From Haloarcula marismortui ATCC 43049 (GTDB lineage: Archaea; Halobacteriota; Halobacteria; Halobacteriales; Haloarculaceae), in assembly GCF_000011085.1 (NCBI RefSeq), contig NC_006395.1, positions 124,001 to 188,000 on the forward strand: a stretch of DNA of 64,000 nt, given 5' to 3'. The position numbers and the translations under genes were made by a program. This document shows, in pieces, positions 1 to 64,000 of the stretch. Each line of letters opens with the position of its first letter. Positions within the stretch are counted from its first letter, which is position 1. The notes below the pieces were generated by a model. It was not told the DNA's origin and did no database searches. It worked only from the letters and a program-made list of their open reading frames with translations.

Positions 1-177
1 GACCTACTCGTCGTCAACAAGACTGACCTCGCGCCCCACGTCGGCGCTGACCTCGACGTGATGGAGCACGACGCAAACGAGGTTCGGGACGGACCCGTCG
101 TCTTCACCAACTGCAAAGACGAGACGAATATCGACACGGTGCTGTCGCACGTCCGTGACGGGGTGCTGTTCGCCTGA
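1..177 (+). CDS. ureG: UreG urease accessory GTPase, C-terminal fragment
   Basis: The window opens inside a reading frame that runs from base 1 to a TGA at 175-177 and encodes about 58 residues. It begins [18 protein letters not shown], which contains the G4 NKTD guanine-specificity motif of SIMIBI GTPases, and continues with the UreG-type tail [15 protein letters not shown]. UreG is the GTPase that drives nickel insertion into urease with UreD, UreE and UreF. The stop overlaps the ureD start (TGATG), so the genes are translationally coupled. The nickel-binding and P-loop regions lie upstream of the window and cannot be checked. Family assignment is firm because of the following ureD-ureE-ureF order. 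Confidence 0.9.
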
Positions 178-1076
178 TGGCCGCTGACGCGCCCCATCCG
201 GCGTTCGAGGGGTATGCGACCGAGGCCGTGCCACAGGCCGCTGTGGGGTCCCCCGGGAAAGACGGCGTGCTCGAACTGACCTTCGAACGGACAGCCGACG
301 GGACGACCCTTGTCCACGATTACGCGACAGTCCCGTTCCACATCTCAGGAACGCTGGGCTACGACCCACTCCCCGAGGCCGATACCGTATTCATCCAGTC
401 ACCGACCGGCGGCGTCGCGCAGGGTGACCGCCATGACGTGTCGATAACCGTCGGGGACGAGGCCGTCGCACACGTCTCGACCCAGAGTTCGACGAAGGTC
501 CAGACGATGACGTGTAACTACGCCGCCGCCGACACGACGCTTAGCGTCGGCGCTGGCGGTCATCTGGATTACGTGCCCGAGCCGACAATCCTCCACGCTG
601 ACTCCCGGTACCTGCAGGAGCTTTCGGTCGATCTGGCCCCCGGCGCGACCGCCGTGGTCAGCGACGTGGTCGTCCCGGGCCGTCTCGCCAGAGGCGAGCG
701 CTTCGAATTCGAGCGGTACCTCTCGCGCGTGCGAGCGACCGGACCTGACGGGCACCTGTTCGAGGACGCGACACACCTGACGCCGGGAGACGAGGACCCC
801 ACAGCCCCCGGCGTCCTCGGTGAGTTCACCGTCTACGGGACGACGTTCGTCCTCGCGCCGGACCACGACGAGGCCGAACTGAGCGATGCGCTCCACGCGG
901 TCGTCACCGACGGTGATGCTCGGGCCGGTGCAACAGCATTGCCGAACGGTGCCGGGGTCGCAGTCCGTGCCCTTGGCGACCGCGCTGAGACCGTTCAGGC
1001 AACGCTCCACGCGGCCTGGGACCACGCGCGCATTGAGCTACTGGACGCCCCTGCGCCCTCTGGGAGGAAGTACTGA
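177..1076 (+). CDS. ureD: UreD (UreH) urease accessory protein
   Basis: 299-residue UreD family protein, the usual size. It serves as the scaffold that binds apo-urease and recruits UreF and UreG during nickel-centre assembly in the cytoplasm. Recognisable family features are the early FHISGTLGYDPLPEADTVFI segment, a THVSTQSSTKVQTM-like stretch near residues 98-112 (written HVSTQSSTKV here), and LDYVPEPTILHADSRY near residues 130-145, which matches the conserved Y-PEP-I-h--sr signature. The ATG overlaps the ureG stop and the TGA at 1074-1076 overlaps the ureE ATG, so it sits in one tight operon. The gene order G-D-E-F implies that ureABC and the rest lie to the left. Confidence 0.93.
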   Translation: MAADAPHPAFEGYATEAVPQAAVGSPGKDGVLELTFERTADGTTLVHDYATVPFHISGTLGYDPLPEADTVFIQSPTGGVAQGDRHDVSITVGDEAVAHVSTQSSTKVQTMTCNYAAADTTLSVGAGGHLDYVPEPTILHADSRYLQELSVDLAPGATAVVSDVVVPGRLARGERFEFERYLSRVRATGPDGHLFEDATHLTPGDEDPTAPGVLGEFTVYGTTFVLAPDHDEAELSDALHAVVTDGDARAGATALPNGAGVAVRALGDRAETVQATLHAAWDHARIELLDAPAPSGRKY

Positions 1077-1657
1077 TGCTGGTCGCAGACACCTATCTCG
1101 GCCATCGCGATGGCGATGCTATCCCTGAAACCGTCGAGGCATCGGCCCACGCTACTGTCGTGCTCTCGGACACCGAACGCCAGCGCTCGCGGGTCCGGAC
1201 TGAAACGACAGCCGGCCGGGACCTCGGTATCGTGGTTGCCCGTGACCTCGCGGACGGCGACGTACTTGAAGCTGAGGACGGCACTTTCGTCGTTGTCGAA
1301 CTCGCCGAAATCGAGGCCCTCGTGCTCGATTTCGCCGACAGCGATATCTCACCGGCCGCGGCGCTGGAGCTCGGGCACGCGGTCGGGAACAAACACTGGA
1401 ACCTCGCGGTCCGCGGGCAGGAGGCCCTGTTCCCCGTGACCGACTCGAAGGAACGAATGGAAGACACGGTCGCCGACCTGCTCCCCGGGGACGTACCGAT
1501 GCGGTACGAGCACGTACCGCCGACGACGTTCGACGATGACGGGGTCGACCACACCCACGGTGACGGGACAGGCCACGAGGGTAGTGGTCACAGTCACAAC
1601 GGGACCAGTCACGCCCATGACCACGGCGTTCGTACTATTGACGGAGGGGACCAATGA
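1076..1657 (+). CDS. ureE: UreE nickel metallochaperone with His-rich tail
   Basis: 193-residue UreE. It delivers Ni2+ to the UreD-F-G-urease complex. The N-terminal peptide-binding domain (about residues 1-75) is followed by a metal-binding domain with the family motif LGHAVGNKHWNLAVRGQEALFPV at roughly residues 102-124, containing the conserved H-GN-HW. After about residue 150 the chain turns into a low-complexity tail with about a dozen histidines (HTHGDGTGHEG then SGHSHNGTSHAHDHG), typical of nickel-storing UreE forms. ATG overlaps the ureD stop by one base; the stop overlaps the ureF ATG by four bases. The His tail is the only part likely to differ strongly between species. Confidence 0.93.
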   Translation: MLVADTYLGHRDGDAIPETVEASAHATVVLSDTERQRSRVRTETTAGRDLGIVVARDLADGDVLEAEDGTFVVVELAEIEALVLDFADSDISPAAALELGHAVGNKHWNLAVRGQEALFPVTDSKERMEDTVADLLPGDVPMRYEHVPPTTFDDDGVDHTHGDGTGHEGSGHSHNGTSHAHDHGVRTIDGGDQ

Positions 1658-2343
1658 GCGACGTCGCAACGCTTGAATCGTTCCGCCTCGCGGATTCGTT
1701 CCTGCCAGTCGGGACCTACACCGTCTCCTACGGGCTGGAACAGTTCATTCAGGACGACCGGGTCGAAGACGCGACAGACCTCGAAGGGCTCCTGTCGACG
1801 TACCTCAGACGGCAAATCGGCCCCGCCGAACTCGTCGCGCTCCGGGCAGCACACGCCGCTGCGACCGACGGTGATATCGAGGCGATCTGTCATGCCGACC
1901 AGCGCCTGTCGGCCGTGACGCTGGCCGCAGAGTTCCGCGAGAGCGCCCAACAGTCCGGCGACCGGTTGCTCTCGCTCCAGACGGAACTACGTGACGAGGC
2001 GCTCCTGAACCGCTACGCGGAGCGCGTTGATGCCGACGACGCACCCGGGAACTACGCCGTCGTACTCGGCGTTGCGACGGGGCTGGCCGACGTGGCTGTC
2101 CGGGAGGCCTGCTTGCTGTGCTGTCACGGGTTCGTCACCGGACTGCTGGGCGCGGCTCAGCGTCTCCTCTCACTCGGCCACACGGATGCCCAGCGAATCC
2201 TGAACGACCTGCAGCCAGTGATGACGGCTGCAGTCGATGATAGCGCGGACCGAGGAATAGATGAGATGACGCCGTTCGCCCCACTGGTAGACGTATTAGC
2301 CGCCGAGCATGAGCGGGCAGAGCGCCGGCTGTTCGCCAGTTAA
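1654..2343 (+). CDS. ureF: UreF urease accessory protein
   Basis: 229-residue UreF, all-helical partner of UreD that acts on UreG GTPase activity during urease activation. The N-terminal family signature is visible as LADSFLPVGTYTVSYGLEQFIQDDRV, matching the usual sDsalPiGgfshSyGLE pattern. Further family-like segments are the helical LRAAHAAA region and GVATGLADVAVREACLLCCHGFVTGLLGAAQRLLSLGHTDAQRIL near residues 139-184. It starts four bases inside ureE (ATGA) and is the last gene of the operon: about 100 bases of non-coding DNA follow before a convergent gene. Confidence 0.92.
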   Translation: MSDVATLESFRLADSFLPVGTYTVSYGLEQFIQDDRVEDATDLEGLLSTYLRRQIGPAELVALRAAHAAATDGDIEAICHADQRLSAVTLAAEFRESAQQSGDRLLSLQTELRDEALLNRYAERVDADDAPGNYAVVLGVATGLADVAVREACLLCCHGFVTGLLGAAQRLLSLGHTDAQRILNDLQPVMTAAVDDSADRGIDEMTPFAPLVDVLAAEHERAERRLFAS

Positions 2344-2440
2344 CGCCCAACAGGTTCGAGCGTAACAGTCCGACCAGTCCTGTTCCCGAACCGGCTCTTG
2401 GAGGAAAAATCGGGCGTGTCCGGTGGCCAGTGCCGCCCCG

Positions 2441-3001
2441 TTAGTCAGCACTAACAACGAGCAGGAACGTTTCCGGTCGCACCGCCTCAAACTCGACCGT
2501 GAACCCGTGCTGGCGGAGCGCATCCGTCGCCTCGGCAGCGGAAAACCGCTCATCGACGGGCGGGCCGTTGCGACCGCTTCCAGAAGCCGCCCAATCGGCA
2601 ATAGCAAACGTCCCCCCAGGCTTGAGCACTCGTGCGACCTCGCGCAGCGCCCCGTCGCTAGCGAACTCATGGTACGTCATCGTCGAGAACGCCGCGTCGA
2701 GACTGCTGGTGTCGAACGGGAGGTCGTCAACCGCACTCGTCACGAGGTCGACGTTGTCGGGGACGCCTTTCTTCCGGTAGTAGTCGTGCATCGCTTCCTG
2801 GATATCCACGGCGTACACGTGGTCGACGGCCGGTGCAACATCGTCGGTGTAGAAGCCGGTCCCGCTCCCGAGGTCTGCGACCGTCTCGTCACTACTGGCC
2901 GACAGCGCCCAGCAGAGCTCTTCAGCGGAGAGGGAACGGTACCGTTCCTGAGCGTCTTCGAGCTTGTCGGCCCGGCCGGCATCAAAGGTGTGATAGCCCA
3001 T
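2441..3001 (-). CDS. Class I SAM-dependent methyltransferase
   Basis: 186 residues with a Rossmann-like methyltransferase fold. Motif I is VADLGSGTGFYTDDV (about residues 41-55), followed by the acidic end of beta2 (YAVDIQEAMHDYY), motif II-like LVTSAVDDLPFDTSSLDAAFSTMTYHEF, and post-II REVARVLKPGGTFAIADW. This is the Methyltransf_11/UbiE-like type; the substrate cannot be read from sequence. The ATG overlaps the stop codon of the upstream DUF302 gene by one base, so the two form an operon transcribed leftwards, convergent with ureF. The pairing of DUF302 with a small methyltransferase suggests a redox or metal-related role, but that is inference. Confidence 0.85.
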   Translation of the reverse strand: MGYHTFDAGRADKLEDAQERYRSLSAEELCWALSASSDETVADLGSGTGFYTDDVAPAVDHVYAVDIQEAMHDYYRKKGVPDNVDLVTSAVDDLPFDTSSLDAAFSTMTYHEFASDGALREVARVLKPGGTFAIADWAASGSGRNGPPVDERFSAAEATDALRQHGFTVEFEAVRPETFLLVVSAD

Positions 3002-3441
3002 TAGAGGTTCTGGAACGCCTCGTCAACGATTTCACCGGTGTCGGCGACGATATCTGCCATCTCCTCGTTGTCGGGTGCCATCCCGACGAGGCGAGCGATA
3101 CGCATAATCGAGACGTGATAGACACGCTGTTGCCCGGGCTCTTCTTCCCAGATGACGACGTTACAGGCCATGAGGCCGCCGAGTTTGTTATCCGTCGCAT
3201 CGAGGGCACGGTCGGCAACTTCGGGGTTACAGGCCCCCAGCACGTAGTATGGGTCACGGTCCGCGTCGATCTTCTCGTTGAGCATTTCGGAGGGCGAGAA
3301 CTCGACGGGGACACCAAATCCGGCGTCAGTGAACACGTCCCGGACGTGTTCGATCGCGTCCTCGTGGCTCATTTCGAGCGTCGCCTGTTGTTCGCCGATG
3401 TCTTCAGGGTCGATCTGGCTCGGGTCGATTGGGAGCGTCAT
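3001..3441 (-). CDS. DUF302 domain protein
   Basis: 146 residues, a DUF302 family protein. The signature is seen in the EHVRDVFTDAGFGVPVEFSPSEMLNEKI segment, followed by YYVLGACNPEVADRALDATDNKLGGLMACNVVIWEE, in which the pattern lGaCnP..A..al.....ig.mlPCnv is typical of the family. DUF302 proteins are small cytoplasmic proteins of unknown function, often found near thioredoxins, sulfur-handling and heavy-metal genes. It is the first gene of a two-gene leftward operon with the methyltransferase. The promoter region at about 3450-3480 is AT-rich (TATTGTATTG, then CTATAG). Confidence 0.85.
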   Translation of the reverse strand: MTLPIDPSQIDPEDIGEQQATLEMSHEDAIEHVRDVFTDAGFGVPVEFSPSEMLNEKIDADRDPYYVLGACNPEVADRALDATDNKLGGLMACNVVIWEEEPGQQRVYHVSIMRIARLVGMAPDNEEMADIVADTGEIVDEAFQNL

Positions 3442-3539
3442 TCGTGTATTGTATTGTGCCTATAGAGCAAAATCTCTTCGGATACACTCTCAGTAGTGTG
3501 GCGCGATCTCGGAAATACGGAATCGAACAGAAGGGCGGC

Positions 3540-3748
3540 TAAGCGTCGAAGACGCGACTGTAGCCTGTAGGCTGAATGTGGATTAGTGTCCAATTCCTCG
3601 GGACCGACACGGGTAGAGAGTAGCACGGAAACTGCGCCGGTAGCGAGTGCTTCCACGGGCTCTGAGCCGAGCCCGCCCATGGAACCCCACATGCCTCCCC
3701 GGTGGCTTACATGTGACTGCCCAGCACATTTAGCGTTCGAGGAGTCTC
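3540..3748 (-). pseudogene. Possible decayed C-terminus of an IS200/IS605 TnpB-type protein
   Basis: On the minus strand an open stretch reads WGSMGGLGSEPVEALATGAV followed by SVLLSTRVGPEEL. This resembles the variable tail (SEPVE...SVSaKRVvE) that I associate with haloarchaeal IS1341-type TnpB proteins. The catalytic RuvC and zinc-finger parts are absent, an in-frame stop lies just upstream at about 3747, and no flanking gene claims this DNA. I read it as the relic of an insertion sequence within the 590-base gap between the DUF302 gene and the membrane protein gene. The resemblance rests only on the tail pattern, so confidence is low. Confidence 0.35.
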
Positions 3749-4034
3749 ACACTCGGGACGCCGATAGCGGGAGTCCGCGGTCGGAGTCGCTTCACTCTTG
3801 GACCCCGTGCTAACCCTCTTAATGTGGGCTAGTAGTGTAAATAGTGTGCAAAAATAACTTGTCCAGAAGCAACACCAGAGAGACGGTTACGTGGCGCTGT
3901 AGAAACACTCCAGAGTTGATAGGAATAGAGTCGTAAATGCTGGGTATACAGTCACCAATCTCCAGATGCGGTCAGATGAGGATGATGACTGTTCAACATA
4001 GAGAAGACAGAGGGAGATCGACGAGAGAAGACAA
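3749..4034. other. Intergenic DNA without recognised gene
   Basis: Right half of the spacer between the DUF302 operon and the convergently read 4035-4622 membrane protein gene. It contains a moderately AT-rich patch (about 3820-3860, TTAATGTGGGCTAGTAGTGTAA) and no open frame with haloarchaeal codon use. Together with the possible transposase relic to its left it looks like a degraded insertion site. Confidence 0.4.
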
Positions 4035-4622
4035 TCATTCAGTCTCGCGTCGAACAAGGTTCCCGAGAAGAGCGTCGCCGAAGACAAGAACGAGAATTGC
4101 GCCGACGAGATTGGAGACGAGATCGAGCAGCGTGTCAGTCTTTCCGTAGGAGACGAGTATTGGTTCGAGACCGACTCGGCGCGACGAAGCGTGAATAATG
4201 TACTCCATGAATTCCCAGAGGATGCCCATGGTAACGACACCGGTAATGACCCGCTGCTCCGGGTCTACGCCCAACCGCCGCGAGAGTACGTGAATAAGCC
4301 CACCAAGAACCGTCGCCGAGTGAATATGGGTCAGATTGTCCCACCACCAGATATCGTCGTACGGGCCGAGCATCCCGACAGCGTGTGTCAGCATCGCTGT
4401 CTCTACGTAAATCCGCTGCCACGGCCGAAATTCAACGGAACACCGCCGTTCCAAGATGTCTGGCAGATACGCTCCCCCGAAAGCGATGAGAGCATTCACA
4501 ACCGCCCCAGGGCTCCGCCTCCGGATTCCCTCGGCGAAGGATACAGCGATACCCGTGCGGATCGCACTCCTGAGTAACCCTGTGACGCCCGGGGAAGGTG
4601 TCCGAGATGCAGACCTGCTCAT
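4035..4622 (-). CDS. Multi-pass membrane protein, DUF2238/YjdF-like
   Basis: 195 residues with about five hydrophobic helices. Visible features are LIAFGGAYLPDILERR, an acidic-aromatic motif DDIWWWDNLTHIHSATVLGGLIHVLSRR, and GILWEFMEYIIHASSR, ending with a helix LVSNLVGAILVLVFGDALLG. The D-x-HIHSA and G-lWEfmEy pattern matches small membrane proteins of the DUF2238/YjdF kind (a VanZ-like arrangement) common in haloarchaea. No catalytic role is known. It is transcribed leftwards and stands alone; the next gene to the right diverges from it. Confidence 0.7.
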   Translation of the reverse strand: MSRSASRTPSPGVTGLLRSAIRTGIAVSFAEGIRRRSPGAVVNALIAFGGAYLPDILERRCSVEFRPWQRIYVETAMLTHAVGMLGPYDDIWWWDNLTHIHSATVLGGLIHVLSRRLGVDPEQRVITGVVTMGILWEFMEYIIHASSRRVGLEPILVSYGKTDTLLDLVSNLVGAILVLVFGDALLGNLVRRETE

Positions 4623-4826
4623 ACCTCACTGGGCCGCATGTGTCGCGTGGCTGCCAAAGCAGCGTGATCGTATATCATTTCCGAGGGCCTCGTTTTCTAT
4701 TTCTGTCAGTGAGGAGGGAGCTACCGCAGAAATACTTTGTGTCGCTCATTCTACAAGCTGGCCGAGACTTCCAGCGAACCGTTCGCTGGCAGCTTTTGCG
4801 TGCAGTTGTGCGAACCGTACACAAGT

Positions 4827-4833
4827 CTTATAA
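4827..4833 (+). promoter_or_regulatory. TATA-like element of the 4864 HTH gene
   Basis: CTTATAA lies about 25-28 bases before the GTG at 4855 and 35 before the ATG at 4864. Archaeal transcription starts about 25 bases downstream of the box, so the transcript would be leaderless or carry a leader of about 8 bases. Confidence 0.5.
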
Positions 4834-4863
4834 CTGCGTAGCGGGTAGAAAAAGGTGATAACG

Positions 4864-5268
4864 ATGCCAGATTCGATGTCTGAACAGCTCCGGCGGGATA
4901 TGCAGTGTGAGGGCCTATTAGAATGTTTCCACGGACTCAAGGAACTCGACAAGGAGTGCTTTCGGGCGCTTGTCGAGGCTGAGGAACCACTGACCGTCGA
5001 CGAACTCGCCGATGCAGTCGATCGTGAGCGCTCAACCGCGTACCGCGCCGTCCAGCGGCTTCTCCAGACGGGCTTCATCGAAAAAGATCAGATCAACTAC
5101 GACCAGGGCGGCTACTACCACGTCTACTCGCCGACAGACCCGTCGCAGATAGCAGACGAGATGCAGCGGATGCTCAACGACTGGTACGCGAAGATGGGCC
5201 AGCTCATTCAGGAATTCGAGAACAAGTACGAACAGTCCGAGTCCACAGCCCCGACCGTCGAAAGCTAA
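4864..5268 (+). CDS. TrmB-like winged-helix transcriptional regulator
   Basis: About 134 residues. A winged helix occupies roughly residues 30-85: ECFRALVEAEEPLTVDELADAVDRERSTAYRAVQRLLQTGFIEK, an arrangement typical of TrmB and similar archaeal HTH regulators, with the recognition helix around RERSTAYRAVQRL. The C-terminal third is helical and charged (DEMQRMLNDWYAKMGQLIQEFENKY), probably a dimerisation helix. A GTG at 4855 is in frame and lies at the expected leaderless start; the ATG at 4864 is the alternative I chose. It precedes a thioredoxin gene by 160 bases and may regulate it or itself; this is not shown by the sequence. Confidence 0.8.
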   Translation: MPDSMSEQLRRDMQCEGLLECFHGLKELDKECFRALVEAEEPLTVDELADAVDRERSTAYRAVQRLLQTGFIEKDQINYDQGGYYHVYSPTDPSQIADEMQRMLNDWYAKMGQLIQEFENKYEQSESTAPTVES

Positions 5269-5397
5269 CGCCGCGTCCTTCTCTCTATCATACTCTGTCG
5301 CCCCCGACCCAGGCGGATTTCTCTCTGTGAAGCGGTAACTGACCCACTTCGTCTGGCCGGGCAGCAGTATTCATAGTATTGTGCAATCTATACAAAA

Positions 5398-5403
5398 ACT
5401 TAT
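5398..5403 (+). promoter_or_regulatory. TATA-like element of the thioredoxin gene
   Basis: ACTTAT follows an A-run (ACAAAAACTTAT) and lies about 27-32 bases before the ATG at 5430. This spacing supports a leaderless transcript that starts at MATDTAS rather than at the in-frame ATG at 5379. Confidence 0.5.
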
Positions 5404-5429
5404 CTGACGCTGCCGCGTACATTCAGGTG

Positions 5430-5789
5430 ATGGCAACTGATACTGCATCCGACGCTGGAACCACCACGACAAACGAGCCACTTCACATCGACGGAGCAGA
5501 CCAGCTTGATGATGTCGTTAATAAGTACGACCTCGTCCTCACGGACTTCTATGCCGACTGGTGTGGCCCGTGCCAGATGCTCGAACCCGTCGTCGAGACA
5601 TTGGCCGCAGAAACTGACGCGGCTGTCGCCAAAGTCGATGTTGACGCCAACCAGCAACTCGCTCAGTCGTACGGCGTCCGGGGCGTGCCGACGCTCATCC
5701 TGTTTGCCGGCGGTGAGCAGGTCGAAGAAGTCGTCGGCGTCAAAGGAGAAGATGACCTCCGGGCGCTTATCGAATCCTACGCGGAATAA
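5430..5789 (+). CDS. trxA: Thioredoxin
   Basis: 119 residues from the chosen ATG. The thioredoxin active site is intact as FYADWCGPCQMLEPVVETLA, followed by AKVDVDANQQLAQSYGVRGVPTLILFAGGEQVEEVVG with the cis-proline (GVPT) and the conserved G(V/A)K region. It is a cytoplasmic dithiol-disulfide reductant for ribonucleotide reductase, peroxiredoxins and other targets. An in-frame ATG at 5379 would add 17 residues (MCNLYKNL...), but the TATA placement and the family length favour 5430. A flavoprotein of the CoA-disulfide reductase family follows on the same strand, giving a small thiol-redox neighbourhood. Confidence 0.93.
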   Translation: MATDTASDAGTTTTNEPLHIDGADQLDDVVNKYDLVLTDFYADWCGPCQMLEPVVETLAAETDAAVAKVDVDANQQLAQSYGVRGVPTLILFAGGEQVEEVVGVKGEDDLRALIESYAE

Positions 5790-6001
5790 CGAACCGGTGA
5801 CACACAGGGCTCGTCATCGTTGGCTCTGGAAGCGTGAGAGTTGGTCACCTCGTCCATATGCAGTCGTGACAGCGGGAGACAGGCAGTTTTTGCGGCGCGG
5901 AAAGACCAACGAATAGCGTTGAATCCGTGTCGGGCACAGCGGCATCACGGGTTACCTACACCACACTCAACCATTAGTACCGTAGCGAGACGAGAGTCTG
6001 T

Positions 6002-7426
6002 ATGACTGACCCGTTCGTGGTCATCGGTGGTGACGCAGCCGGGCTCAGCGCTGCGAGCAAGTTCGCCCGCGAGGCACCGGACCGTGACGTGATTGTCTTC
6101 GAAAAAGGCAAGTGGGTGTCCTATGCCCACTGCGGGACACCGTATTACGTGAAGGGGACTGTCGAGCGGCTGACGGACCTCCTCTCGCTGTCGCCCGAAC
6201 AGGCGGCCGAGCGGGGTATCGACCTCCGCCGGAACCACGAAGTCGTCGGCGTCGACACCGACGCCGAGACGGTTGCCGTCGCCCACGACAGCGAGACGTT
6301 TAGCCAGCCATATGGCGACCTGCTGGTCGCGACGGGGGCACGCGCGATGACTGGACCGATACCGGGGACAGAACTCGATGGTGCGTTCACGATGCACGGA
6401 CTTGATTCGGCTGCTTCGGTTCGTGCCGCGCTGTCCGAGCCGGGGGAATTCGCCGTCGATACGAGTATCGAGTACGTCGACACGGCGCTCGTCGAGAAGT
6501 ACACCGACTGGGAACCACCGGAGCGAGTCGCCATCGTCGGCGGCGGCTACGTCGGCGTCGAGATGGCCGAGGCGTTCCAGGCTCACAACATCGAGACACA
6601 TCTCTTCCAGCGGTCGGGCCACCTCCTGCCGCCGTTCGGGGAAGCAGTCGGCGAGCGCGTTGCCCGCCAGCTCCGGGAGCAAGGCGTGATACTGCATCTG
6701 GACACCGCCGTTGAGGAGATTGTCGGAAACAGAGACGAGCGCGTCACGGCGGTTGCCCATGACGGTGGCACCACCGATGTGGACCTCGCGCTGGTCGGTA
6801 TCGGCATCAGGCCGAACACGGCCCTCCTCGCGGACACGCCGGTCGACCTTGGCTATTCAGGCGCGATAGCGGTCGACGAGTACGGGGCGACGAGCGTCAA
6901 CAGGGTCTACGCCGCCGGGGACTGCGCCGAAGACCGCCACGCCGTGACCGGCGAGCCTGACTGGGTTCCCCTTGGACTGACCGCGAACCGGGCTGGTCGC
7001 GCAATCGGGCAGACCGTCGCCGGCGACCCCTCACTTGTCGGCGACATCGCCGGAACAGCTGTCGTGAAGGCGTTCGACCTCGAATGTGGCCGCGTGGGCC
7101 TCCTCGACCACGAACAGGCCAGCGCCGCCGGCTTCGACCCGGTGTCGACGACGGTCACGGCTGGGTCCCGGTCAGGGTACTACCCCGGCGGCGACGACAC
7201 TGACGTGACCCTCGTCGCCGATCGAAATAGTGGTCGCCTGCTGGGCGGCGCACTCGTCGGGGAAGACCGGGCGGCGATACGTATCGACACGCTTGCGACG
7301 GCCATCGAGGCAGACATGACTATCGACGAACTCGAACGGCTAGACCTGGCGTACGCCCCACCGTTCAGCCCCGTCTGGGACCCGGTGCTAGTCGCCGCGA
7401 AAGTGCTCAACGGACAGCTGGAGTGA
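6002..7426 (+). CDS. FAD-dependent pyridine nucleotide-disulfide oxidoreductase, CoA-disulfide reductase/NADH oxidase type
   Basis: 474 residues, the usual length. The FAD-binding GGDAAGLSAASKFARE is at residues 9-24. The single redox-active cysteine is in WVSYAHCGTPYYVKG (about residue 43), matching the SFxNCGLPYY site of CoA-disulfide reductases and NADH oxidases. A second Rossmann motif VAIVGGGYVGVEMAEAF (about residues 178-194) binds NAD(P)H, and YAAGDCAED near residue 305 is the second FAD motif. The C-terminal dimerisation domain follows. The reaction is either reduction of CoA or other low-molecular-weight disulfides, or NADH oxidation; the sequence does not separate these. No rhodanese domain is fused. 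Confidence 0.88.
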   Translation: MTDPFVVIGGDAAGLSAASKFAREAPDRDVIVFEKGKWVSYAHCGTPYYVKGTVERLTDLLSLSPEQAAERGIDLRRNHEVVGVDTDAETVAVAHDSETFSQPYGDLLVATGARAMTGPIPGTELDGAFTMHGLDSAASVRAALSEPGEFAVDTSIEYVDTALVEKYTDWEPPERVAIVGGGYVGVEMAEAFQAHNIETHLFQRSGHLLPPFGEAVGERVARQLREQGVILHLDTAVEEIVGNRDERVTAVAHDGGTTDVDLALVGIGIRPNTALLADTPVDLGYSGAIAVDEYGATSVNRVYAAGDCAEDRHAVTGEPDWVPLGLTANRAGRAIGQTVAGDPSLVGDIAGTAVVKAFDLECGRVGLLDHEQASAAGFDPVSTTVTAGSRSGYYPGGDDTDVTLVADRNSGRLLGGALVGEDRAAIRIDTLATAIEADMTIDELERLDLAYAPPFSPVWDPVLVAAKVLNGQLE

Positions 7427-7441
7427 GGGCGGCCCGACCCG

Positions 7442-10024
7442 TTACAGACGCTTCACACCGCTGGCGACAGCGAGGTACAGTGGTAGGGCGAGTAAGAGGA
7501 CACCACCAATCAGCCCCCAGTCGACGAGTCCGAGTGGGACCGTCCCGAAGTAGACGTTGAGCGGGGTGTACAGGACGGCAAGCTGCAGGAGTATCGATCC
7601 ACCGACTGCGGACGCCAGCCAGCGATTTGAGAGGGTCGGTGTCTCTCGGAGCCAGCGGATCACGTACAGCTTTTCGAATTCGAGGAAGACGAAGCCGGTG
7701 AATACCATTGTCATCGCGTAGGGCGTGACTGCGGGTGCGCCGGCAAGCGTGACCAGTAGCAGGCCGAGCATTACCAGTGTCGAGATGACCCCTGTGCCCC
7801 CGATGAGGGCGAGCATATCGTGGTCAACGATACCGCCCGGGTCCCTGGGCGGTCGCTGCATCACGTCACCGCTTTTGGGGTCGGCCCCGAGCGCGAGTGC
7901 TGGCAGCCCGTCAGTCAGGAGGTTAATCCACAGCAATTGGACTGCCGGCAGGACGAGGTAGCCAAAGAGCGAAGCGATAAACACGATGGCGACCTCGGCC
8001 ACGTTGGCACTCAGCAGGTAGCCGACGAACTTCCAGACGTTGTCGAAGATGGCCCGTCCGCGTTCGATTGCCCGCTCGATTGTCGCGTAGTTATCATCCA
8101 GCAAGATAACGTCGCTGGCCTGTTTAGCCACGTCAGTCCCACGGACGCCCATCGCGACACCGATATCGGCGTTTTTCAGCGCGGGTGCGTCGTTGACCCC
8201 GTCGCCCGTCATTGCCACAGTGTGACCGTTTGCTTGCAGCGCCTGCAGAATCCGGACCTTGTGCTCCGGGGACGTGCGTGCGAACACGTCCACAGACTCG
8301 ACACGGTCGCAGAGCGTGTCCTCGGAACAGTCCTCAACATCGCCGCCTTCCATCACGCGCTGGCCCAGACCGAGTTCGCCGGCGATGGCTGCGGCGGTCC
8401 TAACGTTGTCACCGGTGACCATCTTCACCCCAACGCCTGCACGCTCGGTCGCCGCAATCGCGTCGGCGACTTCCTCGCGGGCCGGGTCGATCATACCGAC
8501 CAGCCCAGCGAAGGTCAGGTCGTCACTGACATCGTCGGCATCGCCAGTTGTGTCATCCCGTTCCACTACGTCGACATCCTCTGTGTACGCCACTGCGAGC
8601 ACCCTGAGCGCGTCGTCAGCGAACGTACCGACCTGTTCTCTGATCTGCTCAGCTCTATCAGGGGTGAGGTCCGCCGGACCGGTATCGGTGAGGACGCGGG
8701 CGCACTTCGAGAGGATGACTTCAGGCGCGCCTTTGACGTAGACCGTGTCATCGTGAACAGTGCCCATCCACTTGCGCTCCGACGAGAACGGGATCTCGTC
8801 CGTTCTCGGGTTCGCTTCACGGAGGCGTTCGACATCGATTCCGGACTCGGCGGCCGCCATGACGATGGCCTGCTCCGTCGGGTCGCCTGCTTCGAGCGTC
8901 GCATCGCTGCACAGTGTCCCTGCGCGGAGCACCGTAGCAACGCGGTCCGGCAGGGCGTCCCCGTACATTTCGTCACTGTCGACAACGGCGTCGTTGACCC
9001 AGATCCGACTGACTGACATTCGCCCCTCGGTCAGCGTCCCGGTCTTGTCCGTACAGATGACATCGACGGAGCCCAGCGCCTCGACGGCGGGCAAGCGCCG
9101 TACGAGCGCGTTCTCGTCGGCCATTTTCCGGACACCGAGAGCCAGCGTTAGCGTCACAACCGCTGGCAGTCCCTCGGGAACCGCGGCCACAGCGAGCGAT
9201 ATCGCGGTGAGTGCCGCCTGAACCAGTTCGGTCCCCCGGAAGACTAAGAGTGGAACCACAAGTGCAGCAAGCACCATTACGCCGAGACCAAGCGTCCGCC
9301 CGAGCATGTCGAGTTCCGTCTGCAGCGGTGTGTCTGTTTCCTCCGTGCCCGCAAGTTGGCGAGCGATAGCCCCAACCTCGGTCTCCATCCCGGTCGCCGT
9401 GAGGACGGCAACGCCCGAACCGCGTGTGACGTTCGTGCCTTTGTACACCATCGATTCGCGCTCCGCAAGCGGTGCATCGGCGTCTACTGGGTCAGTTCCC
9501 TTCGAAACCGGGGTACTCTCACCAGTGAGCGCTGCTTCGTCGACCTCCAGAGACTGACAGTCAATCAGCCGAGCGTCGGCTGGAACGACATCGCCGCTCT
9601 CCAGTTCGATAACGTCGCCCGGGATGAGTTCGGTCGCGTCGACCTCAACGGACTGGCCGTCGCGTCGGACTGTCGCTGTTGGTGCGGTCAATTCTCGCAG
9701 GGATTCGAGCGTGCCCTCTGCACGGTAATCCTGAACGAAGCCGAACAGCCCGTTCCCGACCACAATCACGGCTATCAACACTGCGTCGACTGCGTTGCCC
9801 GCCCACACGGACAGTATCGCGGCCGCAACGAGAACCCAAATAAGGGCGCTATCGAACTGGGAGACAGCGATGTCGAGTGGTGTCCGTTCGCTCCCCCGTG
9901 TAATCTCGTTCTCGCCGTATCTGTCGCGTCGAGTTCGGGCTTCCGATGCCGAGAGCCCAGCAGACTCGCTGTCGAGCCGCGAAAGAACGTCGGTAGTTGG
10001 TTGCGTGTGGGCGGCTTCGGACAT
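7442..10024 (-). CDS. P2A-type cation-transporting ATPase (Ca2+-ATPase-like)
   Basis: 860 residues with a complete P-type ATPase layout. The N-terminal cation_ATPase_N region is followed by M1-M2, the actuator domain with the TGES loop (EAALTGESTPVSKG), and M4 with AAVPEGLPAVVTLTLALG. The PEGL motif is characteristic of Ca2+/Mn2+ pumps of subclass 2A. The phosphorylation site is ICTDKTGTLTEG, the hinge is MTGDGVNDAPALKNADIGVAMG, and six C-terminal helices follow. It would export Ca2+ or a similar divalent ion at the cost of ATP; the ion is inferred from the family. It converges with the flavoprotein gene, with 15 bases between stop codons. Confidence 0.92.
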   Translation of the reverse strand: MSEAAHTQPTTDVLSRLDSESAGLSASEARTRRDRYGENEITRGSERTPLDIAVSQFDSALIWVLVAAAILSVWAGNAVDAVLIAVIVVGNGLFGFVQDYRAEGTLESLRELTAPTATVRRDGQSVEVDATELIPGDVIELESGDVVPADARLIDCQSLEVDEAALTGESTPVSKGTDPVDADAPLAERESMVYKGTNVTRGSGVAVLTATGMETEVGAIARQLAGTEETDTPLQTELDMLGRTLGLGVMVLAALVVPLLVFRGTELVQAALTAISLAVAAVPEGLPAVVTLTLALGVRKMADENALVRRLPAVEALGSVDVICTDKTGTLTEGRMSVSRIWVNDAVVDSDEMYGDALPDRVATVLRAGTLCSDATLEAGDPTEQAIVMAAAESGIDVERLREANPRTDEIPFSSERKWMGTVHDDTVYVKGAPEVILSKCARVLTDTGPADLTPDRAEQIREQVGTFADDALRVLAVAYTEDVDVVERDDTTGDADDVSDDLTFAGLVGMIDPAREEVADAIAATERAGVGVKMVTGDNVRTAAAIAGELGLGQRVMEGGDVEDCSEDTLCDRVESVDVFARTSPEHKVRILQALQANGHTVAMTGDGVNDAPALKNADIGVAMGVRGTDVAKQASDVILLDDNYATIERAIERGRAIFDNVWKFVGYLLSANVAEVAIVFIASLFGYLVLPAVQLLWINLLTDGLPALALGADPKSGDVMQRPPRDPGGIVDHDMLALIGGTGVISTLVMLGLLLVTLAGAPAVTPYAMTMVFTGFVFLEFEKLYVIRWLRETPTLSNRWLASAVGGSILLQLAVLYTPLNVYFGTVPLGLVDWGLIGGVLLLALPLYLAVASGVKRL

Positions 10025-10246
10025 GGAACTCTGATCTGCCGCTGTGTTGATATGTGTTTGCCTCCACAGTACGGCGGTTCTGCGTTGAGACGCTGGTTTC
10101 GACGGTGGGACGGTCGTGTTTGGTTCGTGACAGCCGCATCAAAATGAGCGAGCAAGACCAACTTCGAGACGCCGATGTGACGGTGAGTCCTGAAATCGTG
10201 TAATGTAGCCCCCAGTGATGAGTGATGCGTGGGGGGCCGTCTCGCA

Positions 10247-10681
10247 CTAGGGTTCGGTCCGTCCCGTGAGGTCATCCGGCACGAGACGGTAGAATCCGAA
10301 GTCCACTTCGCGGAGTGGGCGTTCGAAGATGTCGATAATCGGAATTTCGACGTGTTCGAGCCCCGCTAGCGTTTCCGTCTCGATTCCTTCCCGCTCGATG
10401 TCTTCAAGTCGACCGCTGGCGACCACACTCTGCCATCCGGCCTCCGTCTCGTGATAGGTCACGAAGGTCGCTGGACGGTCGCTGAGTTCGCCTTTCGACT
10501 TCTCCGTCCCAACAGCCAACCGGAAATAGAAGGTGGTGGTCGGCGTGTCGTACCCATATGAGACCGGAACCGAGTGTGGCGGCGCGTCACCGGCGGCGAG
10601 CGAGAGGACGCCCGTCCCCCCGTTGTCCAGAAGCGCGTCCCGTTCCTCGTCGGTCATCGTAACCGGGTTTTCCGCGGACAT
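10247..10681 (-). CDS. Pyridoxamine 5'-phosphate oxidase-like FMN-binding protein
   Basis: 144 residues from the chosen start MSAENPVTM. The split beta-barrel family pattern is visible: LLDNGGTGVLSLAAGDAPPHSVPVSYGYD near the N-terminus, then FYFRLAVGTEKSKGELSDRPATFVTYHETEAGWQSVVASGRLED. These proteins bind FMN, heme or F420; the function is rarely known. A longer frame reaches 10822, but its extra residues are rich in Arg, unlike haloarchaeal coding. A TATA-like CTTATTG lies about 25-30 bases upstream of 10681 (on the minus strand), which supports a leaderless start here. A second member of the family lies at 12626 on the other strand. Confidence 0.85.
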   Translation of the reverse strand: MSAENPVTMTDEERDALLDNGGTGVLSLAAGDAPPHSVPVSYGYDTPTTTFYFRLAVGTEKSKGELSDRPATFVTYHETEAGWQSVVASGRLEDIEREGIETETLAGLEHVEIPIIDIFERPLREVDFGFYRLVPDDLTGRTEP

Positions 10682-10805
10682 AGTTATTGTCACGACAGGA
10701 ACAACAATAAGTGCATGGTCGTGTCGTATCTGCCTGCCGCCCCGCTGGACATGGCGGACAGCGTACGCAGTCGGACGCTGACAGACAGAAACGAGTGTCC
10801 CTGTT

Positions 10806-11708
10806 TCAGGCCTCGGCGACACGCTGGTCTCGGGCGTTGACTGCCAGCACAGGCATGTCGGCGTGTCTGATGAGCCGTTCTGTCGTGCTTCCCATGATGA
10901 ACCGATTGAGCCCAGTTCGACCGGCCGTCCCCATCACGATCAGATCGATGTCGTTCTCCTCGGCGTAATCGAGGATATCCGCCGCCGGGAATCCATCGAC
11001 GACCTGTGTGACAGTTTCGACGCCGGATTCGCGGGCTCGCGCTGCAATCCGCTCGGTGACTTTCTCACCCTGTGCTTCCAGCGTATCAATCAGGTCTGTC
11101 GGCAACGTGTATTCTGAACCGGTCGCAACATCGCCAAGATTGACGACATTCAGAGCATGAAGGCGGGAATCGAACTGCGCCGCAATCTCGCAGGCCGGTT
11201 CGACAGCGGCTGTTGCGGCCGTGCTTCCGTCCGTCGGGACGAGAATATCATCGTAGGAGTCGGTCTTGCGACTCTGTTCGGTGGCGCGGACAGTGAAAAC
11301 GGGGACATCGGCGTGCCGAACAACGCTCTCTGTCACGCTCCCGGCAAGATATCGCCCGACACCTGTGCGACCGTGTGTGCCCATTGCAATCAGGTCTATA
11401 TCGTGGTCGTCGCGGTATGCACATATCTCGTCGGCGGGATTGCCCGTGCGGATAGTCGTCTGTATCGCTCCAGCGGCGTCCACTGCGTCTGTGATGGCCG
11501 TGACTGTGTCTTCGGCGTCAGCCGTCATGCGGTCGAGTGTCTCGTCTTCGAGATCGCCGCCGCTGAATGGCCCGCCTGCTGTTCGTGTATCGATGACAGC
11601 CATGACGTGCAGGCTCGCGCTGAACGCACGTGCAAGCGCTGCCCCGTGTTCAGCGGCCCGGGTCGCGTGTTCGCTGCCGTCGGTCGGAACCAGAATTGAA
11701 TCAAACAT
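10806..11708 (-). CDS. Tandem universal stress protein (UspA)
   Basis: 300 residues with two Usp domains. Domain 1 (residues 1-145) begins MFDSILVPTDGSEHATRAAEHGAALA and ends with the nucleotide-binding motif MGTHGRTGVGRYLAGSVTESVVRHADVPVFTV. Domain 2 (about 150-295) begins DDILVPTDGSTAATAAVEPACEIA and ends MGTAGRTGLNRFIMGSTTERLIRHADMPVLAV. Both keep the G-2X-G-9X-G(S/T) loop, so both should bind ATP. It is a cytoplasmic stress-response protein. It stands on the minus strand next to the split-barrel protein gene, 124 bases upstream of that gene's start. The start at 11708 is preceded by an AT-rich promoter (AGTTTATTTACTG on the minus strand). Confidence 0.92.
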   Translation of the reverse strand: MFDSILVPTDGSEHATRAAEHGAALARAFSASLHVMAVIDTRTAGGPFSGGDLEDETLDRMTADAEDTVTAITDAVDAAGAIQTTIRTGNPADEICAYRDDHDIDLIAMGTHGRTGVGRYLAGSVTESVVRHADVPVFTVRATEQSRKTDSYDDILVPTDGSTAATAAVEPACEIAAQFDSRLHALNVVNLGDVATGSEYTLPTDLIDTLEAQGEKVTERIAARARESGVETVTQVVDGFPAADILDYAEENDIDLIVMGTAGRTGLNRFIMGSTTERLIRHADMPVLAVNARDQRVAEA

Positions 11709-11961
11709 CGCTGTGTTTACACCTTGTTGCTGTCAGTAAATAAACTGCAGTCGCGATTCTCACGCTATTAGAAATCCAGTTGTTGAGGGCGGCGTCTCGA
11801 GTGTCTCGCACGCGTTCACAACAGTTTTTGTTGGTATGTCTCCCAGAGTTTGAGCGAACGAAACAATCGGACAGAGAAGAGCAGAATGTATCAGAAAAAT
11901 AGTCATCTGGAAAATACCGTGAGATGGGCTACTGGTTGTCCATCTGATAGTCTTCAGCGAA

Positions 11962-12411
11962 CTATTGCGGGCCACCGCCAGTTTGCGCCTCTTCGGCTTC
12001 ACCCCAGCCACCGGCATCAACCATTCTGAAGAGTTCACGCCAGTTTTCAGCGCCCTCGCTTTCAGGCAGTTGGTCACGGAGGTCCTGAAAGTCAGCGGCT
12101 GGAACCACAGCGTGCGTCAGGTCAACAACGACGCGTGCGTGATACGCTGCGTCCGACGGGTCAACACCCTCTATGTCGGCAACGCGCTCGACGAACTCCG
12201 TCCAGTCAAACCGCTGGCCGTGGTCGTGGACAGCACCGGTCATGTACCAATTGATTTCCATCGGGAGCGAGGCGGCAAAGTCCTCGGCGTTTTCCTCCGG
12301 GATGCGCTGTCCCAGCGGCAGCAGTGTCGCGCGAATCGCACGAACGGCCTCACCAGTGCCGGGTAGTTCGAGCCTGTGCTGTATTTCGCCGGTGAACTCA
12401 TCGTAGTCCAT
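11962..12411 (-). CDS. DUF2267 domain protein
   Basis: 149 residues. The pattern MDYDEFTGEIQHRLELPGTGEAVRAIRATLLPLGQRIPEENAEDFAASLPMEINWYM is the DUF2267 signature (repeated helical half of about 60 residues with R-RI-eeeA-dlaaqLP). The second half FDWTEFVERVADIEGVDPSDAAYHARVVVDLTHAVV repeats the pattern. Members are small cytoplasmic proteins often found with Usp proteins and stress-response genes, and no biochemical role is established. The Gly-rich C-terminus (EEAQTGGGPQ) is not conserved. Upstream, TATAG at about 12438 on either strand fits a short-leader promoter. Confidence 0.82.
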   Translation of the reverse strand: MDYDEFTGEIQHRLELPGTGEAVRAIRATLLPLGQRIPEENAEDFAASLPMEINWYMTGAVHDHGQRFDWTEFVERVADIEGVDPSDAAYHARVVVDLTHAVVPAADFQDLRDQLPESEGAENWRELFRMVDAGGWGEAEEAQTGGGPQ

Positions 12412-12625
12412 GCGCTAATGTTGGGATTACAACACTATAGAGGCGCATGAAACTTCCCACTGGATGAAAATGAGTGGGCATACGTACTACCGGTCGACGA
12501 GTAACGGGTGGTTTTGTCGGTCCAGCAGTCTCTGCCACATGACAAACTGCCCTGAATCGCCCGCTCTACTTTTTTTAGCGTGGGGTTGCATTCGTGATAC
12601 GTAACTGGATGATCAGACGCGACCT

Positions 12626-13105
12626 ATGACAATCGACCAAATAGCGGAGTACGGACTCGAACAGATGGACGAGGACGAGATTCAGGCATTTCTCGCGACA
12701 CACTCAACCGGAGTTCTGGGGCTTCCGACGGCAGATGTTCCGTATCTGCTGCCGCTATCGTATGGCTTTGACGACGGGGCGTGCCTGTATTTCACCTACC
12801 TGCTGGGCGAAGCAAGTCAGAAAGCGGAACTGACTGAGCGGGCCGGCCGCGGCCGGTTTCTCGTCTATGACATCGACACCGCGTTTGAGTGGCAGAGCGT
12901 GATGCTGGCTGGCGATATCAGCAGTGTGCCAGAGGACGACTGGTCGGAGATCACGGCGATGACACAGAACGCCTGGCGGCCCAACACGCTCCAGACGGCT
13001 ACCACCTCCGGCGGGGTCGCACTCTACGAGTTCGAGATAACGGAGCTTGCCGGTATCCGACAGACCGGATTGGCGCCCGACTTTCGGGAAAATATCGAAC
13101 CATGA
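12626..13105 (+). CDS. Pyridoxamine 5'-phosphate oxidase-like FMN-binding protein
   Basis: 159 residues. The family pattern is similar to that of the gene at 10247: MDEDEIQAFLATHSTGVLGLPTADVPYLLPLSYGFDDGACLYFTYLLGEASQKAELTERAGRGRFLVYDIDTAFEWQSVMLAGDI. A split beta-barrel flavin or heme binder is likely; the substrate is unknown. A TTTTTTTAG element at about 12570-12578 may be its promoter, leaving a leader of about 25 bases. Its neighbours are two Usp proteins and DUF2267, a grouping often seen in anaerobic or stress regulons of haloarchaea. Confidence 0.85.
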   Translation: MTIDQIAEYGLEQMDEDEIQAFLATHSTGVLGLPTADVPYLLPLSYGFDDGACLYFTYLLGEASQKAELTERAGRGRFLVYDIDTAFEWQSVMLAGDISSVPEDDWSEITAMTQNAWRPNTLQTATTSGGVALYEFEITELAGIRQTGLAPDFRENIEP

Positions 13106-13273
13106 CTGCGCTGGCTCATGACAAAAGGCCGTATGCGCTCTTGAAAGCTCGATAGACAGCATCTCGACGAAATCTAGCCGCTGATCTGTAGACGGCCGCA
13201 GTATGTGACAACAGATTATTATCGTTTGAGATTCGTCAGCGGATTGAAATAGGAGGGTGCCCCTTACTCTAGT

Positions 13274-13696
13274 ATGTACGACACGATTGTGGTTGCGACC
13301 GACGGGAGCGCTGACGCGAACCGCGCAGCGACACACGCACTTGAACAGGCTGAGCAACACGGTGCCGAGCTTCACGCCGTCTTCGTTGTCGACACGGACC
13401 GACACGCGGAGCCGGCCCTGAGCAGTATGGAGCTGGAAACCATCGAGGTCGAGGAATGGGGGAACGATGAACTCGCAGAAGTCGCCGAGAGAGGCGACGC
13501 AGTTGACGTTGAGGTCACGACTCGTTGCTGCCACGGGAAACCGTACGTGGAGATTATCAGCTATGCCGACGAAGTCGACGCCGACCTGATAGTGCTCGGA
13601 TACCACGGCCATTCCCACAGCAAAGGCGACCAGATCGGAAGTGTGACCGACCGGGTCGTCCAGAACGCGGGACGCCCGGTTCTGGTGGCGACCTGA
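13274..13696 (+). CDS. Universal stress protein, single domain
   Basis: 140 residues, one UspA domain: MYDTIVVATDGSADANRAATHALEQAEQHGAELHAVFVVDTD at the N-terminus and LIVLGYHGHSHSKGDQIGSVTDRVVQNAGRPVLV at the C-terminus. The nucleotide loop is less canonical than in the tandem Usp (GYHGHSHSKGDQIGSVT), with extra His and Ser residues, but the terminal GS(V)T is kept. An AGGAGGGTG sequence lies about 15-25 bases before the ATG and is a possible ribosome-binding site, unusual in this window where most starts appear leaderless. It stands alone, 168 bases after the split-barrel gene. Confidence 0.88.
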   Translation: MYDTIVVATDGSADANRAATHALEQAEQHGAELHAVFVVDTDRHAEPALSSMELETIEVEEWGNDELAEVAERGDAVDVEVTTRCCHGKPYVEIISYADEVDADLIVLGYHGHSHSKGDQIGSVTDRVVQNAGRPVLVAT

Positions 13697-13834
13697 GAGG
13701 ACCACACACCTGTTCGAACGGGTAGTCACTGGGATATCGGTGTCCAGAACACATCCTAGACTGGGATTCAGGCGCGACAGCGACTGCGACCGAAACCGAT
13801 TCCAGTGCGACCGCTCGAAACGTACTCTTGAGAG

Positions 13835-14155
13835 ATGCTCCAACCCACGGCTGATTGGATCGGCCCCGGTCAAACGGCGCTGTTGATCGCCGTGCTAAGC
13901 CTCTCTGCGCTCGGAACGCTGGCGCTGTTTTCCATCGCCGCAGTCAGTACATACCGCCGCCGGTCGCGGCCGTACGTGCTGTTGACCGTCGCTATCGGGT
14001 TGCTGGTATTTCGGTCCGTGGTCGGCATCGGGACCGTCCTCGGTGCTGTCCCAATGGTCGTACACCACCTCACTGAACACGGGTTCGACTTCCTCATCGC
14101 GCTACTGGTACTGAGTGCGATCTATTCAGTCGCGCCGCCGAGCCTCCCCGACTGA
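13835..14155 (+). CDS. Small three-helix membrane protein
   Basis: 106 residues with three predicted transmembrane helices: ALLIAVLSLSALGTLALFSIAAV, YVLLTVAIGLLVFRSVVGIGTVLGA, and FDFLIALLVLSAIYSV. A short basic loop RRRSRPY after helix 1 suggests the N-terminus is outside. I do not recognise a characterised family; similar short proteins occur in haloarchaea next to winged-helix regulators. It ends 57 bases before the nosL start and is on the same strand as nosL and the HTH gene, so it may be part of that transcript. Confidence 0.75.
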   Translation: MLQPTADWIGPGQTALLIAVLSLSALGTLALFSIAAVSTYRRRSRPYVLLTVAIGLLVFRSVVGIGTVLGAVPMVVHHLTEHGFDFLIALLVLSAIYSVAPPSLPD

Positions 14156-14212
14156 CCGCGTTTCGACGGTCGCACCATGAACCATTTGGTGTCGTTCAGC
14201 GTAGCATCTAGT

Positions 14213-14779
14213 ATGTCTGAACATGCAACAGGCCTCACACGACGATGCTTCTTGGCCGGGACTGGGACTGTGGCAGTCGTGTCACTCTCTGGATGCCTGG
14301 GAAACAGTGAAGAAATCGACCCGGTCAGCATCGAAAGCGGCCAGAACTGTGACCAGTGTGGGATGGTCATCGACCAGCACCCGGGTCCGGTCGGCCAGAC
14401 GTACTACCAGGACAACACGCCCGAGGGCCACGACCCGCCGGCACGGTTCTGCAGTACGACCTGCACGTATCGCCACCGATTCGCCAAAGAGCAATCGGGG
14501 TGGACCCCCGCGGAGACGTTCCTGACCGACTACAGCACAACCGATTACGAGATTCGGACCGACGGGGGCAAGACAATTATCTCCCGGCATCTGGAGGCCG
14601 AGGCGTTCGCGCCGGTGGGGCAACTCACCGTCGTTGCGAACTCCGACGTGGAGGGCGCGATGGGGACGGCTATCGTTCCGTTTAGCGACAGCGCGGACGC
14701 CGAGTCATTTGCCGAAGAGTACGGCGGTCAGACCCTCCCCGCAGAAGACATATCGCGAGAACTGGTTGGCGGGATGTAG
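14213..14779 (+). CDS. nosL: NosL copper-binding lipoprotein
   Basis: 188 residues from the chosen ATG (MSEHATGLTRR). The N-terminus is a twin-arginine lipoprotein signal: LTRRCFLAGTGTVAVVSLSGC, with Cys in the lipobox LSGC. The mature part carries the NosL metal motif CDQCGMVIDQHPGP, then a second cysteine group FCSTTCTYRH and the C-terminal AIVPFSDSADAESFAEEYGGQTL. NosL is a membrane-anchored Cu(I) chaperone for nitrous-oxide reductase maturation. An in-frame ATG at 14177 would add 12 residues ahead of the signal. nosDFY lies 670 bases downstream on the opposite strand. Confidence 0.88.
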   Translation: MSEHATGLTRRCFLAGTGTVAVVSLSGCLGNSEEIDPVSIESGQNCDQCGMVIDQHPGPVGQTYYQDNTPEGHDPPARFCSTTCTYRHRFAKEQSGWTPAETFLTDYSTTDYEIRTDGGKTIISRHLEAEAFAPVGQLTVVANSDVEGAMGTAIVPFSDSADAESFAEEYGGQTLPAEDISRELVGGM

Positions 14780-14849
14780 GCGAGTTCCCACGCGGTGAGA
14801 ACGCCCGATACCCTGTTGCCTCGGTGGGTGGAAAGCTATCTTGAAGACT

Positions 14850-15377
14850 ATGTCCACGGTTACTGAGCAAGTGCGTTCCCATGTCGATTCCAAACCGGGA
14901 GTCCATTTCAACGCACTTGCGGCCGACCTCGATATTGCGACCGGGCAGGCACAGTATCACCTGCGGAAACTGCGCCGTGCCGGCGATATCGTCGCCGAAG
15001 AGATTCAGGGTAAAACGCACTATTACAGCCGGGAGTACGACCCCTGGGAGCGACGTGTGCTTGCCTTTGCCCGGCGGGAGACCGCGCGGACGATTCTTCT
15101 ACATCTGCTGGAAGCGGAGTCCCTGTCGGCAGACGAACTGGCCGACCGACTGGGCGTCGCCCGGAGTACTGTCTCCTGGCACGTTTCGGCACTGGCCGAC
15201 GCGGCGATACTCGAAAAGTCGTACGGCGAACGGGGGCGTGTTGTCGTGGCTCTGAGCGATCCGGACGCGACACAGCGGCTGCTCGCGGTGGTCCGACCAT
15301 CGCTTACGGACCGTCTCATCGACCGGTTCACGCGGCTGGTCGACGAAGGGCTCGCAGCCGCCTCGGACGACGACTGA
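14850..15377 (+). CDS. Winged-helix transcriptional regulator (tandem HTH)
   Basis: About 175 residues. Two winged helices are visible. The first is VRSHVDSKPGVHFNALAADLDIATGQAQYHLRKLRRAGDIVAEEIQGKTHYY (residues 7-60). The second is ARTILLHLLEAESLSADELADRLGVARSTVSWHVSALADAAILEK (about 75-122). This tandem arrangement is common in haloarchaeal regulators next to nos and other copper or anaerobic genes. The gene lies between nosL (same strand, 70 bases downstream of its stop) and the convergent nosY, so regulation of the nos genes is likely but not shown. An alternative ATG (MKTMSTV) lies 9 bases upstream. Confidence 0.82.
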   Translation: MSTVTEQVRSHVDSKPGVHFNALAADLDIATGQAQYHLRKLRRAGDIVAEEIQGKTHYYSREYDPWERRVLAFARRETARTILLHLLEAESLSADELADRLGVARSTVSWHVSALADAAILEKSYGERGRVVVALSDPDATQRLLAVVRPSLTDRLIDRFTRLVDEGLAAASDDD

Positions 15378-15451
15378 ACTGCTACTCTCGGCCGTAACTA
15401 CTGCTGGATATTCAGAGGACGTCATTCTTTCCGGGCTTACAGCCGTCAGTA

Positions 15452-16264
15452 TCAGGCCGCATCCGTCGCAAGCATCGCCCCCACAAACGTGAGTCCCCAC
15501 CAGAACAGGAGCGAGAGGGTAGCGACCCACGTCGGGACGAACGCTGAGCGGCCCGGGACAGCGACGTACAGGACCTGATCGAACACGAGGCCGCGGTACG
15601 CCCCCGCCGGCGTCATGGCGAGCGCGCCGCCGAGCGTGCCCGTGGTGACGCCGGTGTCAAGCGCCGCGAACACCGCGAGGTCACTTCCGACAGTGAGGAC
15701 AAGCAGCCCGGCGAGTGCAAGCACGAGTGCTCGGCCCCGGCTGCCGGCAAGCGCTGACAGCAGGAACGCGATAGTCAGCGACGAGAGCGCGTACAGGACT
15801 GTTAGTGCGATGAATCGGATGAACAGGAACGGGGAATCGACACCGCGGTGGCTCGCAAACACCGTCGTCTCCGGTCCTGCAGTCGTCGCTACGTTGATGC
15901 CCAGCGCCAGCAACGGGACGACAACAATAGTGAGCAACAGCAGGGCGCGGCCAGCGTACACCCCGCCGACGTACGACCACGTCGAAAGCGGGTAGGTGTC
16001 GAGGATATCTAGCTCACCCCGGGTAGCAGGGTCGGCAATGGCGCGATAGCCGACGGCAAAGGCGAGCGTCGGGACGAGTACTTCGACAGCGACGAGCGTA
16101 TCGACGACGGTCGGAACGTAGCCGCCGGCGGGGCCGCCCCCGGCATAGGCGAGGCCGAACAGGACAATCCCCGTGACCAGCCCGAGTGCGAGATAGGTGC
16201 GTGTCCTGACCGCGCTTCGGACCTCTCGCACGAAGACCGTCCAGAACCAGTTGCCCTCCGTCAT
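15452..16264 (-). CDS. nosY: NosY-type ABC transporter permease
   Basis: 270 residues with about six transmembrane helices of the ABC-2 type: LALGLVTGIVLFGLAYAGG, VEVLVPTLAFAVGYRAIADP, ALLLLTIVVVPLLALGINV, FIALTVLYALSSLTIAFLLSAL, ALVLALAGLLVLTVGSDLAVF, and a C-terminal helix. NosY is the membrane subunit that, with NosF and NosD, supports assembly of the copper-sulfide centre of nitrous-oxide reductase on the outer face of the membrane. Its ATG overlaps the nosF stop by four bases. It is the last gene of the leftward nosD-nosF-nosY operon and converges with the HTH gene. Confidence 0.85.
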   Translation of the reverse strand: MTEGNWFWTVFVREVRSAVRTRTYLALGLVTGIVLFGLAYAGGGPAGGYVPTVVDTLVAVEVLVPTLAFAVGYRAIADPATRGELDILDTYPLSTWSYVGGVYAGRALLLLTIVVVPLLALGINVATTAGPETTVFASHRGVDSPFLFIRFIALTVLYALSSLTIAFLLSALAGSRGRALVLALAGLLVLTVGSDLAVFAALDTGVTTGTLGGALAMTPAGAYRGLVFDQVLYVAVPGRSAFVPTWVATLSLLFWWGLTFVGAMLATDAA

Positions 16265-16986
16265 GCCTGCTCTCCCTCCGGCGCAGCGATAGTGGCTCGG
16301 TCCTGTTCCAGAAGCGCTGTGAACGTCTCGTGGAGCGGCCCGCCGGTCTGTTCCCGAAACGATTCTACCGACCCAGTCCGCACGAGACGGCCGGATTCAA
16401 GCACTACCAGCCTGTCGGCTGTCTCCTCGACGAGCGGCAGTTCGTGCGAGCAAAGAACCACGGCACGACCGGCGTCGGCAATCGACTCGATGATGTCGAA
16501 TATCAGTCGGCTCATTGCCGGGTCGAGCCCGCTTGCCGGTTCGTCGAGCATCACAATCGGCGGGTCGCCGGCCAGCGCCTGTGCGATTCCCAGAAGGCGC
16601 GTCATGCCCCCGGACAGCCCGGACACGGGGCGGCTGGCCACTTTTTCGAGGCCGACGCGTTCCAGCAGTCGGTCCGGGTCGTCGTCGACGAGGTCCGCGT
16701 AGAACGCGGCAGTCTCCCGGACGCTAAACCCGGGCCGGAAGGTCGGCCGCTGTGGCAGGTAACCCAGTTGCCGCTCGGCATCAGGTCCGCTGTACGAGAC
16801 GGTGCCGCTGGTGGGTCGCTCGACGCCCAGAAGTATGCGCAGAAGCGTCGTTTTCCCGGACCCGTTCGGGCCGATGAACCCGGTCACGGCGTCGGACGGC
16901 ACGTCGAGTGACACTTCCGAGACGGCTGTCACATCACCGTACGTTTTTGTGATTTCGTTTGCCGTGAGGTACGTCTCGCCAGTCAT
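16261..16986 (-). CDS. nosF: NosF-type ABC transporter ATPase
   Basis: 241 residues with all ABC motifs: Walker A GPNGSGKTTLL, Q-loop LGYLPQRPTFRPG, signature SGLSGGMTRLLGIAQAL, Walker B PPIVMLDEPASGLDP, and the switch His in VVLCSHELPLVEE. It energises the NosDFY complex. Start and stop overlap both neighbours by four bases (ATGA), so nosD, nosF and nosY are translated as a unit. The ABC type (ABC-2 exporter ATPase) alone would be generic; adjacency to NosD makes the assignment secure. Confidence 0.9.
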   Translation of the reverse strand: MTGETYLTANEITKTYGDVTAVSEVSLDVPSDAVTGFIGPNGSGKTTLLRILLGVERPTSGTVSYSGPDAERQLGYLPQRPTFRPGFSVRETAAFYADLVDDDPDRLLERVGLEKVASRPVSGLSGGMTRLLGIAQALAGDPPIVMLDEPASGLDPAMSRLIFDIIESIADAGRAVVLCSHELPLVEETADRLVVLESGRLVRTGSVESFREQTGGPLHETFTALLEQDRATIAAPEGEQA

Positions 16987-18896
16987 GCTGCCCCCTCCAT
17001 CGATGTCTCGTTTCGAAGACGCCTGACGGTCTCAGGATTCGCAGGGTCTGCCAGCGGAGCCCTGTCGACAATGCTGCCCCGGCGGAATCCGGGCGTGGTG
17101 CCGCGGAGCGCCCGGAGCCCCCGGACACTCGGTGCCGCCCTGAGGACGACCGCAGCGTCGGTCTGGTGGAGACGGCGGTCGACAGAATCGGTGGGCGAGT
17201 AGGACTGGGCCAACACCGGGCCAGTCCCGCCAGTGAGATCGTACGCGCCGCTCCAGTAGTTCCCCCTGCCGTCGTGCGTGTACACGCGCAGCGGCCCCGG
17301 TCCCGAGATAGCGTGACGGTCGTTCGCGATGAAATCGTTGTCGGTGACGATGTTCGACGGGACGACTGTTGAGGCCCGCACCCCGATGTCATTCCCGTAG
17401 AGGACGTTGTGCTCGTACAGTGACCGGTCGGCGTTTGTCGACATCGCCTGCGTAGTGTCGACTACCACGTTGTGCGCAATATAGCTCCGGGACCCGGCTA
17501 ACATGATGCCGCTGCCGGAGTGGCGCACGTCGTTCCCGACGATGGCGTTTGCCACGGGATTCGTCATGACGACGACGCCGGCGTACTCCTGTCCCCGAGC
17601 GACGTTGTCCGCAACGAGCGACCGGGAGGTGTACATCAGGTGGACGCCAAAGCGGTTGTCCCGGAACGCGTTGTTCCGGACGGCGGTCCCGTCGGCCCGG
17701 TGGAGGTACACGCCGTCACGCCCGCCGTTGAAGACCGAATCCTGCACGACAATCGGCCTGTGCATCCCGATAACGCCCATGAACCCGTCTTGCCAGTCTG
17801 CCGTCCCGTTGACCGTGACATTCTCGACGACCGCGCCGGGTGTCCGCCGCAGCACGACGCCGCTGGCGGGTGTCTCGACAGTGATGTTCGCAACGTAGAG
17901 CCCGGACGCGTTCCGGCCGGTCACGGCGGCATCGCTGTTGCCGTAGGCGGTCGTGACGGTGGCGTCCCAGGCGCTGTCGTTGCTCTGTGTCGGGTCGCCG
18001 ACCGTCGTGTTGCCGATGCCAGTGATTTCGAACCCAGTGACGCCGACGCGGTCGGCAGTCACGGTCACGACAGTTCCGTTGCCGCCCCCGTCAAGCGTCG
18101 CTCCGGGACCGCTGAGGGAGAGTGGCTTGTCTATCATCACCTGTTCGTTGTAGGTGCCAGCCGGGACAACGACGGTCGTATTCGGCGGTGCCGCATCGAC
18201 GGCGGCCTGAACCGTCGGGGCGTCTGTTCCAACTTCGACCGAGACAGGTCGGTTTCGATGCTGTCGTGCCGCCTGTACAGTGGCGTCCGCACCGCTTCGT
18301 CGCGGGCCAACCTGTTCTCGGACTGCTGCCGCCTGTTTGAGGTCAAACGAGTAGGTCTTGAGAGTCTCCCAGTCGATTATTTGCCCGCCGCACGTCTCGG
18401 TGAACGCCGCGGCATCGTCCCGGTCAGCGAAGGGCACAACTGCCGGCCCGGACGGGACTCGCGCCGAGCCATCGACAACGTAGTGGGCCTGATTGGCTTC
18501 GACCCAGTCCGGCGGTGTGGCGGTCCGGAGCGAGCCGTCGTCGCCGCACCTGACCGGCCTGTCACTGTAGTCTGAAACGTACACCGCGAGTGGATAGCCG
18601 AACTGCTGCTCGTGGCCCGGTTCCGTGAGCGCGGTCACGGCCTGACCGATACCGACGTAGCCGACGACGTAGCGGTACTGCGAGTAGAAGACTTGCGCGC
18701 GGGGGATGCTGATACTCCGATTCCGGGCGATCTGTTCGTCGGCCGCCGTAACACCGCGTTGCACAGTGTTATCGAACGCCACTGGTTCGGGGCGGGCGCT
18801 GGTGGTGTCGACGGCGAACGACGCAGCGAAGACCAGTGTACTGAGAGCTACCGCGAGTAGCGCGAAAACTTGCACAGTCGTCAGAGCTGGTCGCAT
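16983..18896 (-). CDS. nosD: NosD copper-site maturation protein with NosL-like N-terminal region
   Basis: 637 residues, longer than a plain NosD (about 400-450). An N-terminal signal or anchor helix (VQVFALLAVALSTLVFAASFAV) is followed by a region to about residue 190 that contains PLAVYVSDYSDRPVRCGDD and VVPFADRDDAAAFTETCGGQIIDWETL, matching the C-terminal part of NosL (compare IVPFSDSADAESFAEEYGGQTL in this window's NosL). The right-handed beta-helix of NosD starts near residue 220 (VQAAVDAAPPNTTVVVPAGTYNEQVMI) and carries repeats such as VRNNAFRDNRFGVHLMYTSRSLVADNVARGQE. It is exported and acts with NosFY. The CxxCGM motif of NosL is absent from the fused region. Confidence 0.86.
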   Translation of the reverse strand: MRPALTTVQVFALLAVALSTLVFAASFAVDTTSARPEPVAFDNTVQRGVTAADEQIARNRSISIPRAQVFYSQYRYVVGYVGIGQAVTALTEPGHEQQFGYPLAVYVSDYSDRPVRCGDDGSLRTATPPDWVEANQAHYVVDGSARVPSGPAVVPFADRDDAAAFTETCGGQIIDWETLKTYSFDLKQAAAVREQVGPRRSGADATVQAARQHRNRPVSVEVGTDAPTVQAAVDAAPPNTTVVVPAGTYNEQVMIDKPLSLSGPGATLDGGGNGTVVTVTADRVGVTGFEITGIGNTTVGDPTQSNDSAWDATVTTAYGNSDAAVTGRNASGLYVANITVETPASGVVLRRTPGAVVENVTVNGTADWQDGFMGVIGMHRPIVVQDSVFNGGRDGVYLHRADGTAVRNNAFRDNRFGVHLMYTSRSLVADNVARGQEYAGVVVMTNPVANAIVGNDVRHSGSGIMLAGSRSYIAHNVVVDTTQAMSTNADRSLYEHNVLYGNDIGVRASTVVPSNIVTDNDFIANDRHAISGPGPLRVYTHDGRGNYWSGAYDLTGGTGPVLAQSYSPTDSVDRRLHQTDAAVVLRAAPSVRGLRALRGTTPGFRRGSIVDRAPLADPANPETVRRLRNETSMEGAA

Positions 18897-19036
18897 CTAC
18901 CGGCACTACGAGCGAGGTCCCATTACAGTATGTGGTGTGGCTCTCGAAACTGGCGGCGCACCTGCACACAGGGCCAGCCACACCAGTCCAGACCCCAGCT
19001 CTGACAGCGTTCGAGTGATGTGGCTATCCTCACGGT

Positions 19037-19044
19037 TATAAAAT
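19037..19044 (+). promoter_or_regulatory. Promoter region of the formate dehydrogenase gene
   Basis: TTATAAAA at 19037-19044 is a good archaeal TATA box; transcription should start near 19065, giving a leader of about 37 bases. Within the leader an inverted repeat TTCTAC-N8-GTAGAA (about 19081-19101) ends directly at the ATG and could be an operator or a hairpin that affects translation. Confidence 0.5.
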
Positions 19045-19101
19045 CGCCTACGTTTTACCGCCTGACTACTTGTAGCTGCGCTTCTACTATGTTACGTAGA
19101 A

Positions 19102-21171
19102 ATGGGCACCGACCAGAACCGAAATCCCCGGGCCGAGCAGACAGTCTGTCCGTACTGTGGCGTTGGCTGTACGATACAGTACGCGGGCAACGGGAAGGCG
19201 ACCGGCACAGCGGGGCCAGTGAACACGAAAGGAGAGATCTGCCCAAAAGGCGGAGCCGCATTCGACGTAGTCGAACACGAAGACCGGCTAACCGAGCCAC
19301 TGGTCCGGGAGAATGGGCGTTTCGTCACCGCACTCTGGGAGACCGCCCTCTCTCGCGTGACCGACCAACTCGGGGAAATCATCGACCAGCACGGGCCAGA
19401 CGCCGTCGAGTTCTTCGCGTCATCGAACTGCACGAACGAGGAGAATTACGTCTTTCAGAAGATTGCGCGGATGCTCGGCACCAACAACGTCGACAACTGC
19501 GCTCGTCTCTGTCATTCGTCGACCGTGGCCGCGATGAGCGAGCGCCTCGGTGCCGGGGCGATGACGAACACACTCGATGACCTCGCCGAAACCGACTGCC
19601 TGCTCGTCACCGGCGCGAATCCGGCCGAACAGCACCCTGTCATTTTCCGCTCGTACTTCCTGCCGGCGATTCGCAACGGCGCCACGCTCATTCATATCGA
19701 CCCGCGCGAGACAGACACGACCGAGGCCGCCGACATCCACCTCGACGTTCGCCCCGGATACGATATCCAACTGCTCAATTCGATGGCGAAGGTCGTCCTC
19801 GATGAGGGGCTCGTCGATGAGTCCTTTGTCGAGGAACGGACGACCGGTTATGCGGACCTGACAGCACATCTCGATGATGTCGACGTCGGGTCGGGTGCCG
19901 ACGTGGCCGGCGTCGACCCGGAAACCGTTCGGGAGGCAGCCCGGGCGTACGCCGAGGCCGATAGCGCGGCGATTGTCACCGGAATGGGGATGAGCCAGCA
20001 CACGTGTGGGACCGACAACGTGCACGCGCTGTTGAACCTCGCGCTGCTGACCGGCAACGTCGGTCGCCCGGGCACGGGCGTGAACCCGCTCCGTGGCCAG
20101 AACAACGTCCAAGGGGCCGGCGACGTCGGCGCGCTTCCCAGCGTGCTCCCCGGATACGAGCCCGTTACTGATGCGGATGCCCGACAGCGTCTCGCCGACG
20201 AGTGGGGCGTCGAACCGCCGAGCGAGCCCGGCCTGACGGAGACGACTGCAACACACCAGTTCGGTGACTCCGTCAAAGCTGCAGTCGTCTTCGGTGAGAA
20301 CCCGGCTGTCACGGAACCGAACGCCAGTTCTGTCCGGGCCGGTTTCGACGACCTCGATTTCTGCGTCGTCATCGACCTCTTCGAGACAGCGACTGTCGAC
20401 CACGCCGATGTCGTGCTCCCGGGAAGCAGTTGGGCGGAGAAGGCAGGGACGGTGACCAACACTGACCGGCGGGTGATGCGGATGCGGCCGAACGCTGACC
20501 TGCCCGGAAACGCTCGCCGTGACCTCGACATCCTCACCGGCCTCGGCCAGCGGCTGGTCGGCCAGTCAGACGCGTTCGACTACGACGGTCCGGAAGCGGT
20601 GTTCGAAGAGCTAACGCGGGTCAATCCGCTGTACGCCGGCATGAGTTACGACGGCATCGGCGACAGCTACCAGCGGTGGCCGTTCCCGGCGGACGCCGAT
20701 TCCGGCACCGACGTTCTCCACACGGAGACGTTCGCTTCGGGCCAGCAAACCGCGCCGCTGCGCCCGGTCTCGCCGACGCCGCCAGCCGATGCCGTCTCCG
20801 GGGAGCAACTCGTCCTCACGACGGGGCGCGCGCTCCAGCACTTCAACAGCGGCGCGCTCACCCGCCGGTCGGAGACACTTATGCGAATGCGTGGAGAGGA
20901 CGTGCTTGAGATCCACCCGGACGACGCTGCCGCTCGGGGCATCGAGGACGGCGATACTGTCATTGTTGAGAACGACCGCGGCAGCGTGACAGTATCAGCG
21001 GCTGTCACGGCGGCTATCCGGCCCGGGGTTGTGTTCTGTACGTTCCACTATCTGGACCCGCTCGCAAACGCACTAACCGGTGATGCCCTCGACCCTGTCG
21101 CCGAGATTCCAGAATATAAGCATTCGGCGGTGCAGGTGCAGAAGTCATCGGCTAGCACAGACGATAACTAA
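19102..21171 (+). CDS. fdhA: Molybdopterin formate dehydrogenase, catalytic (alpha) subunit
   Basis: 689 residues, the size of a single-chain FdhF-like enzyme. The N-terminus binds one [4Fe-4S] cluster through CPYCGVGC and CPKGG about 25 residues later. The molybdenum-ligand site is NCARLCHSSTVAAM: Cys followed by His is diagnostic of formate dehydrogenases and replaces the selenocysteine of E. coli FdhF; assimilatory nitrate reductases have CMxSA here. The MGD-binding signature GNVGRPGTGVNPLRGQNNVQGAGDVGALP is intact. It oxidises formate to CO2; the electron acceptor cannot be seen and no beta subunit follows. It diverges from nosDFY, so both could respond to low oxygen. Confidence 0.86.
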   Translation: MGTDQNRNPRAEQTVCPYCGVGCTIQYAGNGKATGTAGPVNTKGEICPKGGAAFDVVEHEDRLTEPLVRENGRFVTALWETALSRVTDQLGEIIDQHGPDAVEFFASSNCTNEENYVFQKIARMLGTNNVDNCARLCHSSTVAAMSERLGAGAMTNTLDDLAETDCLLVTGANPAEQHPVIFRSYFLPAIRNGATLIHIDPRETDTTEAADIHLDVRPGYDIQLLNSMAKVVLDEGLVDESFVEERTTGYADLTAHLDDVDVGSGADVAGVDPETVREAARAYAEADSAAIVTGMGMSQHTCGTDNVHALLNLALLTGNVGRPGTGVNPLRGQNNVQGAGDVGALPSVLPGYEPVTDADARQRLADEWGVEPPSEPGLTETTATHQFGDSVKAAVVFGENPAVTEPNASSVRAGFDDLDFCVVIDLFETATVDHADVVLPGSSWAEKAGTVTNTDRRVMRMRPNADLPGNARRDLDILTGLGQRLVGQSDAFDYDGPEAVFEELTRVNPLYAGMSYDGIGDSYQRWPFPADADSGTDVLHTETFASGQQTAPLRPVSPTPPADAVSGEQLVLTTGRALQHFNSGALTRRSETLMRMRGEDVLEIHPDDAAARGIEDGDTVIVENDRGSVTVSAAVTAAIRPGVVFCTFHYLDPLANALTGDALDPVAEIPEYKHSAVQVQKSSASTDDN

Positions 21172-21503
21172 CGGGTCCGGAGACGCTCTGGAGAAACTCT
21201 GAAGACGCCTGAGAGGGGCGAAGACGTAGGTCTGGAGAGTAGCATCCAACTCGGTGAGTTCCAGCGGTGTGGTTTCATACTGATTGCTGTAACTGGGTGT
21301 CGGGACGACCGCACGGCGTAGTACGGTCGATGCAGAAATGACAGATAGCTGTCGCTATTAGACAGCTGTCGGTAGATAGAGAGCCAGCCTGCGGAGTACT
21401 AGAGCTACTGGCTCGCTGTAAGGGAGGATAAAACAATTTCTACGTTTCTCACGGCAGTGGATTAGGCGCAATGGTAATCCCACTTGCAACTATAGTTATA
21501 CGT
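21172..21503. other. Intergenic region after fdhA
   Basis: 332 bases with no gene recognised. A run of short repeats (GACAGCTGTC within ATTAGACAGCTGTCGGTAG near 21357-21377, a perfect 10-base palindrome) and an AT-rich stretch (GGATAAAACAATTTCTACGTTTC near 21426-21450) suggest a terminator or operator region for the flanking genes. Confidence 0.4.
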
Positions 21504-21782
21504 ATGATGGGCAGTCAAAAGAACCGGAAACTCAGTGCGGCAGTGGTACTCGTTCAGGGCGTCGTAGCTGCGCTCTTCCCACAGATCAGTGTCAAACTTA
21601 TCAAGCGTATGATCGGGAAGAACTTCGAGAACGCGTCCCAGCTCACGGTGAAGCCAGCGTATCGCCGACAGTTGCGCGCGGTTGGTGTCGGGATGGTCGC
21701 CGCAGCCGGGACCGATCTCCTGCTACAGAGCGCTGAGGAAGCGGACGATGGCCCGGCAGCGACTGGTGGAGACAGCGAGTAA
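21504..21782 (+). CDS. Small conserved haloarchaeal membrane protein
   Basis: About 92 residues from MMGSQKNRKL. It has a hydrophobic helix (LSAAVVLVQGVVAALFPQISVKLIKRMIG) and a second weakly hydrophobic segment (AVGVGMVAAAGTDLLLQSAEE), then an acidic tail. Similar small proteins with a PAYRRQLRAVGVG motif are frequent in haloarchaea but have no known role. The frame extends to an ATG at 21471, but ATG 21504 is preceded by the AT-rich CTATAGTTATACGT. It converges with the GMP-reductase-like gene, with 60 bases between stops. Confidence 0.65.
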   Translation: MMGSQKNRKLSAAVVLVQGVVAALFPQISVKLIKRMIGKNFENASQLTVKPAYRRQLRAVGVGMVAAAGTDLLLQSAEEADDGPAATGGDSE

Positions 21783-21842
21783 CGAGGGCGGCTACACCGA
21801 CAGCGGTGGGTCGGCGCGCTTCTGGAACAGCCTGCTAGCAGT

Positions 21843-22952
21843 TCAGTCGTCGCTGTCGACTGTCGCCTCGGTGCCGGCGTCGCGCACCTGTGTGGCTTCA
21901 CTCTCCACGTTGACGCCTTCCCAATCGTGGTCCGTGTGGAACCCTTCGCGTTCTTTCGCACTCTGGGCGACACGAATGAACTCCGCCTTGTCGCGAGCCG
22001 CAGCGATGGTGTGCCCGCCACAGTAAGAGAGCCCGGAGCGGATGCCAGCACAGAACTCCTCGGCCACAGCAGCGACCGAGCCTTTGTACGGGGTCAATGC
22101 TTCGACTCCTTCGTCGGCACTGACGTTGTTCTGCTTGTCATCACGGTCCTCGGCCGCGGCGGTGGTCGCCATCCCGCGTGACCGCTTGTACCGCGTCCCA
22201 TCGACTTCGACGACAACACCGGGGGCCTCCTCTGTGCCGGCAAAGAGGCTCCCGAGCATTACGGTGTCCGCCCCGGCCATGAGGGCCTTCACCGCATCAC
22301 CGGACGTGCGAATCCCGCCATCCGCGCAGATAGTGACATCCAGGTCTTCGGCGGCCGTGGCACAGTCATCAACGGCGGTCAGCTGGGGGACGCCAGCACC
22401 CGCGACCTTCCGGGTGGTACAGTGGGACCCGGGTCCGATACCGACTTTGACGCAGTCGGCCCCGGCGGCAGCGAGGTCCTCGACACCCGCTGGCGTCGCG
22501 ACGTTGCCAGCGATGATATCGGCGTCAGGAAATTCGTCTGCAAGGGTTTCGACGGCATCGAGCGCGCGGTTGAGGTGACCGTGAGCCACATCAACGACGA
22601 GCGCATCGACACCGGCCGTAATCACGGCCGCGCTTCGTGCGACGTAATCCTCATTGATGCCGACGGCTGCGCCGACCTGTTCACCTGCCTCCGTCACCTG
22701 CTCGACCTGCTCGGCCTGTTCCTCGGGCGTCAGGAACCGGTGTAGTACCCCGAATCCGCCAGACTGTCCAAGCTCGATTGCCAGTTCTGCCTCCGTAACG
22801 GTGTCCATCGCCGCGGAGACGAGCGGCGTGTCCAGTTCGACGGTCGGAGTAAGCGGCGTTGAGAGGTCGATGTCGCTCCGACTGTCGACCGGTGATCGTT
22901 TCGGGACGAGAAGAACGTCGCCATAACTCAATCCAGTGCGTAACTCGTTCAT
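21843..22952 (-). CDS. guaC: GMP reductase-like (IMPDH/GMPR family) enzyme without CBS domains
   Basis: 369 residues forming a single TIM barrel. The catalytic loop reads [28 protein letters not shown], which follows the GMP-reductase pattern (GIGPGSxCTTRKxxGxGxPQ) rather than IMPDH (GxGSGSICxTQ..). [32 protein letters not shown] is the phosphate-binding part, and [14 protein letters not shown] is the flap region. GMP reductase deaminates GMP to IMP with NADPH in purine salvage. CBS domains, usual between barrel halves of IMPDH, are absent. Haloarchaeal members are variously annotated as IMPDH-like GuaB2, so assay would decide. The start at 22952 faces the iron-box region across about 100 bases. 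Confidence 0.8.
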
Positions 22953-23051
22953 ACCCCGCTAAAGGAACTCCTCCTAGCACAAAAGGTCTCGGATTAGAGC
23001 TGCCCCGCTCATTCTCACAGCCACGACGCGCTCCGCGTGGCTGGCCTGCTA

Positions 23052-23109
23052 TGATTTTTAGGCCAATCTAAAAATCAGAGTTTATTTATTTTTAGGCTAG
23101 GCTAAAATT
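23052..23109. promoter_or_regulatory. Two DtxR/iron-repressor-type palindromes
   Basis: Site 1 (23052-23077) has perfect 10-base arms TGATTTTTAG-N6-CTAAAAATCA. Site 2 (23088-23109) is ATTTTTAG-GCTAGG-CTAAAATT, 7 of 8 arm bases paired. The TTAGGCTAGGCTAA core resembles the operators of DtxR-family metal repressors (SirR/Idr) in haloarchaea. The centres are 34 bases apart and site 2 ends directly before ATG 23111, an arrangement expected for an iron-repressed promoter. It now drives only a broken gene on the right; the guaC-like gene on the left begins about 100 bases away. Confidence 0.65.
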
Positions 23110-23110
23110 C

Positions 23111-23562
23111 ATGGCGGGGACTGATCCGGACAAAACGTTGTCGACGCGTTCGAGGGCGAGTACGATGGCCAGTCCGGGACCCAGGTCGACTACGAGGCAC
23201 TACTGGAGGTCGATCCCGACGTGCTCGTGTTCCACTTGGGCGTCAATTACCGCGACTGGAACGGCGAAGATGCGCTCCGAAAGACAGTCGAAGGGATGCG
23301 AGACAGTTCGCTGGGGCAGGAACTCACCGCCGTTCAGGAGGAGAGACTCTACGTCGGTGGGTCAGCCTATCAGGGTCCGATCATCAATCTCTTCCAGACA
23401 GAGATGCTCGGAAAGCAACTCTATCCTGACGAATTCGGTGAGTGGCCGGGCGAGATCACCGCTGGCGAGTTTCCAGAAATTCCCGAAGGCAAACATCTGT
23501 TCGACCGCGAGGAAGTCGCGGATATCCTCACTAGATCGAGCGAAGCTACCGACCCACAGTAA
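23111..23562 (+). pseudogene. Iron(III)/siderophore ABC transporter substrate-binding protein, truncated and frameshifted
   Basis: The ATG at 23111 opens frame 2 (MAGTDPDKTL), but recognisable protein is in frame 1 from 23125: SGQNVVDAFEGEYDGQSGTQ then VDYEALLEVDPDVLVFHLGVN, LYVGGSAYQGPIINLFQTEMLGKQLYPDEFGEWP and a normal stop at 23562. This is the C-terminal third of an FecB/BtuF-like periplasmic-binding protein, with the DPDVLVFH and GPIINLFQTEMLGKQLYPDEFG segments typical of haloarchaeal iron-transport binding proteins. The signal peptide and N-terminal lobe (roughly 200 residues) are missing, and a TGA stop (23122) interrupts frame 1. An internal deletion that joined the start region to the C-terminal part explains this best. 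Confidence 0.75.
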
Positions 23563-23628
23563 CAGCAGTTCCCTCAGAAGCATGGTTGGAAAAGGTAGGT
23601 GTTGCGCTCCTGCAGGAAAGCGGATGAC

Positions 23629-23755
23629 GGGTGGCGATGGGCACCGTGTGTGCCACCCACTGCAGTCAGAGGCACGGATGGGTTCTGGACCCGAGACATG
23701 GGGTGGGGCGAGTGGGCGCAAAGTAGGAAAGGGCCCAAAGCGGGGACCAGAACCC
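23629..23755 (-). ncRNA. Putative C-rich hairpin RNA, copy A
   Basis: On the minus strand the element starts GGGTTCTGGTCCC and pairs with GGGTCCAGAACCC about 50 bases later (23742-23755 with 23680-23692), 12 of 13 pairs with a central T-T mismatch. The intervening loop is rich in C (CGCCCCACCCCAT). A 3' hairpin GGGTGGC/GCCACCC (23629-23658) encloses CACACGGTGCCCATC. An AT-rich AAAAAATAT lies about 30 bases upstream of the GGGTTC start on the minus strand. No ORF with normal codon use covers it. Copies B and C share the layout. Confidence 0.45.
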
Positions 23756-23858
23756 GTATAATCGTAATTCATCGTTCGACATATTTTTTGTGGTAAATAC
23801 TAGCATAGTGGTAATTTCAGTGCAGTCATCACCGGAACGCACGGCTCCACCAATCACG

Positions 23859-23998
23859 TAAAAGGATGGGACGTTGCTGTGGGGGTGGGAGAGATGGGGT
23901 GCAACGTCCCATCGGAAGTCGTCGGTTTCGACGACGGATTCCAGCCCAAAGCAATCGTGTGAGTGAATCCAGTGCGATTGGGCAGGGCACAGAACCCA
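23859..23998 (-). ncRNA. Putative C-rich hairpin RNA, copy B, with terminator-like end
   Basis: The minus-strand element starts near GTGGGTTCTG (23998). Its TATA-like box CTTTATATAC (24017-24026) lies about 25 bases upstream, the correct archaeal spacing. The 5' part GGGTTC can pair with GGAATCC; an inner stem AATCG...CGATT follows. A central 6-base hairpin is GTCGTC/GACGAC with loop GAAACC. The 3' hairpin GATGGGACGTTGC/GCAACGTCCCATC is perfect over 13 pairs (23865-23877 with 23901-23913), with a C-rich loop (ACCCCATCTCTCCCACCCCC), and is followed by CTTTTAC, as in an intrinsic terminator. This copy has the clearest start and end. Confidence 0.5.
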
Positions 23999-24135
23999 CC
24001 TAGCTCGGATACGAGTGTATATAAAGTATTTATGATATCCCCACGCCGTCTGTTGATTTGGTTGCAAGCCGCTCATTTTTACTGGCGTTGTTTCCATCTG
24101 ATAACGTGAGAAGTACACCCCATGCAATAGCATAG

Positions 24136-24270
24136 GAATGGTGGGCAGCCGGGGGGAGTGGTGTGCACCGCACCATTCGGAGTCGGTATCCGCGTCGACG
24201 GGTTCTGGACCCGGACCGCTTGATGAACGTGATCGGATTCAGTGGGGGAGGTGGCGCGGGGACCAGAACC
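24136..24270 (-). ncRNA. Putative C-rich hairpin RNA, copy C
   Basis: On the minus strand GGTTCTGGTCCCC (24258-24270) pairs with GGGTCCAGAACC (24201-24212) with the same T-T mismatch as copy A. The loop contains CCACCTCCCCCACTG. The 3' hairpin is GAATGGTG/CACCATTC (24136-24143 with 24171-24178) with a C-run loop ACCACTCCCCCCGG. A TATA-like GTTATTT lies about 30 bases upstream of the start. The three copies lie in the same order and spacing (about 230-270 bases) and share no convincing protein-coding frame. Confidence 0.45.
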
Positions 24271-24584
24271 GCATTAAGTAACATACAGTTGGTACGAAAT
24301 AACGATTGTGACGTTTTATGCCATTTTATTAGCTATGCGGTCACTGAGCGTCCGCAATTGCGGCATCGAGGTGGACGATGACCGGACAGTTGGATCTGTA
24401 CTAGTTCCTGTAGTTCCGAGTCCCTGAATGTGTAACGGAAGGGCAATTCAATCCAGCAGCACGTGGCAGAGAAGTGGGAAATCGTAGCCAGCTCGGTGGG
24501 GGTAAGTAACTCAGTAGAGGTGAATCCACCAACGCACAGGAAGCCCGATGACCGGTTCGAAACAGTGCGGTTCTAAATAGTGAG
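24271..24584. other. Intergenic between the hairpin-RNA cluster and the sensor kinase
   Basis: About 310 bases. It contains the presumed promoter of RNA copy C (GTTATTT on the minus strand near 24300) and a GCGGTTCTAAATAG near 24569-24583 that resembles the GGTTCT start of the RNA copies. No gene recognised. Confidence 0.4.
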
Positions 24585-26531
24585 TTATTCCACGAGTTCG
24601 AGGCCCGTTATCTCAAATCGTGTCCCACCCATCGAACTCTCAGTTGCACAGATATCCCAGCCATGTGCGTCAGCGACTCGTTTGACGATGTTGAGACCCA
24701 GCCCAGTCCCTGATTCGGAAGTCGAGTAGCCAGCCTCGAACACCTTTTCGCGGTCCTCGGCAGGGATTCCAGGGCCATCGTCTTCGATGTAGAATCCGGT
24801 GGCGTCAGCGAAAATCCCGCCCACAACGACAGTGACATCCCGGCCTGCGTGGTCAATCGTGTTCCTGAACAGATTTTCGAGCAGATGCCGGAACTGATCG
24901 GTGTCAGCTTTGACCAGTGGCTGGGTATCGGCCCCGCAATCACAGTACAGTTCGGCTTCGTCTGCAGGGTCAGAGACGAGCTTCCACGCGGCCTCAGCGG
25001 CTGTGTCGATCGAGACAGGTTCCAGTGACCCGATTTCTTGTTGCTCTCGCGCTAGCCAGAGGAGGTCCTCGACAATGCGTTCCATCCGATCGGTCGCTGT
25101 CTCGATCACAGCGAGATGCTCGTTTGACTGTTCGGCCTGCAGGAGCGCCAGGCGACCTTGTATGACCGTTAACGGGTTCCGAAGGTCGTGGCTGACAGTT
25201 GCAGCAAACTGCTCTAGCTGTTCTTTTTGATCCTGCAGTTCCCGTTCACGTCTTGTCCGTTCGGAGATGTCTCGACCGGTGCCGACGAGCCCTATCAGGT
25301 CACCGTCCTGATCAGTTAGCCGGTCAGCAGTGAACTCGTGGGGAACGCGCTTTCCCGCTGCGGTACGGAACTCCGCTTCGATGGTTGATTGCCCCGTTGT
25401 GAGCGCCTCCTCAATCGCCTCGGAGACTCCCTCTCGTTCTTCTTCCGGAAAAAGACTGAGTGCGTCGAGATCAGAGATCTTCTCGTCGGCGTACCCGGCC
25501 AGTGTTGCGAATTGTTCATTACAGCGCTGGACAGTGCCCGCAGAATCGATGACGTAGAATATGTCAGCAAGCGAATCGAGTGCCTGGTCGATAAAGGTCC
25601 GCTCGGCACGCAGTTCGTCTCGGATCTTCAGCGAATGCATGGCGTGTGAGATGCTATTCCCAAGTTCGCTGAGTAATGCCTGTTCGTCCTCAGCAAAGGC
25701 AAACGAACGGGATGAATAGACGCACAGGAGACCATACAGCGTGTCATTGTATTCTAGCGGAACCGCAGCGGTGCTTCGATAGCCGCGGTCGAGTGCTTCC
25801 TCTCGCCAGACCTCGAACGCCGGGTCAGCTTGAATATTCTGCGACGTCGCAATACGTCGTTTGCGGACGGCCGTGCCTGCAGGACCCTGTCCAGTCGGAG
25901 AGTTATCCGCAGTGACAACAATAGTATCGAGATACGCGTCCTCGACGCCGGCCCAGGCCTGTGGCTCGATTCGGTCTGTCTCAGGGTCACGCTCGCCGAT
26001 CCATGCGAAACGGTAGGGCTCAGAGTCGCTAATGGTCTCACAGACCCGAGTTTTGATTTCCGATAGCGAACTCGCCCGGATGAGCGCCTGGTCGATGTTG
26101 CTGACGAGCGCGCGAACCCGTTCAAGTTCGGCAGCGCGCTGATTGGTGCGGTACTGTTCGACGGCGTTTTCGATACGATTTGCGAGGAGTGCGTATCGTT
26201 CCGTTCCGTGCCCTTTTCGGAGATAATCGGTTGCACCGGCGGCAATTGCGTCGCTGGCGACCGCTTCACTCCCCTCCCCAGTGAAGAGGATAAACGGTAG
26301 GTCAGGGTACTCTGCACGGACAGCTTTGAGGAGTTCGATACCGTCTTTCTCAGGCATCCGGTAGTCACTGATAATACAGTCAACAGAACGTGTAGCAAGT
26401 TTATCGAGCCCTTCAGCAGCACTCGCTGCGGTTATTATCTTGAGTTGATCGGATTGCTGTGCAAGTATTTCCGATGCCACGTCCAGAAAATCGGGTTCAT
26501 CATCAATATGAAGCACAAGGATACTCGTCAT
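24585..26531 (-). CDS. Hybrid sensor histidine kinase (receiver-GAF-PAS-HisKA-HATPase)
   Basis: 648 residues from MTSILVLHIDDEPD. An N-terminal receiver domain keeps its acidic pocket (HIDDEPD), phospho-acceptor Asp in CIISDYRMPEKDG and the Lys in TDYLRKG. A GAF domain follows (about residues 155-300, including RFAWIGERDPETDRIEPQAWAG and GYRSTAAVPLEYNDTLYGLLCVYS). A PAS domain covers FIDQALDSLADIFYVIDSAGTVQRCNEQFATLAGY. The kinase core has the H box FAATVSHDLRNPLTVIQG, N box HLLENLFRNTIDHAG, G1 IEDDGPGIPAEDRE and G2 GTGLGLNIVKRVADAHGWD. It is soluble, with no transmembrane helix. Partner proteins are unknown. A start 18 codons upstream (26585) is possible. Confidence 0.9.
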   Translation of the reverse strand: MTSILVLHIDDEPDFLDVASEILAQQSDQLKIITAASAAEGLDKLATRSVDCIISDYRMPEKDGIELLKAVRAEYPDLPFILFTGEGSEAVASDAIAAGATDYLRKGHGTERYALLANRIENAVEQYRTNQRAAELERVRALVSNIDQALIRASSLSEIKTRVCETISDSEPYRFAWIGERDPETDRIEPQAWAGVEDAYLDTIVVTADNSPTGQGPAGTAVRKRRIATSQNIQADPAFEVWREEALDRGYRSTAAVPLEYNDTLYGLLCVYSSRSFAFAEDEQALLSELGNSISHAMHSLKIRDELRAERTFIDQALDSLADIFYVIDSAGTVQRCNEQFATLAGYADEKISDLDALSLFPEEEREGVSEAIEEALTTGQSTIEAEFRTAAGKRVPHEFTADRLTDQDGDLIGLVGTGRDISERTRRERELQDQKEQLEQFAATVSHDLRNPLTVIQGRLALLQAEQSNEHLAVIETATDRMERIVEDLLWLAREQQEIGSLEPVSIDTAAEAAWKLVSDPADEAELYCDCGADTQPLVKADTDQFRHLLENLFRNTIDHAGRDVTVVVGGIFADATGFYIEDDGPGIPAEDREKVFEAGYSTSESGTGLGLNIVKRVADAHGWDICATESSMGGTRFEITGLELVE

Positions 26532-26765
26532 CTCTGACACAATATCGGATGTACCTAACTTCGAACGATAAACTTGCTGACCCAAGTATCAGATTATATA
26601 CTTTGATGGTGTCATAGTGTGACTCAGTAGCGGTATGAGCCGGTGGCATGCTGGACGCCGAATATCCAACTAAACCGGGCAGTACAGAGCTATATGGGGC
26701 ACCCGAATATCATATATAAAAACTGGCGCGGTTGATTCATAAAATCTCGATGCATAGTTGTAATA

Positions 26766-29700
26766 ATGGCTTATGCCGGTGACGGGACTCCCGATACCAT
26801 TCACGTTTTGTATGTAAACGACGATGGCGACTTTGCTGAGTTAGCGCAGACGAAACTCCGGAATATCTCATCTGACTTTGACGTCACAGCAGTCGGGACT
26901 ATAGAGGCTGCTCTCGACCTGCTTGCAACTTCGGCTATCGATTGTGTGGTCACATCGTACTCATTGCCGGACGGGACGGGAATTGATCTTCTGGACCGGT
27001 TACAAGCGGAACAGGACGAACGACCGACGATCCTGTTTACCGGCCGTGGGAGCGAGCGAATCGCCAGCGAAGCGACACAGGCGGGTGTCTCCGATTACGT
27101 TCCGGTCCGCGCAGGCCAGAACAGTTTCGAGTTGCTCGCGAGCCGTATCCAGACGCTCACCGAGGCCGCTCGCAAGCAAGCGGCCGCCGAGCGACTGTCA
27201 GACCGCTTCCAGCGAACGCTTGAGCGGGCAACTGACGGGATTTATGCTGTCGACAACGAATGGCGTATCGAATATATAAACGAGAAGATGGCAAAGCGCG
27301 TCGACCGCGACCCCGACGCTGTCGTCGGTGCAGTCATCTGGGAAGAGTTTCCCTCCATAGTTGGAACGGAACTCGAAGAGAAATACCGAACCGCAATGGA
27401 GACCGGCGACCCGGTGTCGTTCGAACAGTACCTTGGCGAGCCGTTGGATTACTGGGTTGAAATACGAGCCTTTCCCGACGATGACGGTCTGACCGTCTTT
27501 TCACAAGAGACCACGGCGGAGCGGGAACGAGAACTGGAGTTAGAGCGCAGTGAAGCCATCCTCGAAAATATCCACGACGTTGTGTTCGTTCTCGATGACG
27601 AAGGGACAATCGAGTTCGCGAACACCGCTTCGAGACGACTGGTTAGCGGAGACAGAGCGACCAAAATAACGGGACAACAGCTGGAAGCGGTCGTTGGAGA
27701 CCGGATGTCCAAATCCGATACGGAGCGGTTCACAACGGCGGTCGAATCAACGGTCGATGATATCGAGACCGACGGTGGCGTGACAGGATTGTACGACACG
27801 GACCTGCAACTCGATGTGACGACCGACGGCGGCAAGCGGACGTTAGATGTCCGCGTCACACCGTTCCGGGGCAACGCTGACCGGCAGGTGCTCGTCGTTG
27901 CCCGAGACATTACCGAACAGAGCAGGGCGAAACGACAGTTAGAGCAGGAGCGGGATGCACTGCGGGAACTCCAGACCGTCATGGCAAGGGGTGATATCTC
28001 GGCCGAGACGCGCCTCGAAGAACTGCTCGATCTGGGCTGTCAGACACTCGGGCTCGACATCGGAATCGTCTCACACGTTCAGGGCGACGATTACACAGTC
28101 AGAGCAGTACACGCCCCAGATGCGGAAATCGAATCCGGGGACCAGTTCGACCTCGAATCGACGTACTGCGCGGAGGTGGTCGGAACAGATGCGGTCTGTT
28201 CGTTCGCAGACGCTGTCACTGAAGGGAAAGAGACCCACCCTGCGTATCGTGAGCTGGAGTTGGAATCGTATATCGGCGTGCCACTCATCGTCGATGGGGT
28301 CCGGTACGGGACAGTCAACTTTTCCAGTCCGGCAACACGAGTCGCACCCTTCGGGGCGCTTGAGCGAACGTTTGTGAAGCTACTCTCAGAGCTTGTAAGC
28401 GCCGAAATATCCCGGATGCAGGACCAGACCGATCTTAAGCGCCAGGAGTTCCTGTTCGAGCGGGTGCAGAACATCGCGGATATCGGTGTGTGGGAGTATT
28501 TCCCGGCCACGGACAGCCTCGACTGGTCTGACGGCGTCCGTCGGATTCACGGTGTTGCCGACGAGTACGAGCCGTCACTTGATGACGCACTTGGTTTTTA
28601 TCATCCTGACGACAGAGACAAGATTTCGAAGGCAGTGGAACAGACGATTGCGGACCGGGAACCGTATGACATCGATCTCCGGATCGTTCGGACCGACGGC
28701 GACGTGCGCGACGTTCGGGCGTGGGGAGAACGCGTCGACGACCCACAAGACGATGAGCCCGTTCTTCGAGGCGTTTTTCAGGATATTACGGAGCGGAAAG
28801 CCCGGGAACGAGCGCACCAGGAACTTGCTGAAGAGTACGAGGCACTGCTCAACAGTTCCGGTGACGCCATATTCATGCTTGACGTCGATACGGCGGGTGA
28901 CGAGCGAGCGTTCGAGTTTGCTCGACTCAGCCCCGGCTACGAGTCACAGACAGGACTCACAACCGAGGACGTTCGAGGACGGACGCCACGAGACATCTTC
29001 GGTGATGAACGTGGTGCTGAACTCGCGGCGAACTACACGCGCTGTGTCGAGGAGCGTGCGCCGATTTCGTATCGGGAAGAACTGGATATCGCTGACGACG
29101 CACGGTTCTGGGACACGAGCCTCGCGCCAGTTATCCTTGACGATGAGATCGTCCGGATCGTCGGTATCGCCCGCAACGTAACTGAACAGGTCGAGCGGGA
29201 ACGTAAACTTGAGACGACGAACCAGCGACTTGAATCACTCATCGAGGCGACGCCACTCACTGTCATGGAAATCGACACGGACGGAACGGTCACCCGCTGG
29301 AACGACGGGGCCGAGAATATGTTCGGCTGGTCACGGGCGGAGGTGCTTGGCGAGTTCAATCCGATTGTCCCGGACGAGCAGCAAGCTGAGTTTGAATCCC
29401 ACCGAGAGCGCGTATTGAGCGGCGAGCCGATTCGGGGCAAGGAGGTTCGACGGAAGACGAAAGCCGGTGAGGAACTAGATCTGCTCCTGTCGGTTGCCCC
29501 GATCGCTGCTCCCGACGGGGAAATAACGAACGTACTAGCTGTTCTAGAGGATATCACTGAACAGAAGCAATTAGAGTCGAAGCTCCGCTCACTGCAGGAA
29601 ACAGCACAGCGGCTCAGTGCCGCACAGTCGAGTGCGGAAATCGGCGACATCGCTATCGAGGCTGCTGTCGAGACGCTCGGATTCGAACTCACCGGGATCT

Positions 29701-30665
29701 GGGAGTACGCCGACCAGACAGACGAGCTTGTTCCACTGACGGCGAGTGCTGCCACGAGCGAACGGTTCGGTGAACTGCCACGGTTGCAGTCCGATGAGTC
29801 GCTTGCCTGGGAGGCGTTTGCGGCGTCAGAAATGCGTCGCTACGACGACATCCAGTCCGTGGCGTCGGTCGGCGAAGCTGACAGGAGCCTCAGAAGTGGC
29901 CTGTTCGTGCCACTGGGAGAGTTTGGGCTTATTTGTGTCGGAACGCCACAGGAACAGATCTTCTCTGAAGCAGACGTAGACCTGTTCCAGATACTGGGCG
30001 CGACCGTCGAGGCGGCATTCACCCGCGCAAGCCGGGAAACCGAACTACAGCGACAGAACGAGCGGCTCGATGAGTTCGCCAGTGTCGTCGCCCACGACCT
30101 CCGGAATCCGCTATCCATCGCCATCGGATTTCTCGACATCATCGAGGAGTCGGGCGACCTCAGTCACGTAGACCGGATCGAGGCGGCACATGACCGCATG
30201 GAGCGGCTGATCGACGACCTCCTGACGCTGGCGCGTGGTGAGACCACGGTTACGGATACGAAACAGATCGACCTTGCGACCGTGACGACGGAGGCCTGGG
30301 GATACGTCGACACCGTCGAAGCAACGCTGACGGTTGCTGAGACGGTCCCGACAGTGGCTGGTGACGCCGGCCGGCTGACGCAGCTGTTCGAGAACCTCTT
30401 CAGAAACGCTATCGAGCATGGCGGGGAAGCCGTCACGGTAACCGTCGGGCAGCTAGACGGCGGTGAGGGGTTCTACGTCGCGGACGACGGCGATGGGATC
30501 CCCCCGGCAAAGCGTGGGGACGTACTGGAACACGGCGTTACGTCTACCAAGGGAGGCACTGGCTTTGGGCTCTCGATCGTAGAGGACATCGCCAAAGCGC
30601 ACGGCTGGACCGTCCGTGTGACGGAAGGGGCTGCTGGCGGGGCACGGTTCGAGTTTTGCTACTGA
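26766..30665 (+). CDS. Large multi-PAS/GAF sensor histidine kinase with degenerate receiver
   Basis: 1299 residues. Order seen: N-terminal receiver-like domain (residues 10-130), PAS (about 150-265), PAS (265-395), GAF (400-550), PAS (560-680), PAS (690-815), PAS (820-945), GAF (950-1085), then HisKA/HATPase. The kinase core is intact: FASVVAHDLRNPLSIAIGF, QLFENLFRNAIEHGG, VADDGDGIPPAKRG and GGTGFGLSIVEDIAKAHGW. The receiver has CVVTSYSLPDGTG, where the phospho-acceptor Asp position is Ser, and no Lys at the end (VSDYVPVRAG), so it probably cannot be phosphorylated. Cytoplasmic; signals unknown. Divergent from the kinase at 24585, with 235 bases between starts. Confidence 0.9.
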   Translation: MAYAGDGTPDTIHVLYVNDDGDFAELAQTKLRNISSDFDVTAVGTIEAALDLLATSAIDCVVTSYSLPDGTGIDLLDRLQAEQDERPTILFTGRGSERIASEATQAGVSDYVPVRAGQNSFELLASRIQTLTEAARKQAAAERLSDRFQRTLERATDGIYAVDNEWRIEYINEKMAKRVDRDPDAVVGAVIWEEFPSIVGTELEEKYRTAMETGDPVSFEQYLGEPLDYWVEIRAFPDDDGLTVFSQETTAERERELELERSEAILENIHDVVFVLDDEGTIEFANTASRRLVSGDRATKITGQQLEAVVGDRMSKSDTERFTTAVESTVDDIETDGGVTGLYDTDLQLDVTTDGGKRTLDVRVTPFRGNADRQVLVVARDITEQSRAKRQLEQERDALRELQTVMARGDISAETRLEELLDLGCQTLGLDIGIVSHVQGDDYTVRAVHAPDAEIESGDQFDLESTYCAEVVGTDAVCSFADAVTEGKETHPAYRELELESYIGVPLIVDGVRYGTVNFSSPATRVAPFGALERTFVKLLSELVSAEISRMQDQTDLKRQEFLFERVQNIADIGVWEYFPATDSLDWSDGVRRIHGVADEYEPSLDDALGFYHPDDRDKISKAVEQTIADREPYDIDLRIVRTDGDVRDVRAWGERVDDPQDDEPVLRGVFQDITERKARERAHQELAEEYEALLNSSGDAIFMLDVDTAGDERAFEFARLSPGYESQTGLTTEDVRGRTPRDIFGDERGAELAANYTRCVEERAPISYREELDIADDARFWDTSLAPVILDDEIVRIVGIARNVTEQVERERKLETTNQRLESLIEATPLTVMEIDTDGTVTRWNDGAENMFGWSRAEVLGEFNPIVPDEQQAEFESHRERVLSGEPIRGKEVRRKTKAGEELDLLLSVAPIAAPDGEITNVLAVLEDITEQKQLESKLRSLQETAQRLSAAQSSAEIGDIAIEAAVETLGFELTGIWEYADQTDELVPLTASAATSERFGELPRLQSDESLAWEAFAASEMRRYDDIQSVASVGEADRSLRSGLFVPLGEFGLICVGTPQEQIFSEADVDLFQILGATVEAAFTRASRETELQRQNERLDEFASVVAHDLRNPLSIAIGFLDIIEESGDLSHVDRIEAAHDRMERLIDDLLTLARGETTVTDTKQIDLATVTTEAWGYVDTVEATLTVAETVPTVAGDAGRLTQLFENLFRNAIEHGGEAVTVTVGQLDGGEGFYVADDGDGIPPAKRGDVLEHGVTSTKGGTGFGLSIVEDIAKAHGWTVRVTEGAAGGARFEFCY

Positions 30666-30737
30666 GGGAAGCGCCGGTAGCGGTTTCTCGCCCCCGACTG
30701 ACGGTGTGGCCCCCGTATGAAATCAGCGGACCCAGTG

Positions 30738-32033
30738 TTACGGCCAGAGCCCCCGTGCTTCGTGGGCCTCCGCGATGCGGGACAGGGCGACGATGTACGC
30801 CGCATCGCGCCACGTGATATCGCGGTTTTCGAACTCCGTTCGGACTGCGTCCCAGGCCGCTCGCATCTCTTCGTCGAGTTCGTCGTTCACTCGCTCGAGA
30901 GACCACGACCGGCGGTTGATGTCCTGTAGCCACTCGAAGTAGCTCACCGTGACGCCGCCGGCGTTCGCCAGAATGTCCGGAATCACGACGACGTCCCGGT
31001 CAGCGAGGATCGAATCAGCGGTAGACGTAGTCGGGCCGTTCGCCCCTTCAACGACGTACTCCGCAGCGATGTCGTCCGCGTTTGCCTCGGTGATGACGTT
31101 CCCGAGCGCTGCCGGAATGAGGACGTCGACATCCAGCGTCAGCAGTTCGTCGTTCGAAATCACGGTGTCGGCGTACTCGGTGACCGCCTCCGGTTCCTCG
31201 TCGTGTGATGGCACTGTCGCCGTATCGATACCGGCGGGGTCGTACATTGCCCCGTTCACGTCGCTGATCGCGACGACAGTCGCGCCCTGTTCGTCGAGCA
31301 ACCGTGCGGCATTCGCACCGACACTGCCGTAGCCCTGTACTGCGACCGTGGTCTCAGACAGCGGCTGGTCGTAGTACTCACAGACCTGCTGTGTGATAAT
31401 CGCGACGCTCCGGCCGGGCGCGTCTTCACGCCCCTCACTCCCACCGACAATCGGTGGCTTACCGGTGACGACCCCCGGTATCGTCTCACCCTCCTGCATG
31501 GAGTAGGCGTCCATCAGCCAGGCCATCGTCTGTGGGTCTGTTCCCATATCCGGGGCTGGTATGTCCCGGTTTGGCCCGATGACCGCACGGAGTTCCTGTG
31601 CGAACCGGCGAGTGAGCCGTTCTTTTTCGTCTCGGCTCAGCGTTTTCGGATTGACCGCGATACCCCCTTTTGCGCCGCCGAAGGGGAGATCCATCACCGC
31701 ACATTTCCAGGTCATCCAGATCCCGAGGCCGACGCATTCGTCCCTCGTCACGTCGGGGTGATAGCGAAGCCCGCCTTTGTACGGTCCCCTGACGCTATCG
31801 TGCTGGGCTCGATAGCCGGTGAACACTTCCACTGTGCCATCGTCCCGCTCGATCGGGACAGTGACCTCGTGGACGTTTTGCGGATGATTGAGTCGTTCGA
31901 CGATGTTCGGGTCGATATCGAGGTGGTCCGCGGCCCGGTGGAGCTGCAGACGGGCTGTTTCGAGCGCTGATTCGGGCTCGGACGGCGTCGACGAATTGTC
32001 CGACGAAGAGGCGGAGCTCAGTTCTGGTCCCAT
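30738..32033 (-). CDS. gdhB: Glutamate dehydrogenase (Glu/Leu/Phe/Val family)
   Basis: 431 residues, typical of hexameric GDH. The catalytic-lysine loop is present as [19 protein letters not shown] (about residues 115-133), preceded by [29 protein letters not shown], and the dinucleotide-binding [29 protein letters not shown]. It converts glutamate and 2-oxoglutarate with NAD(P)(H), linking ammonia to carbon metabolism. The 47-residue zinc-ribbon gene ends two bases before its ATG, so the two form an operon. Haloarchaea carry several GDHs; the cofactor cannot be settled by eye. Confidence 0.92.
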
Positions 32034-32035
32034 CG

Positions 32036-32179
32036 TTATTCAAGTGGTGTCAGTCGGTTGCGCATTTCGCCGCCACAGTCCTGACAGTTCTCCGGTTGGC
32101 TCACTGCAGTGATGACTTTGCCACACGCAAAGCACTCGTACGGTGTCTTCTCGCCGTGGTCTTGCTCTACATCTCTCAT
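32036..32179 (-). CDS. 47-residue rubrerythrin-like zinc-ribbon protein
   Basis: An ORF too short for a 60-residue cutoff lies directly upstream of gdhB. It starts ATG at 32177-32179 and stops TAA at 32036-32038. The sequence contains two CxxC pairs: [13 protein letters not shown] and [13 protein letters not shown], typical of the rubrerythrin-like zinc-ribbon small proteins frequent in haloarchaea. The metal is expected to be Zn or Fe. The stop is two bases from the gdhB start, so the two are surely co-transcribed. Function is unknown; in this position it might modulate GdhB or nitrogen metabolism, which is inference. Confidence 0.75.
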
Positions 32180-32286
32180 ATGTATTCACGAGTGGCGGTG
32201 TCCGACCGCCAGTACTCGATTAAGGAATAGAAGGACATCAAAGGAATATTCAGAGGTTAAACAAAGGGGCAGGGGTAGAGTTGGTT

Positions 32287-32301
32287 GTTTATTATTGAAC
32301 C
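32287..32301. repeat. 15-bp perfect inverted-repeat partner, left copy
   Basis: GTTTATTATTGAACC at 32287-32301 is the exact reverse complement of GGTTCAATAATAAAC at 35291-35305. It lies just downstream of the Bat-like gene's stop and about 108 bases upstream of the small zinc-ribbon-gdhB operon start. Confidence 0.7.
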
Positions 32302-32304
32302 CCT

Positions 32305-35172
32305 CTAGGACTCCCGGCCCGAAACGCTCCGTTCTTCGAACAGTGCTGTGAACAGTTTCCGCTGGACGGTCCGCACGTGCTGATAGAACGCTGGTGGCGA
32401 AATCGCAAGCATCGATGCGATGTCCTCACCGGAGTTTGTGCGCGGTGACTCGAAGTAGCCGCTGTAGTAGGCGGTCTGAATCACTTCGAGCTGTCGCTCC
32501 GTGAGGTCCGTGAGAAACTCCGAACTGCGGTCCTGCTCGATACCCCGTTCAAGCGTTTGTTTGCGCTTGAGTTTGACGCCGGAGAACGTGCTGTCGACCA
32601 ACTGTGCGATGTTTCGAACGTCAACGCTCTGGGGCACATCGACGACGAGTGTCGTTCCCTCCGGGTCTGCGGTCGCTTCCCGGAAGATAGCGCCGTGGTC
32701 GGCGAGTTCCAGCGCGAGGAACGGCTGTGACAGCTCCAGCCGCAGGACGCCGCTGTCAGTGTCGTCGTCACTTATCTGTGTCACGTCGTCGATCGTCGTC
32801 ATGTCAGCCGCAGCCGCCGCGACCGCTTGCACGTCAGCGTCTTCGACCGTCACAAACACGCTGTTACCGGCCGGTGCGTGCTGGATGCCGCCTTCGTAGG
32901 CAATAGTACATCCCGTTGACTGGGCGAGTCGCGACAGGAGGAACCGCTCGTCATCGATGACGAACTCGACGCGGGCCACCGACGTCGTGAGCAGCGCGTG
33001 TTTCCGTTCGATGCCGCTGAGTGCCGAGGCGATCGTCTCGCCGAGTTCGTGTAACACTGTGCGCGTTGTCTCATCGAACGCGTCTTTCGTGTCCGCATAG
33101 ATGGTGAGAATCCCGTGCCTGAGGTCGTTGTACACCAGCGGGATACTCAGGACAGAAAGGAAATCACGCGTGAGCGCGTCCGACCGCCACGGCGCGTTCC
33201 GAAGATCGGCGGCGACGTTGGATATCATCGTCACGTCGCCGGTCGCAGCCGTCTGGCCCGCGGGGTCGGTTTCGGAGGCCGCGACCGCGATTGACTGACT
33301 GTCGAGATACCCCTGTTCGGTGCCGGCCCACGCTCGCGGTTCGACGGTAGTACCGCCCGGGTTGACGCTCCCGATCCACGCGAATTTGAATCGGTCTGTG
33401 TCAGTGAGCCGTTCACAGACAGTGTGGGTGATCTCTTCCTTCGTTTCGGCGCTGACAATCGTCTGGTCGATCTCCCGAATCGTATTGTTGATCTGATTCA
33501 GAGCAGTCAGCTGCTCGTTCTGTCGCTGAAGTTCGCGGTCCTGTTTCCGAAGCTGGGATTCCCGGGCGACCCGGTCGAGGGCAGCCTCGGCGGTGGCGGC
33601 AAGCAGGTCGGTGAGTTCCTGTGTCACGTCGTCGAACGCCCCGACGGCCGTCGACCCAGCAACGAACACGCCGTGGTTGCCGAGCGGAATGAACATGACA
33701 CTACGGAGGTCGGTTGCCCGGTTTTCCAGTCGGTCCGACGTGTGGACATCGTCGAACACGAGTGTCTCATCCTTGACGAAGCTGTGGCTTGGAAGTGTGT
33801 CGGCATTCGTTCGGACGGCCGGGAGCGGCCCGTGGTGTTCGGTCATCGCCTGTGACTGTGCGACCGGGCGGAGTTCGTTCGTCTCGGCGTCGTGCAGATA
33901 GATGGCACTCGCGGAAACGTCGAACACACTGAGGACGTCATCGACAATGTGCTGGGCGATTTCCTGATTGGTTTCCGTGTAGAGGAACTCCCGTGCGGTC
34001 TCCTGTAGCGTCGTCAACGCTTCCTCACGCCGTTTCCGTTTCGTGATATCCCGACAGCTATACAGCAGTGTGCCGTCCTGAATGGAGACTTCGCGGACGT
34101 TGACCAGCAACGTGTGCTCGTGACCCGCTTTGTCGGTGACGGTACACTCGATGTTTTTGAGAACGCCCTTCTCGGCGAGTTCCGCTCGGTCGAACAGGTT
34201 CTCACCAAGGAGCGTGTCGATCGTTCCCTGCTGGCGGATCTCTTCGTCGGTGTAGCCGAAAATGAAGTGCACGTTCGGGCAGACGTAGGTGTAGTCCCCG
34301 GCCTCGTTCGTCATGAGGACGGTGTCGGTCATATTGCTGAGCGTGACCCGGTGGAGTTCCTCAGATTGACGGAGGTCACGGTCGAGGGTGACCTGCTCCG
34401 TGATGTCGATCCCTTCAATCACGATCGAGGTGACCTCGCCGAAGTCGTTCTCGACCGGCCGGACTGAAAGCTCGATAACGCGATTCGTAGCCGTGGCCGG
34501 CCGGTGAACGACTGCGTTACCGAACTGCCCGTCGCGTGCAGCCGCGACGAGGTTCCGGATGTCGCGTTCTGTCGCGTCGGACTGTGACCACCACGGCAGC
34601 GTCCAGAACAGGTCACCGATGACCGTGTCTGCGTCCGCATCAAGCATTGCTCGTCCCGTCTGATTCACACGGGTGAGCGAGCCGTCCGGATCGAGGACCC
34701 ACGTGGCCGTCTGTGTGTCGTGAAAGACGGCGTCGAACTGCCGTGCCCGTTCGCGCTGCGTGATCGCTTGCCGAGCGGACTGGAGCGCCTTCCCGGTTCG
34801 CTCAATCAACTCGTCTATCCGCAGGCCGTCCGTTCCTGTGAGGGGAACGTAGTCGGAAACGCCGGCCTCGATTGCCTCACTCGCTAGGGCTTCGCTTCCA
34901 TCCGTGGTCCCGAGAACGACTGGGAGGGCCGGAGCCGACTCTTGGAGCTGTCGGACCAGCCCAATCCCACTTTCGTCATCGAGTGACGCTCCCGTGACGA
35001 GACAATCGACCGAGCGCTGCCGAACGGTATCGAGGGCTTCCGATGTCGTCTCAACAGTGCGGATAGTGGCCTCGGTGCTTGCTGTGAGAGCTTCTGAGAA
35101 CGGCTCGCTCCAGGTCGTCGAACCGACAACAAGAACCTGAGCCGTGTCGAGTGGACTCCCGGCGTCTCTCAT
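32305..35172 (-). CDS. Bacterio-opsin-activator-like regulator (PAS/GAF sensor with HTH_10)
   Basis: 955 residues. Order: receiver-like domain (10-125), PAS (about 145-265), PAS (270-385), GAF (390-535), GAF (560-710), a Bat-type GAF/HTH-associated domain (715-875, SVARVEFVIDDERFLLSRLAQSTGCTIAYEGG), and the C-terminal HTH_10 helix-turn-helix FLTDLTERQLEVIQTAYYSGYFESPRTNSGEDIASMLAISPPAFYQHVRTVQRKLFTALFEE. The receiver reads CLVTGASLDDESG, so Gly replaces the phospho-acceptor Asp, and VSDYVPLTG lacks the Lys: it is a pseudo-receiver. It is a one-component sensor-regulator; the signal and targets are not known, but the shared 15-mer suggests autoregulation and control of gdhB. Confidence 0.9.
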   Translation of the reverse strand: MRDAGSPLDTAQVLVVGSTTWSEPFSEALTASTEATIRTVETTSEALDTVRQRSVDCLVTGASLDDESGIGLVRQLQESAPALPVVLGTTDGSEALASEAIEAGVSDYVPLTGTDGLRIDELIERTGKALQSARQAITQRERARQFDAVFHDTQTATWVLDPDGSLTRVNQTGRAMLDADADTVIGDLFWTLPWWSQSDATERDIRNLVAAARDGQFGNAVVHRPATATNRVIELSVRPVENDFGEVTSIVIEGIDITEQVTLDRDLRQSEELHRVTLSNMTDTVLMTNEAGDYTYVCPNVHFIFGYTDEEIRQQGTIDTLLGENLFDRAELAEKGVLKNIECTVTDKAGHEHTLLVNVREVSIQDGTLLYSCRDITKRKRREEALTTLQETAREFLYTETNQEIAQHIVDDVLSVFDVSASAIYLHDAETNELRPVAQSQAMTEHHGPLPAVRTNADTLPSHSFVKDETLVFDDVHTSDRLENRATDLRSVMFIPLGNHGVFVAGSTAVGAFDDVTQELTDLLAATAEAALDRVARESQLRKQDRELQRQNEQLTALNQINNTIREIDQTIVSAETKEEITHTVCERLTDTDRFKFAWIGSVNPGGTTVEPRAWAGTEQGYLDSQSIAVAASETDPAGQTAATGDVTMISNVAADLRNAPWRSDALTRDFLSVLSIPLVYNDLRHGILTIYADTKDAFDETTRTVLHELGETIASALSGIERKHALLTTSVARVEFVIDDERFLLSRLAQSTGCTIAYEGGIQHAPAGNSVFVTVEDADVQAVAAAAADMTTIDDVTQISDDDTDSGVLRLELSQPFLALELADHGAIFREATADPEGTTLVVDVPQSVDVRNIAQLVDSTFSGVKLKRKQTLERGIEQDRSSEFLTDLTERQLEVIQTAYYSGYFESPRTNSGEDIASMLAISPPAFYQHVRTVQRKLFTALFEERSVSGRES

Positions 35173-35518
35173 CTGCTGCTCCCGGGCGCGAAGCTATCGC
35201 TATGAACGGTGGCGCTAAGCGTGGCCGCTCGTTCGGGACGTCGACACCTGTCGGGAAAGGTATGGTTCAGTTGCCGCGTGCTGGATGAATGGTTCAATAA
35301 TAAACACCAGATTTCTGAACTCATTTGTTGGTGAATGATTTAATATTTACTTATTTCTGCGCTGATTTCGGGTGAGCGCCATGGGCCGGCGGCTGGGCCT
35401 CACGAAGACACATCACGGACATCCCGCAGGCACTGACGCACTGGTCTCGCTGCCATGCTTGAGAGCGCTCTGTCACCAAACAACACGATATTAAGGCCAT
35501 CCAGTGAGGAGGGGCACT
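35173..35518. other. Intergenic between the Bat-like gene and the RHH regulator
   Basis: 346 bases between divergent genes. AT-rich segments TAATATTTACTTATTTC (about 35340-35356) and CAATAATAAAC (35295-35305) are likely promoter elements. The latter belongs to the 15-bp inverted repeat copy. Confidence 0.5.
35291..35305. repeat. 15-bp perfect inverted-repeat partner, right copy
   Basis: GGTTCAATAATAAAC, reverse complement of 32287-32301. It lies about 119 bases upstream of the Bat-like gene start. The distance to the start is close to that of the left copy from the gdh operon, which suggests a shared operator. Confidence 0.7.
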
Positions 35519-36064
35519 ATGCCAACCGACCGCGTCACCGTCTCTCTCGACGAGGAGACCAAGGCGACGTTAGAGGGGCTGACCGACCGAACTGGGGAAA
35601 GCCAGAGCCAGCTGATCCGCGAGGCAATCGCATTCTACGCGGCAAACTTCGACTCGGCACACGCGAGTGACAGCGACCACCTCCAGACGTACTACGAGAT
35701 GCTCTCGACGGGCGAGCACGTCTTGCTGGACGTCGACTTGCTTCACGCACTCCTGAGTCAGTTTAGCGATCCGGCAGAACAGGACGAGGAGGTTCTCGAG
35801 ATGATCGATCAGGTGGCACAGTACCACGCTCAGGAATACGCTGAGCGGTTCGATTCGCTCGAAGATGTTCTCGAATGGCTCTCGCTGTGTGGGTTCCTGA
35901 CCGTTCGGCGGGACGAAAAAGGGAGTTTCCACGTGGTGTTCCCATCCGAGTCGGTGCGGTGGTTGATGATTCGGTTCATCCGTGGTAGCATCGCCGACCT
36001 CCCGTTCGAAATTGAAGTCGACGAGAGTGTTTCGAAAGTTCTACTGAGAGAGCGAGAACCGTGA
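35519..36064 (+). CDS. Ribbon-helix-helix (CopG-type) regulator
   Basis: 181 residues from MPTDRVTVSLDEETKATLEGLTDRTGESQSQLIREAIAFYAAN. The first 45 residues form a ribbon-helix-helix DNA-binding domain, with the beta strand RVTVSLD and helices as in CopG/MetJ-type proteins. The C-terminal 130 residues are helical and acidic (EMLSTGEHVLLDVDLLHALLSQFSDPAEQDEEVLEMIDQVAQYHAQEYAERFDSLEDVLEWLSLCGFLTVRRDEKGSFHVVFPSES), probably a ligand or dimer domain. It is followed 180 bases later on the same strand by the transporter-hyuA-hyuB operon, which it may control. An ATG at 35504 would add five residues. Confidence 0.8.
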   Translation: MPTDRVTVSLDEETKATLEGLTDRTGESQSQLIREAIAFYAANFDSAHASDSDHLQTYYEMLSTGEHVLLDVDLLHALLSQFSDPAEQDEEVLEMIDQVAQYHAQEYAERFDSLEDVLEWLSLCGFLTVRRDEKGSFHVVFPSESVRWLMIRFIRGSIADLPFEIEVDESVSKVLLREREP

Positions 36065-36245
36065 ATACCCCCGGCACGGGACGTAAACAGACTCAAATCG
36101 GTGGGTGTGGGGGTTCTTACTAGTTCACACACTTGGTGACACAGACACAGGGTTCATACGACCGATGTTCCGGCCACACACAGGTCTTAACAATGTTTTT
36201 CATTACCTGCTGGGACCGTGACAGTGGCTATCAAAACTAACAATC

Positions 36246-37454
36246 ATGAGCATTACAAAACGACTCAAAGCCGTCGGCCCGGGAGCGATGGTCGCCGCCG
36301 CGTTCATCGGCCCAGGCACGGTCACGACTGCGAGTGTTACCGGGGCGGAGTTTGGCTACGCACTCCTGTGGACAATGGTCTTCTCAATTGTTGCAACGAT
36401 CGTTCTCCAGGAAATGAGTGCGCGACTGGGTCTTGTCTCGGGGGAGGGGCTCGGCGAAGCACTTCGAGAGCGGTTCGACAATCAGATCGTCGAGTACGTG
36501 AGTATATTCCTCGTTGTCGGCGCGATCGGCGTCGGGACCGCCGCCTACGAGGCCGGGAATATCCTCGGCGGTGCCGCAGGGCTCGCGACGATTACTGGTA
36601 TCGACTCGACGGTGTGGGGGGTCGTGATGGGACTCGTGGCCGGACTCCTGCTCTACACTGGGCGCTACAAGCTGATCGAGCGAGCGCTCATTGGTCTGGT
36701 TGCCGTGATGGCGTTCTCGTTCGTAGCATCGGCGATCCTCATCGGTCCCGATCCCGGTGCGATTGCGATGGGGTTCGTCCCCGGTATCCCCTCGGGGTCG
36801 CTGTACCTCATCACCGGCCTCATCGGAACGACCATCGTCGGGTACAACCTGTTCCTGCATGCGAGTAACGTCCAGGAGCGGTGGAGCGGTCCCGACGATA
36901 TCGGCCACTCCCGCATCGACACGGTGCTCTCGATCGTCGCAGGCGGCGTCATCACGATTACGATTATGGTCACCGCGGCTGCAGCGTTCGAGCCAGGAAC
37001 CCAGATCAGCGATATCGGCCGGATGGCCGAACAGCTGCGACCCATCGCGGGTCCGTACGCCGAACTGTTCTTCAGCATCGGCATCTTTGCCGCCGGGTTC
37101 ACGAGCGCGACGACAGCACCACTCGCGGGCGCGTGGGCGACCACAGGTGCACTCGGCTGGGATTCGGATATGCAGAGCACACAGTTCCGTGCGGTCTGGG
37201 GGACGATCCTCAGTGTCGGGGTTCTTTCGGTGTTGCTGGGCGGCAGCCCCGTCCAGATCATCGTGTTTGCACAGGTGGTCAACGGGATTTTATTGCCGAT
37301 CGTCGCGGTATTCCTGATATACGCGATGAACCAGCGGGACCTCCTCGGCGAGTACACGAACGGGTCGATTGCGAACGCCCTCGGCGCGATTGTGACGCTC
37401 ATCGTCGTGTGGCTCGGCGTTCGGACGCTGCTCAGCGTCGCGGGGGTGCTGTAG
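36246..37454 (+). CDS. NRAMP-family transporter, non-canonical (lacks DPGN and MPH metal motifs)
   Basis: 402 residues with about 11 hydrophobic helices. The helix-1 region of NRAMP is recognisable in GAMVAAAFIGPGTVTTASVTGAEFGYALLW, but the metal-binding DPGN is replaced by GPGT. Helix 6 has IVGYNLFLHASNVQERW in place of the MPHNLYLHS pattern, so the ion-binding Met and His are missing. Such NRAMP-related proteins probably do not carry Mn2+ or Fe2+. B. subtilis YcsG, a relative, lies in an operon with 5-oxoprolinase genes. It is immediately followed by HyuA (ATG at 37455, next to its stop TAG), so an organic substrate such as 5-oxoproline or a hydantoin is plausible. Confidence 0.84.
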   Translation: MSITKRLKAVGPGAMVAAAFIGPGTVTTASVTGAEFGYALLWTMVFSIVATIVLQEMSARLGLVSGEGLGEALRERFDNQIVEYVSIFLVVGAIGVGTAAYEAGNILGGAAGLATITGIDSTVWGVVMGLVAGLLLYTGRYKLIERALIGLVAVMAFSFVASAILIGPDPGAIAMGFVPGIPSGSLYLITGLIGTTIVGYNLFLHASNVQERWSGPDDIGHSRIDTVLSIVAGGVITITIMVTAAAAFEPGTQISDIGRMAEQLRPIAGPYAELFFSIGIFAAGFTSATTAPLAGAWATTGALGWDSDMQSTQFRAVWGTILSVGVLSVLLGGSPVQIIVFAQVVNGILLPIVAVFLIYAMNQRDLLGEYTNGSIANALGAIVTLIVVWLGVRTLLSVAGVL

Positions 37455-39449
37455 ATGGGAGACCGGCGGATCGGCGTCGACGTCGGTGGAACGTTCACCG
37501 ATGTGACGCTGTCGCTCGACGGCGAACTCGTGACCGCGAAAGTCCCGAGCACTGAAGACCAGAGCGAGGGCGTTATCGCCGGGATCGAGAAGGCCTGTGA
37601 CGCGGCCGACATCGACCCGGAGACTGTGAGCGAGTTCTCTCATGCGATGACCGTCTCAGTCAACGCGCTCCTCGAAGAGAACGGCGCAAAGACGGCACTC
37701 GTCACAACCGATGGATTCCGGGATGTTCTGGAAATCGGCCGCCAAGACCGCCCGTCGCTGTACGACCTATCCGCCGAAAAGCCAACACCGCTGGTTCCCA
37801 GACGCCGACGCTTCGAAGTGTCCGAGCGGACGACCACCGACGGCGTCGAACAGCCCGTCAACGAGGACGAAGTGCGGTCAATCGCCGAGCAGTTGCGCGA
37901 AATAGATATCGAGTCCGTTGCCGTCTCGCTCTTGCATGCATACGCGCACCCGGAAAACGAAAGCCAGGTGGCAGAAATCCTGCGCGACGAACTCGATGTT
38001 CCCGTCTCAGCCTCCCACGAAGTCCTCGCTGAGTTCCGCGAGTACGAACGAACGTCAACGACGGCCGTCGACGCATACGTACGCCCGGCGATTGACCACT
38101 ACGTCAGTCGCCTCACCGACCGAGCGCGGGAACTCGGAGTCCCACAGCCCCGAATTATGCAGGCCAACGGCGGCATCACCGATGCCGACACTGTCAGGCG
38201 GAACGCCGTGACGACCGTCCTCTCGGGCCCTGCCGCCGGGGTCGTTGGGGCAGGGTCGATGGCGGCCGACGAACAGGACGGGCTCGTTACGTTCGATATG
38301 GGCGGGACCTCCAGCGACGTGAGTCTCGTCCGCGATGGCGAAGCCGAACGGACGACGGAGGGCGTCATCAACGAGCGGCCGATCAAGACGCCGATGGTCG
38401 ACGTCGAAACAGTCGGTGCAGGTGGCGGGTCCATCGCCTGGGTCGACGCCGGGGGCGCACTCCGCATCGGACCGCGCTCTGCCGGAGCCGACCCCGGCCC
38501 TGCCTGCTACGGGAAGGGCGGAACTGAGCCGACGGTCACCGACGCGAATCTCGTGCTGGGCTATATTGGTGAGAGCACGAGTCTGGGTGGCGAACTCTCG
38601 CTCGATTCGGATGCGGCCTACGACGCGCTTGCAGATCTCGCCGACGAGGCGGGTTTCGACGGGCCCGTAGAAGCCGCCCGTGGCGTCTACCGCGTCGCAA
38701 ACGCGAACATGACCAGGGCCATCCGTTCTGTGACCGTCGAGCGCGGGTACGACCCGCGGAAGTTCGAGCTCGCCGCGTTCGGGGGTGCCGGGCCGATGCA
38801 CGCGGTATCCATCGCGGATAGCCTCGATATCGACCGGGTGGTGATTCCACGCGCCTCAGGTGTGCTGTCGGCATACGGTCTGCTCGCGGCCGACGAGAAG
38901 CGCGACGCAGTACGGACGTATCAGCGGTCACTCGACGCGGTCGACCCAGAGGATGTTGACACAGTCTACGAGGAGTTGTCCGAAGAACTGCTGGCTGAGG
39001 TCAGTGACCGCGAGGCGGCGACAGTACGGTACTCCGCCGACTTCCGGTACGCCGGCCAGAGTTTCGAGCTTACCGTGGATGTCGACCGACCGTTTGACAC
39101 CGCGGACGCCCGCGAGCGGTTCGCCGAAGCCCACGAGTCTGCCTACGGCTATCGAGCGGACGAGTCGGTCGACCTGGTGAACTGTCGCGTGACGACGACC
39201 GTCGAACGGAGCGCGCCGCCGGTCAAGTACACTGCCGAAGGCGACCCACAGAAGGGCCCTCGAGAGGCGGTGTTCGCCGACGAGGTCCGCGAAACCCCGG
39301 TCTACGAGCGAGCGAAACTGCAACCACAGGATAGCATCGACGGCCCCGCGATTGTCGAGGGCGATGAGAGCACAATCGTCATCCCACCGGCGTGGAACGT
39401 CCGGGTGCGCGATGACGGGACACTGACAGCGGCGGTGAGCGACACATGA
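37455..39449 (+). CDS. hyuA: Hydantoinase/oxoprolinase subunit A
   Basis: 664 residues. The N-terminal Hydant_A_N domain begins RRIGVDVGGTFTDVTLSLDGELVTAKVPS, an ATP-binding motif of the acetate-kinase/Hsp70 fold. The Hydantoinase_A domain carries QANGGITDADTVRRNAVTTVLSGPAAGVVGAG and FDMGGTSSDVSLVRDGE, followed by ETVGAGGGSIAWVDAGGALRIGPRSAGADPGPACYGKGG. It performs the ATP-dependent ring opening of hydantoins or 5-oxoproline together with HyuB; which of the two substrates, or acetone or acetophenone carboxylase chemistry, cannot be settled. It begins directly after the transporter and overlaps hyuB by four bases. Confidence 0.9.
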   Translation: MGDRRIGVDVGGTFTDVTLSLDGELVTAKVPSTEDQSEGVIAGIEKACDAADIDPETVSEFSHAMTVSVNALLEENGAKTALVTTDGFRDVLEIGRQDRPSLYDLSAEKPTPLVPRRRRFEVSERTTTDGVEQPVNEDEVRSIAEQLREIDIESVAVSLLHAYAHPENESQVAEILRDELDVPVSASHEVLAEFREYERTSTTAVDAYVRPAIDHYVSRLTDRARELGVPQPRIMQANGGITDADTVRRNAVTTVLSGPAAGVVGAGSMAADEQDGLVTFDMGGTSSDVSLVRDGEAERTTEGVINERPIKTPMVDVETVGAGGGSIAWVDAGGALRIGPRSAGADPGPACYGKGGTEPTVTDANLVLGYIGESTSLGGELSLDSDAAYDALADLADEAGFDGPVEAARGVYRVANANMTRAIRSVTVERGYDPRKFELAAFGGAGPMHAVSIADSLDIDRVVIPRASGVLSAYGLLAADEKRDAVRTYQRSLDAVDPEDVDTVYEELSEELLAEVSDREAATVRYSADFRYAGQSFELTVDVDRPFDTADARERFAEAHESAYGYRADESVDLVNCRVTTTVERSAPPVKYTAEGDPQKGPREAVFADEVRETPVYERAKLQPQDSIDGPAIVEGDESTIVIPPAWNVRVRDDGTLTAAVSDT

Positions 39450-41074
39450 ACGACGAAGCTACGACATCGAGTGACGGACAGGAGACAATCGACCCTGTAA
39501 CGCTGGAAATCCTCAGGAACCAGCTAGAAAGCGTTGCAACCGAGATGGGCCACGTGCTCATCCGCGGGGCGTACTCCCCGAACATCAAGGAGCGACAGGA
39601 CTGTTCGACGGCGCTCTTCGACGCGTCGGGTCGGATGGTCGCACAGGCGGAACACATCCCGGTCCACCTCGGCGCGATGCCCGATGCGGTGGATATTGTC
39701 CTCGAAAAAGACCCGAAACCGGGCGACGTGTTCATCGTCAACGACCCGTTCGCCGGCGGGACGCACCTTCCGGACATCACGCTCGTCTCGACGATCGCAC
39801 CAAACGACGAGGTGATTGGATACGCTGTCTCGCGGGCTCATCACGCCGACGTGGGCGGAAGTTCGCCGGGGAGTATGCCACCGGGCGCACAGGAGATTTA
39901 CGAGGAGGGACTCCGACTGCCGGCAGTTCGGCTCGTCGACGGCGGCGAACCCAACGAGGCGGTCCACGACCTCATCCGTGCCAACGTCCGGACGCCAGAC
40001 GAGCGTGAGGCGGACCTCCGGGCCCAGCGCGCCGCCAACGCCCGGGCCGAGGAACGCATCGGTGAACTCCTCGAAGAACACGGGCCGACGCTGCTCGACG
40101 CATTCAATGCCGTCATCGAGTACTCCCGCGAGCGGGTCAAGGCTGAACTCGATGCTCTCCCGGACGGAACGTATCGCGCGAAGGATATCCTCGAAGGTGA
40201 CGGTGTGACCGATACCGACATCCCGATTGACGTGGCCGTCACCATCGATGGGGCCTCGATAGCTGTCGACTTCACCGGGACTGCCGACCAGGTGGCGGGC
40301 AACCTGAACGCGCCGCTTTCAGTCGCGAAGAGCGCGGTCTACTTCGTCGTCCGAGCTATCACCGACCCGGAGATTCCGCCGAACCACGGCTGTTACGAGC
40401 CGGTGTCCGTATCCGCACCCGAAGGGTCAGTGCTCAATCCGAACCCGCCAGCCGCGGTCGTCGGCGGCAACGTCGAGACCAGCCAGCGCGTCATGGATGT
40501 CACGCTGGCGGCGCTCGCCACGGCAGTCCCCGACAAAGTCCCTGCCGGTGGACAGGGAACGATGAACAACCTCATCATCGGCGACCGAACTGGTGAGTTT
40601 ACTTACTACGAGACCATCGGCGGTGGGTTCGGTGCCCGACCCGAGAAAGACGGGATGGACGGCGTGCAGGTCGGCATGACGAACACGCTCAATACGCCCG
40701 TCGAGGCGATGGAGACAGAGTATCCGCTCCGGGTCGAGCGGTACGCGCTGCGTCCGTCAAGCGGCGGCGACGGTCGATACCGCGGCGGGCTGGGGCTCGA
40801 ACGCACCGTCACCGTCGAGACCGACGCCACCGTGTCACTGCTGACGGAGCGCCGGCGGACGGCCCCTGCTGGAATCGCTGGCGGCGAGGACGGCACGACA
40901 GGGGAGAATCTGGTCGACGGCGAGCCAGTCCCTGCCAAGGCCTCCATTGATATCGAGGCTGGGACGACCGTCTCCGTCCGAACGCCTGGCGGCGGCGGAC
41001 ACGGCAACCCAGCAGAGCGGGACCCGGAAGCGAGAGAGCGTGACCGACGCGATGGGAAGGCAGACGAGGGGTAG
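39446..41074 (+). CDS. hyuB: Hydantoinase/oxoprolinase subunit B
   Basis: 542 residues, Hydantoinase_B family. Visible landmarks are the N-terminal DPVTLEILRNQLESVATEMGHVLIRGAYSPNIKERQDCSTALFDASGRMVAQAEHIPVHLGAMPDAV, then NDPFAGGTHLPDITLVS, SRAHHADVGGSSPGSMPPGAQEIYEEGLRLPAVRLV, and the distal RYALRPSSGGDGRYRGGLGLERTVTVE and AGTTVSVRTPGGGGHGNPAERD. The HHADVGG motif probably holds a metal. ATGA overlap with hyuA shows a coupled heteromer. The operon RHH-NRAMP-hyuA-hyuB looks like an uptake-and-hydrolysis module. Confidence 0.9.
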   Translation: MNDEATTSSDGQETIDPVTLEILRNQLESVATEMGHVLIRGAYSPNIKERQDCSTALFDASGRMVAQAEHIPVHLGAMPDAVDIVLEKDPKPGDVFIVNDPFAGGTHLPDITLVSTIAPNDEVIGYAVSRAHHADVGGSSPGSMPPGAQEIYEEGLRLPAVRLVDGGEPNEAVHDLIRANVRTPDEREADLRAQRAANARAEERIGELLEEHGPTLLDAFNAVIEYSRERVKAELDALPDGTYRAKDILEGDGVTDTDIPIDVAVTIDGASIAVDFTGTADQVAGNLNAPLSVAKSAVYFVVRAITDPEIPPNHGCYEPVSVSAPEGSVLNPNPPAAVVGGNVETSQRVMDVTLAALATAVPDKVPAGGQGTMNNLIIGDRTGEFTYYETIGGGFGARPEKDGMDGVQVGMTNTLNTPVEAMETEYPLRVERYALRPSSGGDGRYRGGLGLERTVTVETDATVSLLTERRRTAPAGIAGGEDGTTGENLVDGEPVPAKASIDIEAGTTVSVRTPGGGGHGNPAERDPEARERDRRDGKADEG

Positions 41075-41176
41075 CGTCTCGATTCGGTTGCTCCCTGATA
41101 GAACGCGACCGGGCTGTGGAGTGGCGTGTTTCGAGCGCTACGCTCATACGAGTGGGATACAATACTGTGTATTGAT

Positions 41177-42169
41177 ATGAAGGTCTCGGTCGGAATCACG
41201 ACCCTCCACCTTTCACAGAAGAGCGCACTTTTGCTGCTCCTTGCCACCGGTCTGCTCGGGTTCGGCGGGTACGACTACGTCCAGCAGTCACAGGCGGTCG
41301 ACAACGCCGTTGCCGTCCAGGCAACCATCACCGATTCCAGTGTCGATCGAATGGACGGCGGGCGAGGAATCGATTACGAACCGGAAATTCAGTACACGTA
41401 CAAATATCAGGGGGAGACCTACACCAGCGAGCAGGTGTTCCCGAGCACAGGCGTCCGGACGTACTCCGACCGATCGAGGGCGGAGTCGGTGGTCGAGTCC
41501 TACGAGCCGGGAACGACGGCCCGCGCATACGTCTCACCAGCCGACCCGGACGACGCGTTCCTGATTCGAGAGCGGACGCCGTTCCCACTGCGGGCCATCA
41601 CCATTGGCGGTTTTCTCTCCGTCATCGGCGTGCTGGCCGGGCTGGGGCCCAAGAATCCGGGCCAACAGGAACTACGGCCCGCGAACGAAATGCAGTCAGC
41701 ACAACACGAGACGTGGGTTGACAGTCACGGCGAGACACTCCACCGGCTATCGAAACAGGGACTCGGTGTCTGTTTCGTCGGGTTCTGGCTCTCGATGGTC
41801 GCGCTGGTGTTCGGCCTTCTCAACACCCCCGGTGAATTTGGAGGCCCGCCACAGGAGATTCAGGCAGAACTTCTGGGGCCGATCGGGCTCCCGATGCTCG
41901 CGGGGTTCAGCTTCTGGGTCGGGATGATCCTCTCACTGTGCCTGTACGGCGGCTGGTCGTTCGCCGAGTACCAGCAACTCCGGCGGCGACTCCCAGACCC
42001 GAAGCCGCCGAGTCCATTCAGGCATCCGAGTCGGCTCATCACGATACTCGGAACTGAAGACAACGACCTAAGCGAGTACGGGCGGCGTGTCCGGCGGACT
42101 GGATGGGCGTTGATGATTGCTGCCGGGATGACAGCTGTGCTGGTGCATCTCCTCTACATCGCAAGCTGA
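41177..42169 (+). CDS. DUF3592 membrane protein
   Basis: 330 residues from MKVSVGITTLHL. An N-terminal helix (SALLLLLATGLLGFGGYDYV) precedes an extracytoplasmic DUF3592 domain: AVAVQATITDSSVDR...YEPEIQYTYKYQGETYTSEQVFPSTGVRTYSDRSRAESVVESYEPGTTARAYVSPADPDDAFL. A helix (AITIGGFLSVIGVLAGL) and a second pair of helices with a short loop follow. The function of DUF3592 is not known. The start at 41126 would add 17 residues with low likelihood. It stands alone about 100 bases after hyuB; a run TATTGATATG occurs just before the chosen ATG. Confidence 0.78.
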   Translation: MKVSVGITTLHLSQKSALLLLLATGLLGFGGYDYVQQSQAVDNAVAVQATITDSSVDRMDGGRGIDYEPEIQYTYKYQGETYTSEQVFPSTGVRTYSDRSRAESVVESYEPGTTARAYVSPADPDDAFLIRERTPFPLRAITIGGFLSVIGVLAGLGPKNPGQQELRPANEMQSAQHETWVDSHGETLHRLSKQGLGVCFVGFWLSMVALVFGLLNTPGEFGGPPQEIQAELLGPIGLPMLAGFSFWVGMILSLCLYGGWSFAEYQQLRRRLPDPKPPSPFRHPSRLITILGTEDNDLSEYGRRVRRTGWALMIAAGMTAVLVHLLYIAS

Positions 42170-42214
42170 CCGGCCAACCGGTCAGAGACGCGTTCTGAGC
42201 GGTGCCACCGACAG

Positions 42215-42775
42215 TCAGGTGTCCGGCGTGTCGATAGCTTTCTGCACCCCGAGCCAGTTCGTGATGGAACCATCGGGGCCGGTAAGCGGCACTATCGTCA
42301 CTCGGTTTCTGAAGCGTTTCCCGTCCGCTCGGTAGTTCCACAGTTCGACGGTCCGCTGTTCCCAGATATCGATCCCTTCCTGAAGCGTTGCGATTGCATC
42401 GGCGTCAGTTGCTGGCCCCTGCAGCAATCGAAGGTTCTCGCCGCGAAGCGCTGCTAGCGAGTACCCGGTCATCTCCTGAAACGTCTGTGTCGCGTATCGG
42501 ACTGGATTATCCTGATACGCCGGGCCAGTGAGCGTCAGACCCAGCGGGACCGTCCCGAGTCGCACCATTCTGGCGATGCGTTCCCGCTCAGACGCCGTCA
42601 CAGAGCTGGGCTCGAACCCATCGAGGTCTTGGAGGATGTCAGTCGGTGACTCGTCAGCGAGTTCCAGGTCAACACTCTGGAGATTGTGTGTTTCGACAAT
42701 GTCTGGAAGCCGACGGCGAAATCTCTCCTCATCTAGCAGCATACAGTCGATAAGTGCGTCCCTGAGTGGGGCCAT
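42215..42775 (-). CDS. LOV-like PAS domain protein without the photoactive cysteine
   Basis: 186 residues. The N-terminal half is helical and unassigned. The C-terminal half (about residues 85-180) is LOV-like: QDNPVRYATQTFQEMTGYSLAALRGENLRLLQGPATDADAIATLQEGIDIWEQRTVELWNYRADGKRFRNRVTIVPLTGPDGSITNWLGVQKAI. It aligns to the LOV consensus (NPIvYaN..F..mTGY....GrNCRFLQGp.Td), but Cys of NCRFLQG is replaced by Leu (NLRLLQG). A flavin could still bind. No output domain is fused, so it may act as a protein partner or a redox/blue-light sensor of the flavin-radical type. It converges with the DUF3592 gene. Confidence 0.8.
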   Translation of the reverse strand: MAPLRDALIDCMLLDEERFRRRLPDIVETHNLQSVDLELADESPTDILQDLDGFEPSSVTASERERIARMVRLGTVPLGLTLTGPAYQDNPVRYATQTFQEMTGYSLAALRGENLRLLQGPATDADAIATLQEGIDIWEQRTVELWNYRADGKRFRNRVTIVPLTGPDGSITNWLGVQKAIDTPDT

Positions 42776-42904
42776 GTTCGCAGTTGGCTGTTGTAGTTAG
42801 CGGTAACACAAACTCCCGTCGATGTCCGGCCTATGGCTGCTCAGGCGTGCCATTCATGCTGATACAGCACCTGTTGCAGGTACGCGCTCGTCCCTACGAT
42901 ACCA

Positions 42905-43309
42905 ATGTCTGAACGCGAATATCCGGTGGCCGACCTTCCGACGCCTCGTGAGACGTACAGCCCCGGCGACGCCGTTTCCCTGCAGCTTGACGCGCTGGAA
43001 ACAAATGACGACCCGTTTGAGAACGCGGGAATCATGACGGCGTACAACTTCGCCTCCCCGGCCAACCGCCGCTCTACTGGCCCGCTTGACCGGTTCATAG
43101 CCATGGTCCAGTCACCACAGTACCGGCCGATGATCGACTTTGAGGAGGCTGTGCGGGGCCCTGTCGAGCGGGATGAGAACTATGCTGAACAGCGGGTGAC
43201 GGTGACAGGGCCGGATGGCCGAACAACCACGTACGAGTTCGGTCTGTCAGTGCAGTCCGTCGGTGAGTTTCGAGGCTGCTGGCAGACCGACCGTGTTGTG
43301 GTGGTCTGA
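42905..43309 (+). CDS. Conserved hypothetical protein (DUF4864-like)
   Basis: 134 residues with a recognisable pattern: VSLQLDALETNDDPFENAGIMTAYNFASPANRRSTGPLDRFIAMVQSPQYRPMIDFEEAVRG, then a C-terminal beta-rich half with QRVTVTGPDGRTTTYEFGLSVQSVGEFRGCWQTDRVVVV. The FASPANR-TGPLxRFxxMVxxPxYxPMI motif is like DUF4864-type cystatin-fold proteins, but this match is from memory and not certain. It lacks a signal peptide and is acidic. It diverges from the LOV-like gene with 130 bases between starts. Confidence 0.65.
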   Translation: MSEREYPVADLPTPRETYSPGDAVSLQLDALETNDDPFENAGIMTAYNFASPANRRSTGPLDRFIAMVQSPQYRPMIDFEEAVRGPVERDENYAEQRVTVTGPDGRTTTYEFGLSVQSVGEFRGCWQTDRVVVV

Positions 43310-44068
43310 ACGGGGCAGCAACTGAACCAGTGCCCGGTAACGTGTTGTGAACTGGGTTGCAGTAGCTACTGTCAGTGCGGCCCATTCAAGTGCTACTGCC
43401 ACCTATTTCAGGCGTTTTCACGCGGCGAACACTTTACAGGTGTCGACCCACCAGCCACGAAGCAGTGGCATAAGTAAAACACAGCCTCCTTCAAGCAGCA
43501 CGTTCCATTCTGTAGTCGTGTAATATTCCAATATAAGTAAGATATGTTATTATTTGGAGAACAGTTCCGTTCATTGTGCCGTCTCCGTAACGCGACGAGA
43601 CACTAACTCAAGTTCAACTGGTCTATCAGCACCGAATGAGATTGCGTCATTCAGTTCGTTTAGCGCTCCTCGTGCTCTTTTTATACAGATTTGCTCACAA
43701 CGTTACTTTTCCACTATACCTAGTGGCATTGTACTATTGAGTTGCTTAAATCGGCATACTGAGCGTAAAACTCGTAATAGTTGGCAGTAGGACGCTAGAT
43801 TGTGAGATGCTGCGGTTTTAATCTTCAAAGAATAGCCGCTTAATTCTACACGTCGAAGGCGTGTTTAGTGCATTTCTCAATTAATCAGATATAGTATCAA
43901 AACCTATATTTTCAGTTTTTCCAACCTTTTCGATCAGGCTGTGTCAGTTACTGTATTTCACTCACTGCTACACTCGACCCAGTAGGCAGCAGGTTGCGAG
44001 ACCGGAGGTGCACTGTGTATTCCAGATAGGATCTGGGTTCTCACATGGTCACTCTTCGAATAGTGTGA
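43310..44068. other. Long AT-rich intergenic with a coding relic
   Basis: 760 bases with no intact gene. On the minus strand a short open stretch (about 43576-43703) reads RCEQICIKRARGALNELNDAI then SFGADRPVELELVSRRVTETAQ, which has protein-like composition but no start and is preceded by a stop; it may be the end of a lost gene. The rest is AT-rich (for example TCTTTTTATACAG near 43676) and unlike its neighbours in base composition. Confidence 0.4.
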
Positions 44069-45535
44069 TCAGTCACTATCTGCCGGTGCAGCCACGTTAC
44101 TCGTCATATGGTCGTCAGCCTCGGCCTCAGTGTATGTGATCTGCCAGCCGGTAACTCCCATGAGGATGAGGATGAGCGGCGAGAGGAAGCCCAGGAAGTA
44201 ATACGGCGCATACTGGAACGTGCTGACACCAAGCGTGCCAGCCATGAACACTGCGCCGCTATTCCATGGAATGAGCGCACTTGTGACGGTCCCGGAGGAC
44301 TCAATCGCCCGCGAAAGGTTCTCTGTCTTGAGCCCCTTCTCCTCGTAGAGACTGCCCAGCGTCACGCCGGGAACAACGATACTGATGTACTGTTCTGCCG
44401 CAAGGACGTTCATCGAGACTGACGACAGGACCGTAATACCAGTGAGACTACCAACGCTCTTGCTGAGCTGGCCGAGGTGATGGGCTAGAACGGCGATAAT
44501 TCCAGTACACTCAAACAGCCCACCCAGTGCGAGTGCGGCGATGGCAATTGTTACGGCCCATGCACCGCCAACCATGCCACCGCTTGCGAGGAGGCCGTTT
44601 ACGAGTTCCATCCCTGTTTCCGGGCTTGTCCCACTCTGTGCGACGGTCCAGACCGACGTGAACGAGTTGCCCTGAAGCACGGCCGAGGTTATCGCGCCGG
44701 CAAAGACACCAGCACCGAGAGCTGGAATTGCAGAGATGCCGTAGATGGCCAGTCCGAATGTCACGAGAAGCGGGAAGAAGGCAAGCGGTGAGATCGTGAA
44801 CGAGCCCGTAAGCGCCGTCTGGATCTCAGCGATCCGGTCAACAGGAATAGCCCCTGATGCGCGGATGCCGAGGCCGGCGTATAGGACGACAGCGATGGAG
44901 AAGGCAAGGAACGTCCCTGCCCGCATCGCATTGATATGATCGTACAGATCAGTGTTCGTCACCGCCGAAGCGAGGTTTGTCGTGTCCGAGAGCGGTGACT
45001 GCTTGTCACCCGTGTATGCGCCGGTGAGGATTGCCCCTGCAGTCATCGGTTCAGGGAGTCCAAGTCCAGAACCGATTCCGATGAAGGCAACGCCGAGCGT
45101 CCCCGCCGCGGTCCACGATGACCCGATAGCAAACGTTATCGCCGCAGTAATGATCGCTGTGAGCGGGAGGAACACTATCGGGTGCAGCAGGTCAAGGCCA
45201 TAGTACATGAGCGTCGGAATCGTTCCGGCCTGTATCCAGGTCGAGATGAGCGCATAGACAATAAACAGGATGAACACGACCTGAATGCCCATCAGCAACG
45301 TGTGTGTGATCCCGGAGTACATCTCGTCCCAGGAGATGTCGAATCGGAAGTAACTGAACAGGCCAGTGAAGGCAATCCCCCAGAGGAGGGGGAACTGCGG
45401 GTCAAGCCCGTAAATTCCGATACCTATCCCCAGTGCGGTTAGCATCCCAATAATCGGTATCAGCGCCTCTACCAGAGAGGGTCGGTCTTCGGGGTCAATG
45501 TCGTCGTACAGCTTGATGTCGAATTCAGAACTCAT
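44069..45535 (-). CDS. nhaC: Na+/H+ antiporter NhaC family
   Basis: 488 residues with about 11 helices, NhaC size and pattern: SLVEALIPIIGMLTALGIGIGIYG, MGIQVVFILFIVYALISTW, GTIPTLMYYGLDLLHPIVFLPLTAIITAAITFAIGSSWTAAGTLGVAFIGIGSGLGLPEPMTAGAILTGAYTGDKQSPLSDTTNLASAVTNTDLYDHINAM, and distal GTVTSALIPWNSGAVFMAGTLGV. The GSSWTAAGTLG and GDKQSPLSDTTNLA segments are hallmarks of NhaC. It exchanges Na+ for H+ across the membrane. The gene is divergent from the IclR regulator, which could control it. Confidence 0.92.
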   Translation of the reverse strand: MSSEFDIKLYDDIDPEDRPSLVEALIPIIGMLTALGIGIGIYGLDPQFPLLWGIAFTGLFSYFRFDISWDEMYSGITHTLLMGIQVVFILFIVYALISTWIQAGTIPTLMYYGLDLLHPIVFLPLTAIITAAITFAIGSSWTAAGTLGVAFIGIGSGLGLPEPMTAGAILTGAYTGDKQSPLSDTTNLASAVTNTDLYDHINAMRAGTFLAFSIAVVLYAGLGIRASGAIPVDRIAEIQTALTGSFTISPLAFFPLLVTFGLAIYGISAIPALGAGVFAGAITSAVLQGNSFTSVWTVAQSGTSPETGMELVNGLLASGGMVGGAWAVTIAIAALALGGLFECTGIIAVLAHHLGQLSKSVGSLTGITVLSSVSMNVLAAEQYISIVVPGVTLGSLYEEKGLKTENLSRAIESSGTVTSALIPWNSGAVFMAGTLGVSTFQYAPYYFLGFLSPLILILMGVTGWQITYTEAEADDHMTSNVAAPADSD

Positions 45536-45905
45536 TCTTATTGATTCGGTTACGTATCGCCATTCCGCTCGTTGCGCAATGCTGTATCTGCATCAAAATC
45601 TGTTCCTGCCGATGAGGTCCGTATCGGCTTTTCAGTCGCTATACGGCCAGTTTGGCGACTACACCGACTATGGCAACAGCGCATGTCGTTTGCTCCATCG
45701 ACATCATCATTAATAAAAGTTCATGTAGGGGAGTGCTGCTGACAGTCGATATATCCGGGTCGGATTGGATTGTGCTTCAAGATCCAGTCCACTGAGGCGG
45801 ACCATCCCAATCTGGCGCATATATCTTAGACGAAGAGGGCTACAGCAACAGACTGTGCATTCGATATACCAAAATCATATAACCATGATAAACGAGAATC
45901 AGCAC
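45536..45905. other. Divergent promoter region of nhaC and the IclR regulator
   Basis: 370 bases. CATATAAC at 45876-45883 lies about 26 bases before ATG 45906 and could be the TATA of the IclR gene. ATTAATAAAAG near 45711-45721 may serve the nhaC side or be a terminator. No gene recognised. Confidence 0.45.
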
Positions 45906-46700
45906 ATGACTGAACGCGAGCCATCGACCCGACGAATCAAGTCAATGCAGACTGCCAGTGAGGTCCTGCGTGAACTTCAGTCACAGTCTGAGGCGACGCT
46001 TTCCGATCTCTGTGGGAATATAGATGTTGCCAAAAGTACACTACATACGTACCTACAGACACTCGTTGCTGAGGGCTTTATCGATAAGTCAGACGGGGTA
46101 TATCGGTTGGGGCTGCGGTTCATACCACTCGGTGAAAGCGTTCGGAATCGGATCGACCTCTATCAGCTCGGAAAAGAGGAAGTGAAGCGCCTAGCCGAAG
46201 AGACAAACGAATGGGTCCATCTCACAGTTGCGTACCGGAGCAGGGAGGTGACGCTGTACGAGCATAATGGGGGCGAAACTGTCGCTGTGGATTATCAACG
46301 GCGAACCAGGGAATCCCCACAGTACCTCCACTGTACTGCGACCGGAAAAGCGCTGCTGGCATATTTCGATGACGATCGGGTCACTGAAACAGTGGCTACC
46401 GAAGGACTTGTTCAGCAGACAGAGCAGACAATCACTGACCCCGACGAGCTACGGGAAGAACTCGAAGAAATTCGAGCGCGGGGGTACGCGGTAAACGATG
46501 AGGAGGAAATTCGGGGCATGCGGTCTGTAGGCGCTCCGATTCAAGACGTGGACGGTACGGTCTGTGGAGCAATCAGTGTGACCGCACCGAAAACGCGGCT
46601 CTCCGGTGACTACCTCTACAATGACCTTCCAGAATTGGTAATGGAGGCAGCAAACATCATCGAGATCAATTTGGAGTCCGCAGCCGCCAGCGGTGAGTAG
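45906..46700 (+). CDS. IclR-family transcriptional regulator
   Basis: 264 residues from MTEREPSTRRIKSMQTASEVLREL. The winged-helix IclR domain covers residues 10-75 (SEATLSDLCGNIDVAKSTLHTYLQTLVAEGFIDKSDGVYRLGLRFIPLGESVRNRIDLY), followed by the GAF-like ligand domain with VHLTVAYRSREVTLYEHNGGETVAVDYQRRTRESPQYLHCTATGKALLAYF and GYAVNDEEEIRGMRSVGAPI. It is a small-molecule-responsive repressor or activator; the ligand is unknown. Upstream ATGs at 45885 and 45765 are in frame; TATA placement favours 45906. It lies divergent to NhaC. Confidence 0.88.
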   Translation: MTEREPSTRRIKSMQTASEVLRELQSQSEATLSDLCGNIDVAKSTLHTYLQTLVAEGFIDKSDGVYRLGLRFIPLGESVRNRIDLYQLGKEEVKRLAEETNEWVHLTVAYRSREVTLYEHNGGETVAVDYQRRTRESPQYLHCTATGKALLAYFDDDRVTETVATEGLVQQTEQTITDPDELREELEEIRARGYAVNDEEEIRGMRSVGAPIQDVDGTVCGAISVTAPKTRLSGDYLYNDLPELVMEAANIIEINLESAAASGE

Positions 46701-47908
46701 TATTCACATATCTCAAATACTATGGGCACCTTTGCAGAGCGTTGTTACAGGTATATGTCCCAGAGACAGCACCGGCGACTCACCGATGTGGAGTCGCGTT
46801 TCAGACGCCCTCTACCTGAGTCAACCGGTCGTGGCGAGTGCTGTGAATCCCCCTGAAACCCCTTCGAGCGACTTGAATTTTAGCTATGTTCGTTAATTCC
46901 GAATCGGGCTTGCTTGCTAGCGCGGGGAATACTCCTGACGACAACAACATACCCTCTGCGCTCTGTCCGTAGGCCTCAGCCACGCACCGGCCAGCGCGTC
47001 AGGAACCAGAGTAACCGAGATTTTGTTCGGTATAGTCAATATACAAGAGTGAGCAGAGTGTGATCGGTTCCCTGCTCGATAGTATCGTCGATAGGTTGTC
47101 TCCAATCCACCGGATCAGCCAGTCACAACCTGATTGCGCAGATACCACTCATAGACCATACCAGTCGCTTCTGTGCCGTTCGTCAACAACCACGCTTCCG
47201 GCCTCTCAGTCGGTTCCAGTGATTACATCGAAGGAACGTGACTCTAGTGGGAACTAGGTATTCGGAAGCAACAGATTAGCACGTCCGCAAGACAATAACA
47301 GTGGTACATTCGTTATACTCCCGCACGGTATAATTTGAATGCGAAGATAGCAATTCGATATCCTCGCGGCATTTCAATGTCCACTGCTACACTCTAGACA
47401 ACGGCTATAAGTTTTAACATTATATTTTCTCATCTACTGTCTTATGTGGGTATCTTACTAACGAATATCGCATATTTGGTCATCGTATTTCTGAAATAGG
47501 TAGACAGTTGGGCTCTTCAATTATAATACTGTCAGTGAATAACCAATCTGCCCCATTCATGAGTTAGCTACTCGATCTGGATGGGTTCTTCTGGGTAGCT
47601 GCTGCTAAGTTTCCGGTCCGATATCCCGCAGGTGAAGACGTGACCGAATTGCCGACACGATCCGGCACTACGCTTGTCACATGGTTTGTTAGACCTCGGC
47701 CATCGGGTCCCACCCCATCCACCATAGCAGCCATTCTGGTAGACATCGGTTCTGGAGTTCTAAGATGCAAACAGTGCCGCCAAAGCAGGATAGCAGGCGA
47801 ATACCCCGTTCAACGGACAGCGTAGCCGTTCACGGCGTTCGGAAACCGGCGCGAAAGACATGCGGGCAATAGGGTATGTTTGAAATAGCTACCGCCAAAG
47901 TGGACAAT
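46701..47908. other. 1.2-kb AT-rich spacer with decayed coding
   Basis: No intact gene. Fragments with protein-like sequence are visible, for example a minus-strand stretch at about 47115-47230 reading SLEPTERPEAWLLTNGTEAT then GMVYEWYLRNQVVTG to a stop, and a plus-strand stretch ending near 46896 (SDALYLSQPVVASAVNPPET). They resemble tails of genes that have lost their starts. GC content is clearly below the flanks, suggesting an old insertion/decay zone. Confidence 0.45.
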
Positions 47909-48946
47909 ATGAGGGTTTCTATTGTCGGCGGGGGCTTCGCCGGATTAGCAGCAGCGCAACTGGCAGAAGAGGTTACATCAGACGTACATCTCTACGATAA
48001 GGGCACATACAGCGGTGACCGAAGAGGCGCCTGGGGAGAGATGGTCTGGGACTACTCACAATTGCCACTAGATCGGCACGTTCCGGGCTACGTCAGGGAA
48101 GCTACAACCGGGATATTTATCGGTTCCGACGGGAAGACTGCGATAAATGTCCCTGATGGTGTAATACTGAATAGAGGGGAATTAGAGAAACACTGGGCAA
48201 GCACGCTCGAAGAAACAGAGATTATAGCGGACGCAGAAGTTGACGAAGCGGAGTTTCGGAAGCTGTCTGCGGAATCAGATCTGCTAATTGATGCCACCGG
48301 GCAGTTCCCGATCTCAAGGCGGTTCACGTCCCTGTCATATGACGTGGCGTGTCCGACGCTGAGCGGGAGGATAGAAGCCGACTTCTCACACCTGTATCCA
48401 GAACCAAGAGCGCTTGCGTACGAGAATTACTTCCTCTGGATCGTGCCACAATCGCCAGACGAAGCAACTATCGGGCTTGGTTGCCAGGAGGACAAGTCTC
48501 CTGCCGAACTGTATGAGGATATGCGACAGTTGCTTGCAGAAGTCGACATTGAGCCCCCGGAACGTGAGACCCTGTACAGCGGAACCGACGTTTCAAACGG
48601 CCTACGAAGTCTCTCAGACTGCTCGTACGAGCTAAACGACTGTACAGTACATATCGCGGGCGATGCAATCGGACTGGCGAACCGCCTGACGGGCTTTGGA
48701 ATGGTACATGCGGCACAGTCCGGCCAAGCTGCGGTGAGGTCCTTTGTGCAGGGGGAGTCGTATACACGCAGGTTGTTGTGCCAGAACTTCTGGACGAAAG
48801 CTGTCACTGGTGTGGTTTCGCCCGTCCATCACACCATCGGGTTGGACGGAATAGCTCGTCTGGCAAAGTCTGATATTGAGTATCAGGAGAGTTTCGAGCC
48901 CCAGCAGCCGACAGATATTCTGAGTGCTGTTCGAATCTTCATTTAA
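47909..48946 (+). CDS. FAD-dependent oxidoreductase, geranylgeranyl-reductase-like
   Basis: 345 residues from MRVSIVGGGFAGLAAAQLAEE, a dinucleotide-binding motif of the PHBH/GGR fold. The body contains a second FAD contact at CTVHIAGDAIGLANRLTGFGMVHAAQSGQAAVRSF, the GD(A)xG motif typical of GGR and tryptophan-halogenase-like flavoproteins, and WIVPQSPDEATIGLGCQED with the YxWxFP/PxG-like substrate-loop position. Related archaeal enzymes reduce double bonds of isoprenoid lipids; that substrate is a guess here. A start at 47876 would add 11 residues (MFEIATAKVDN). Base composition is lower in GC than its distant neighbours, and it stands alone at the edge of the AT-rich spacer. Confidence 0.72.
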   Translation: MRVSIVGGGFAGLAAAQLAEEVTSDVHLYDKGTYSGDRRGAWGEMVWDYSQLPLDRHVPGYVREATTGIFIGSDGKTAINVPDGVILNRGELEKHWASTLEETEIIADAEVDEAEFRKLSAESDLLIDATGQFPISRRFTSLSYDVACPTLSGRIEADFSHLYPEPRALAYENYFLWIVPQSPDEATIGLGCQEDKSPAELYEDMRQLLAEVDIEPPERETLYSGTDVSNGLRSLSDCSYELNDCTVHIAGDAIGLANRLTGFGMVHAAQSGQAAVRSFVQGESYTRRLLCQNFWTKAVTGVVSPVHHTIGLDGIARLAKSDIEYQESFEPQQPTDILSAVRIFI

Positions 48947-49227
48947 CCCCGCAAGTCAATGTTAAACACTCAGTTGGCCTGAGACGGGTGGTCGGTCAGG
49001 AGCGGTTGATACTGGGGTCGTCACATCATTGGTTACTCTATGGATGAGTACCCCCAGCGGATAGCTCTGCTCTTGGTTTCGCACCTGACGCAACCTGCTT
49101 CATATCCCGGCGACGGCAACCGTCTGAGTGGTTGAGTGGCTCGGATAGAGATTATTCGCATCAGCTCGCCGCAACACCTACAAAGGCTAACGAGGGTCTT
49201 CAGCTATTAGGCCCGACTGCCTTTTTA
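48947..49227. other. Spacer left of the iteron array
   Basis: About 280 bases between the flavoprotein stop and the iterons. It holds AGCTATTAGGCC and CTTTTTATAG just before the first iteron, but no phase-matching repeat. No gene recognised. Confidence 0.4.
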
Positions 49228-49318
49228 TAGCCAGAAAGTATAGCTAATCAAAATAGCTAGTCAACATATCTAGATAGTATAGCTAGCTATTGTAGCTGCA
49301 TTAAGTAGTCAAGGAGAC
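49228..49318. repeat. 13-bp-phased iteron array (7 units, left half of the interrupted array)
   Basis: Seven hexamers start exactly every 13 bases: TAGCCA 49228, TAGCTA 49241, TAGCTA 49254, TATCTA 49267, TAGCTA 49280, TAGCTG 49293, TAGTCA 49306. The first five are preceded by A. Thirteen-base units are the form of plasmid iterons or of centromere-like ParB sites. The same hexamers at the same phase occur in the parA promoter (51487, 51500, 51513). Confidence 0.75.
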
Positions 49319-49319
49319 C

Positions 49320-49327
49320 AGCGAACA
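49320..49327. repeat. 8-bp target-site duplication (left)
   Basis: AGCGAACA directly precedes the IS left end and recurs at 50073-50080 directly after its right end; 8 bases is the normal duplication of IS6-type elements. Confidence 0.85.
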
Positions 49328-50072
49328 GGCACTGTCTAGTTCTGAATCTCCTCAGCTGGCGTTCGTCCGTTGAGCGCTTGGTTCGGTCGTTCGTGGTTGT
49401 AGTGGTGTCTGAAGCGTCGTAACCACTGTTTCGCGCTGGATTGACTGCCCCGCCAGTAAGAGTGAAAGCGGTCGATGCGCATGGTCACAGTCTGGAACCA
49501 CTTTTCGATATGGTTCCGGATTCGGTAGTCAAGCCGACCGCTCAAATCATGACGTGAGAGGGCAGTCAGATAGCCGCCAGCATCGACGAGAAACACTGTA
49601 TCATCGACATCATGTTTCTGAGTGAGTCGATGCAGGAACGCCGCCGCGGGGTCAGTCCCGCGGCGGCTGAACACGTCCACTTCGAGCAGCAACTTTGATT
49701 CGGTGTCAACAGCGGCGTACAACCACTTCTTTTCTCCGTCAATCTCGATTTGTTTCTCATCGACCGCGACCCGCGACGGCTCCGCCGTCGGCGGGTCGCT
49801 CTGTGCTTCAGACAGTGTATGCACCCAATTCCAGACTGCTCCGTGAGAGCGATCGACACCCAGCAGGTCTAGGACAGCAACCGTCTCCCTAATCGATAGC
49901 CCCGCAGTATGGAGACGCACCCCAAACCGCCGGACGGGTGTCGGGGTGCGCTCATTCTCCCAAACGTCTTGACTGTCCTCATCCAACGTTTCTCTGAGGA
50001 GGTCTGCGAGTTGCATAGGCACTTCTCGCTACGACCTCCTCGCTTCTCAAACTCGCTCAACTAGACAGTGCC
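49328..50072 (-). mobile_element. IS6-family insertion sequence, 745 bp, intact
   Basis: Bounded by 14-base perfect terminal inverted repeats (GGCACTGTCTAGTT at 49328-49341; AACTAGACAGTGCC at 50059-50072) and 8-base target duplications (AGCGAACA). It carries one intact transposase gene on the minus strand whose stop codon lies inside the left inverted repeat. The perfect ends and duplications mean a recent insertion. It interrupts the 13-bp iteron array: the phase of the repeats resumes at 50085 if the element and one duplication are removed. Confidence 0.92.
49336..50022 (-). CDS. IS6-family transposase
   Basis: 228 residues, the length of IS6-family DDE transposases. The N-terminal region has VRRFGVRLHTAGLSIRETVAVLDLLGVDRSHGAVWNWVHTL (HTH). 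The catalytic triad is seen as VAVDEKQIEIDGEKKWLYAAVD (first Asp), VFLVDAGGYLTAL (second Asp), and RNHIEKWFQTVTMRIDRFHSYW (Glu), followed by a C-terminal WLRRFRHHYNHERPNQALNGRTPAEEI block typical of the group. Replicative transposition with cointegrate formation is expected. The reading frame is intact. The gene is expressed from within its right end. Confidence 0.92.
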   Translation of the reverse strand: MPMQLADLLRETLDEDSQDVWENERTPTPVRRFGVRLHTAGLSIRETVAVLDLLGVDRSHGAVWNWVHTLSEAQSDPPTAEPSRVAVDEKQIEIDGEKKWLYAAVDTESKLLLEVDVFSRRGTDPAAAFLHRLTQKHDVDDTVFLVDAGGYLTALSRHDLSGRLDYRIRNHIEKWFQTVTMRIDRFHSYWRGSQSSAKQWLRRFRHHYNHERPNQALNGRTPAEEIQN

Positions 50073-50080
50073 AGCGAACA
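50073..50080. repeat. 8-bp target-site duplication (right)
   Basis: AGCGAACA follows the right IS end, matching 49320-49327 exactly. Confidence 0.85.
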
Positions 50081-50084
50081 GGAA

Positions 50085-50129
50085 TAGTCAGCTAACACAA
50101 CTATCAGTTCCAGTTTTGTTCGATAGCCT
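50085..50129. repeat. Iteron array continued (right of the IS)
   Basis: TAGTCA at 50085 and TAGCCT at 50124 (with weaker CAACTA at 50098 and CAGTTT at 50111) keep the same 13-base phase as the left half: 50085 corresponds to position 49332 before insertion, that is 49306 plus 26. Confidence 0.55.
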
Positions 50130-50230
50130 ACCGAGTCAGGGCTAGGGGCACATCAAACGGAGCGACAAGTAAGGCGCAAAGACAAGGCTTCGTCGACAAT
50201 TGTGCTTACGAACAAAAATCAAAGCAGATC

Positions 50231-50611
50231 TTATCGGGAAGCCGCTGACTGCTCCCAGTCGTACCCCCATTCACGGAGCTCTTCTGCCACAAGGTCCGGG
50301 TTGTCCATGGCAACGACGAGGGCAGCCTCCAGCGCGTCAGTCTTGTACACGTCCTCTCCAACTTCATCCTCCAGATTGCGGAGGAACGTGGACTCGCGTT
50401 CCGCAACTTCGGGCCGGATGAAAATCGGTCGCTGCTTGCGGTCCTGTTTGACCGAGTCACGACGGAATTTATATGGAATGTCGGGTTGGGTCGTAGCTTC
50501 TACGTCGGTGGACTCGGTTTCGACAGCCATCTCATCCTGCTGGTCGTCTGATTCTGGCTCTGGATCTGCGTCCGTCTCTGCAAACGGATCGTCGCCGGAG
50601 CCGGATTTCAT
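50231..50611 (-). CDS. Small acidic protein partner of ParA (putative ParB-like)
   Basis: 126 residues: an acidic, disordered N-terminus (MKSGSGDDPFAETDADPEPESDDQQDEM), then a more basic and ordered C-terminal half (YKFRRDSVKQDRKQRPIFIRPEVAERESTFLRNLEDEVGEDVYKTDALEAALVVAMDNPDLVAEELREWGYDWEQ) that ends with a helical segment. Its start overlaps the parA stop (ATGA). The RPIFIRPEVAERE...VGEDVYKTDALEAALVVAM stretch looks like a ribbon-helix-helix dimer. Together with the iterons it would act as the DNA-binding centromere adaptor of a type Ib-like partition system. This role is inferred from position. Confidence 0.72.
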   Translation of the reverse strand: MKSGSGDDPFAETDADPEPESDDQQDEMAVETESTDVEATTQPDIPYKFRRDSVKQDRKQRPIFIRPEVAERESTFLRNLEDEVGEDVYKTDALEAALVVAMDNPDLVAEELREWGYDWEQSAASR

Positions 50612-51453
50612 GCTGTTGCCTCCTGTTCGCGGGTCTGGCGGAGGTGTGCCGCCAGTTCCTCGAACTGTTCCAGCGTTTCGATTTCGTAGTCACGTTCCCG
50701 ACTCCGATGTTCTTCGATATATTTGAACGCCGAACACTGCTTGCGCCAACACCCTTCGAGCAAGGACGTTCGTTCACGAAACACTACCGGGATGTCGTAC
50801 GATTCCGCCTGGAGTCGTTTGAGCATCTCTTCTTGATCGTTCGTTCCTTTGAATCGGTTCGGTACTGCAGCTAACACGCCCACGTTAATGTCCAGCGTGT
50901 CTTCAAGGCCGGTAACGAGGTCTGCAAGTCCCGCAACGGACTGCTGTCCCTTCCCACTCGGCTCGAACGGAATGACGAGGTTCCGCGTCGCGTGCAATGC
51001 GTTGTACAGTTTCACGTCCGCAGTCGCCGGTGGATCGATGATGACGGTGTCATACTCGGACGGAACGCCCGCGTCTTTTAGCACACGTAGGAGCTGGACG
51101 TTGGGGTTCCAGTTCTCGCCGAAGTCCGCTGCTTCCTCCTCGCGACGCCGGAGGTGTTTCGAGAGCACTTCCAGAGAATTGTGTGCGGGAAGGACATCGA
51201 CACCCTCTGAGGTTTCAATGAGGTCAGAGAAGGGACCGCGTGGCCGCTCGACAAGATGCCGAACTAGGCTATCGGCCTCTGAGTCAGTTCGGTGGTCCGC
51301 AACGTCAAACAGGAATGAGAGGCTCCCCTCCTGTGGGTCCATATCGATTGCGAGTACGTCGTGACCAGCACGGGCGTCGGCGACAGCGAGATTCGCCGCC
51401 ATCGTTGTCTTGCCGACACCGCCGGCCTCGCTGTACACGGTGTAGGTCAGCAT
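50608..51453 (-). CDS. parA: ParA-family partition ATPase
   Basis: 281 residues. The deviant Walker A is YSEAGGVGKTTMAANLAVADARAGHDVLAIDMDPQEGSLSFLF; the usual first Lys (KGGVGKT) is Ala, a substitution frequent in haloarchaeal ParA. Walker A' is DMDPQ, and the B motif is YDTVIIDPPATADVKLYNAL, with VIPFEPSGKGQQSVAGLADLV downstream. ParA drives DNA segregation by ATP-dependent gradients on the nucleoid. The next gene is coupled by an ATGA overlap. The start codon at 51453 is preceded by an AT-rich promoter carrying three of the same 13-bp-phased hexamers, as expected for autoregulation. Confidence 0.9.
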   Translation of the reverse strand: MLTYTVYSEAGGVGKTTMAANLAVADARAGHDVLAIDMDPQEGSLSFLFDVADHRTDSEADSLVRHLVERPRGPFSDLIETSEGVDVLPAHNSLEVLSKHLRRREEEAADFGENWNPNVQLLRVLKDAGVPSEYDTVIIDPPATADVKLYNALHATRNLVIPFEPSGKGQQSVAGLADLVTGLEDTLDINVGVLAAVPNRFKGTNDQEEMLKRLQAESYDIPVVFRERTSLLEGCWRKQCSAFKYIEEHRSRERDYEIETLEQFEELAAHLRQTREQEATA

Positions 51454-51486
51454 ACCTTACCGAATACACTGCACAGATATAAGGAT

Positions 51487-51518
51487 TAGTCAGACGGTAT
51501 AGCTATACAGTATAGTCA
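51487..51518. promoter_or_regulatory. parA operator: three iteron hexamers in 13-bp phase
   Basis: TAGTCA 51487, TAGCTA 51500 and TAGTCA 51513 occur exactly 13 bases apart, 34-65 bases upstream of the parA start. The same hexamers, with the same period, form the array at 49228-49318 and 50085-50129. Confidence 0.65.
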
Positions 51519-51554
51519 TTTTATTTTACTTAACTACCAGCCCGGCGAGGCCAG

Positions 51555-52790
51555 CTACTCATCAAACAACCCCGCGAGCGCCTCTCGCATCTCTGCCCGA
51601 CGGTGCGACCGTGCTTCAGACTCCGACAGATAGTTGTCGAGCACAACTTGCGCAGACGCCGACCCCTGCTCAGCTGCGACGTCTTCAAACCGCTCTGCAA
51701 CCCGCCGGACAGCGGCGCCGTACGTCGTGTACCAGAATCGACGACCCGTTTTCGGCGTCGGCCTGTCACCATCAACGGTGATATCCGCGACTTCTGCCAC
51801 TGACTTGAACCGTCGGCGAACGGTTTCAGCGGTCAGGTGGCCAGTGGTGGCAGCCGATGAAGGGAGCAAATAGCCGTTCCAATCCGGATCAGAGAGTGCT
51901 TCAATACGCTCAGTAACCGTCTTCAGACCGGCAAGCAAAGCTACGGTCCCAGGACCGTTTTTCCGCTCGCCGTCGGCGAATTCTATGTACGAATGAGAGT
52001 TATCATCCGGATCAAGGTTGAGCTGCCGGATATGGAGCGAGGCCACTTCGCTCGGTCGAAGCCCCCACCCGCAACATGCGACCACGATAAATCGGTCGCG
52101 TAGCTCAGTCGCCGCTGCATAGAGACGCTGAACGGCGTCTCTATCGAGTGCCTTGTTGTCCCAGGATGGAGTCGTATCCCACCCAAATCGGATTTCGAGG
52201 TCAGCAAGCGGATTGTACGCGGCACCGCCAAACATCACCAAGTGCTTGTAGAACTGCCGTGTGTCCTGAACGTATTTACGCCGTGATGCAAGCGTCGTCA
52301 GGGCTTCGTCCAGTTGGTCAAGTGCGTCGAAGGTCGCTGCAACCCGATCCATTTCAGCAACGCGTTCATCGGGATTCTCCAGCGGTGCGAGCAAATCTTT
52401 TGTATCGTGGATATTGGTATATACTTTTGCGTACCGTCGCAAAATCGACCGACGTGTGTCGATTGTCGCATCAGCACGCCCACGTCGAGTCGAAAGCTCG
52501 GCGAGGTACTCCTCAATGGCTCGCTGTGTGTTATCAGAGAGAAAATCGAATGGCTCCGACGCCTTCTCGTCTTCCGGCACTTCGATCTCGTCGTAGAACT
52601 GCCCCGGAGACAGGTCGAATCGGCGCTGGAGGTGCTTGACAAGTCCCGGAAACCGTCCGTTCAGCCACGCATATGTGGGGGTTTCAGTGGTTGGATTGAG
52701 GCCGTCGTCTTTCATCGCCGGCACAACAGTCTCACGGTAGAATGCTTTGCAGTCAGCCAAGTCCATCGTCGAATAGCGGGTTTCAGTCAT
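51555..52790 (-). CDS. Tyrosine recombinase/integrase-like protein
   Basis: 411 residues. A SAM-like N-terminal domain (about 85-190, NTQRAIEEYLAELSTRRGRADATIDTRRSILRRYAKVY) is followed by a catalytic-domain pattern CCGWGLRPSEVASLHIRQLNLDPDDNSHSYIEFADGERKNGPGT, where GLRPSE holds the first Arg. The later catalytic positions are divergent: in place of HxLRH the sequence reads RRFWYTTYGAAVRRV, and the candidate tyrosine is in VVLDNYLSESEARSH. It probably acts on the element carrying parA. Another divergent recombinase subfamily cannot be excluded. Starts at 52790, reading towards parA with 100 bases between. Confidence 0.75.
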   Translation of the reverse strand: MTETRYSTMDLADCKAFYRETVVPAMKDDGLNPTTETPTYAWLNGRFPGLVKHLQRRFDLSPGQFYDEIEVPEDEKASEPFDFLSDNTQRAIEEYLAELSTRRGRADATIDTRRSILRRYAKVYTNIHDTKDLLAPLENPDERVAEMDRVAATFDALDQLDEALTTLASRRKYVQDTRQFYKHLVMFGGAAYNPLADLEIRFGWDTTPSWDNKALDRDAVQRLYAAATELRDRFIVVACCGWGLRPSEVASLHIRQLNLDPDDNSHSYIEFADGERKNGPGTVALLAGLKTVTERIEALSDPDWNGYLLPSSAATTGHLTAETVRRRFKSVAEVADITVDGDRPTPKTGRRFWYTTYGAAVRRVAERFEDVAAEQGSASAQVVLDNYLSESEARSHRRAEMREALAGLFDE

Positions 52791-53187
52791 TGATCTGAGT
52801 GTGTGGACAGCGTAACCGACGTACTGTCCCTGCTGGTACTCTAAACCGCCGTAATTTCGTATGTAGCGTATTTTAATCGTACTACTAATAGTTTGTCTTG
52901 TATTGTTTTCTCATGCAGAAACCCACAACAAGACAGGTACTGGCAAATTTATTACTGCAACACATAAATCATATGTTGCTATACCAAATTGACGTGGACC
53001 ACAGTTTCGGAGGATGAGTTAGTTTCGGAGAAGATTGGCGACTAATTGGGGTATTTCGTGTGGTTAGTCACCGAGACCAACACCTGATAACATCGACACC
53101 AGAACGTGTATCGATAAATGCGCGGATTTTGACGACTCTGGACAGCGTTCCCACTCATCCCCAGTAAGCGTTCGAGTGTCTAGACGC
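52791..53187. other. AT-rich spacer after the integrase gene
   Basis: About 400 bases with AT-rich promoter-like stretches (CGTATTTTAATCGTACTACTAATAG near 52867-52891) that probably drive the leftward integrase gene. No gene or att repeat recognised. Confidence 0.45.
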
Positions 53188-53384
53188 TCAGTCGGGCAGG
53201 ATCAGCACCGAGGCGACGAGTTCGACACACTCACCAGCGGTCAGGACCGGTGCGACCAGTTTGAGAGCTGTTTCGAGCGCTGCTTCTGTACCCATACATC
53301 TCTCGCAAGACTCGGTGTCGAGATAGAGGAAATCGAAATGCAGTACAACGACGCCTGTGACACTGGCGGTTCTTATTAAAGACT
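53188..53384 (-). pseudogene. DUF2703 gene fragment
   Basis: On the minus strand, VVVLHFDFLYLDTESCERCM followed by GTEAALETALKLVAPVLTAGECVELVASVLILPD runs to a TGA at 53188-53190. LYLDTxSCERCMGTexaLexAlxxVAPVL is the N-terminal signature of DUF2703 proteins, including its CxxC. A normal start is not visible, and after VAPVLTAG the sequence no longer follows the family and stops about 60 residues in, while intact members run to about 150. I read this as a decayed copy. It lies between the integrase island and a coiled-coil protein gene. Confidence 0.62.
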
Positions 53385-53738
53385 GGTAGCGATATCAGTA
53401 AGTTCTCACTCCGCACTTAGACAGTATCGGCTTCAGACGTAGCCGATGAGAGCTTTGAACTTCGTTCTGGAGGTTAGTACGATTTTAGATAATTGTATAG
53501 AAGGCACGCATCAAGCCTATCCGCCGAGGTTGTGTAGTTCGGGGAAGTCCGTTTTATGCGGTTTAGATCTTAGATGCACTGAATCCGGATAACGTGCGGT
53601 AGCTCCCGCAGTTGCGACCGTAGTGAGTCTATCAAGAATTTTGCCATGTGGAATAGGAATCTGTGCAGTAGTATATCCAACAGCATAGAATCGGATTCAG
53701 CAGTTCTGAAGGGTGACTTTACTTAGAGGTCACCGATG
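53385..53738. other. Intergenic region right of the DUF2703 fragment
   Basis: About 350 bases with TCTTATTAAAGAC at its left edge (a possible promoter for the fragment) and no coding recognised. The right part includes the end of the coiled-coil gene's transcription unit. Confidence 0.4.
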
Positions 53739-54176
53739 TTATTCACGGGGACCAAACTCTTGACAGCCGAATCTATCCCTGTTCTCTGGCTGTGCACAGA
53801 GGTAATCAAGCCGTTTTTCCATTTCGGATCGCGGCATGCCCGCTTGATCTTTTCGGGACTCCGCAAGCCGGGCTTGACTGGCGTTTAGCATCTTTTCTTT
53901 CCTTTCTAGTTCCGAAACAAGTGTGTCTACGTCCTCGTTACGTGTTTCTAACTGTTTGTTGAGTTCTTCAGCGCGGGCTTTTGCGGCCTGTCGATCTTCC
54001 CGAGTCTCGTTCAGTTGTTCACGCAATTCCTCGTTTTCAGCGCGAAGGGCTTCGTTCTCTGTCTGGATGTCCTGTGCAGAATCCTGGAATGCAACCGTTG
54101 TCCCGACTGTCCCACTAGTGGCGACCACGGTGGCAACAAGTAGCCAAGAGCTGATGTTACGTGCAAGAGTGCTCAC
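53739..54176 (-). CDS. Signal-anchored coiled-coil protein
   Basis: 145 residues. An N-terminal hydrophobic segment (ISSWLLVATVVATSGTVGTTVAF) is followed by an almost uninterrupted heptad-repeat coiled coil: IQTENEALRAENEELREQLNETREDRQAAKARAEELNKQLETRNEDVDTLVSELERKEKMLNASQARLAESRKD (about residues 37-112). The C-terminus has two Cys (LCAQPENRDRFGCQEFG), which may form a disulfide outside the cell. It appears to be membrane-anchored with the coiled coil exposed. I do not recognise a family with a known role. Confidence 0.7.
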   Translation of the reverse strand: MSTLARNISSWLLVATVVATSGTVGTTVAFQDSAQDIQTENEALRAENEELREQLNETREDRQAAKARAEELNKQLETRNEDVDTLVSELERKEKMLNASQARLAESRKDQAGMPRSEMEKRLDYLCAQPENRDRFGCQEFGPRE

Positions 54177-54281
54177 CAGTGAACCACCTCCGACGTAACC
54201 GGAGTACTGTACAGATTTCTGCCCCGGTAGTGCAGTAGTGAGGGTTGAGTCATCATGTTCCAGCTTGATTGGTATGTGCTA

Positions 54282-54341
54282 CTAATCGTAGTTTCTAGTT
54301 GCCTACGATTAGGCTACGAATGACCTCTAATAGGCAACTAG
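54282..54341. repeat. Two overlapping perfect inverted repeats
   Basis: Repeat 1: CTAATCGTAG (54282-54291) and CTACGATTAG (54303-54312), 10 pairs with an 11-base loop. Repeat 2: CTAGTTGCCTA (54295-54305) and TAGGCAACTAG (54331-54341), 11 pairs with a 25-base loop. They share bases 54303-54305, so as RNA the two hairpins exclude each other. They lie in the 500-base gap between divergent genes. Confidence 0.6.
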
Positions 54342-54677
54342 TACTAATGTAGAGTGTAGCTGAACTAACCGATTAGATCAGGTCCGATGGCGAAGTTGTA
54401 CATTGCCGCAAATTGCTGCGTGGGTTCTGTGAGTTCCGGTCGCTACCTGCTGCTGGAAGCCGTCAAGCAAACGGATGGATAGGTAACAGCTTTTCTTACT
54501 AGTTCAGCGACAGGGTACCTATTCTCTCAAACAGTTCGTCGAGCGTCTACACCGATTTGGTACCAGCGATCCACTATCTTGCCGACGGACCACTGGCCGC
54601 CCCTCACCCCGGGTTCGTAATTCGACAATACGGCGATCCAGAGTAAACTTTTTTTGTGTTGTTCATCATCCAGATAT
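54342..54677. other. Promoter-side spacer of the BASS transporter gene
   Basis: About 335 bases. AAACTTTTTTTG at 54645-54656 lies about 25-30 bases before the GTG at 54678, fitting a leaderless transcript. No other gene recognised. Confidence 0.45.
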
Positions 54678-55661
54678 GTGACTTCAGTATCGACGCTTCG
54701 TGCGGTGAGTCGCGCTGCGAGCAAATACTTCGTCGTCTGGGTCGTCATTCTGGCAGGGCTCGCTCTCGTCAGGCCGGACCCGTTCATCCCAGTTTTGGAC
54801 TACGTGTCCCCACTACTCGGGCTAATTATGCTTGGGATGGGGTTGACGCTCCAGCCGGCGGACTTTCAGCGACTGATCAAGGAACCAGTGGATATCGGTA
54901 TCGGCGCTGTCACGCAGTGGCTGGTGATGCCCGCCGCTGCGTACGGGCTGTATGTCCTGCTCGATCTTCCAGATGCTGTCGGTATCGGTCTCATTCTGGT
55001 TGGTGCCGCCCCCGGTGGGACCGCATCGAACGTGATGGCGTATCTCGGTCGGGGCGACGTGGCCCTCTCCGTCGCAATCACGACCCTTACGACCCTTGCA
55101 GCACCGATCGTGATGCCGGCCTGGGTGGTGTTTACCCTCGGTGAACAGATAAACGTCACCTTCGCAGAGATGTTCCAGAGCATCATTCAGATCGTCATTA
55201 TTCCGGTGTTTCTCGGGTTCACGATCCGGTATCTGCTGGACCGCTATTCACCGAAAGCTGCTGAAATCGGTACCGATGTGTTCCCGGTTATCAGTGTTGC
55301 CGCCATTGTCGCGATCGTCGCTGGCGTCGTTGGCGCAAACGTGGATAATATTCTCACTGCCGGTCTACTCGTGCTGGTGGCAGTCGTTACTCACAACGCT
55401 ATCGGGCTTGGCTCGGGGTACGGTGTCGGTCGGGCAACTGGGATGTCAACAGACCGCGTTCGGACCTGTGCGTTCGAGGTCGGCCTCCAGAACAGCGGGC
55501 TGGCCGTTGCGCTGGCAACGACCCTGTTTGAGCCTGCGGCCGCACTCATTCCCGCGCTGTTCAGCGTCTGGCATAACATCACAGGGCCGGCGCTGGCAAG
55601 CTTCTTTAGCTGGCAGGACAGCGGGCAGAAATCCGTTGAGGCTGTGCCAAGCGACGACTGA
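54678..55661 (+). CDS. Bile acid:sodium symporter (BASS) family transporter
   Basis: About 327 residues from the GTG at 54678, with nine to ten helices. BASS landmarks are VLDYVSPLLGLIMLGMGLTLQPADFQRLIKEP, ILVGAAPGGTASNVMAYLGRGDVALSVAITTLTTLAAPIVMPAWV, and CAFEVGLQNSGLAVALATTLFEPAAALIPALFSVWHNITGPALA, with the family motifs GAAPGGTASN and EVGLQNSGLA. It would carry an organic anion (bile acid, pantoate or keto acid) with Na+; substrate unknown. The frame reaches an ATG at 54654 that would add eight residues (MCCSSSRY); the TATA position argues for GTG 54678. Confidence 0.86.
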   Translation: MTSVSTLRAVSRAASKYFVVWVVILAGLALVRPDPFIPVLDYVSPLLGLIMLGMGLTLQPADFQRLIKEPVDIGIGAVTQWLVMPAAAYGLYVLLDLPDAVGIGLILVGAAPGGTASNVMAYLGRGDVALSVAITTLTTLAAPIVMPAWVVFTLGEQINVTFAEMFQSIIQIVIIPVFLGFTIRYLLDRYSPKAAEIGTDVFPVISVAAIVAIVAGVVGANVDNILTAGLLVLVAVVTHNAIGLGSGYGVGRATGMSTDRVRTCAFEVGLQNSGLAVALATTLFEPAAALIPALFSVWHNITGPALASFFSWQDSGQKSVEAVPSDD

Positions 55662-55740
55662 TACAAGATTCCCAGCGGTACGGTTTTTCAGTATTACCGG
55701 ACGTACAATCCGTCCACGTCCACCATACTCTGCTTATGCG

Positions 55741-55923
55741 TTACCGGCGATTGGAAACGCCAAACGAGTGCTGGCATCGCGGGCAGTGATATCGGGTCGT
55801 ATATCCGGTGGTCGAAACGTCCCAGTCTCCTCCGACCATCCCGCTCTCAAAATCACAGTCCGGACAGAACAGGACCATCTTCGAGGGTGTTCCAGTAGTG
55901 TCTGTAGTTTCCTTCCGTGCCAT
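55741..55923 (-). CDS. 60-residue zinc-ribbon protein
   Basis: MARKETTDTTGTPSKMVLFC followed by PDCDFESGMVGGDW and YTTRYHCPRCQHSFGVSN. Two CxxC pairs (CPDC and CPRC) separated by about 25 residues suggest one structural zinc site. Such short proteins, with a GDWxV-like loop between the pairs, occur widely in haloarchaea with no known role. The upstream in-frame ATG (55959) would add 12 residues (MLSIHHVTLSMQ). It converges with the BASS gene. Confidence 0.65.
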   Translation of the reverse strand: MARKETTDTTGTPSKMVLFCPDCDFESGMVGGDWDVSTTGYTTRYHCPRCQHSFGVSNRR

Positions 55924-56212
55924 TTGCATTGATAGTGTAACATGATGAATGGAGAGCAATATATGCTACCCCCCGGTTTTCAGCAATTGATATCACAGCC
56001 GCCCCGTGCTGTTTCCGGACAGAGGCGAGTCCGACCACATCGGGGTGGGAGATTCTGAAGCCCAGAAACCATGTTCACAGAGTTTCTATCCGCACATTAC
56101 ATCCTATCTGAGGGTGGAGTATCACCGATGTAACTACCTGACACCGGTGTCCGCGAGCACTTTTGGGCTAGCTACGCCTTCGTGTTGATGCTGATACACC
56201 TACCGACAAAAT

Positions 56213-56869
56213 ATGTCTCAACAGAAATCAGATTTCGCTGACGACGCGGATATCGACGAATCACTGGACGAACTGGCCTCCGAAGAAACCATTGAGGAGA
56301 CCGTCGAGAACTTGGAGGCAAACGGATTCGAGGTCATCGTCGTTAACTCGGCCGACGATGCACTCGCGGAACTGCAGTCACTCATCCCGGCAGAAGCGTC
56401 TGTGATGAACGGCCACTCGACGACACTCGAAGAGATCGGGTTCGACGAGTACCTGAGTGATGGGGATCACGGGTGGGAGAGCCTTCCCGAGGAAATCTGG
56501 AGTATCGACGACGACGCAAAGCGCCAAGCTGCTCGGCGAGAGTCACAGACGGCCGATTACTTCCTCGGCGGCATCAACGGCATTTCCCAGACCGGCGAAC
56601 TCGTCGCGGCGGACCGTTCGGGAAGCCGCATCGGTGCGTATCCGTTTGCGGCCAGTAACGTCGTTATCGTCAGTGGTGTGAATAAAATCGTGCCGACGCT
56701 TGAGGACGCGCTTGACCGACTGGAAACCGTCGCGTACCCCCTCGAAAACGAGCGTGCAAAGGAGGCCTACGGCGTCGACTCTGCGATCGCCAAGCAACTC
56801 ATCCTCCGCCAAGAACTCGAAGAGGGTCGCACTACCGTTGTCCTCATCCGCGAACACCTCGGTTATTAA
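56213..56869 (+). CDS. LUD domain protein (LutC/YkgG-like)
   Basis: 218 residues. An acidic N-terminal helix-rich part precedes the LUD/DUF162 core: VVNSADDALAELQSLIPAEASVMNGHSTTLEEIGFDEYL, then QTADYFLGGINGISQTGELVAADRSGSRIGAYPFAASNVVIVSGVNKIVPTLEDALDRL, which carries the family motif G(i)naIsqTGelv..d..GsR.g..pf.a..viiVaG.nKIV. LutC relatives take part in lactate oxidation with LutA and LutB, but those are not adjacent, so the role here is open. It stands alone. Confidence 0.82.
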   Translation: MSQQKSDFADDADIDESLDELASEETIEETVENLEANGFEVIVVNSADDALAELQSLIPAEASVMNGHSTTLEEIGFDEYLSDGDHGWESLPEEIWSIDDDAKRQAARRESQTADYFLGGINGISQTGELVAADRSGSRIGAYPFAASNVVIVSGVNKIVPTLEDALDRLETVAYPLENERAKEAYGVDSAIAKQLILRQELEEGRTTVVLIREHLGY

Positions 56870-57061
56870 CTGAAAGACACTCAGAAGCTAAGCGGTGGTC
56901 GGCCCCGCTGCCCTGCCTTTCCGGGCAGAAGCACACTATCAAAAAAACAGCAATCCTCGGTAATTTCCCACCCTCGGTAGTTCTGCAGGCGGATAGCCTG
57001 TGATTGACTTGCTCCGGACCGTGTAGCAGAGAGAGTGCACCGTGACCCAGACTGGCAGGAA

Positions 57062-57658
57062 CTACGAAATCAGATGCGAATCGATATACGAGAACAGAGA
57101 CGCTTTCGCTGCGGCCGTCGCGGCTTCACGGTTGGTCGTGAGGCGGCTATACATGGTTCCTTTAATCGTTGCCAGAATGTGTTCGGCCGCGTGTGTCGGA
57201 TCGACATCGCGAAACACATCCGCATCAACGCCTCGCCGAACAGTTTTTTCGATGATTGTAGCAAGTCGAGTATCGATTTCGGTGAACTGCTCGCGAAACA
57301 CCGCCCGCTCAAGTGCTTGCGGGGAGAGCGTGACTAAAACGCTGTGTAGCTGGCGTTTCTCTTCCGGTAGTTGACACGGGAGAAGTGTGCTAATAATGTG
57401 GTTGAGATCTTCTTTCGGGTTGTCACCGATGCTGGTGTTGATTGTCGCCTCGAATCGGTCAACGGTGAATCTGAGGAACCGGAGTAGGAGCGCGTCTTTT
57501 GAGTCGTAATAGTGGTATATCGTCGACTTGGCCTTGTCAAGCTCATCAGAGATACGCGATATCGAGAGCTCAGCGTACCCGCTGTTAACAAGCGCCCGGT
57601 GAGTTGCGTGCATAATTTCTTTTTCAGTTGCACACAGGGCATCGCTCTCGTCAGTCAT
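57062..57658 (-). CDS. TetR-family regulator
   Basis: 198 residues. The N-terminal HTH is EIMHATHRALVNSGYAELSISRISDELDKAKSTIYHYYDSKDALLLRFLRFTVDRFE, the TetR pattern with the recognition helix KSTIYHYYDSK. The C-terminal part is helical, the ligand domain. It lies downstream of the MMPL transporter on the same strand with 146 bases between, so it may have its own promoter. It probably regulates the transporter cluster; a second TetR gene at 62755 flanks the other side. Confidence 0.88.
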   Translation of the reverse strand: MTDESDALCATEKEIMHATHRALVNSGYAELSISRISDELDKAKSTIYHYYDSKDALLLRFLRFTVDRFEATINTSIGDNPKEDLNHIISTLLPCQLPEEKRQLHSVLVTLSPQALERAVFREQFTEIDTRLATIIEKTVRRGVDADVFRDVDPTHAAEHILATIKGTMYSRLTTNREAATAAAKASLFSYIDSHLIS

Positions 57659-57803
57659 ACAGACAGTCGTCCCTCCTGACTTCGGCTGGGGTGGCAGTAC
57701 GGTGCCGCTTGCTCAAGCGCGGTATCTGAGCGATCCTGACTAACTCGTTCAATTGGGACACGATGAGTCTCAAGTGAGCAGGAACCGAGGTGAGTGGACC
57801 GCA

Positions 57804-60296
57804 TTAATTCACACTCCGTGATTGGCTCGACGAGAGCAGTGTCCCAAGCGTTCCACGGCTATGGTCCCAGATAACGATCGAGGTCGGAAGGACCAGTATG
57901 GACGCTACGAACGAATAGAGGACGCTGAGGGCGATCAGCAACCCGAACTGACCCAGGATCGGGACGACTGCGAGGACGAGTACTCCGGTGCCAGATGTTG
58001 TGGTGACCATACTGCCCGCCAATGCGCCACCTGTTCCCCGGACGCTAATGTCGAGTGCTTCGAGCAAGCCGACGTCGCCCCGGTACTCCTCGGAGAACCG
58101 ATGGACGAGGTGGGCAGAGTAATCGATACCGAGCCCAATTCCGATCGATAACGTCGTTCCGGTGAGGACATTAAATGGGATGTCCAGATACCGCATTGTC
58201 GCAGCCAAGGCAGCAATGGTAAGCAGTATCGGGATGAGGTTCGCAGCCCCGAGCCCGGGACGGCGTTCGAGTAGCCAGTAGGCGAAGAACAGGAACGCTG
58301 CAGACGCGAGAATTGCGAGACCCAGGCTTATGTACGCCGACTCTGCGATTACATCCGAGACGGCTTTTAATACCACAACGCTACCGGTTGCGGTCGCCTC
58401 CATCCGGAACTCATCAGCAACGGCTCTCGTGTCATCTGTCACTTCCTGTTGACTCGCATCGGACTCAACAGAATATACAACTCGCGTGCGCGTGAAGTCG
58501 TCAGTCATGTACGATGCCGCGCGGTCACCGTACGGTGAGTCATACAGCGCGTTGTAGATAGTCGGAAGGTTCTGGTCGGGAACGCCGTTCCCGTTCTGGT
58601 CGTTCTGGGCGACGAGTTGTCGGAACTCCGGCGAAGCACGCTCGTAGCGGTTAATCACCGTCAGGATACTTGTCGTATCTGCACTTCCGCCGGCTGTGAC
58701 AAATGAGTCAGGCGGGTCCTGATTCGCCCGGTAGATTTCCTCTAACGCTGTTCCATCCTGTAACGATCCTTCGACGTATATTGTTACTGTGTCACTCTCA
58801 CCACTCTCGAAGGTGTCCTCAAGATAGTTTATTTGTTTCGTGACTGTGTACTCGCTCGGAGCCACAGCTTCCGGCAGAACCTCGACGTATCCGGGGTTCT
58901 CCTCCGGTGGGAGGAAGTCCTCAGTGGTGAACCGGGTATCGATTCCAGTTCCATACGCCCCCATGGCTGCCGTAGACACCAGCACAAGAGCGAAGAATAC
59001 GTACGGGGCCCGGCGGGCGATTGTGACACCGATAGTGAGGGATTTGCCGACTGCGGAGTCCTCAGAGCCGATCGGAGCGATACTGAATTCGGGGAGGTCG
59101 TATCGCACCCGCTGCCGGTCCGTGAAGTGTTTGAGCGACGGCAGGAAGATACCGAAAATAAGGAACGTGAATATGATTCCGACACTGGCGACAAACCCAA
59201 GGTCGCGGATCGGACCAAGCTGACTGGTCCCGTTGGCCGCGAATCCCAGAACTGTCGTGCCTGTCACGATGAAGAAGGCCGGGAGCAACTGGTCTGTTGC
59301 GGTCCGCATTGCGGGCGTCGGCTCGACATCCTCGACGCGCTCTTCACGATATCGGTTCACGGCGTGAATCCCAAAGTCGATTCCAATGGCGAGGAGCAAC
59401 GGCGGGACTGTGATCAACATCTGCGTGAAGGGGATACCGGCCCAGCCCATGAACCCGAATGTCCAGACAATCGCCATCGCAAGGGAGACAAGGCCAATGA
59501 GCAGATCAAACGGGTCCCGGTACGCGATAATGAGGAAGAACAGAATCAGGACCACAGCAGCCGGGACAACGAGTCCCAGCGAATCGGAGATAACACTGCT
59601 CAGTTCTGCAGAAATGAGCCCACTGCCGAAGACAGAGATATCACCGTCGACCGAACTGACGATAAACTCCGCTTCCTGCTGAATGGGCGTCAGTGGTGAT
59701 GACCCCTCTGTCCCGGCACTGCTTGAGACACCTGACACCTCGTGGGTAACAGTCGTCAGTGTTGCCGATGCAGACGGCTCTTCTCGGTTCAGGTCGTTGC
59801 TGAGAAGTCCTGCAACTGCCGGCTGGCGCTCGAGCGTCGTTCGAGTGGCGGATTTGATTTCCGACTGTGAGGCTGCTTCTACGGCATCGATCTGTTCGGG
59901 CAGTGTCTCCGCGTCCGGGTCAAGCGTCTGTGCGACGGCCTGTGCAACACTCGTCGTTCCGACAACGTCCTGTGATTCGCGCTGTGTCAACCGGTTCTGG
60001 GCTTCCAGCATATTGAGGATGGCCGGCTTCGACAGGACGTTCTGGTCTTTCTGGATTAGCGTCGTGGAGCCAGTCCCCTCACCGAACGGTTCGCGTTCGA
60101 AGTTGTCGTTCACCTCGTCGAACGCTTCCTGTGCAGGAACGCCGTCGGTGAACTGTGATGTCCCCGAGTCGGTCGCAGTCATGCCGAACCCCGCCGACAG
60201 AATGAGGGTTGTGACGATGAACACAGCGACGACTGTCTTGTCACGGTTGACAATCCAATCGTCTAGGATGTCGATATATTTCTGGTAGTCTAACAT
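57804..60296 (-). CDS. MMPL/RND-family transporter
   Basis: 830 residues with two repeats of a large extracytoplasmic loop plus five helices. Repeat 1 has TVVAVFIVTTLILSAGFGMTATDS and PPLLLAIGIDFGIHAVNRYREERVEDVEP; repeat 2 has FFALVLVSTAAMGAYGTG and FNVLTGTTLSIGIGLGIDYSAHLVHRFSEEYRGD. The Gly/Asp/Tyr motifs (IDFGIH, GIDYSAH) are those of the proton-coupled MMPL/SSD proteins. It probably exports lipid or glycolipid, or surface components. Its start lies 27 bases after the stop of the COG1361 surface protein, so both form one operon; this pairing recurs in archaea. Confidence 0.88.
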   Translation of the reverse strand: MLDYQKYIDILDDWIVNRDKTVVAVFIVTTLILSAGFGMTATDSGTSQFTDGVPAQEAFDEVNDNFEREPFGEGTGSTTLIQKDQNVLSKPAILNMLEAQNRLTQRESQDVVGTTSVAQAVAQTLDPDAETLPEQIDAVEAASQSEIKSATRTTLERQPAVAGLLSNDLNREEPSASATLTTVTHEVSGVSSSAGTEGSSPLTPIQQEAEFIVSSVDGDISVFGSGLISAELSSVISDSLGLVVPAAVVLILFFLIIAYRDPFDLLIGLVSLAMAIVWTFGFMGWAGIPFTQMLITVPPLLLAIGIDFGIHAVNRYREERVEDVEPTPAMRTATDQLLPAFFIVTGTTVLGFAANGTSQLGPIRDLGFVASVGIIFTFLIFGIFLPSLKHFTDRQRVRYDLPEFSIAPIGSEDSAVGKSLTIGVTIARRAPYVFFALVLVSTAAMGAYGTGIDTRFTTEDFLPPEENPGYVEVLPEAVAPSEYTVTKQINYLEDTFESGESDTVTIYVEGSLQDGTALEEIYRANQDPPDSFVTAGGSADTTSILTVINRYERASPEFRQLVAQNDQNGNGVPDQNLPTIYNALYDSPYGDRAASYMTDDFTRTRVVYSVESDASQQEVTDDTRAVADEFRMEATATGSVVVLKAVSDVIAESAYISLGLAILASAAFLFFAYWLLERRPGLGAANLIPILLTIAALAATMRYLDIPFNVLTGTTLSIGIGLGIDYSAHLVHRFSEEYRGDVGLLEALDISVRGTGGALAGSMVTTTSGTGVLVLAVVPILGQFGLLIALSVLYSFVASILVLPTSIVIWDHSRGTLGTLLSSSQSRSVN

Positions 60297-60323
60297 TGTG
60301 TCATATACGTTAGCCTCGGAGAG

Positions 60324-62258
60324 TTACTGTCGGCTGTACCAGACCACGCCGCCAACGACTGCGAGAAGTCCAACACCACCGATAAGCCACAGTGGCGTCC
60401 CGCCGCTTCCGGACTGGTCCGTAACTTCTATTGGCAGACTGTAGGTGTCTGAAACCCGTTTGTCCCCGTCTGGCGTCTCATACTGGAAGTCAAGATTGAG
60501 CGGATACGTCTTGTCCAGCGCATTGCTTCCCGCTGAGAGCTGGACGGAAACCGTTTCTGACTCTCTGGGTCCCAGCTCAGCGATAAACGTTTCATCGTCA
60601 CTGCTGCTGAGCGGATCATTGACGAACGCCTTGCCCTCAATGCTGGTCAGCGTCTTGTCTTTCGTATTCGTTATCGTAAACGTAATTGAGCGGTCTTGTC
60701 CGACGCCGAGCGTCGAATTCTGCATTTCGATGTCGAATTCGTCCTGACTGCCATCCACTGTTGAGCGAACTTCAAGTGTCTCTGCGACAACCCTGTCATC
60801 GTTGTCGTCGCGATAGCTCACTCCGAAGTCAAACTGCCGAGCGCCTGCCTCTGCGCTGTTGGACACGTCAACACCAAAGCTGAAGTTGGCTGATTCGCCT
60901 GCATCGAGATTTCCGACAGCGTACTGCGTCTCTTTTGGCGATAGTGTCGACTGCTGGCTTTCCCAAGCGATAACAACGTTCTCAACATCACGCGTTCCAG
61001 TGTTTGTGAGGGTTGCACTCAGTGATCCGTCTTCACCGGCTTGGAGTGAGGTGTCAATATTGGACACGCCAAAGTTCTGTTCAGGTGCCGGACTGAGGCT
61101 CAACTGTACATCGTCATAGGTGCTGGTGTCGCCCTCGTGATCATCATACTGGACGTTGGCCGACAGCGCGTAGCTTCGGTCCTCGGCATCGGGGCTGGCT
61201 GTTGCATCAACTCGGACGGTCCGAACTTCACCGGGTTCCCAGTTGCCAACATATGCTGTTGTCGAGGAACTCTTGCCGAACGTTATATCGGCGTTCCGTG
61301 AAGCAAACGTAACAGATGCGTCATCAACAGTCAACGGGCCTGTGTTGCGGAGCTGAACCTCGTACGTTCCCGTGTTGCTGACGGCGACAGAGCTGCTTGA
61401 ATTGACGACTGAGAACCGCTGTTCAGGATCAGGTTCGACTGCAATGGATTGTCCTGCTGATTGCGTTCGGAGGCCGTCCTCGTTGTCAAATGCGACCGAC
61501 AGCTCAAACCCGTACGGCTCCGGCTCGGCGGCTTCAGCGGCACTCACACGATAATTGAACGTCCGGACTTCGCCCGGTTCCCACTTATCAACGAATCGTG
61601 AAGTGGCAGCGCCGCCGCTCACTGTGAGGTCCTGACTCTGGGATTCCAGCGTTACCGCGGAGTCCCGTGCGGAACTGCTTCCGGTATTTTCAACAGTAAC
61701 CGCTACTGTGCCCGTAGAGTCAACGCGGGCATTCGAATCAATATCAGTCACATTAAACGTGGCGTCATTGGTGACATCGATTTCAACGTCGACAGTCCGA
61801 GTGTTCTCGTTCTCGTCTCGAGCCCCCGTCTCTTCAGAGATGAAGCTCGCGTGCTTGTACCTCAATTTCAGTTGTGCTTCGTGTGTTCCAGAGTCCGCGT
61901 CTTCATCCACGCTGATCTCAAACGGGACTGTAACCTTTGGGCCGACTTGGAGGGTCCCGAGGCTTCGTTTCGAGTTCTTGACGGATATTGGTGCGTCGCC
62001 AGAGCTAAGTGACACGGTGAGTCCCTTAGCAGCGGTTACCTCGCTGTTTAACGCCGGATTTTGAGCTGAACCACTTTGCAAATCCCCGGTGTTGACTAGG
62101 GAAATTTCTACAGTCTTTTGCTCACCAGGGGCGACACCGTCGTCTTCAAGCGTTGCAACGATATCGGGGCTCCCAACGACCGCAGCGGTTGCCGTTCCGC
62201 TAGTTACGACAATGCCAACTACGGCCAGGAGTAGCAGCTTCTGTGCCTTCGGTGCCAT
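60324..62258 (-). CDS. COG1361-type exported protein with NEW3/CARDB-like repeats
   Basis: 644 residues from MAPKAQKLLLLAVVGIVVTSGTATAAV, a Sec signal (SGTATA-AV cleavage region). The body repeats a beta-sandwich of about 120 residues, each with a SVSNTGTYEVQLRNTGPLTVDDASVTFASR-like pattern: several units carry NTG(S/T) followed by D(A/S)xVxxxSxxxxL and WEPGEVRTV; these are NEW3/CARDB-like folds of the COG1361 surface proteins. A C-terminal anchor TPLWLIGGVGLLAVVGGVVWYSRQ ends the chain. It is displayed on the cell surface and co-transcribed with the MMPL transporter. An ATG at 62279 would add seven residues. Confidence 0.82.
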   Translation of the reverse strand: MAPKAQKLLLLAVVGIVVTSGTATAAVVGSPDIVATLEDDGVAPGEQKTVEISLVNTGDLQSGSAQNPALNSEVTAAKGLTVSLSSGDAPISVKNSKRSLGTLQVGPKVTVPFEISVDEDADSGTHEAQLKLRYKHASFISEETGARDENENTRTVDVEIDVTNDATFNVTDIDSNARVDSTGTVAVTVENTGSSSARDSAVTLESQSQDLTVSGGAATSRFVDKWEPGEVRTFNYRVSAAEAAEPEPYGFELSVAFDNEDGLRTQSAGQSIAVEPDPEQRFSVVNSSSSVAVSNTGTYEVQLRNTGPLTVDDASVTFASRNADITFGKSSSTTAYVGNWEPGEVRTVRVDATASPDAEDRSYALSANVQYDDHEGDTSTYDDVQLSLSPAPEQNFGVSNIDTSLQAGEDGSLSATLTNTGTRDVENVVIAWESQQSTLSPKETQYAVGNLDAGESANFSFGVDVSNSAEAGARQFDFGVSYRDDNDDRVVAETLEVRSTVDGSQDEFDIEMQNSTLGVGQDRSITFTITNTKDKTLTSIEGKAFVNDPLSSSDDETFIAELGPRESETVSVQLSAGSNALDKTYPLNLDFQYETPDGDKRVSDTYSLPIEVTDQSGSGGTPLWLIGGVGLLAVVGGVVWYSRQ

Positions 62259-62754
62259 ATTAGTAAGGCTTCCATTCAATCCGCGGTTCGTTGGTAGTCA
62301 TAAACGGCTTCGAAATTCTTCGGTTACCAGTCGTCATGTTCCTGTAGTTGACTAAACGTTCAATCACATATAGTGCTTTCGTCTCTTCTGAAGTCAGATA
62401 GGACAACCAATCGATCAAAACCCGCGCTGTTTGATTTTTGGGACCTCAGAGTGTTGGCGTTAGAAGGGTCTGAGAGCACACCAAATGGGCAGATACGTGC
62501 GATACACTCGGATGAGTGTGTGAATACAAAGAACTAGAATGCAGTCCAATTCACTCCGTGATACAGGGGCCAACAATACGCTTAAGTTTATTGAATGTAT
62601 AGTCAAGAATATAGCTATCTACCAACAACTGCCCTTACTCAATCCAGTGATGAAAACGAGACCCCAGATTGGCCACGTGGTCAACAGCGAGCGAACAGCA
62701 AAACCGTGAGTGATTTGAACCGTACCGCTCAAGCACGGAACGGTCAATGTAAAG
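62259..62754. other. Promoter region between the surface-protein operon and the TetR gene
   Basis: About 500 bases. Contains TATAGTCAAGAATATAGCTAT at about 62599-62618, an AT-rich element that might serve as operator of the TetR gene, and AGTGCTTTCGTCTC near the surface-protein promoter side. No gene recognised. Confidence 0.4.
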
Positions 62755-63354
62755 ATGACTAACGAGATAACCTTTTTTCAGAACCCGGAGGGAACCCGCG
62801 AGGAGATCCTCGAGGCAACCTTCTATGCACTGCGTCAGCACGGCTACGCGGATCTAACTATTTCAAAGATAGGTGATGAGTTCGGGAAGAGTCAATCGCT
62901 CATATATCATCATTACGATAATAAAGACGAGTTGCTGGTAGATCTTCTTGATTACATGCTTGAGCAGGTCGAAAACCAAGTTCCGCTTCCCAACCAATCC
63001 CCTGAAGCATACATTGACGTGATCGTCGACGAAATATTTGGGACAAGCAACAACAGTGATATCGAATTTTCCCAGGCTGTGATTGAGTTGCGAGCGCAGG
63101 CAGCGCACGACGACGATTACAACCGTCTCTTTCGCAGGAGTGATGACTTTATTCGAAAGCAGATCGCCCGTGTCATCCAAGCGGGTGTTGACGCCGGCGC
63201 ATTTACTGTTGAAGACCCATCGCAGACAGCCGCACTGTTCCACACAGTTTTAGTCGGGATTCAGGCGGAACGGATTACCAGCGACGAGGACACAATCGAC
63301 GACGTGAGAGCCGAATTTCGACGGTACGTCGAGAACTGTTTGCTCTCGGAGTAG
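62755..63354 (+). CDS. TetR-family regulator
   Basis: 199 residues. HTH: EEILEATFYALRQHGYADLTISKIGDEFGKSQSLIYHHYDNKDELLVDLLDYMLEQVENQ, the TetR fold with recognition helix KSQSLIYHHYDNKD. The ligand domain follows. It resembles the regulator at 57062 in layout, and the two flank the COG1361-MMPL operon, so each may repress it. The start at ATG 62755 follows GATAACCT-rich DNA; it converges with the partial exported protein gene at 63383. Confidence 0.88.
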   Translation: MTNEITFFQNPEGTREEILEATFYALRQHGYADLTISKIGDEFGKSQSLIYHHYDNKDELLVDLLDYMLEQVENQVPLPNQSPEAYIDVIVDEIFGTSNNSDIEFSQAVIELRAQAAHDDDYNRLFRRSDDFIRKQIARVIQAGVDAGAFTVEDPSQTAALFHTVLVGIQAERITSDEDTIDDVRAEFRRYVENCLLSE

Positions 63355-63382
63355 CCCCATCAAGTCACGTCTAGCTGAGCGA

Positions 63383-64000
63383 TTAACTGCCACCGTCAGC
63401 CATCGTGCCGCCACCGGGCATCGACTGACAGTCTCCTTCGGGCTTCTGGATCGGGTCAACCACACCCCACGAGTGGAAGTCCCACCGCATTGACTCGCCT
63501 TCAATACGTCGCGGATATCCGGAGTCCGCCAGAATGTAGTATGTCAGCGGCTTCTGGGACTCAGCCTGAGAGATTTCATACACCAGCACCTCCTCACCAT
63601 CGATGGTATCCCGACCGACCGGCGTGACTTCCGGGTTTTCCTCCGGCTGATCGGAGAAACGGCCTGGATCAACCTCGTCACGACCCATCCCCTGTTGCAT
63701 CGTTCCCCGGACACACTGCCCTCCAACAACGGTGTACGTACTGTTCCCAATGTGATACATCTCCATCTGTTGTCCCTGCTGGTCGAATGACCAGTACATA
63801 TCTCCCCGGTAGAAACGGCCAGACATCTCCACGGTCCGCCCTCCGGACTGCACTGTGGCTGTCATCGCATACGATTTAGGGAACCGTGTAACCTGACCGA
63901 ACTGTGTTGATCTGTCGTCGTTACCGCTGAGCGTCGATTTATTCGTAGCAGTTACCGCAGCTGAGTCCGGCGTTGGTTCGGCACCGCCACCAGTCTCAGT
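63383..64000 (-). CDS. Exported protein of unknown function, N-terminus outside the window
   Basis: The minus-strand frame is open from its stop at 63383 to the window edge, about 205 residues visible. It begins inside a Thr/Ser-rich stretch at the edge (TETGGGAEPTPDSAAVTATN), then NGRFYRGD-like segments: VEMSGRFYRGDMYWSFDQQGQQMEMYHIGNSTYTVVGGQCVRGTMQQGMGRDE, ending LTYYILADSGYPRRIEGESMRWDFHSWGVVDPIQKPEGDCQSMPGGG. The low-complexity linker, Cys pair and LolA-like FYRGDMYW...TYYILADSGYPRRIE pattern suggest a lipoprotein exposed outside the cell. The signal peptide lies beyond 64000. An internal Met at 63865 is not the true start. Confidence 0.6.
   Translation of the reverse strand, partial: TETGGGAEPTPDSAAVTATNKSTLSGNDDRSTQFGQVTRFPKSYAMTATVQSGGRTVEMSGRFYRGDMYWSFDQQGQQMEMYHIGNSTYTVVGGQCVRGTMQQGMGRDEVDPGRFSDQPEENPEVTPVGRDTIDGEEVLVYEISQAESQKPLTYYILADSGYPRRIEGESMRWDFHSWGVVDPIQKPEGDCQSMPGGGTMADGGS

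Follow-up and report, generated by a model that had tools for sequence, protein, structure and literature searches.

Three related elements, A, B and C, lie in tandem on the minus strand at positions 23617-24275 of the window (the whole 64,000-nucleotide stretch of DNA analyzed here), on contig C7 (410,554 bp) of Haloarcula marismortui ATCC 43049. By a 100% match over copy C, the contig matches plasmid pHMA411, also known as pNG700. The array is flanked by a two-component regulator gene on one side and by the decayed gene of a substrate-binding protein on the other; the latter is reduced to a 113-aa open frame in H. marismortui and is intact in H. hispanica (L063, 6915-8159). Plasmid pHH400 of H. 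hispanica carries an orthologous array in the same gene order. The features of the array are summarized in Table 1.

Table 1. Coordinates and sequence features of the three-copy array and the adjacent gene remnant (positions in the window).
Feature	Position	Strand	Description and evidence
Copy C promoter	24296..24310	-	CACAA (BRE-like) and TATA box TTATTT (24296-24302), 25-31 nt before GGTTCTG; profile of 78 copies
Copy C, subtype I RNA, first member of the array	24131..24275	-	R2 cmsearch E 7e-32 (in training set), fold, pair counts
Copy C stem 1	within 24131..24275	-	CGGTTCTGG/CCAGAACCC plus CCCG/CGGG
Copy C stems 2 and 3	within 24131..24275	-	Stem 2 weak; stem 3 GAATGGTG/CACCATTC encloses CACTCCCCCCGGC
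Copy B TATA box	24018..24026	-	TTTATATA, 21-29 nt upstream of GGGTTCTG
Copy B	23859..24001	-	Fold z -5.4; R2 E 2e-24 (in training set)
Copy B stems 1 and 2	within 23859..24001	-	Stem 1 GGGTTCTG; stem 2 GTCGTCG/CGACGAC
Copy B stem 3	within 23859..24001	-	13 bp, C-rich loop ACCCCATCTCTCCCACCCCCACA, then CCTTTTAC
Copy A TATA-like box	23780..23789	-	AAAAAATATG, with CACA upstream
Copy A, subtype III RNA, last member of the array	23617..23759	-	R2 E=1.5e-9, in no model's training set; consensus structure of 20 subtype III copies
Copy A stem 1	within 23617..23759	-	GGGTTCTGG/CCAGAACCC
Copy A 3' hairpin	within 23617..23759	-	GGGTGGC/GCCACCC, with GTGCCCAT in its loop
Copy A invariant motif	23665..23675	-	GTGCCTCTGAC; complement GTCAGAGGCAC = nt 3-13 of rosR mRNA
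Substrate-binding protein gene remnant	23111..23562

The initial annotation had described three tandem hairpin elements with C-run loops, each behind a TATA-like box. All three are present where it had placed them, with C-runs in the loops and TATA-like boxes about 21-34 nt upstream of each start; the matches of a covariance model to further copies in other Haloarcula genomes (E down to 1e-35) put this far beyond chance. Stem 1 opens with GGGTTCTG in copies A and B and with CGGTTCTG in copy C; the T-T mismatch reported for A and C corresponds to a small internal loop, common to both, in which U residues face each other, and the 13-pair hairpin of copy B is indeed followed by CCTTTTAC. Since copy B is the only one with an exceptional fold as a single sequence, the z scores of copies A (-1.4) and C (-1.1) being unremarkable, single-sequence folding could not decide whether the elements are RNAs, and the decision came from comparison between copies.

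Fold, promoters and distribution of the RNA family

Covariance model R1, built from seven copies of the H. marismortui genome, recovered 17 copies in that genome at E<1e-4, located on contigs C4, C5, C7 and C9; the 3-Mb contig C8 yielded no good match. BLAST, too, placed relatives on four contigs. The search for further copies that the annotation had proposed yielded about 110 in other Haloarcula genomes (E down to 1e-35) with co-varying stems, and 15 of 32 genomes of the genus hold 1 to 19 copies each when isolated matches at E>0.001 are set aside. Altogether, about 120 distinct copies occur across the 15 Haloarcula species with convincing matches, often as tandem arrays that retain the same flanking genes across species. 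In the 94 other genera sampled no convincing copy was found, and an order-wide search with model R2 was positive at E<=0.001 in 20 of 392 genomes, with strong matches only in Haloarcula. The five positive genomes outside the genus were discarded as weak (E>=4e-5) and coding-like on inspection, as were weak model matches in other genera (L042-L046, L134-L138), which by eye are coding-like repeats lacking the family motifs, and a pattern match in Halegenticoccus (L062), which falls within coding sequence and is unmatched by the model. Phage records gave no match to the family. Within the genomes searched, the family is restricted to Haloarcula and is multicopy, residing on secondary chromosomes and plasmids. 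It is previously uncatalogued: Rfam 15 gives no gathering-score match in the window, none up to E 10 in 23400-24500 and none at motif-bearing loci, and the open-access journal literature searched contains no description of it.

Across 125 distinct aligned copies, standard pairs fill 93.2% of stem cells, compared with 36-47% when the partners are slid, and two-sided changes are seen at 25 of the 28 pairs, with none of 500 shuffles reaching any of these measures; the alignment is model-fitted and hence favours structure, but the effect size and the many two-sided changes exceed that explanation. This comparison makes copies A, B and C members of a genuine family of structured RNAs, as the earlier observation that arms pair while loops differ had suggested. 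Because G-U and U-G are tolerated over A-C and C-A combinations (379 against 86 in 121 curated rows, 4.4 times), the minus strand is identified as the RNA strand.

Upstream of 78 non-redundant copies aligned on the first G of stem 1, the profile shows A-rich, CACAA-like positions from -38 to -33, TTTT at -29 to -26 (T in 76-96%) and weaker conservation near -62. As this promoter lies at a fixed distance from stem 1, the RNA probably starts at stem 1. A genome-wide scan of H. marismortui with the extended promoter pattern gave three exact-or-near matches, all at RNA copies. Each copy has its own conserved promoter, from which it would be transcribed; covariation, the G-U strand bias and the fixed spacing together strongly support separately promoted, minus-strand RNAs, in line with the initial annotation.

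Three subtypes can be distinguished. In subtype I (copy C and its relatives), stem 2 is GUCGUCGUGGAUGACGAC and the stem 3 loop contains CUCCCCCC, while a B/II-like subtype has a varied stem 2 and loop (copy B; elsewhere GUCGCCGAUUUCGGCGAU with UUUGCCCAU). Subtype III, represented by copy A, is distinct, with a 3' half unlike that of B and C: stem 2 is absent, and an invariant GUGCCUCUGAC is followed by a hairpin with UGCCCA in its loop. Arrays mostly run from subtype I through B/II to subtype III as the last member. Units are spaced 130-300 nt apart, each with its own promoter, and the downstream gene is not constant; a reading as type III toxin-antitoxin (ToxIN) RNA was rejected on these features, and a CreTA reading found no support.

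Sixteen arrays (L069, L070, L073, L075, L076, L085, L095, L101-L103, L107, L113-L115, L121 and L126) neighbor a conserved plasmid module, present three times in the H. marismortui genome. It consists of genes f11 and f1 (70 and 99 aa, neither with a Pfam match), which diverge from the arrays, and a PadR-like gene, f12 (105 aa), convergent to them. The module was considered as a partner of the RNAs and rejected, being absent from the A-B-C array and having f1 homologues in genomes that lack subtype I/II RNAs.

Complementarity to the start of rosR

The subtype III motif is invariant in 20 aligned copies except for one base in one copy. In the consensus fold of these copies it is unpaired, in fixed orientation between two covarying stems, about 85 nt inside the transcribed unit; its predicted unpaired probability is 0.53 against 0.43 for the whole RNA. 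When single sequences are folded, by contrast, most of the copy A motif is predicted to pair (0.23 unpaired), which counts against a role as seed. The copy A form, GTGCCTCTGAC, occurs 12 times in the H. marismortui genome, compared with 1+1 for the reversed control; these occurrences comprise array copies, further RNA-like elements (two on the main chromosome) and the start of one PadR-like gene (ATG TCA GAG GCA C), whose product is RosR (PDB hsRosR, E 2e-44). Subtype III GUGCCUCUGAC is exactly antisense to the 5' end of the rosR mRNA (AUGUCAGAGGCAC), the match in copy A being an 11-base stretch. The duplex between copy A and rosR reaches -34.2 kcal/mol, which 4 of 200 shuffles match, and the pairing of copies B and C with rosR is no better than that of shuffles.

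Of 99 genomes from the order, 94 encode RosR, a major stress regulator with a global role. Among 30 orthologues gathered by protein similarity and not by the motif, 26 begin with exact TGTCAGAGGCAC, so that the 11-12 nt complementarity is conserved on both sides, in unselected orthologues and in subtype III. Codon usage at the start is strongly biased relative to the same genes: codon 2 is TCA in 30 of 30 (3% of other Ser codons), codon 4 is GCA for all 27 Ala (20% elsewhere) and codon 5 is CAA for 27 of 28 Gln (11% elsewhere). In 26 of the 30, a TTAAATA box begins 29 or 30 nt ahead of the ATG; as this spacing equals that of the RNA genes, the rosR mRNA is probably leaderless. The first 15 nt of rosR are nucleotide-conserved across haloarchaea, with the rare TCA, GCA and CAA fixed (L325-L354; e.g. 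G000:C8:2937652-2938008).

Beyond Haloarcula, 199 of the 243 genomes searched in the order contain the 12-mer GTGCCTCTGACA, at counts far above the reversed control (40 against 0 in G111, 20 against 1 in G070), part of which are rosR and its paralogues. It is missing almost throughout sampled genera with a diverged or absent rosR (e.g. g9, g20, f9). A genus in which rosR starts with ATGTCAGAGTCAC carries, besides rosR, only one hairpin-enclosed matching seed, GTGACTCTGACA (G182), and few others, so that a compensatory change of the seed is at most suggested there. Of 49 non-rosR sites outside arrays, 24% have a z score below -2 against mononucleotide shuffles, the median being -1.0, and their promoters do not clearly favor one orientation; given this modest fold signal and the absence of an orientation bias, we do not claim all motif sites as RNAs.

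Several motif-bearing loci deserve separate mention. In genus g34 (G111, G070 and G084; L285-L315), each genome carries 16-40 copies of GTGCCTCTGACA, many of them within non-coding DNA, where they sit in a loop or are flanked by hairpins, and these may represent a second multicopy RNA expansion. At L206, L207 and L208 (G161, G125 and G117), a conserved RNA-like element comprises CACCTTAC...GTAAGG, GGGGGAAGATTGA and the stem GTTCACCGG/CCGGTGGAC, followed by GTGCCTCTGACA and a hairpin with loop CTGCCCA, with no Rfam match. Divergent pairs of motif-bearing RNA-like elements lie beside f1/f11 (L179-L183; G000:C4:31974-32470, G000:C5:126299-126459), and the same pair is seen again close to f1 homologues where the genome has no subtype I/II RNAs (L149, L150, L154). 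The pattern GTGCCTCTGACN{12,42}TGCCCA occurs in 34 viral contigs (L221-L254), although it is a loose pattern sought over millions of contigs and many of these may be chance.

Readings of the array and its conserved motif

The reading we prefer, at a probability of about 0.5, is that the array comprises three separately promoted, co-regulated sRNA genes, the last of which (copy A type) represses rosR via its start codon. RNAs of about 130-145 nt each would act in trans, those of the copy A type pairing over the initial 11-13 nt of leaderless rosR mRNA, which would cover the start codon and block ribosome entry, so that conditions turning on the array promoter would lower RosR. The seed is missing from subtypes I and II (copies C and B), which may offer their C-rich loops to other targets or to a protein. 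A wider version, which we hold a little more tentatively, is that haloarchaea share a class of sRNAs in which an 11-12 nt seed, GUGCCUCUGAC(A), recurs and silences RosR by masking both the 5' end and the start codon of its leaderless mRNA, and that in Haloarcula the seed RNA closes arrays whose C-rich or GCCCA loops serve further targets. To our knowledge, archaeal trans-acting sRNAs are poorly understood, and sRNA action on leaderless mRNAs, which have no ribosome-binding site to cover, is largely open. If the reading is true, an RNA layer lies above a master regulator, with nucleotide-level conservation in both partners, and a post-transcriptional layer is added to the RosR network. Since the sRNA family is well delimited, covarying and present in many copies in cultured haloarchaea, a concrete test is possible in model species.

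The main rival to RNA pairing takes GTGCCTCTGACA as an operator half-site in DNA for RosR or a relative, in which case the sRNA genes would be RosR-controlled and the antisense match at rosR would reflect autoregulation. In favor of this rival, RosR is a DNA-binding protein of the PadR-like type for which binding close to start sites, also at its own gene, has been reported (PMC4287449), and the 12-mer tracks RosR-bearing genomes. In 24 of the 30 orthologues, TGACAT lies 16-17 nt before the rosR ATG, generating an inverted repeat, TGACAT-N10-ATGTCA, that overlaps the start codon. It is mainly on account of this operator-like repeat that we do not take RNA pairing as proven: the repeat would explain part of the codon constraint, which by reaching codon 5 (CAA) also exceeds the motif, and both points appear to count against pairing. 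Motif elements outside Haloarcula, moreover, do not all look RNA-like. Nevertheless, the published RosR consensus, TCGnCGACGAGnTCGnCGAC (PMC4287449), differs from GTGCCTCTGACA, GAGGCAC is conserved past the palindrome, and the subtype III motif sits unpaired and in fixed orientation deep inside the transcribed unit, without a second half-site. On balance, we consider the operator explanation unlikely.

Less probable still is that the RNAs are multicopy C-rich trans-acting sRNAs like LhrC or Rsa RNAs, whose C-run loops would pair with G-rich Shine-Dalgarno or 5' regions of many mRNAs, an idea raised by the initial annotation, with rosR incidental. Separate promoters and a tandem multicopy layout, as in LhrC, fit this proposal, as does the CACCTCC in the copy C loop. 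The C-rich loops emphasized by the initial annotation proved conserved in part: C-runs of the stem 3 loop (the 3' hairpin) persist across subtypes I and II (columns 207, 208 and 227, 81-90% C), whereas subtype III loops keep UGCCCA instead. Against the proposal also stand the variable loop 1 and the leaderless appearance of haloarchaeal mRNAs, that of rosR among them, and the strongest evidence for a target leads instead to rosR. A protein-binding scaffold or sponge of CsrB-like logic, in which stems and loops would engage a Haloarcula RNA-binding protein, would suit many copies of hairpins repeating one architecture with stems more conserved than most loops, yet no co-distributed protein family was identified, f1 beside 16 arrays occurring also in genomes without subtype I/II copies, and we regard this as very unlikely. 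That the copies are MITE-like mobile DNA elements or DNA hairpins without RNA function, as their dispersed, multicopy presence largely on secondary replicons might suggest, is barely credible given the one-strand tolerance of G-U over A-C (4.4 times), the promoter at fixed spacing and the flanking genes kept across species; by inspection, the conserved block ends show no terminal inverted repeats.

Comparison with known systems

Like the array members, sRNA132 and s479 of Haloferax volcanii are intergenic haloarchaeal sRNA genes with their own promoter, but by description they are set apart, not forming multicopy structured arrays. The proposed target is an orthologue of hsRosR (VNG0258H; PMC4287449, PMC3443676); the published control of that regulon is transcriptional, via TCGnCGACGAGnTCGnCGAC, and no sRNA control of rosR was found in the literature searched. 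In Bartonella (PMC5387305), genus-specific RNAs in tandem with DNA-binding protein genes are likewise genus-restricted and multicopy, some near HTH genes, to which f12 corresponds here at 9 arrays; in Haloarcula, however, that HTH gene is convergent, and many arrays, the A-B-C array among them, lack it. The closest likeness in layout is to LhrC1-5 of Listeria monocytogenes, whose five copies each have their own LisR-dependent promoter and mask Shine-Dalgarno sequences through UCCC motifs (PMC4132741). Both systems comprise several homologous sRNA genes, each with its own similar promoter and C-rich loop motifs; for both, trans action at the translation start of target mRNAs is proposed, the targets in Haloarcula being putative. 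The two share no sequence relation, however, the Haloarcula family being archaeal with a three-stem fold, and subtype III carries, instead of a UCCC motif, an 11-nt putative seed against one probably leaderless mRNA.
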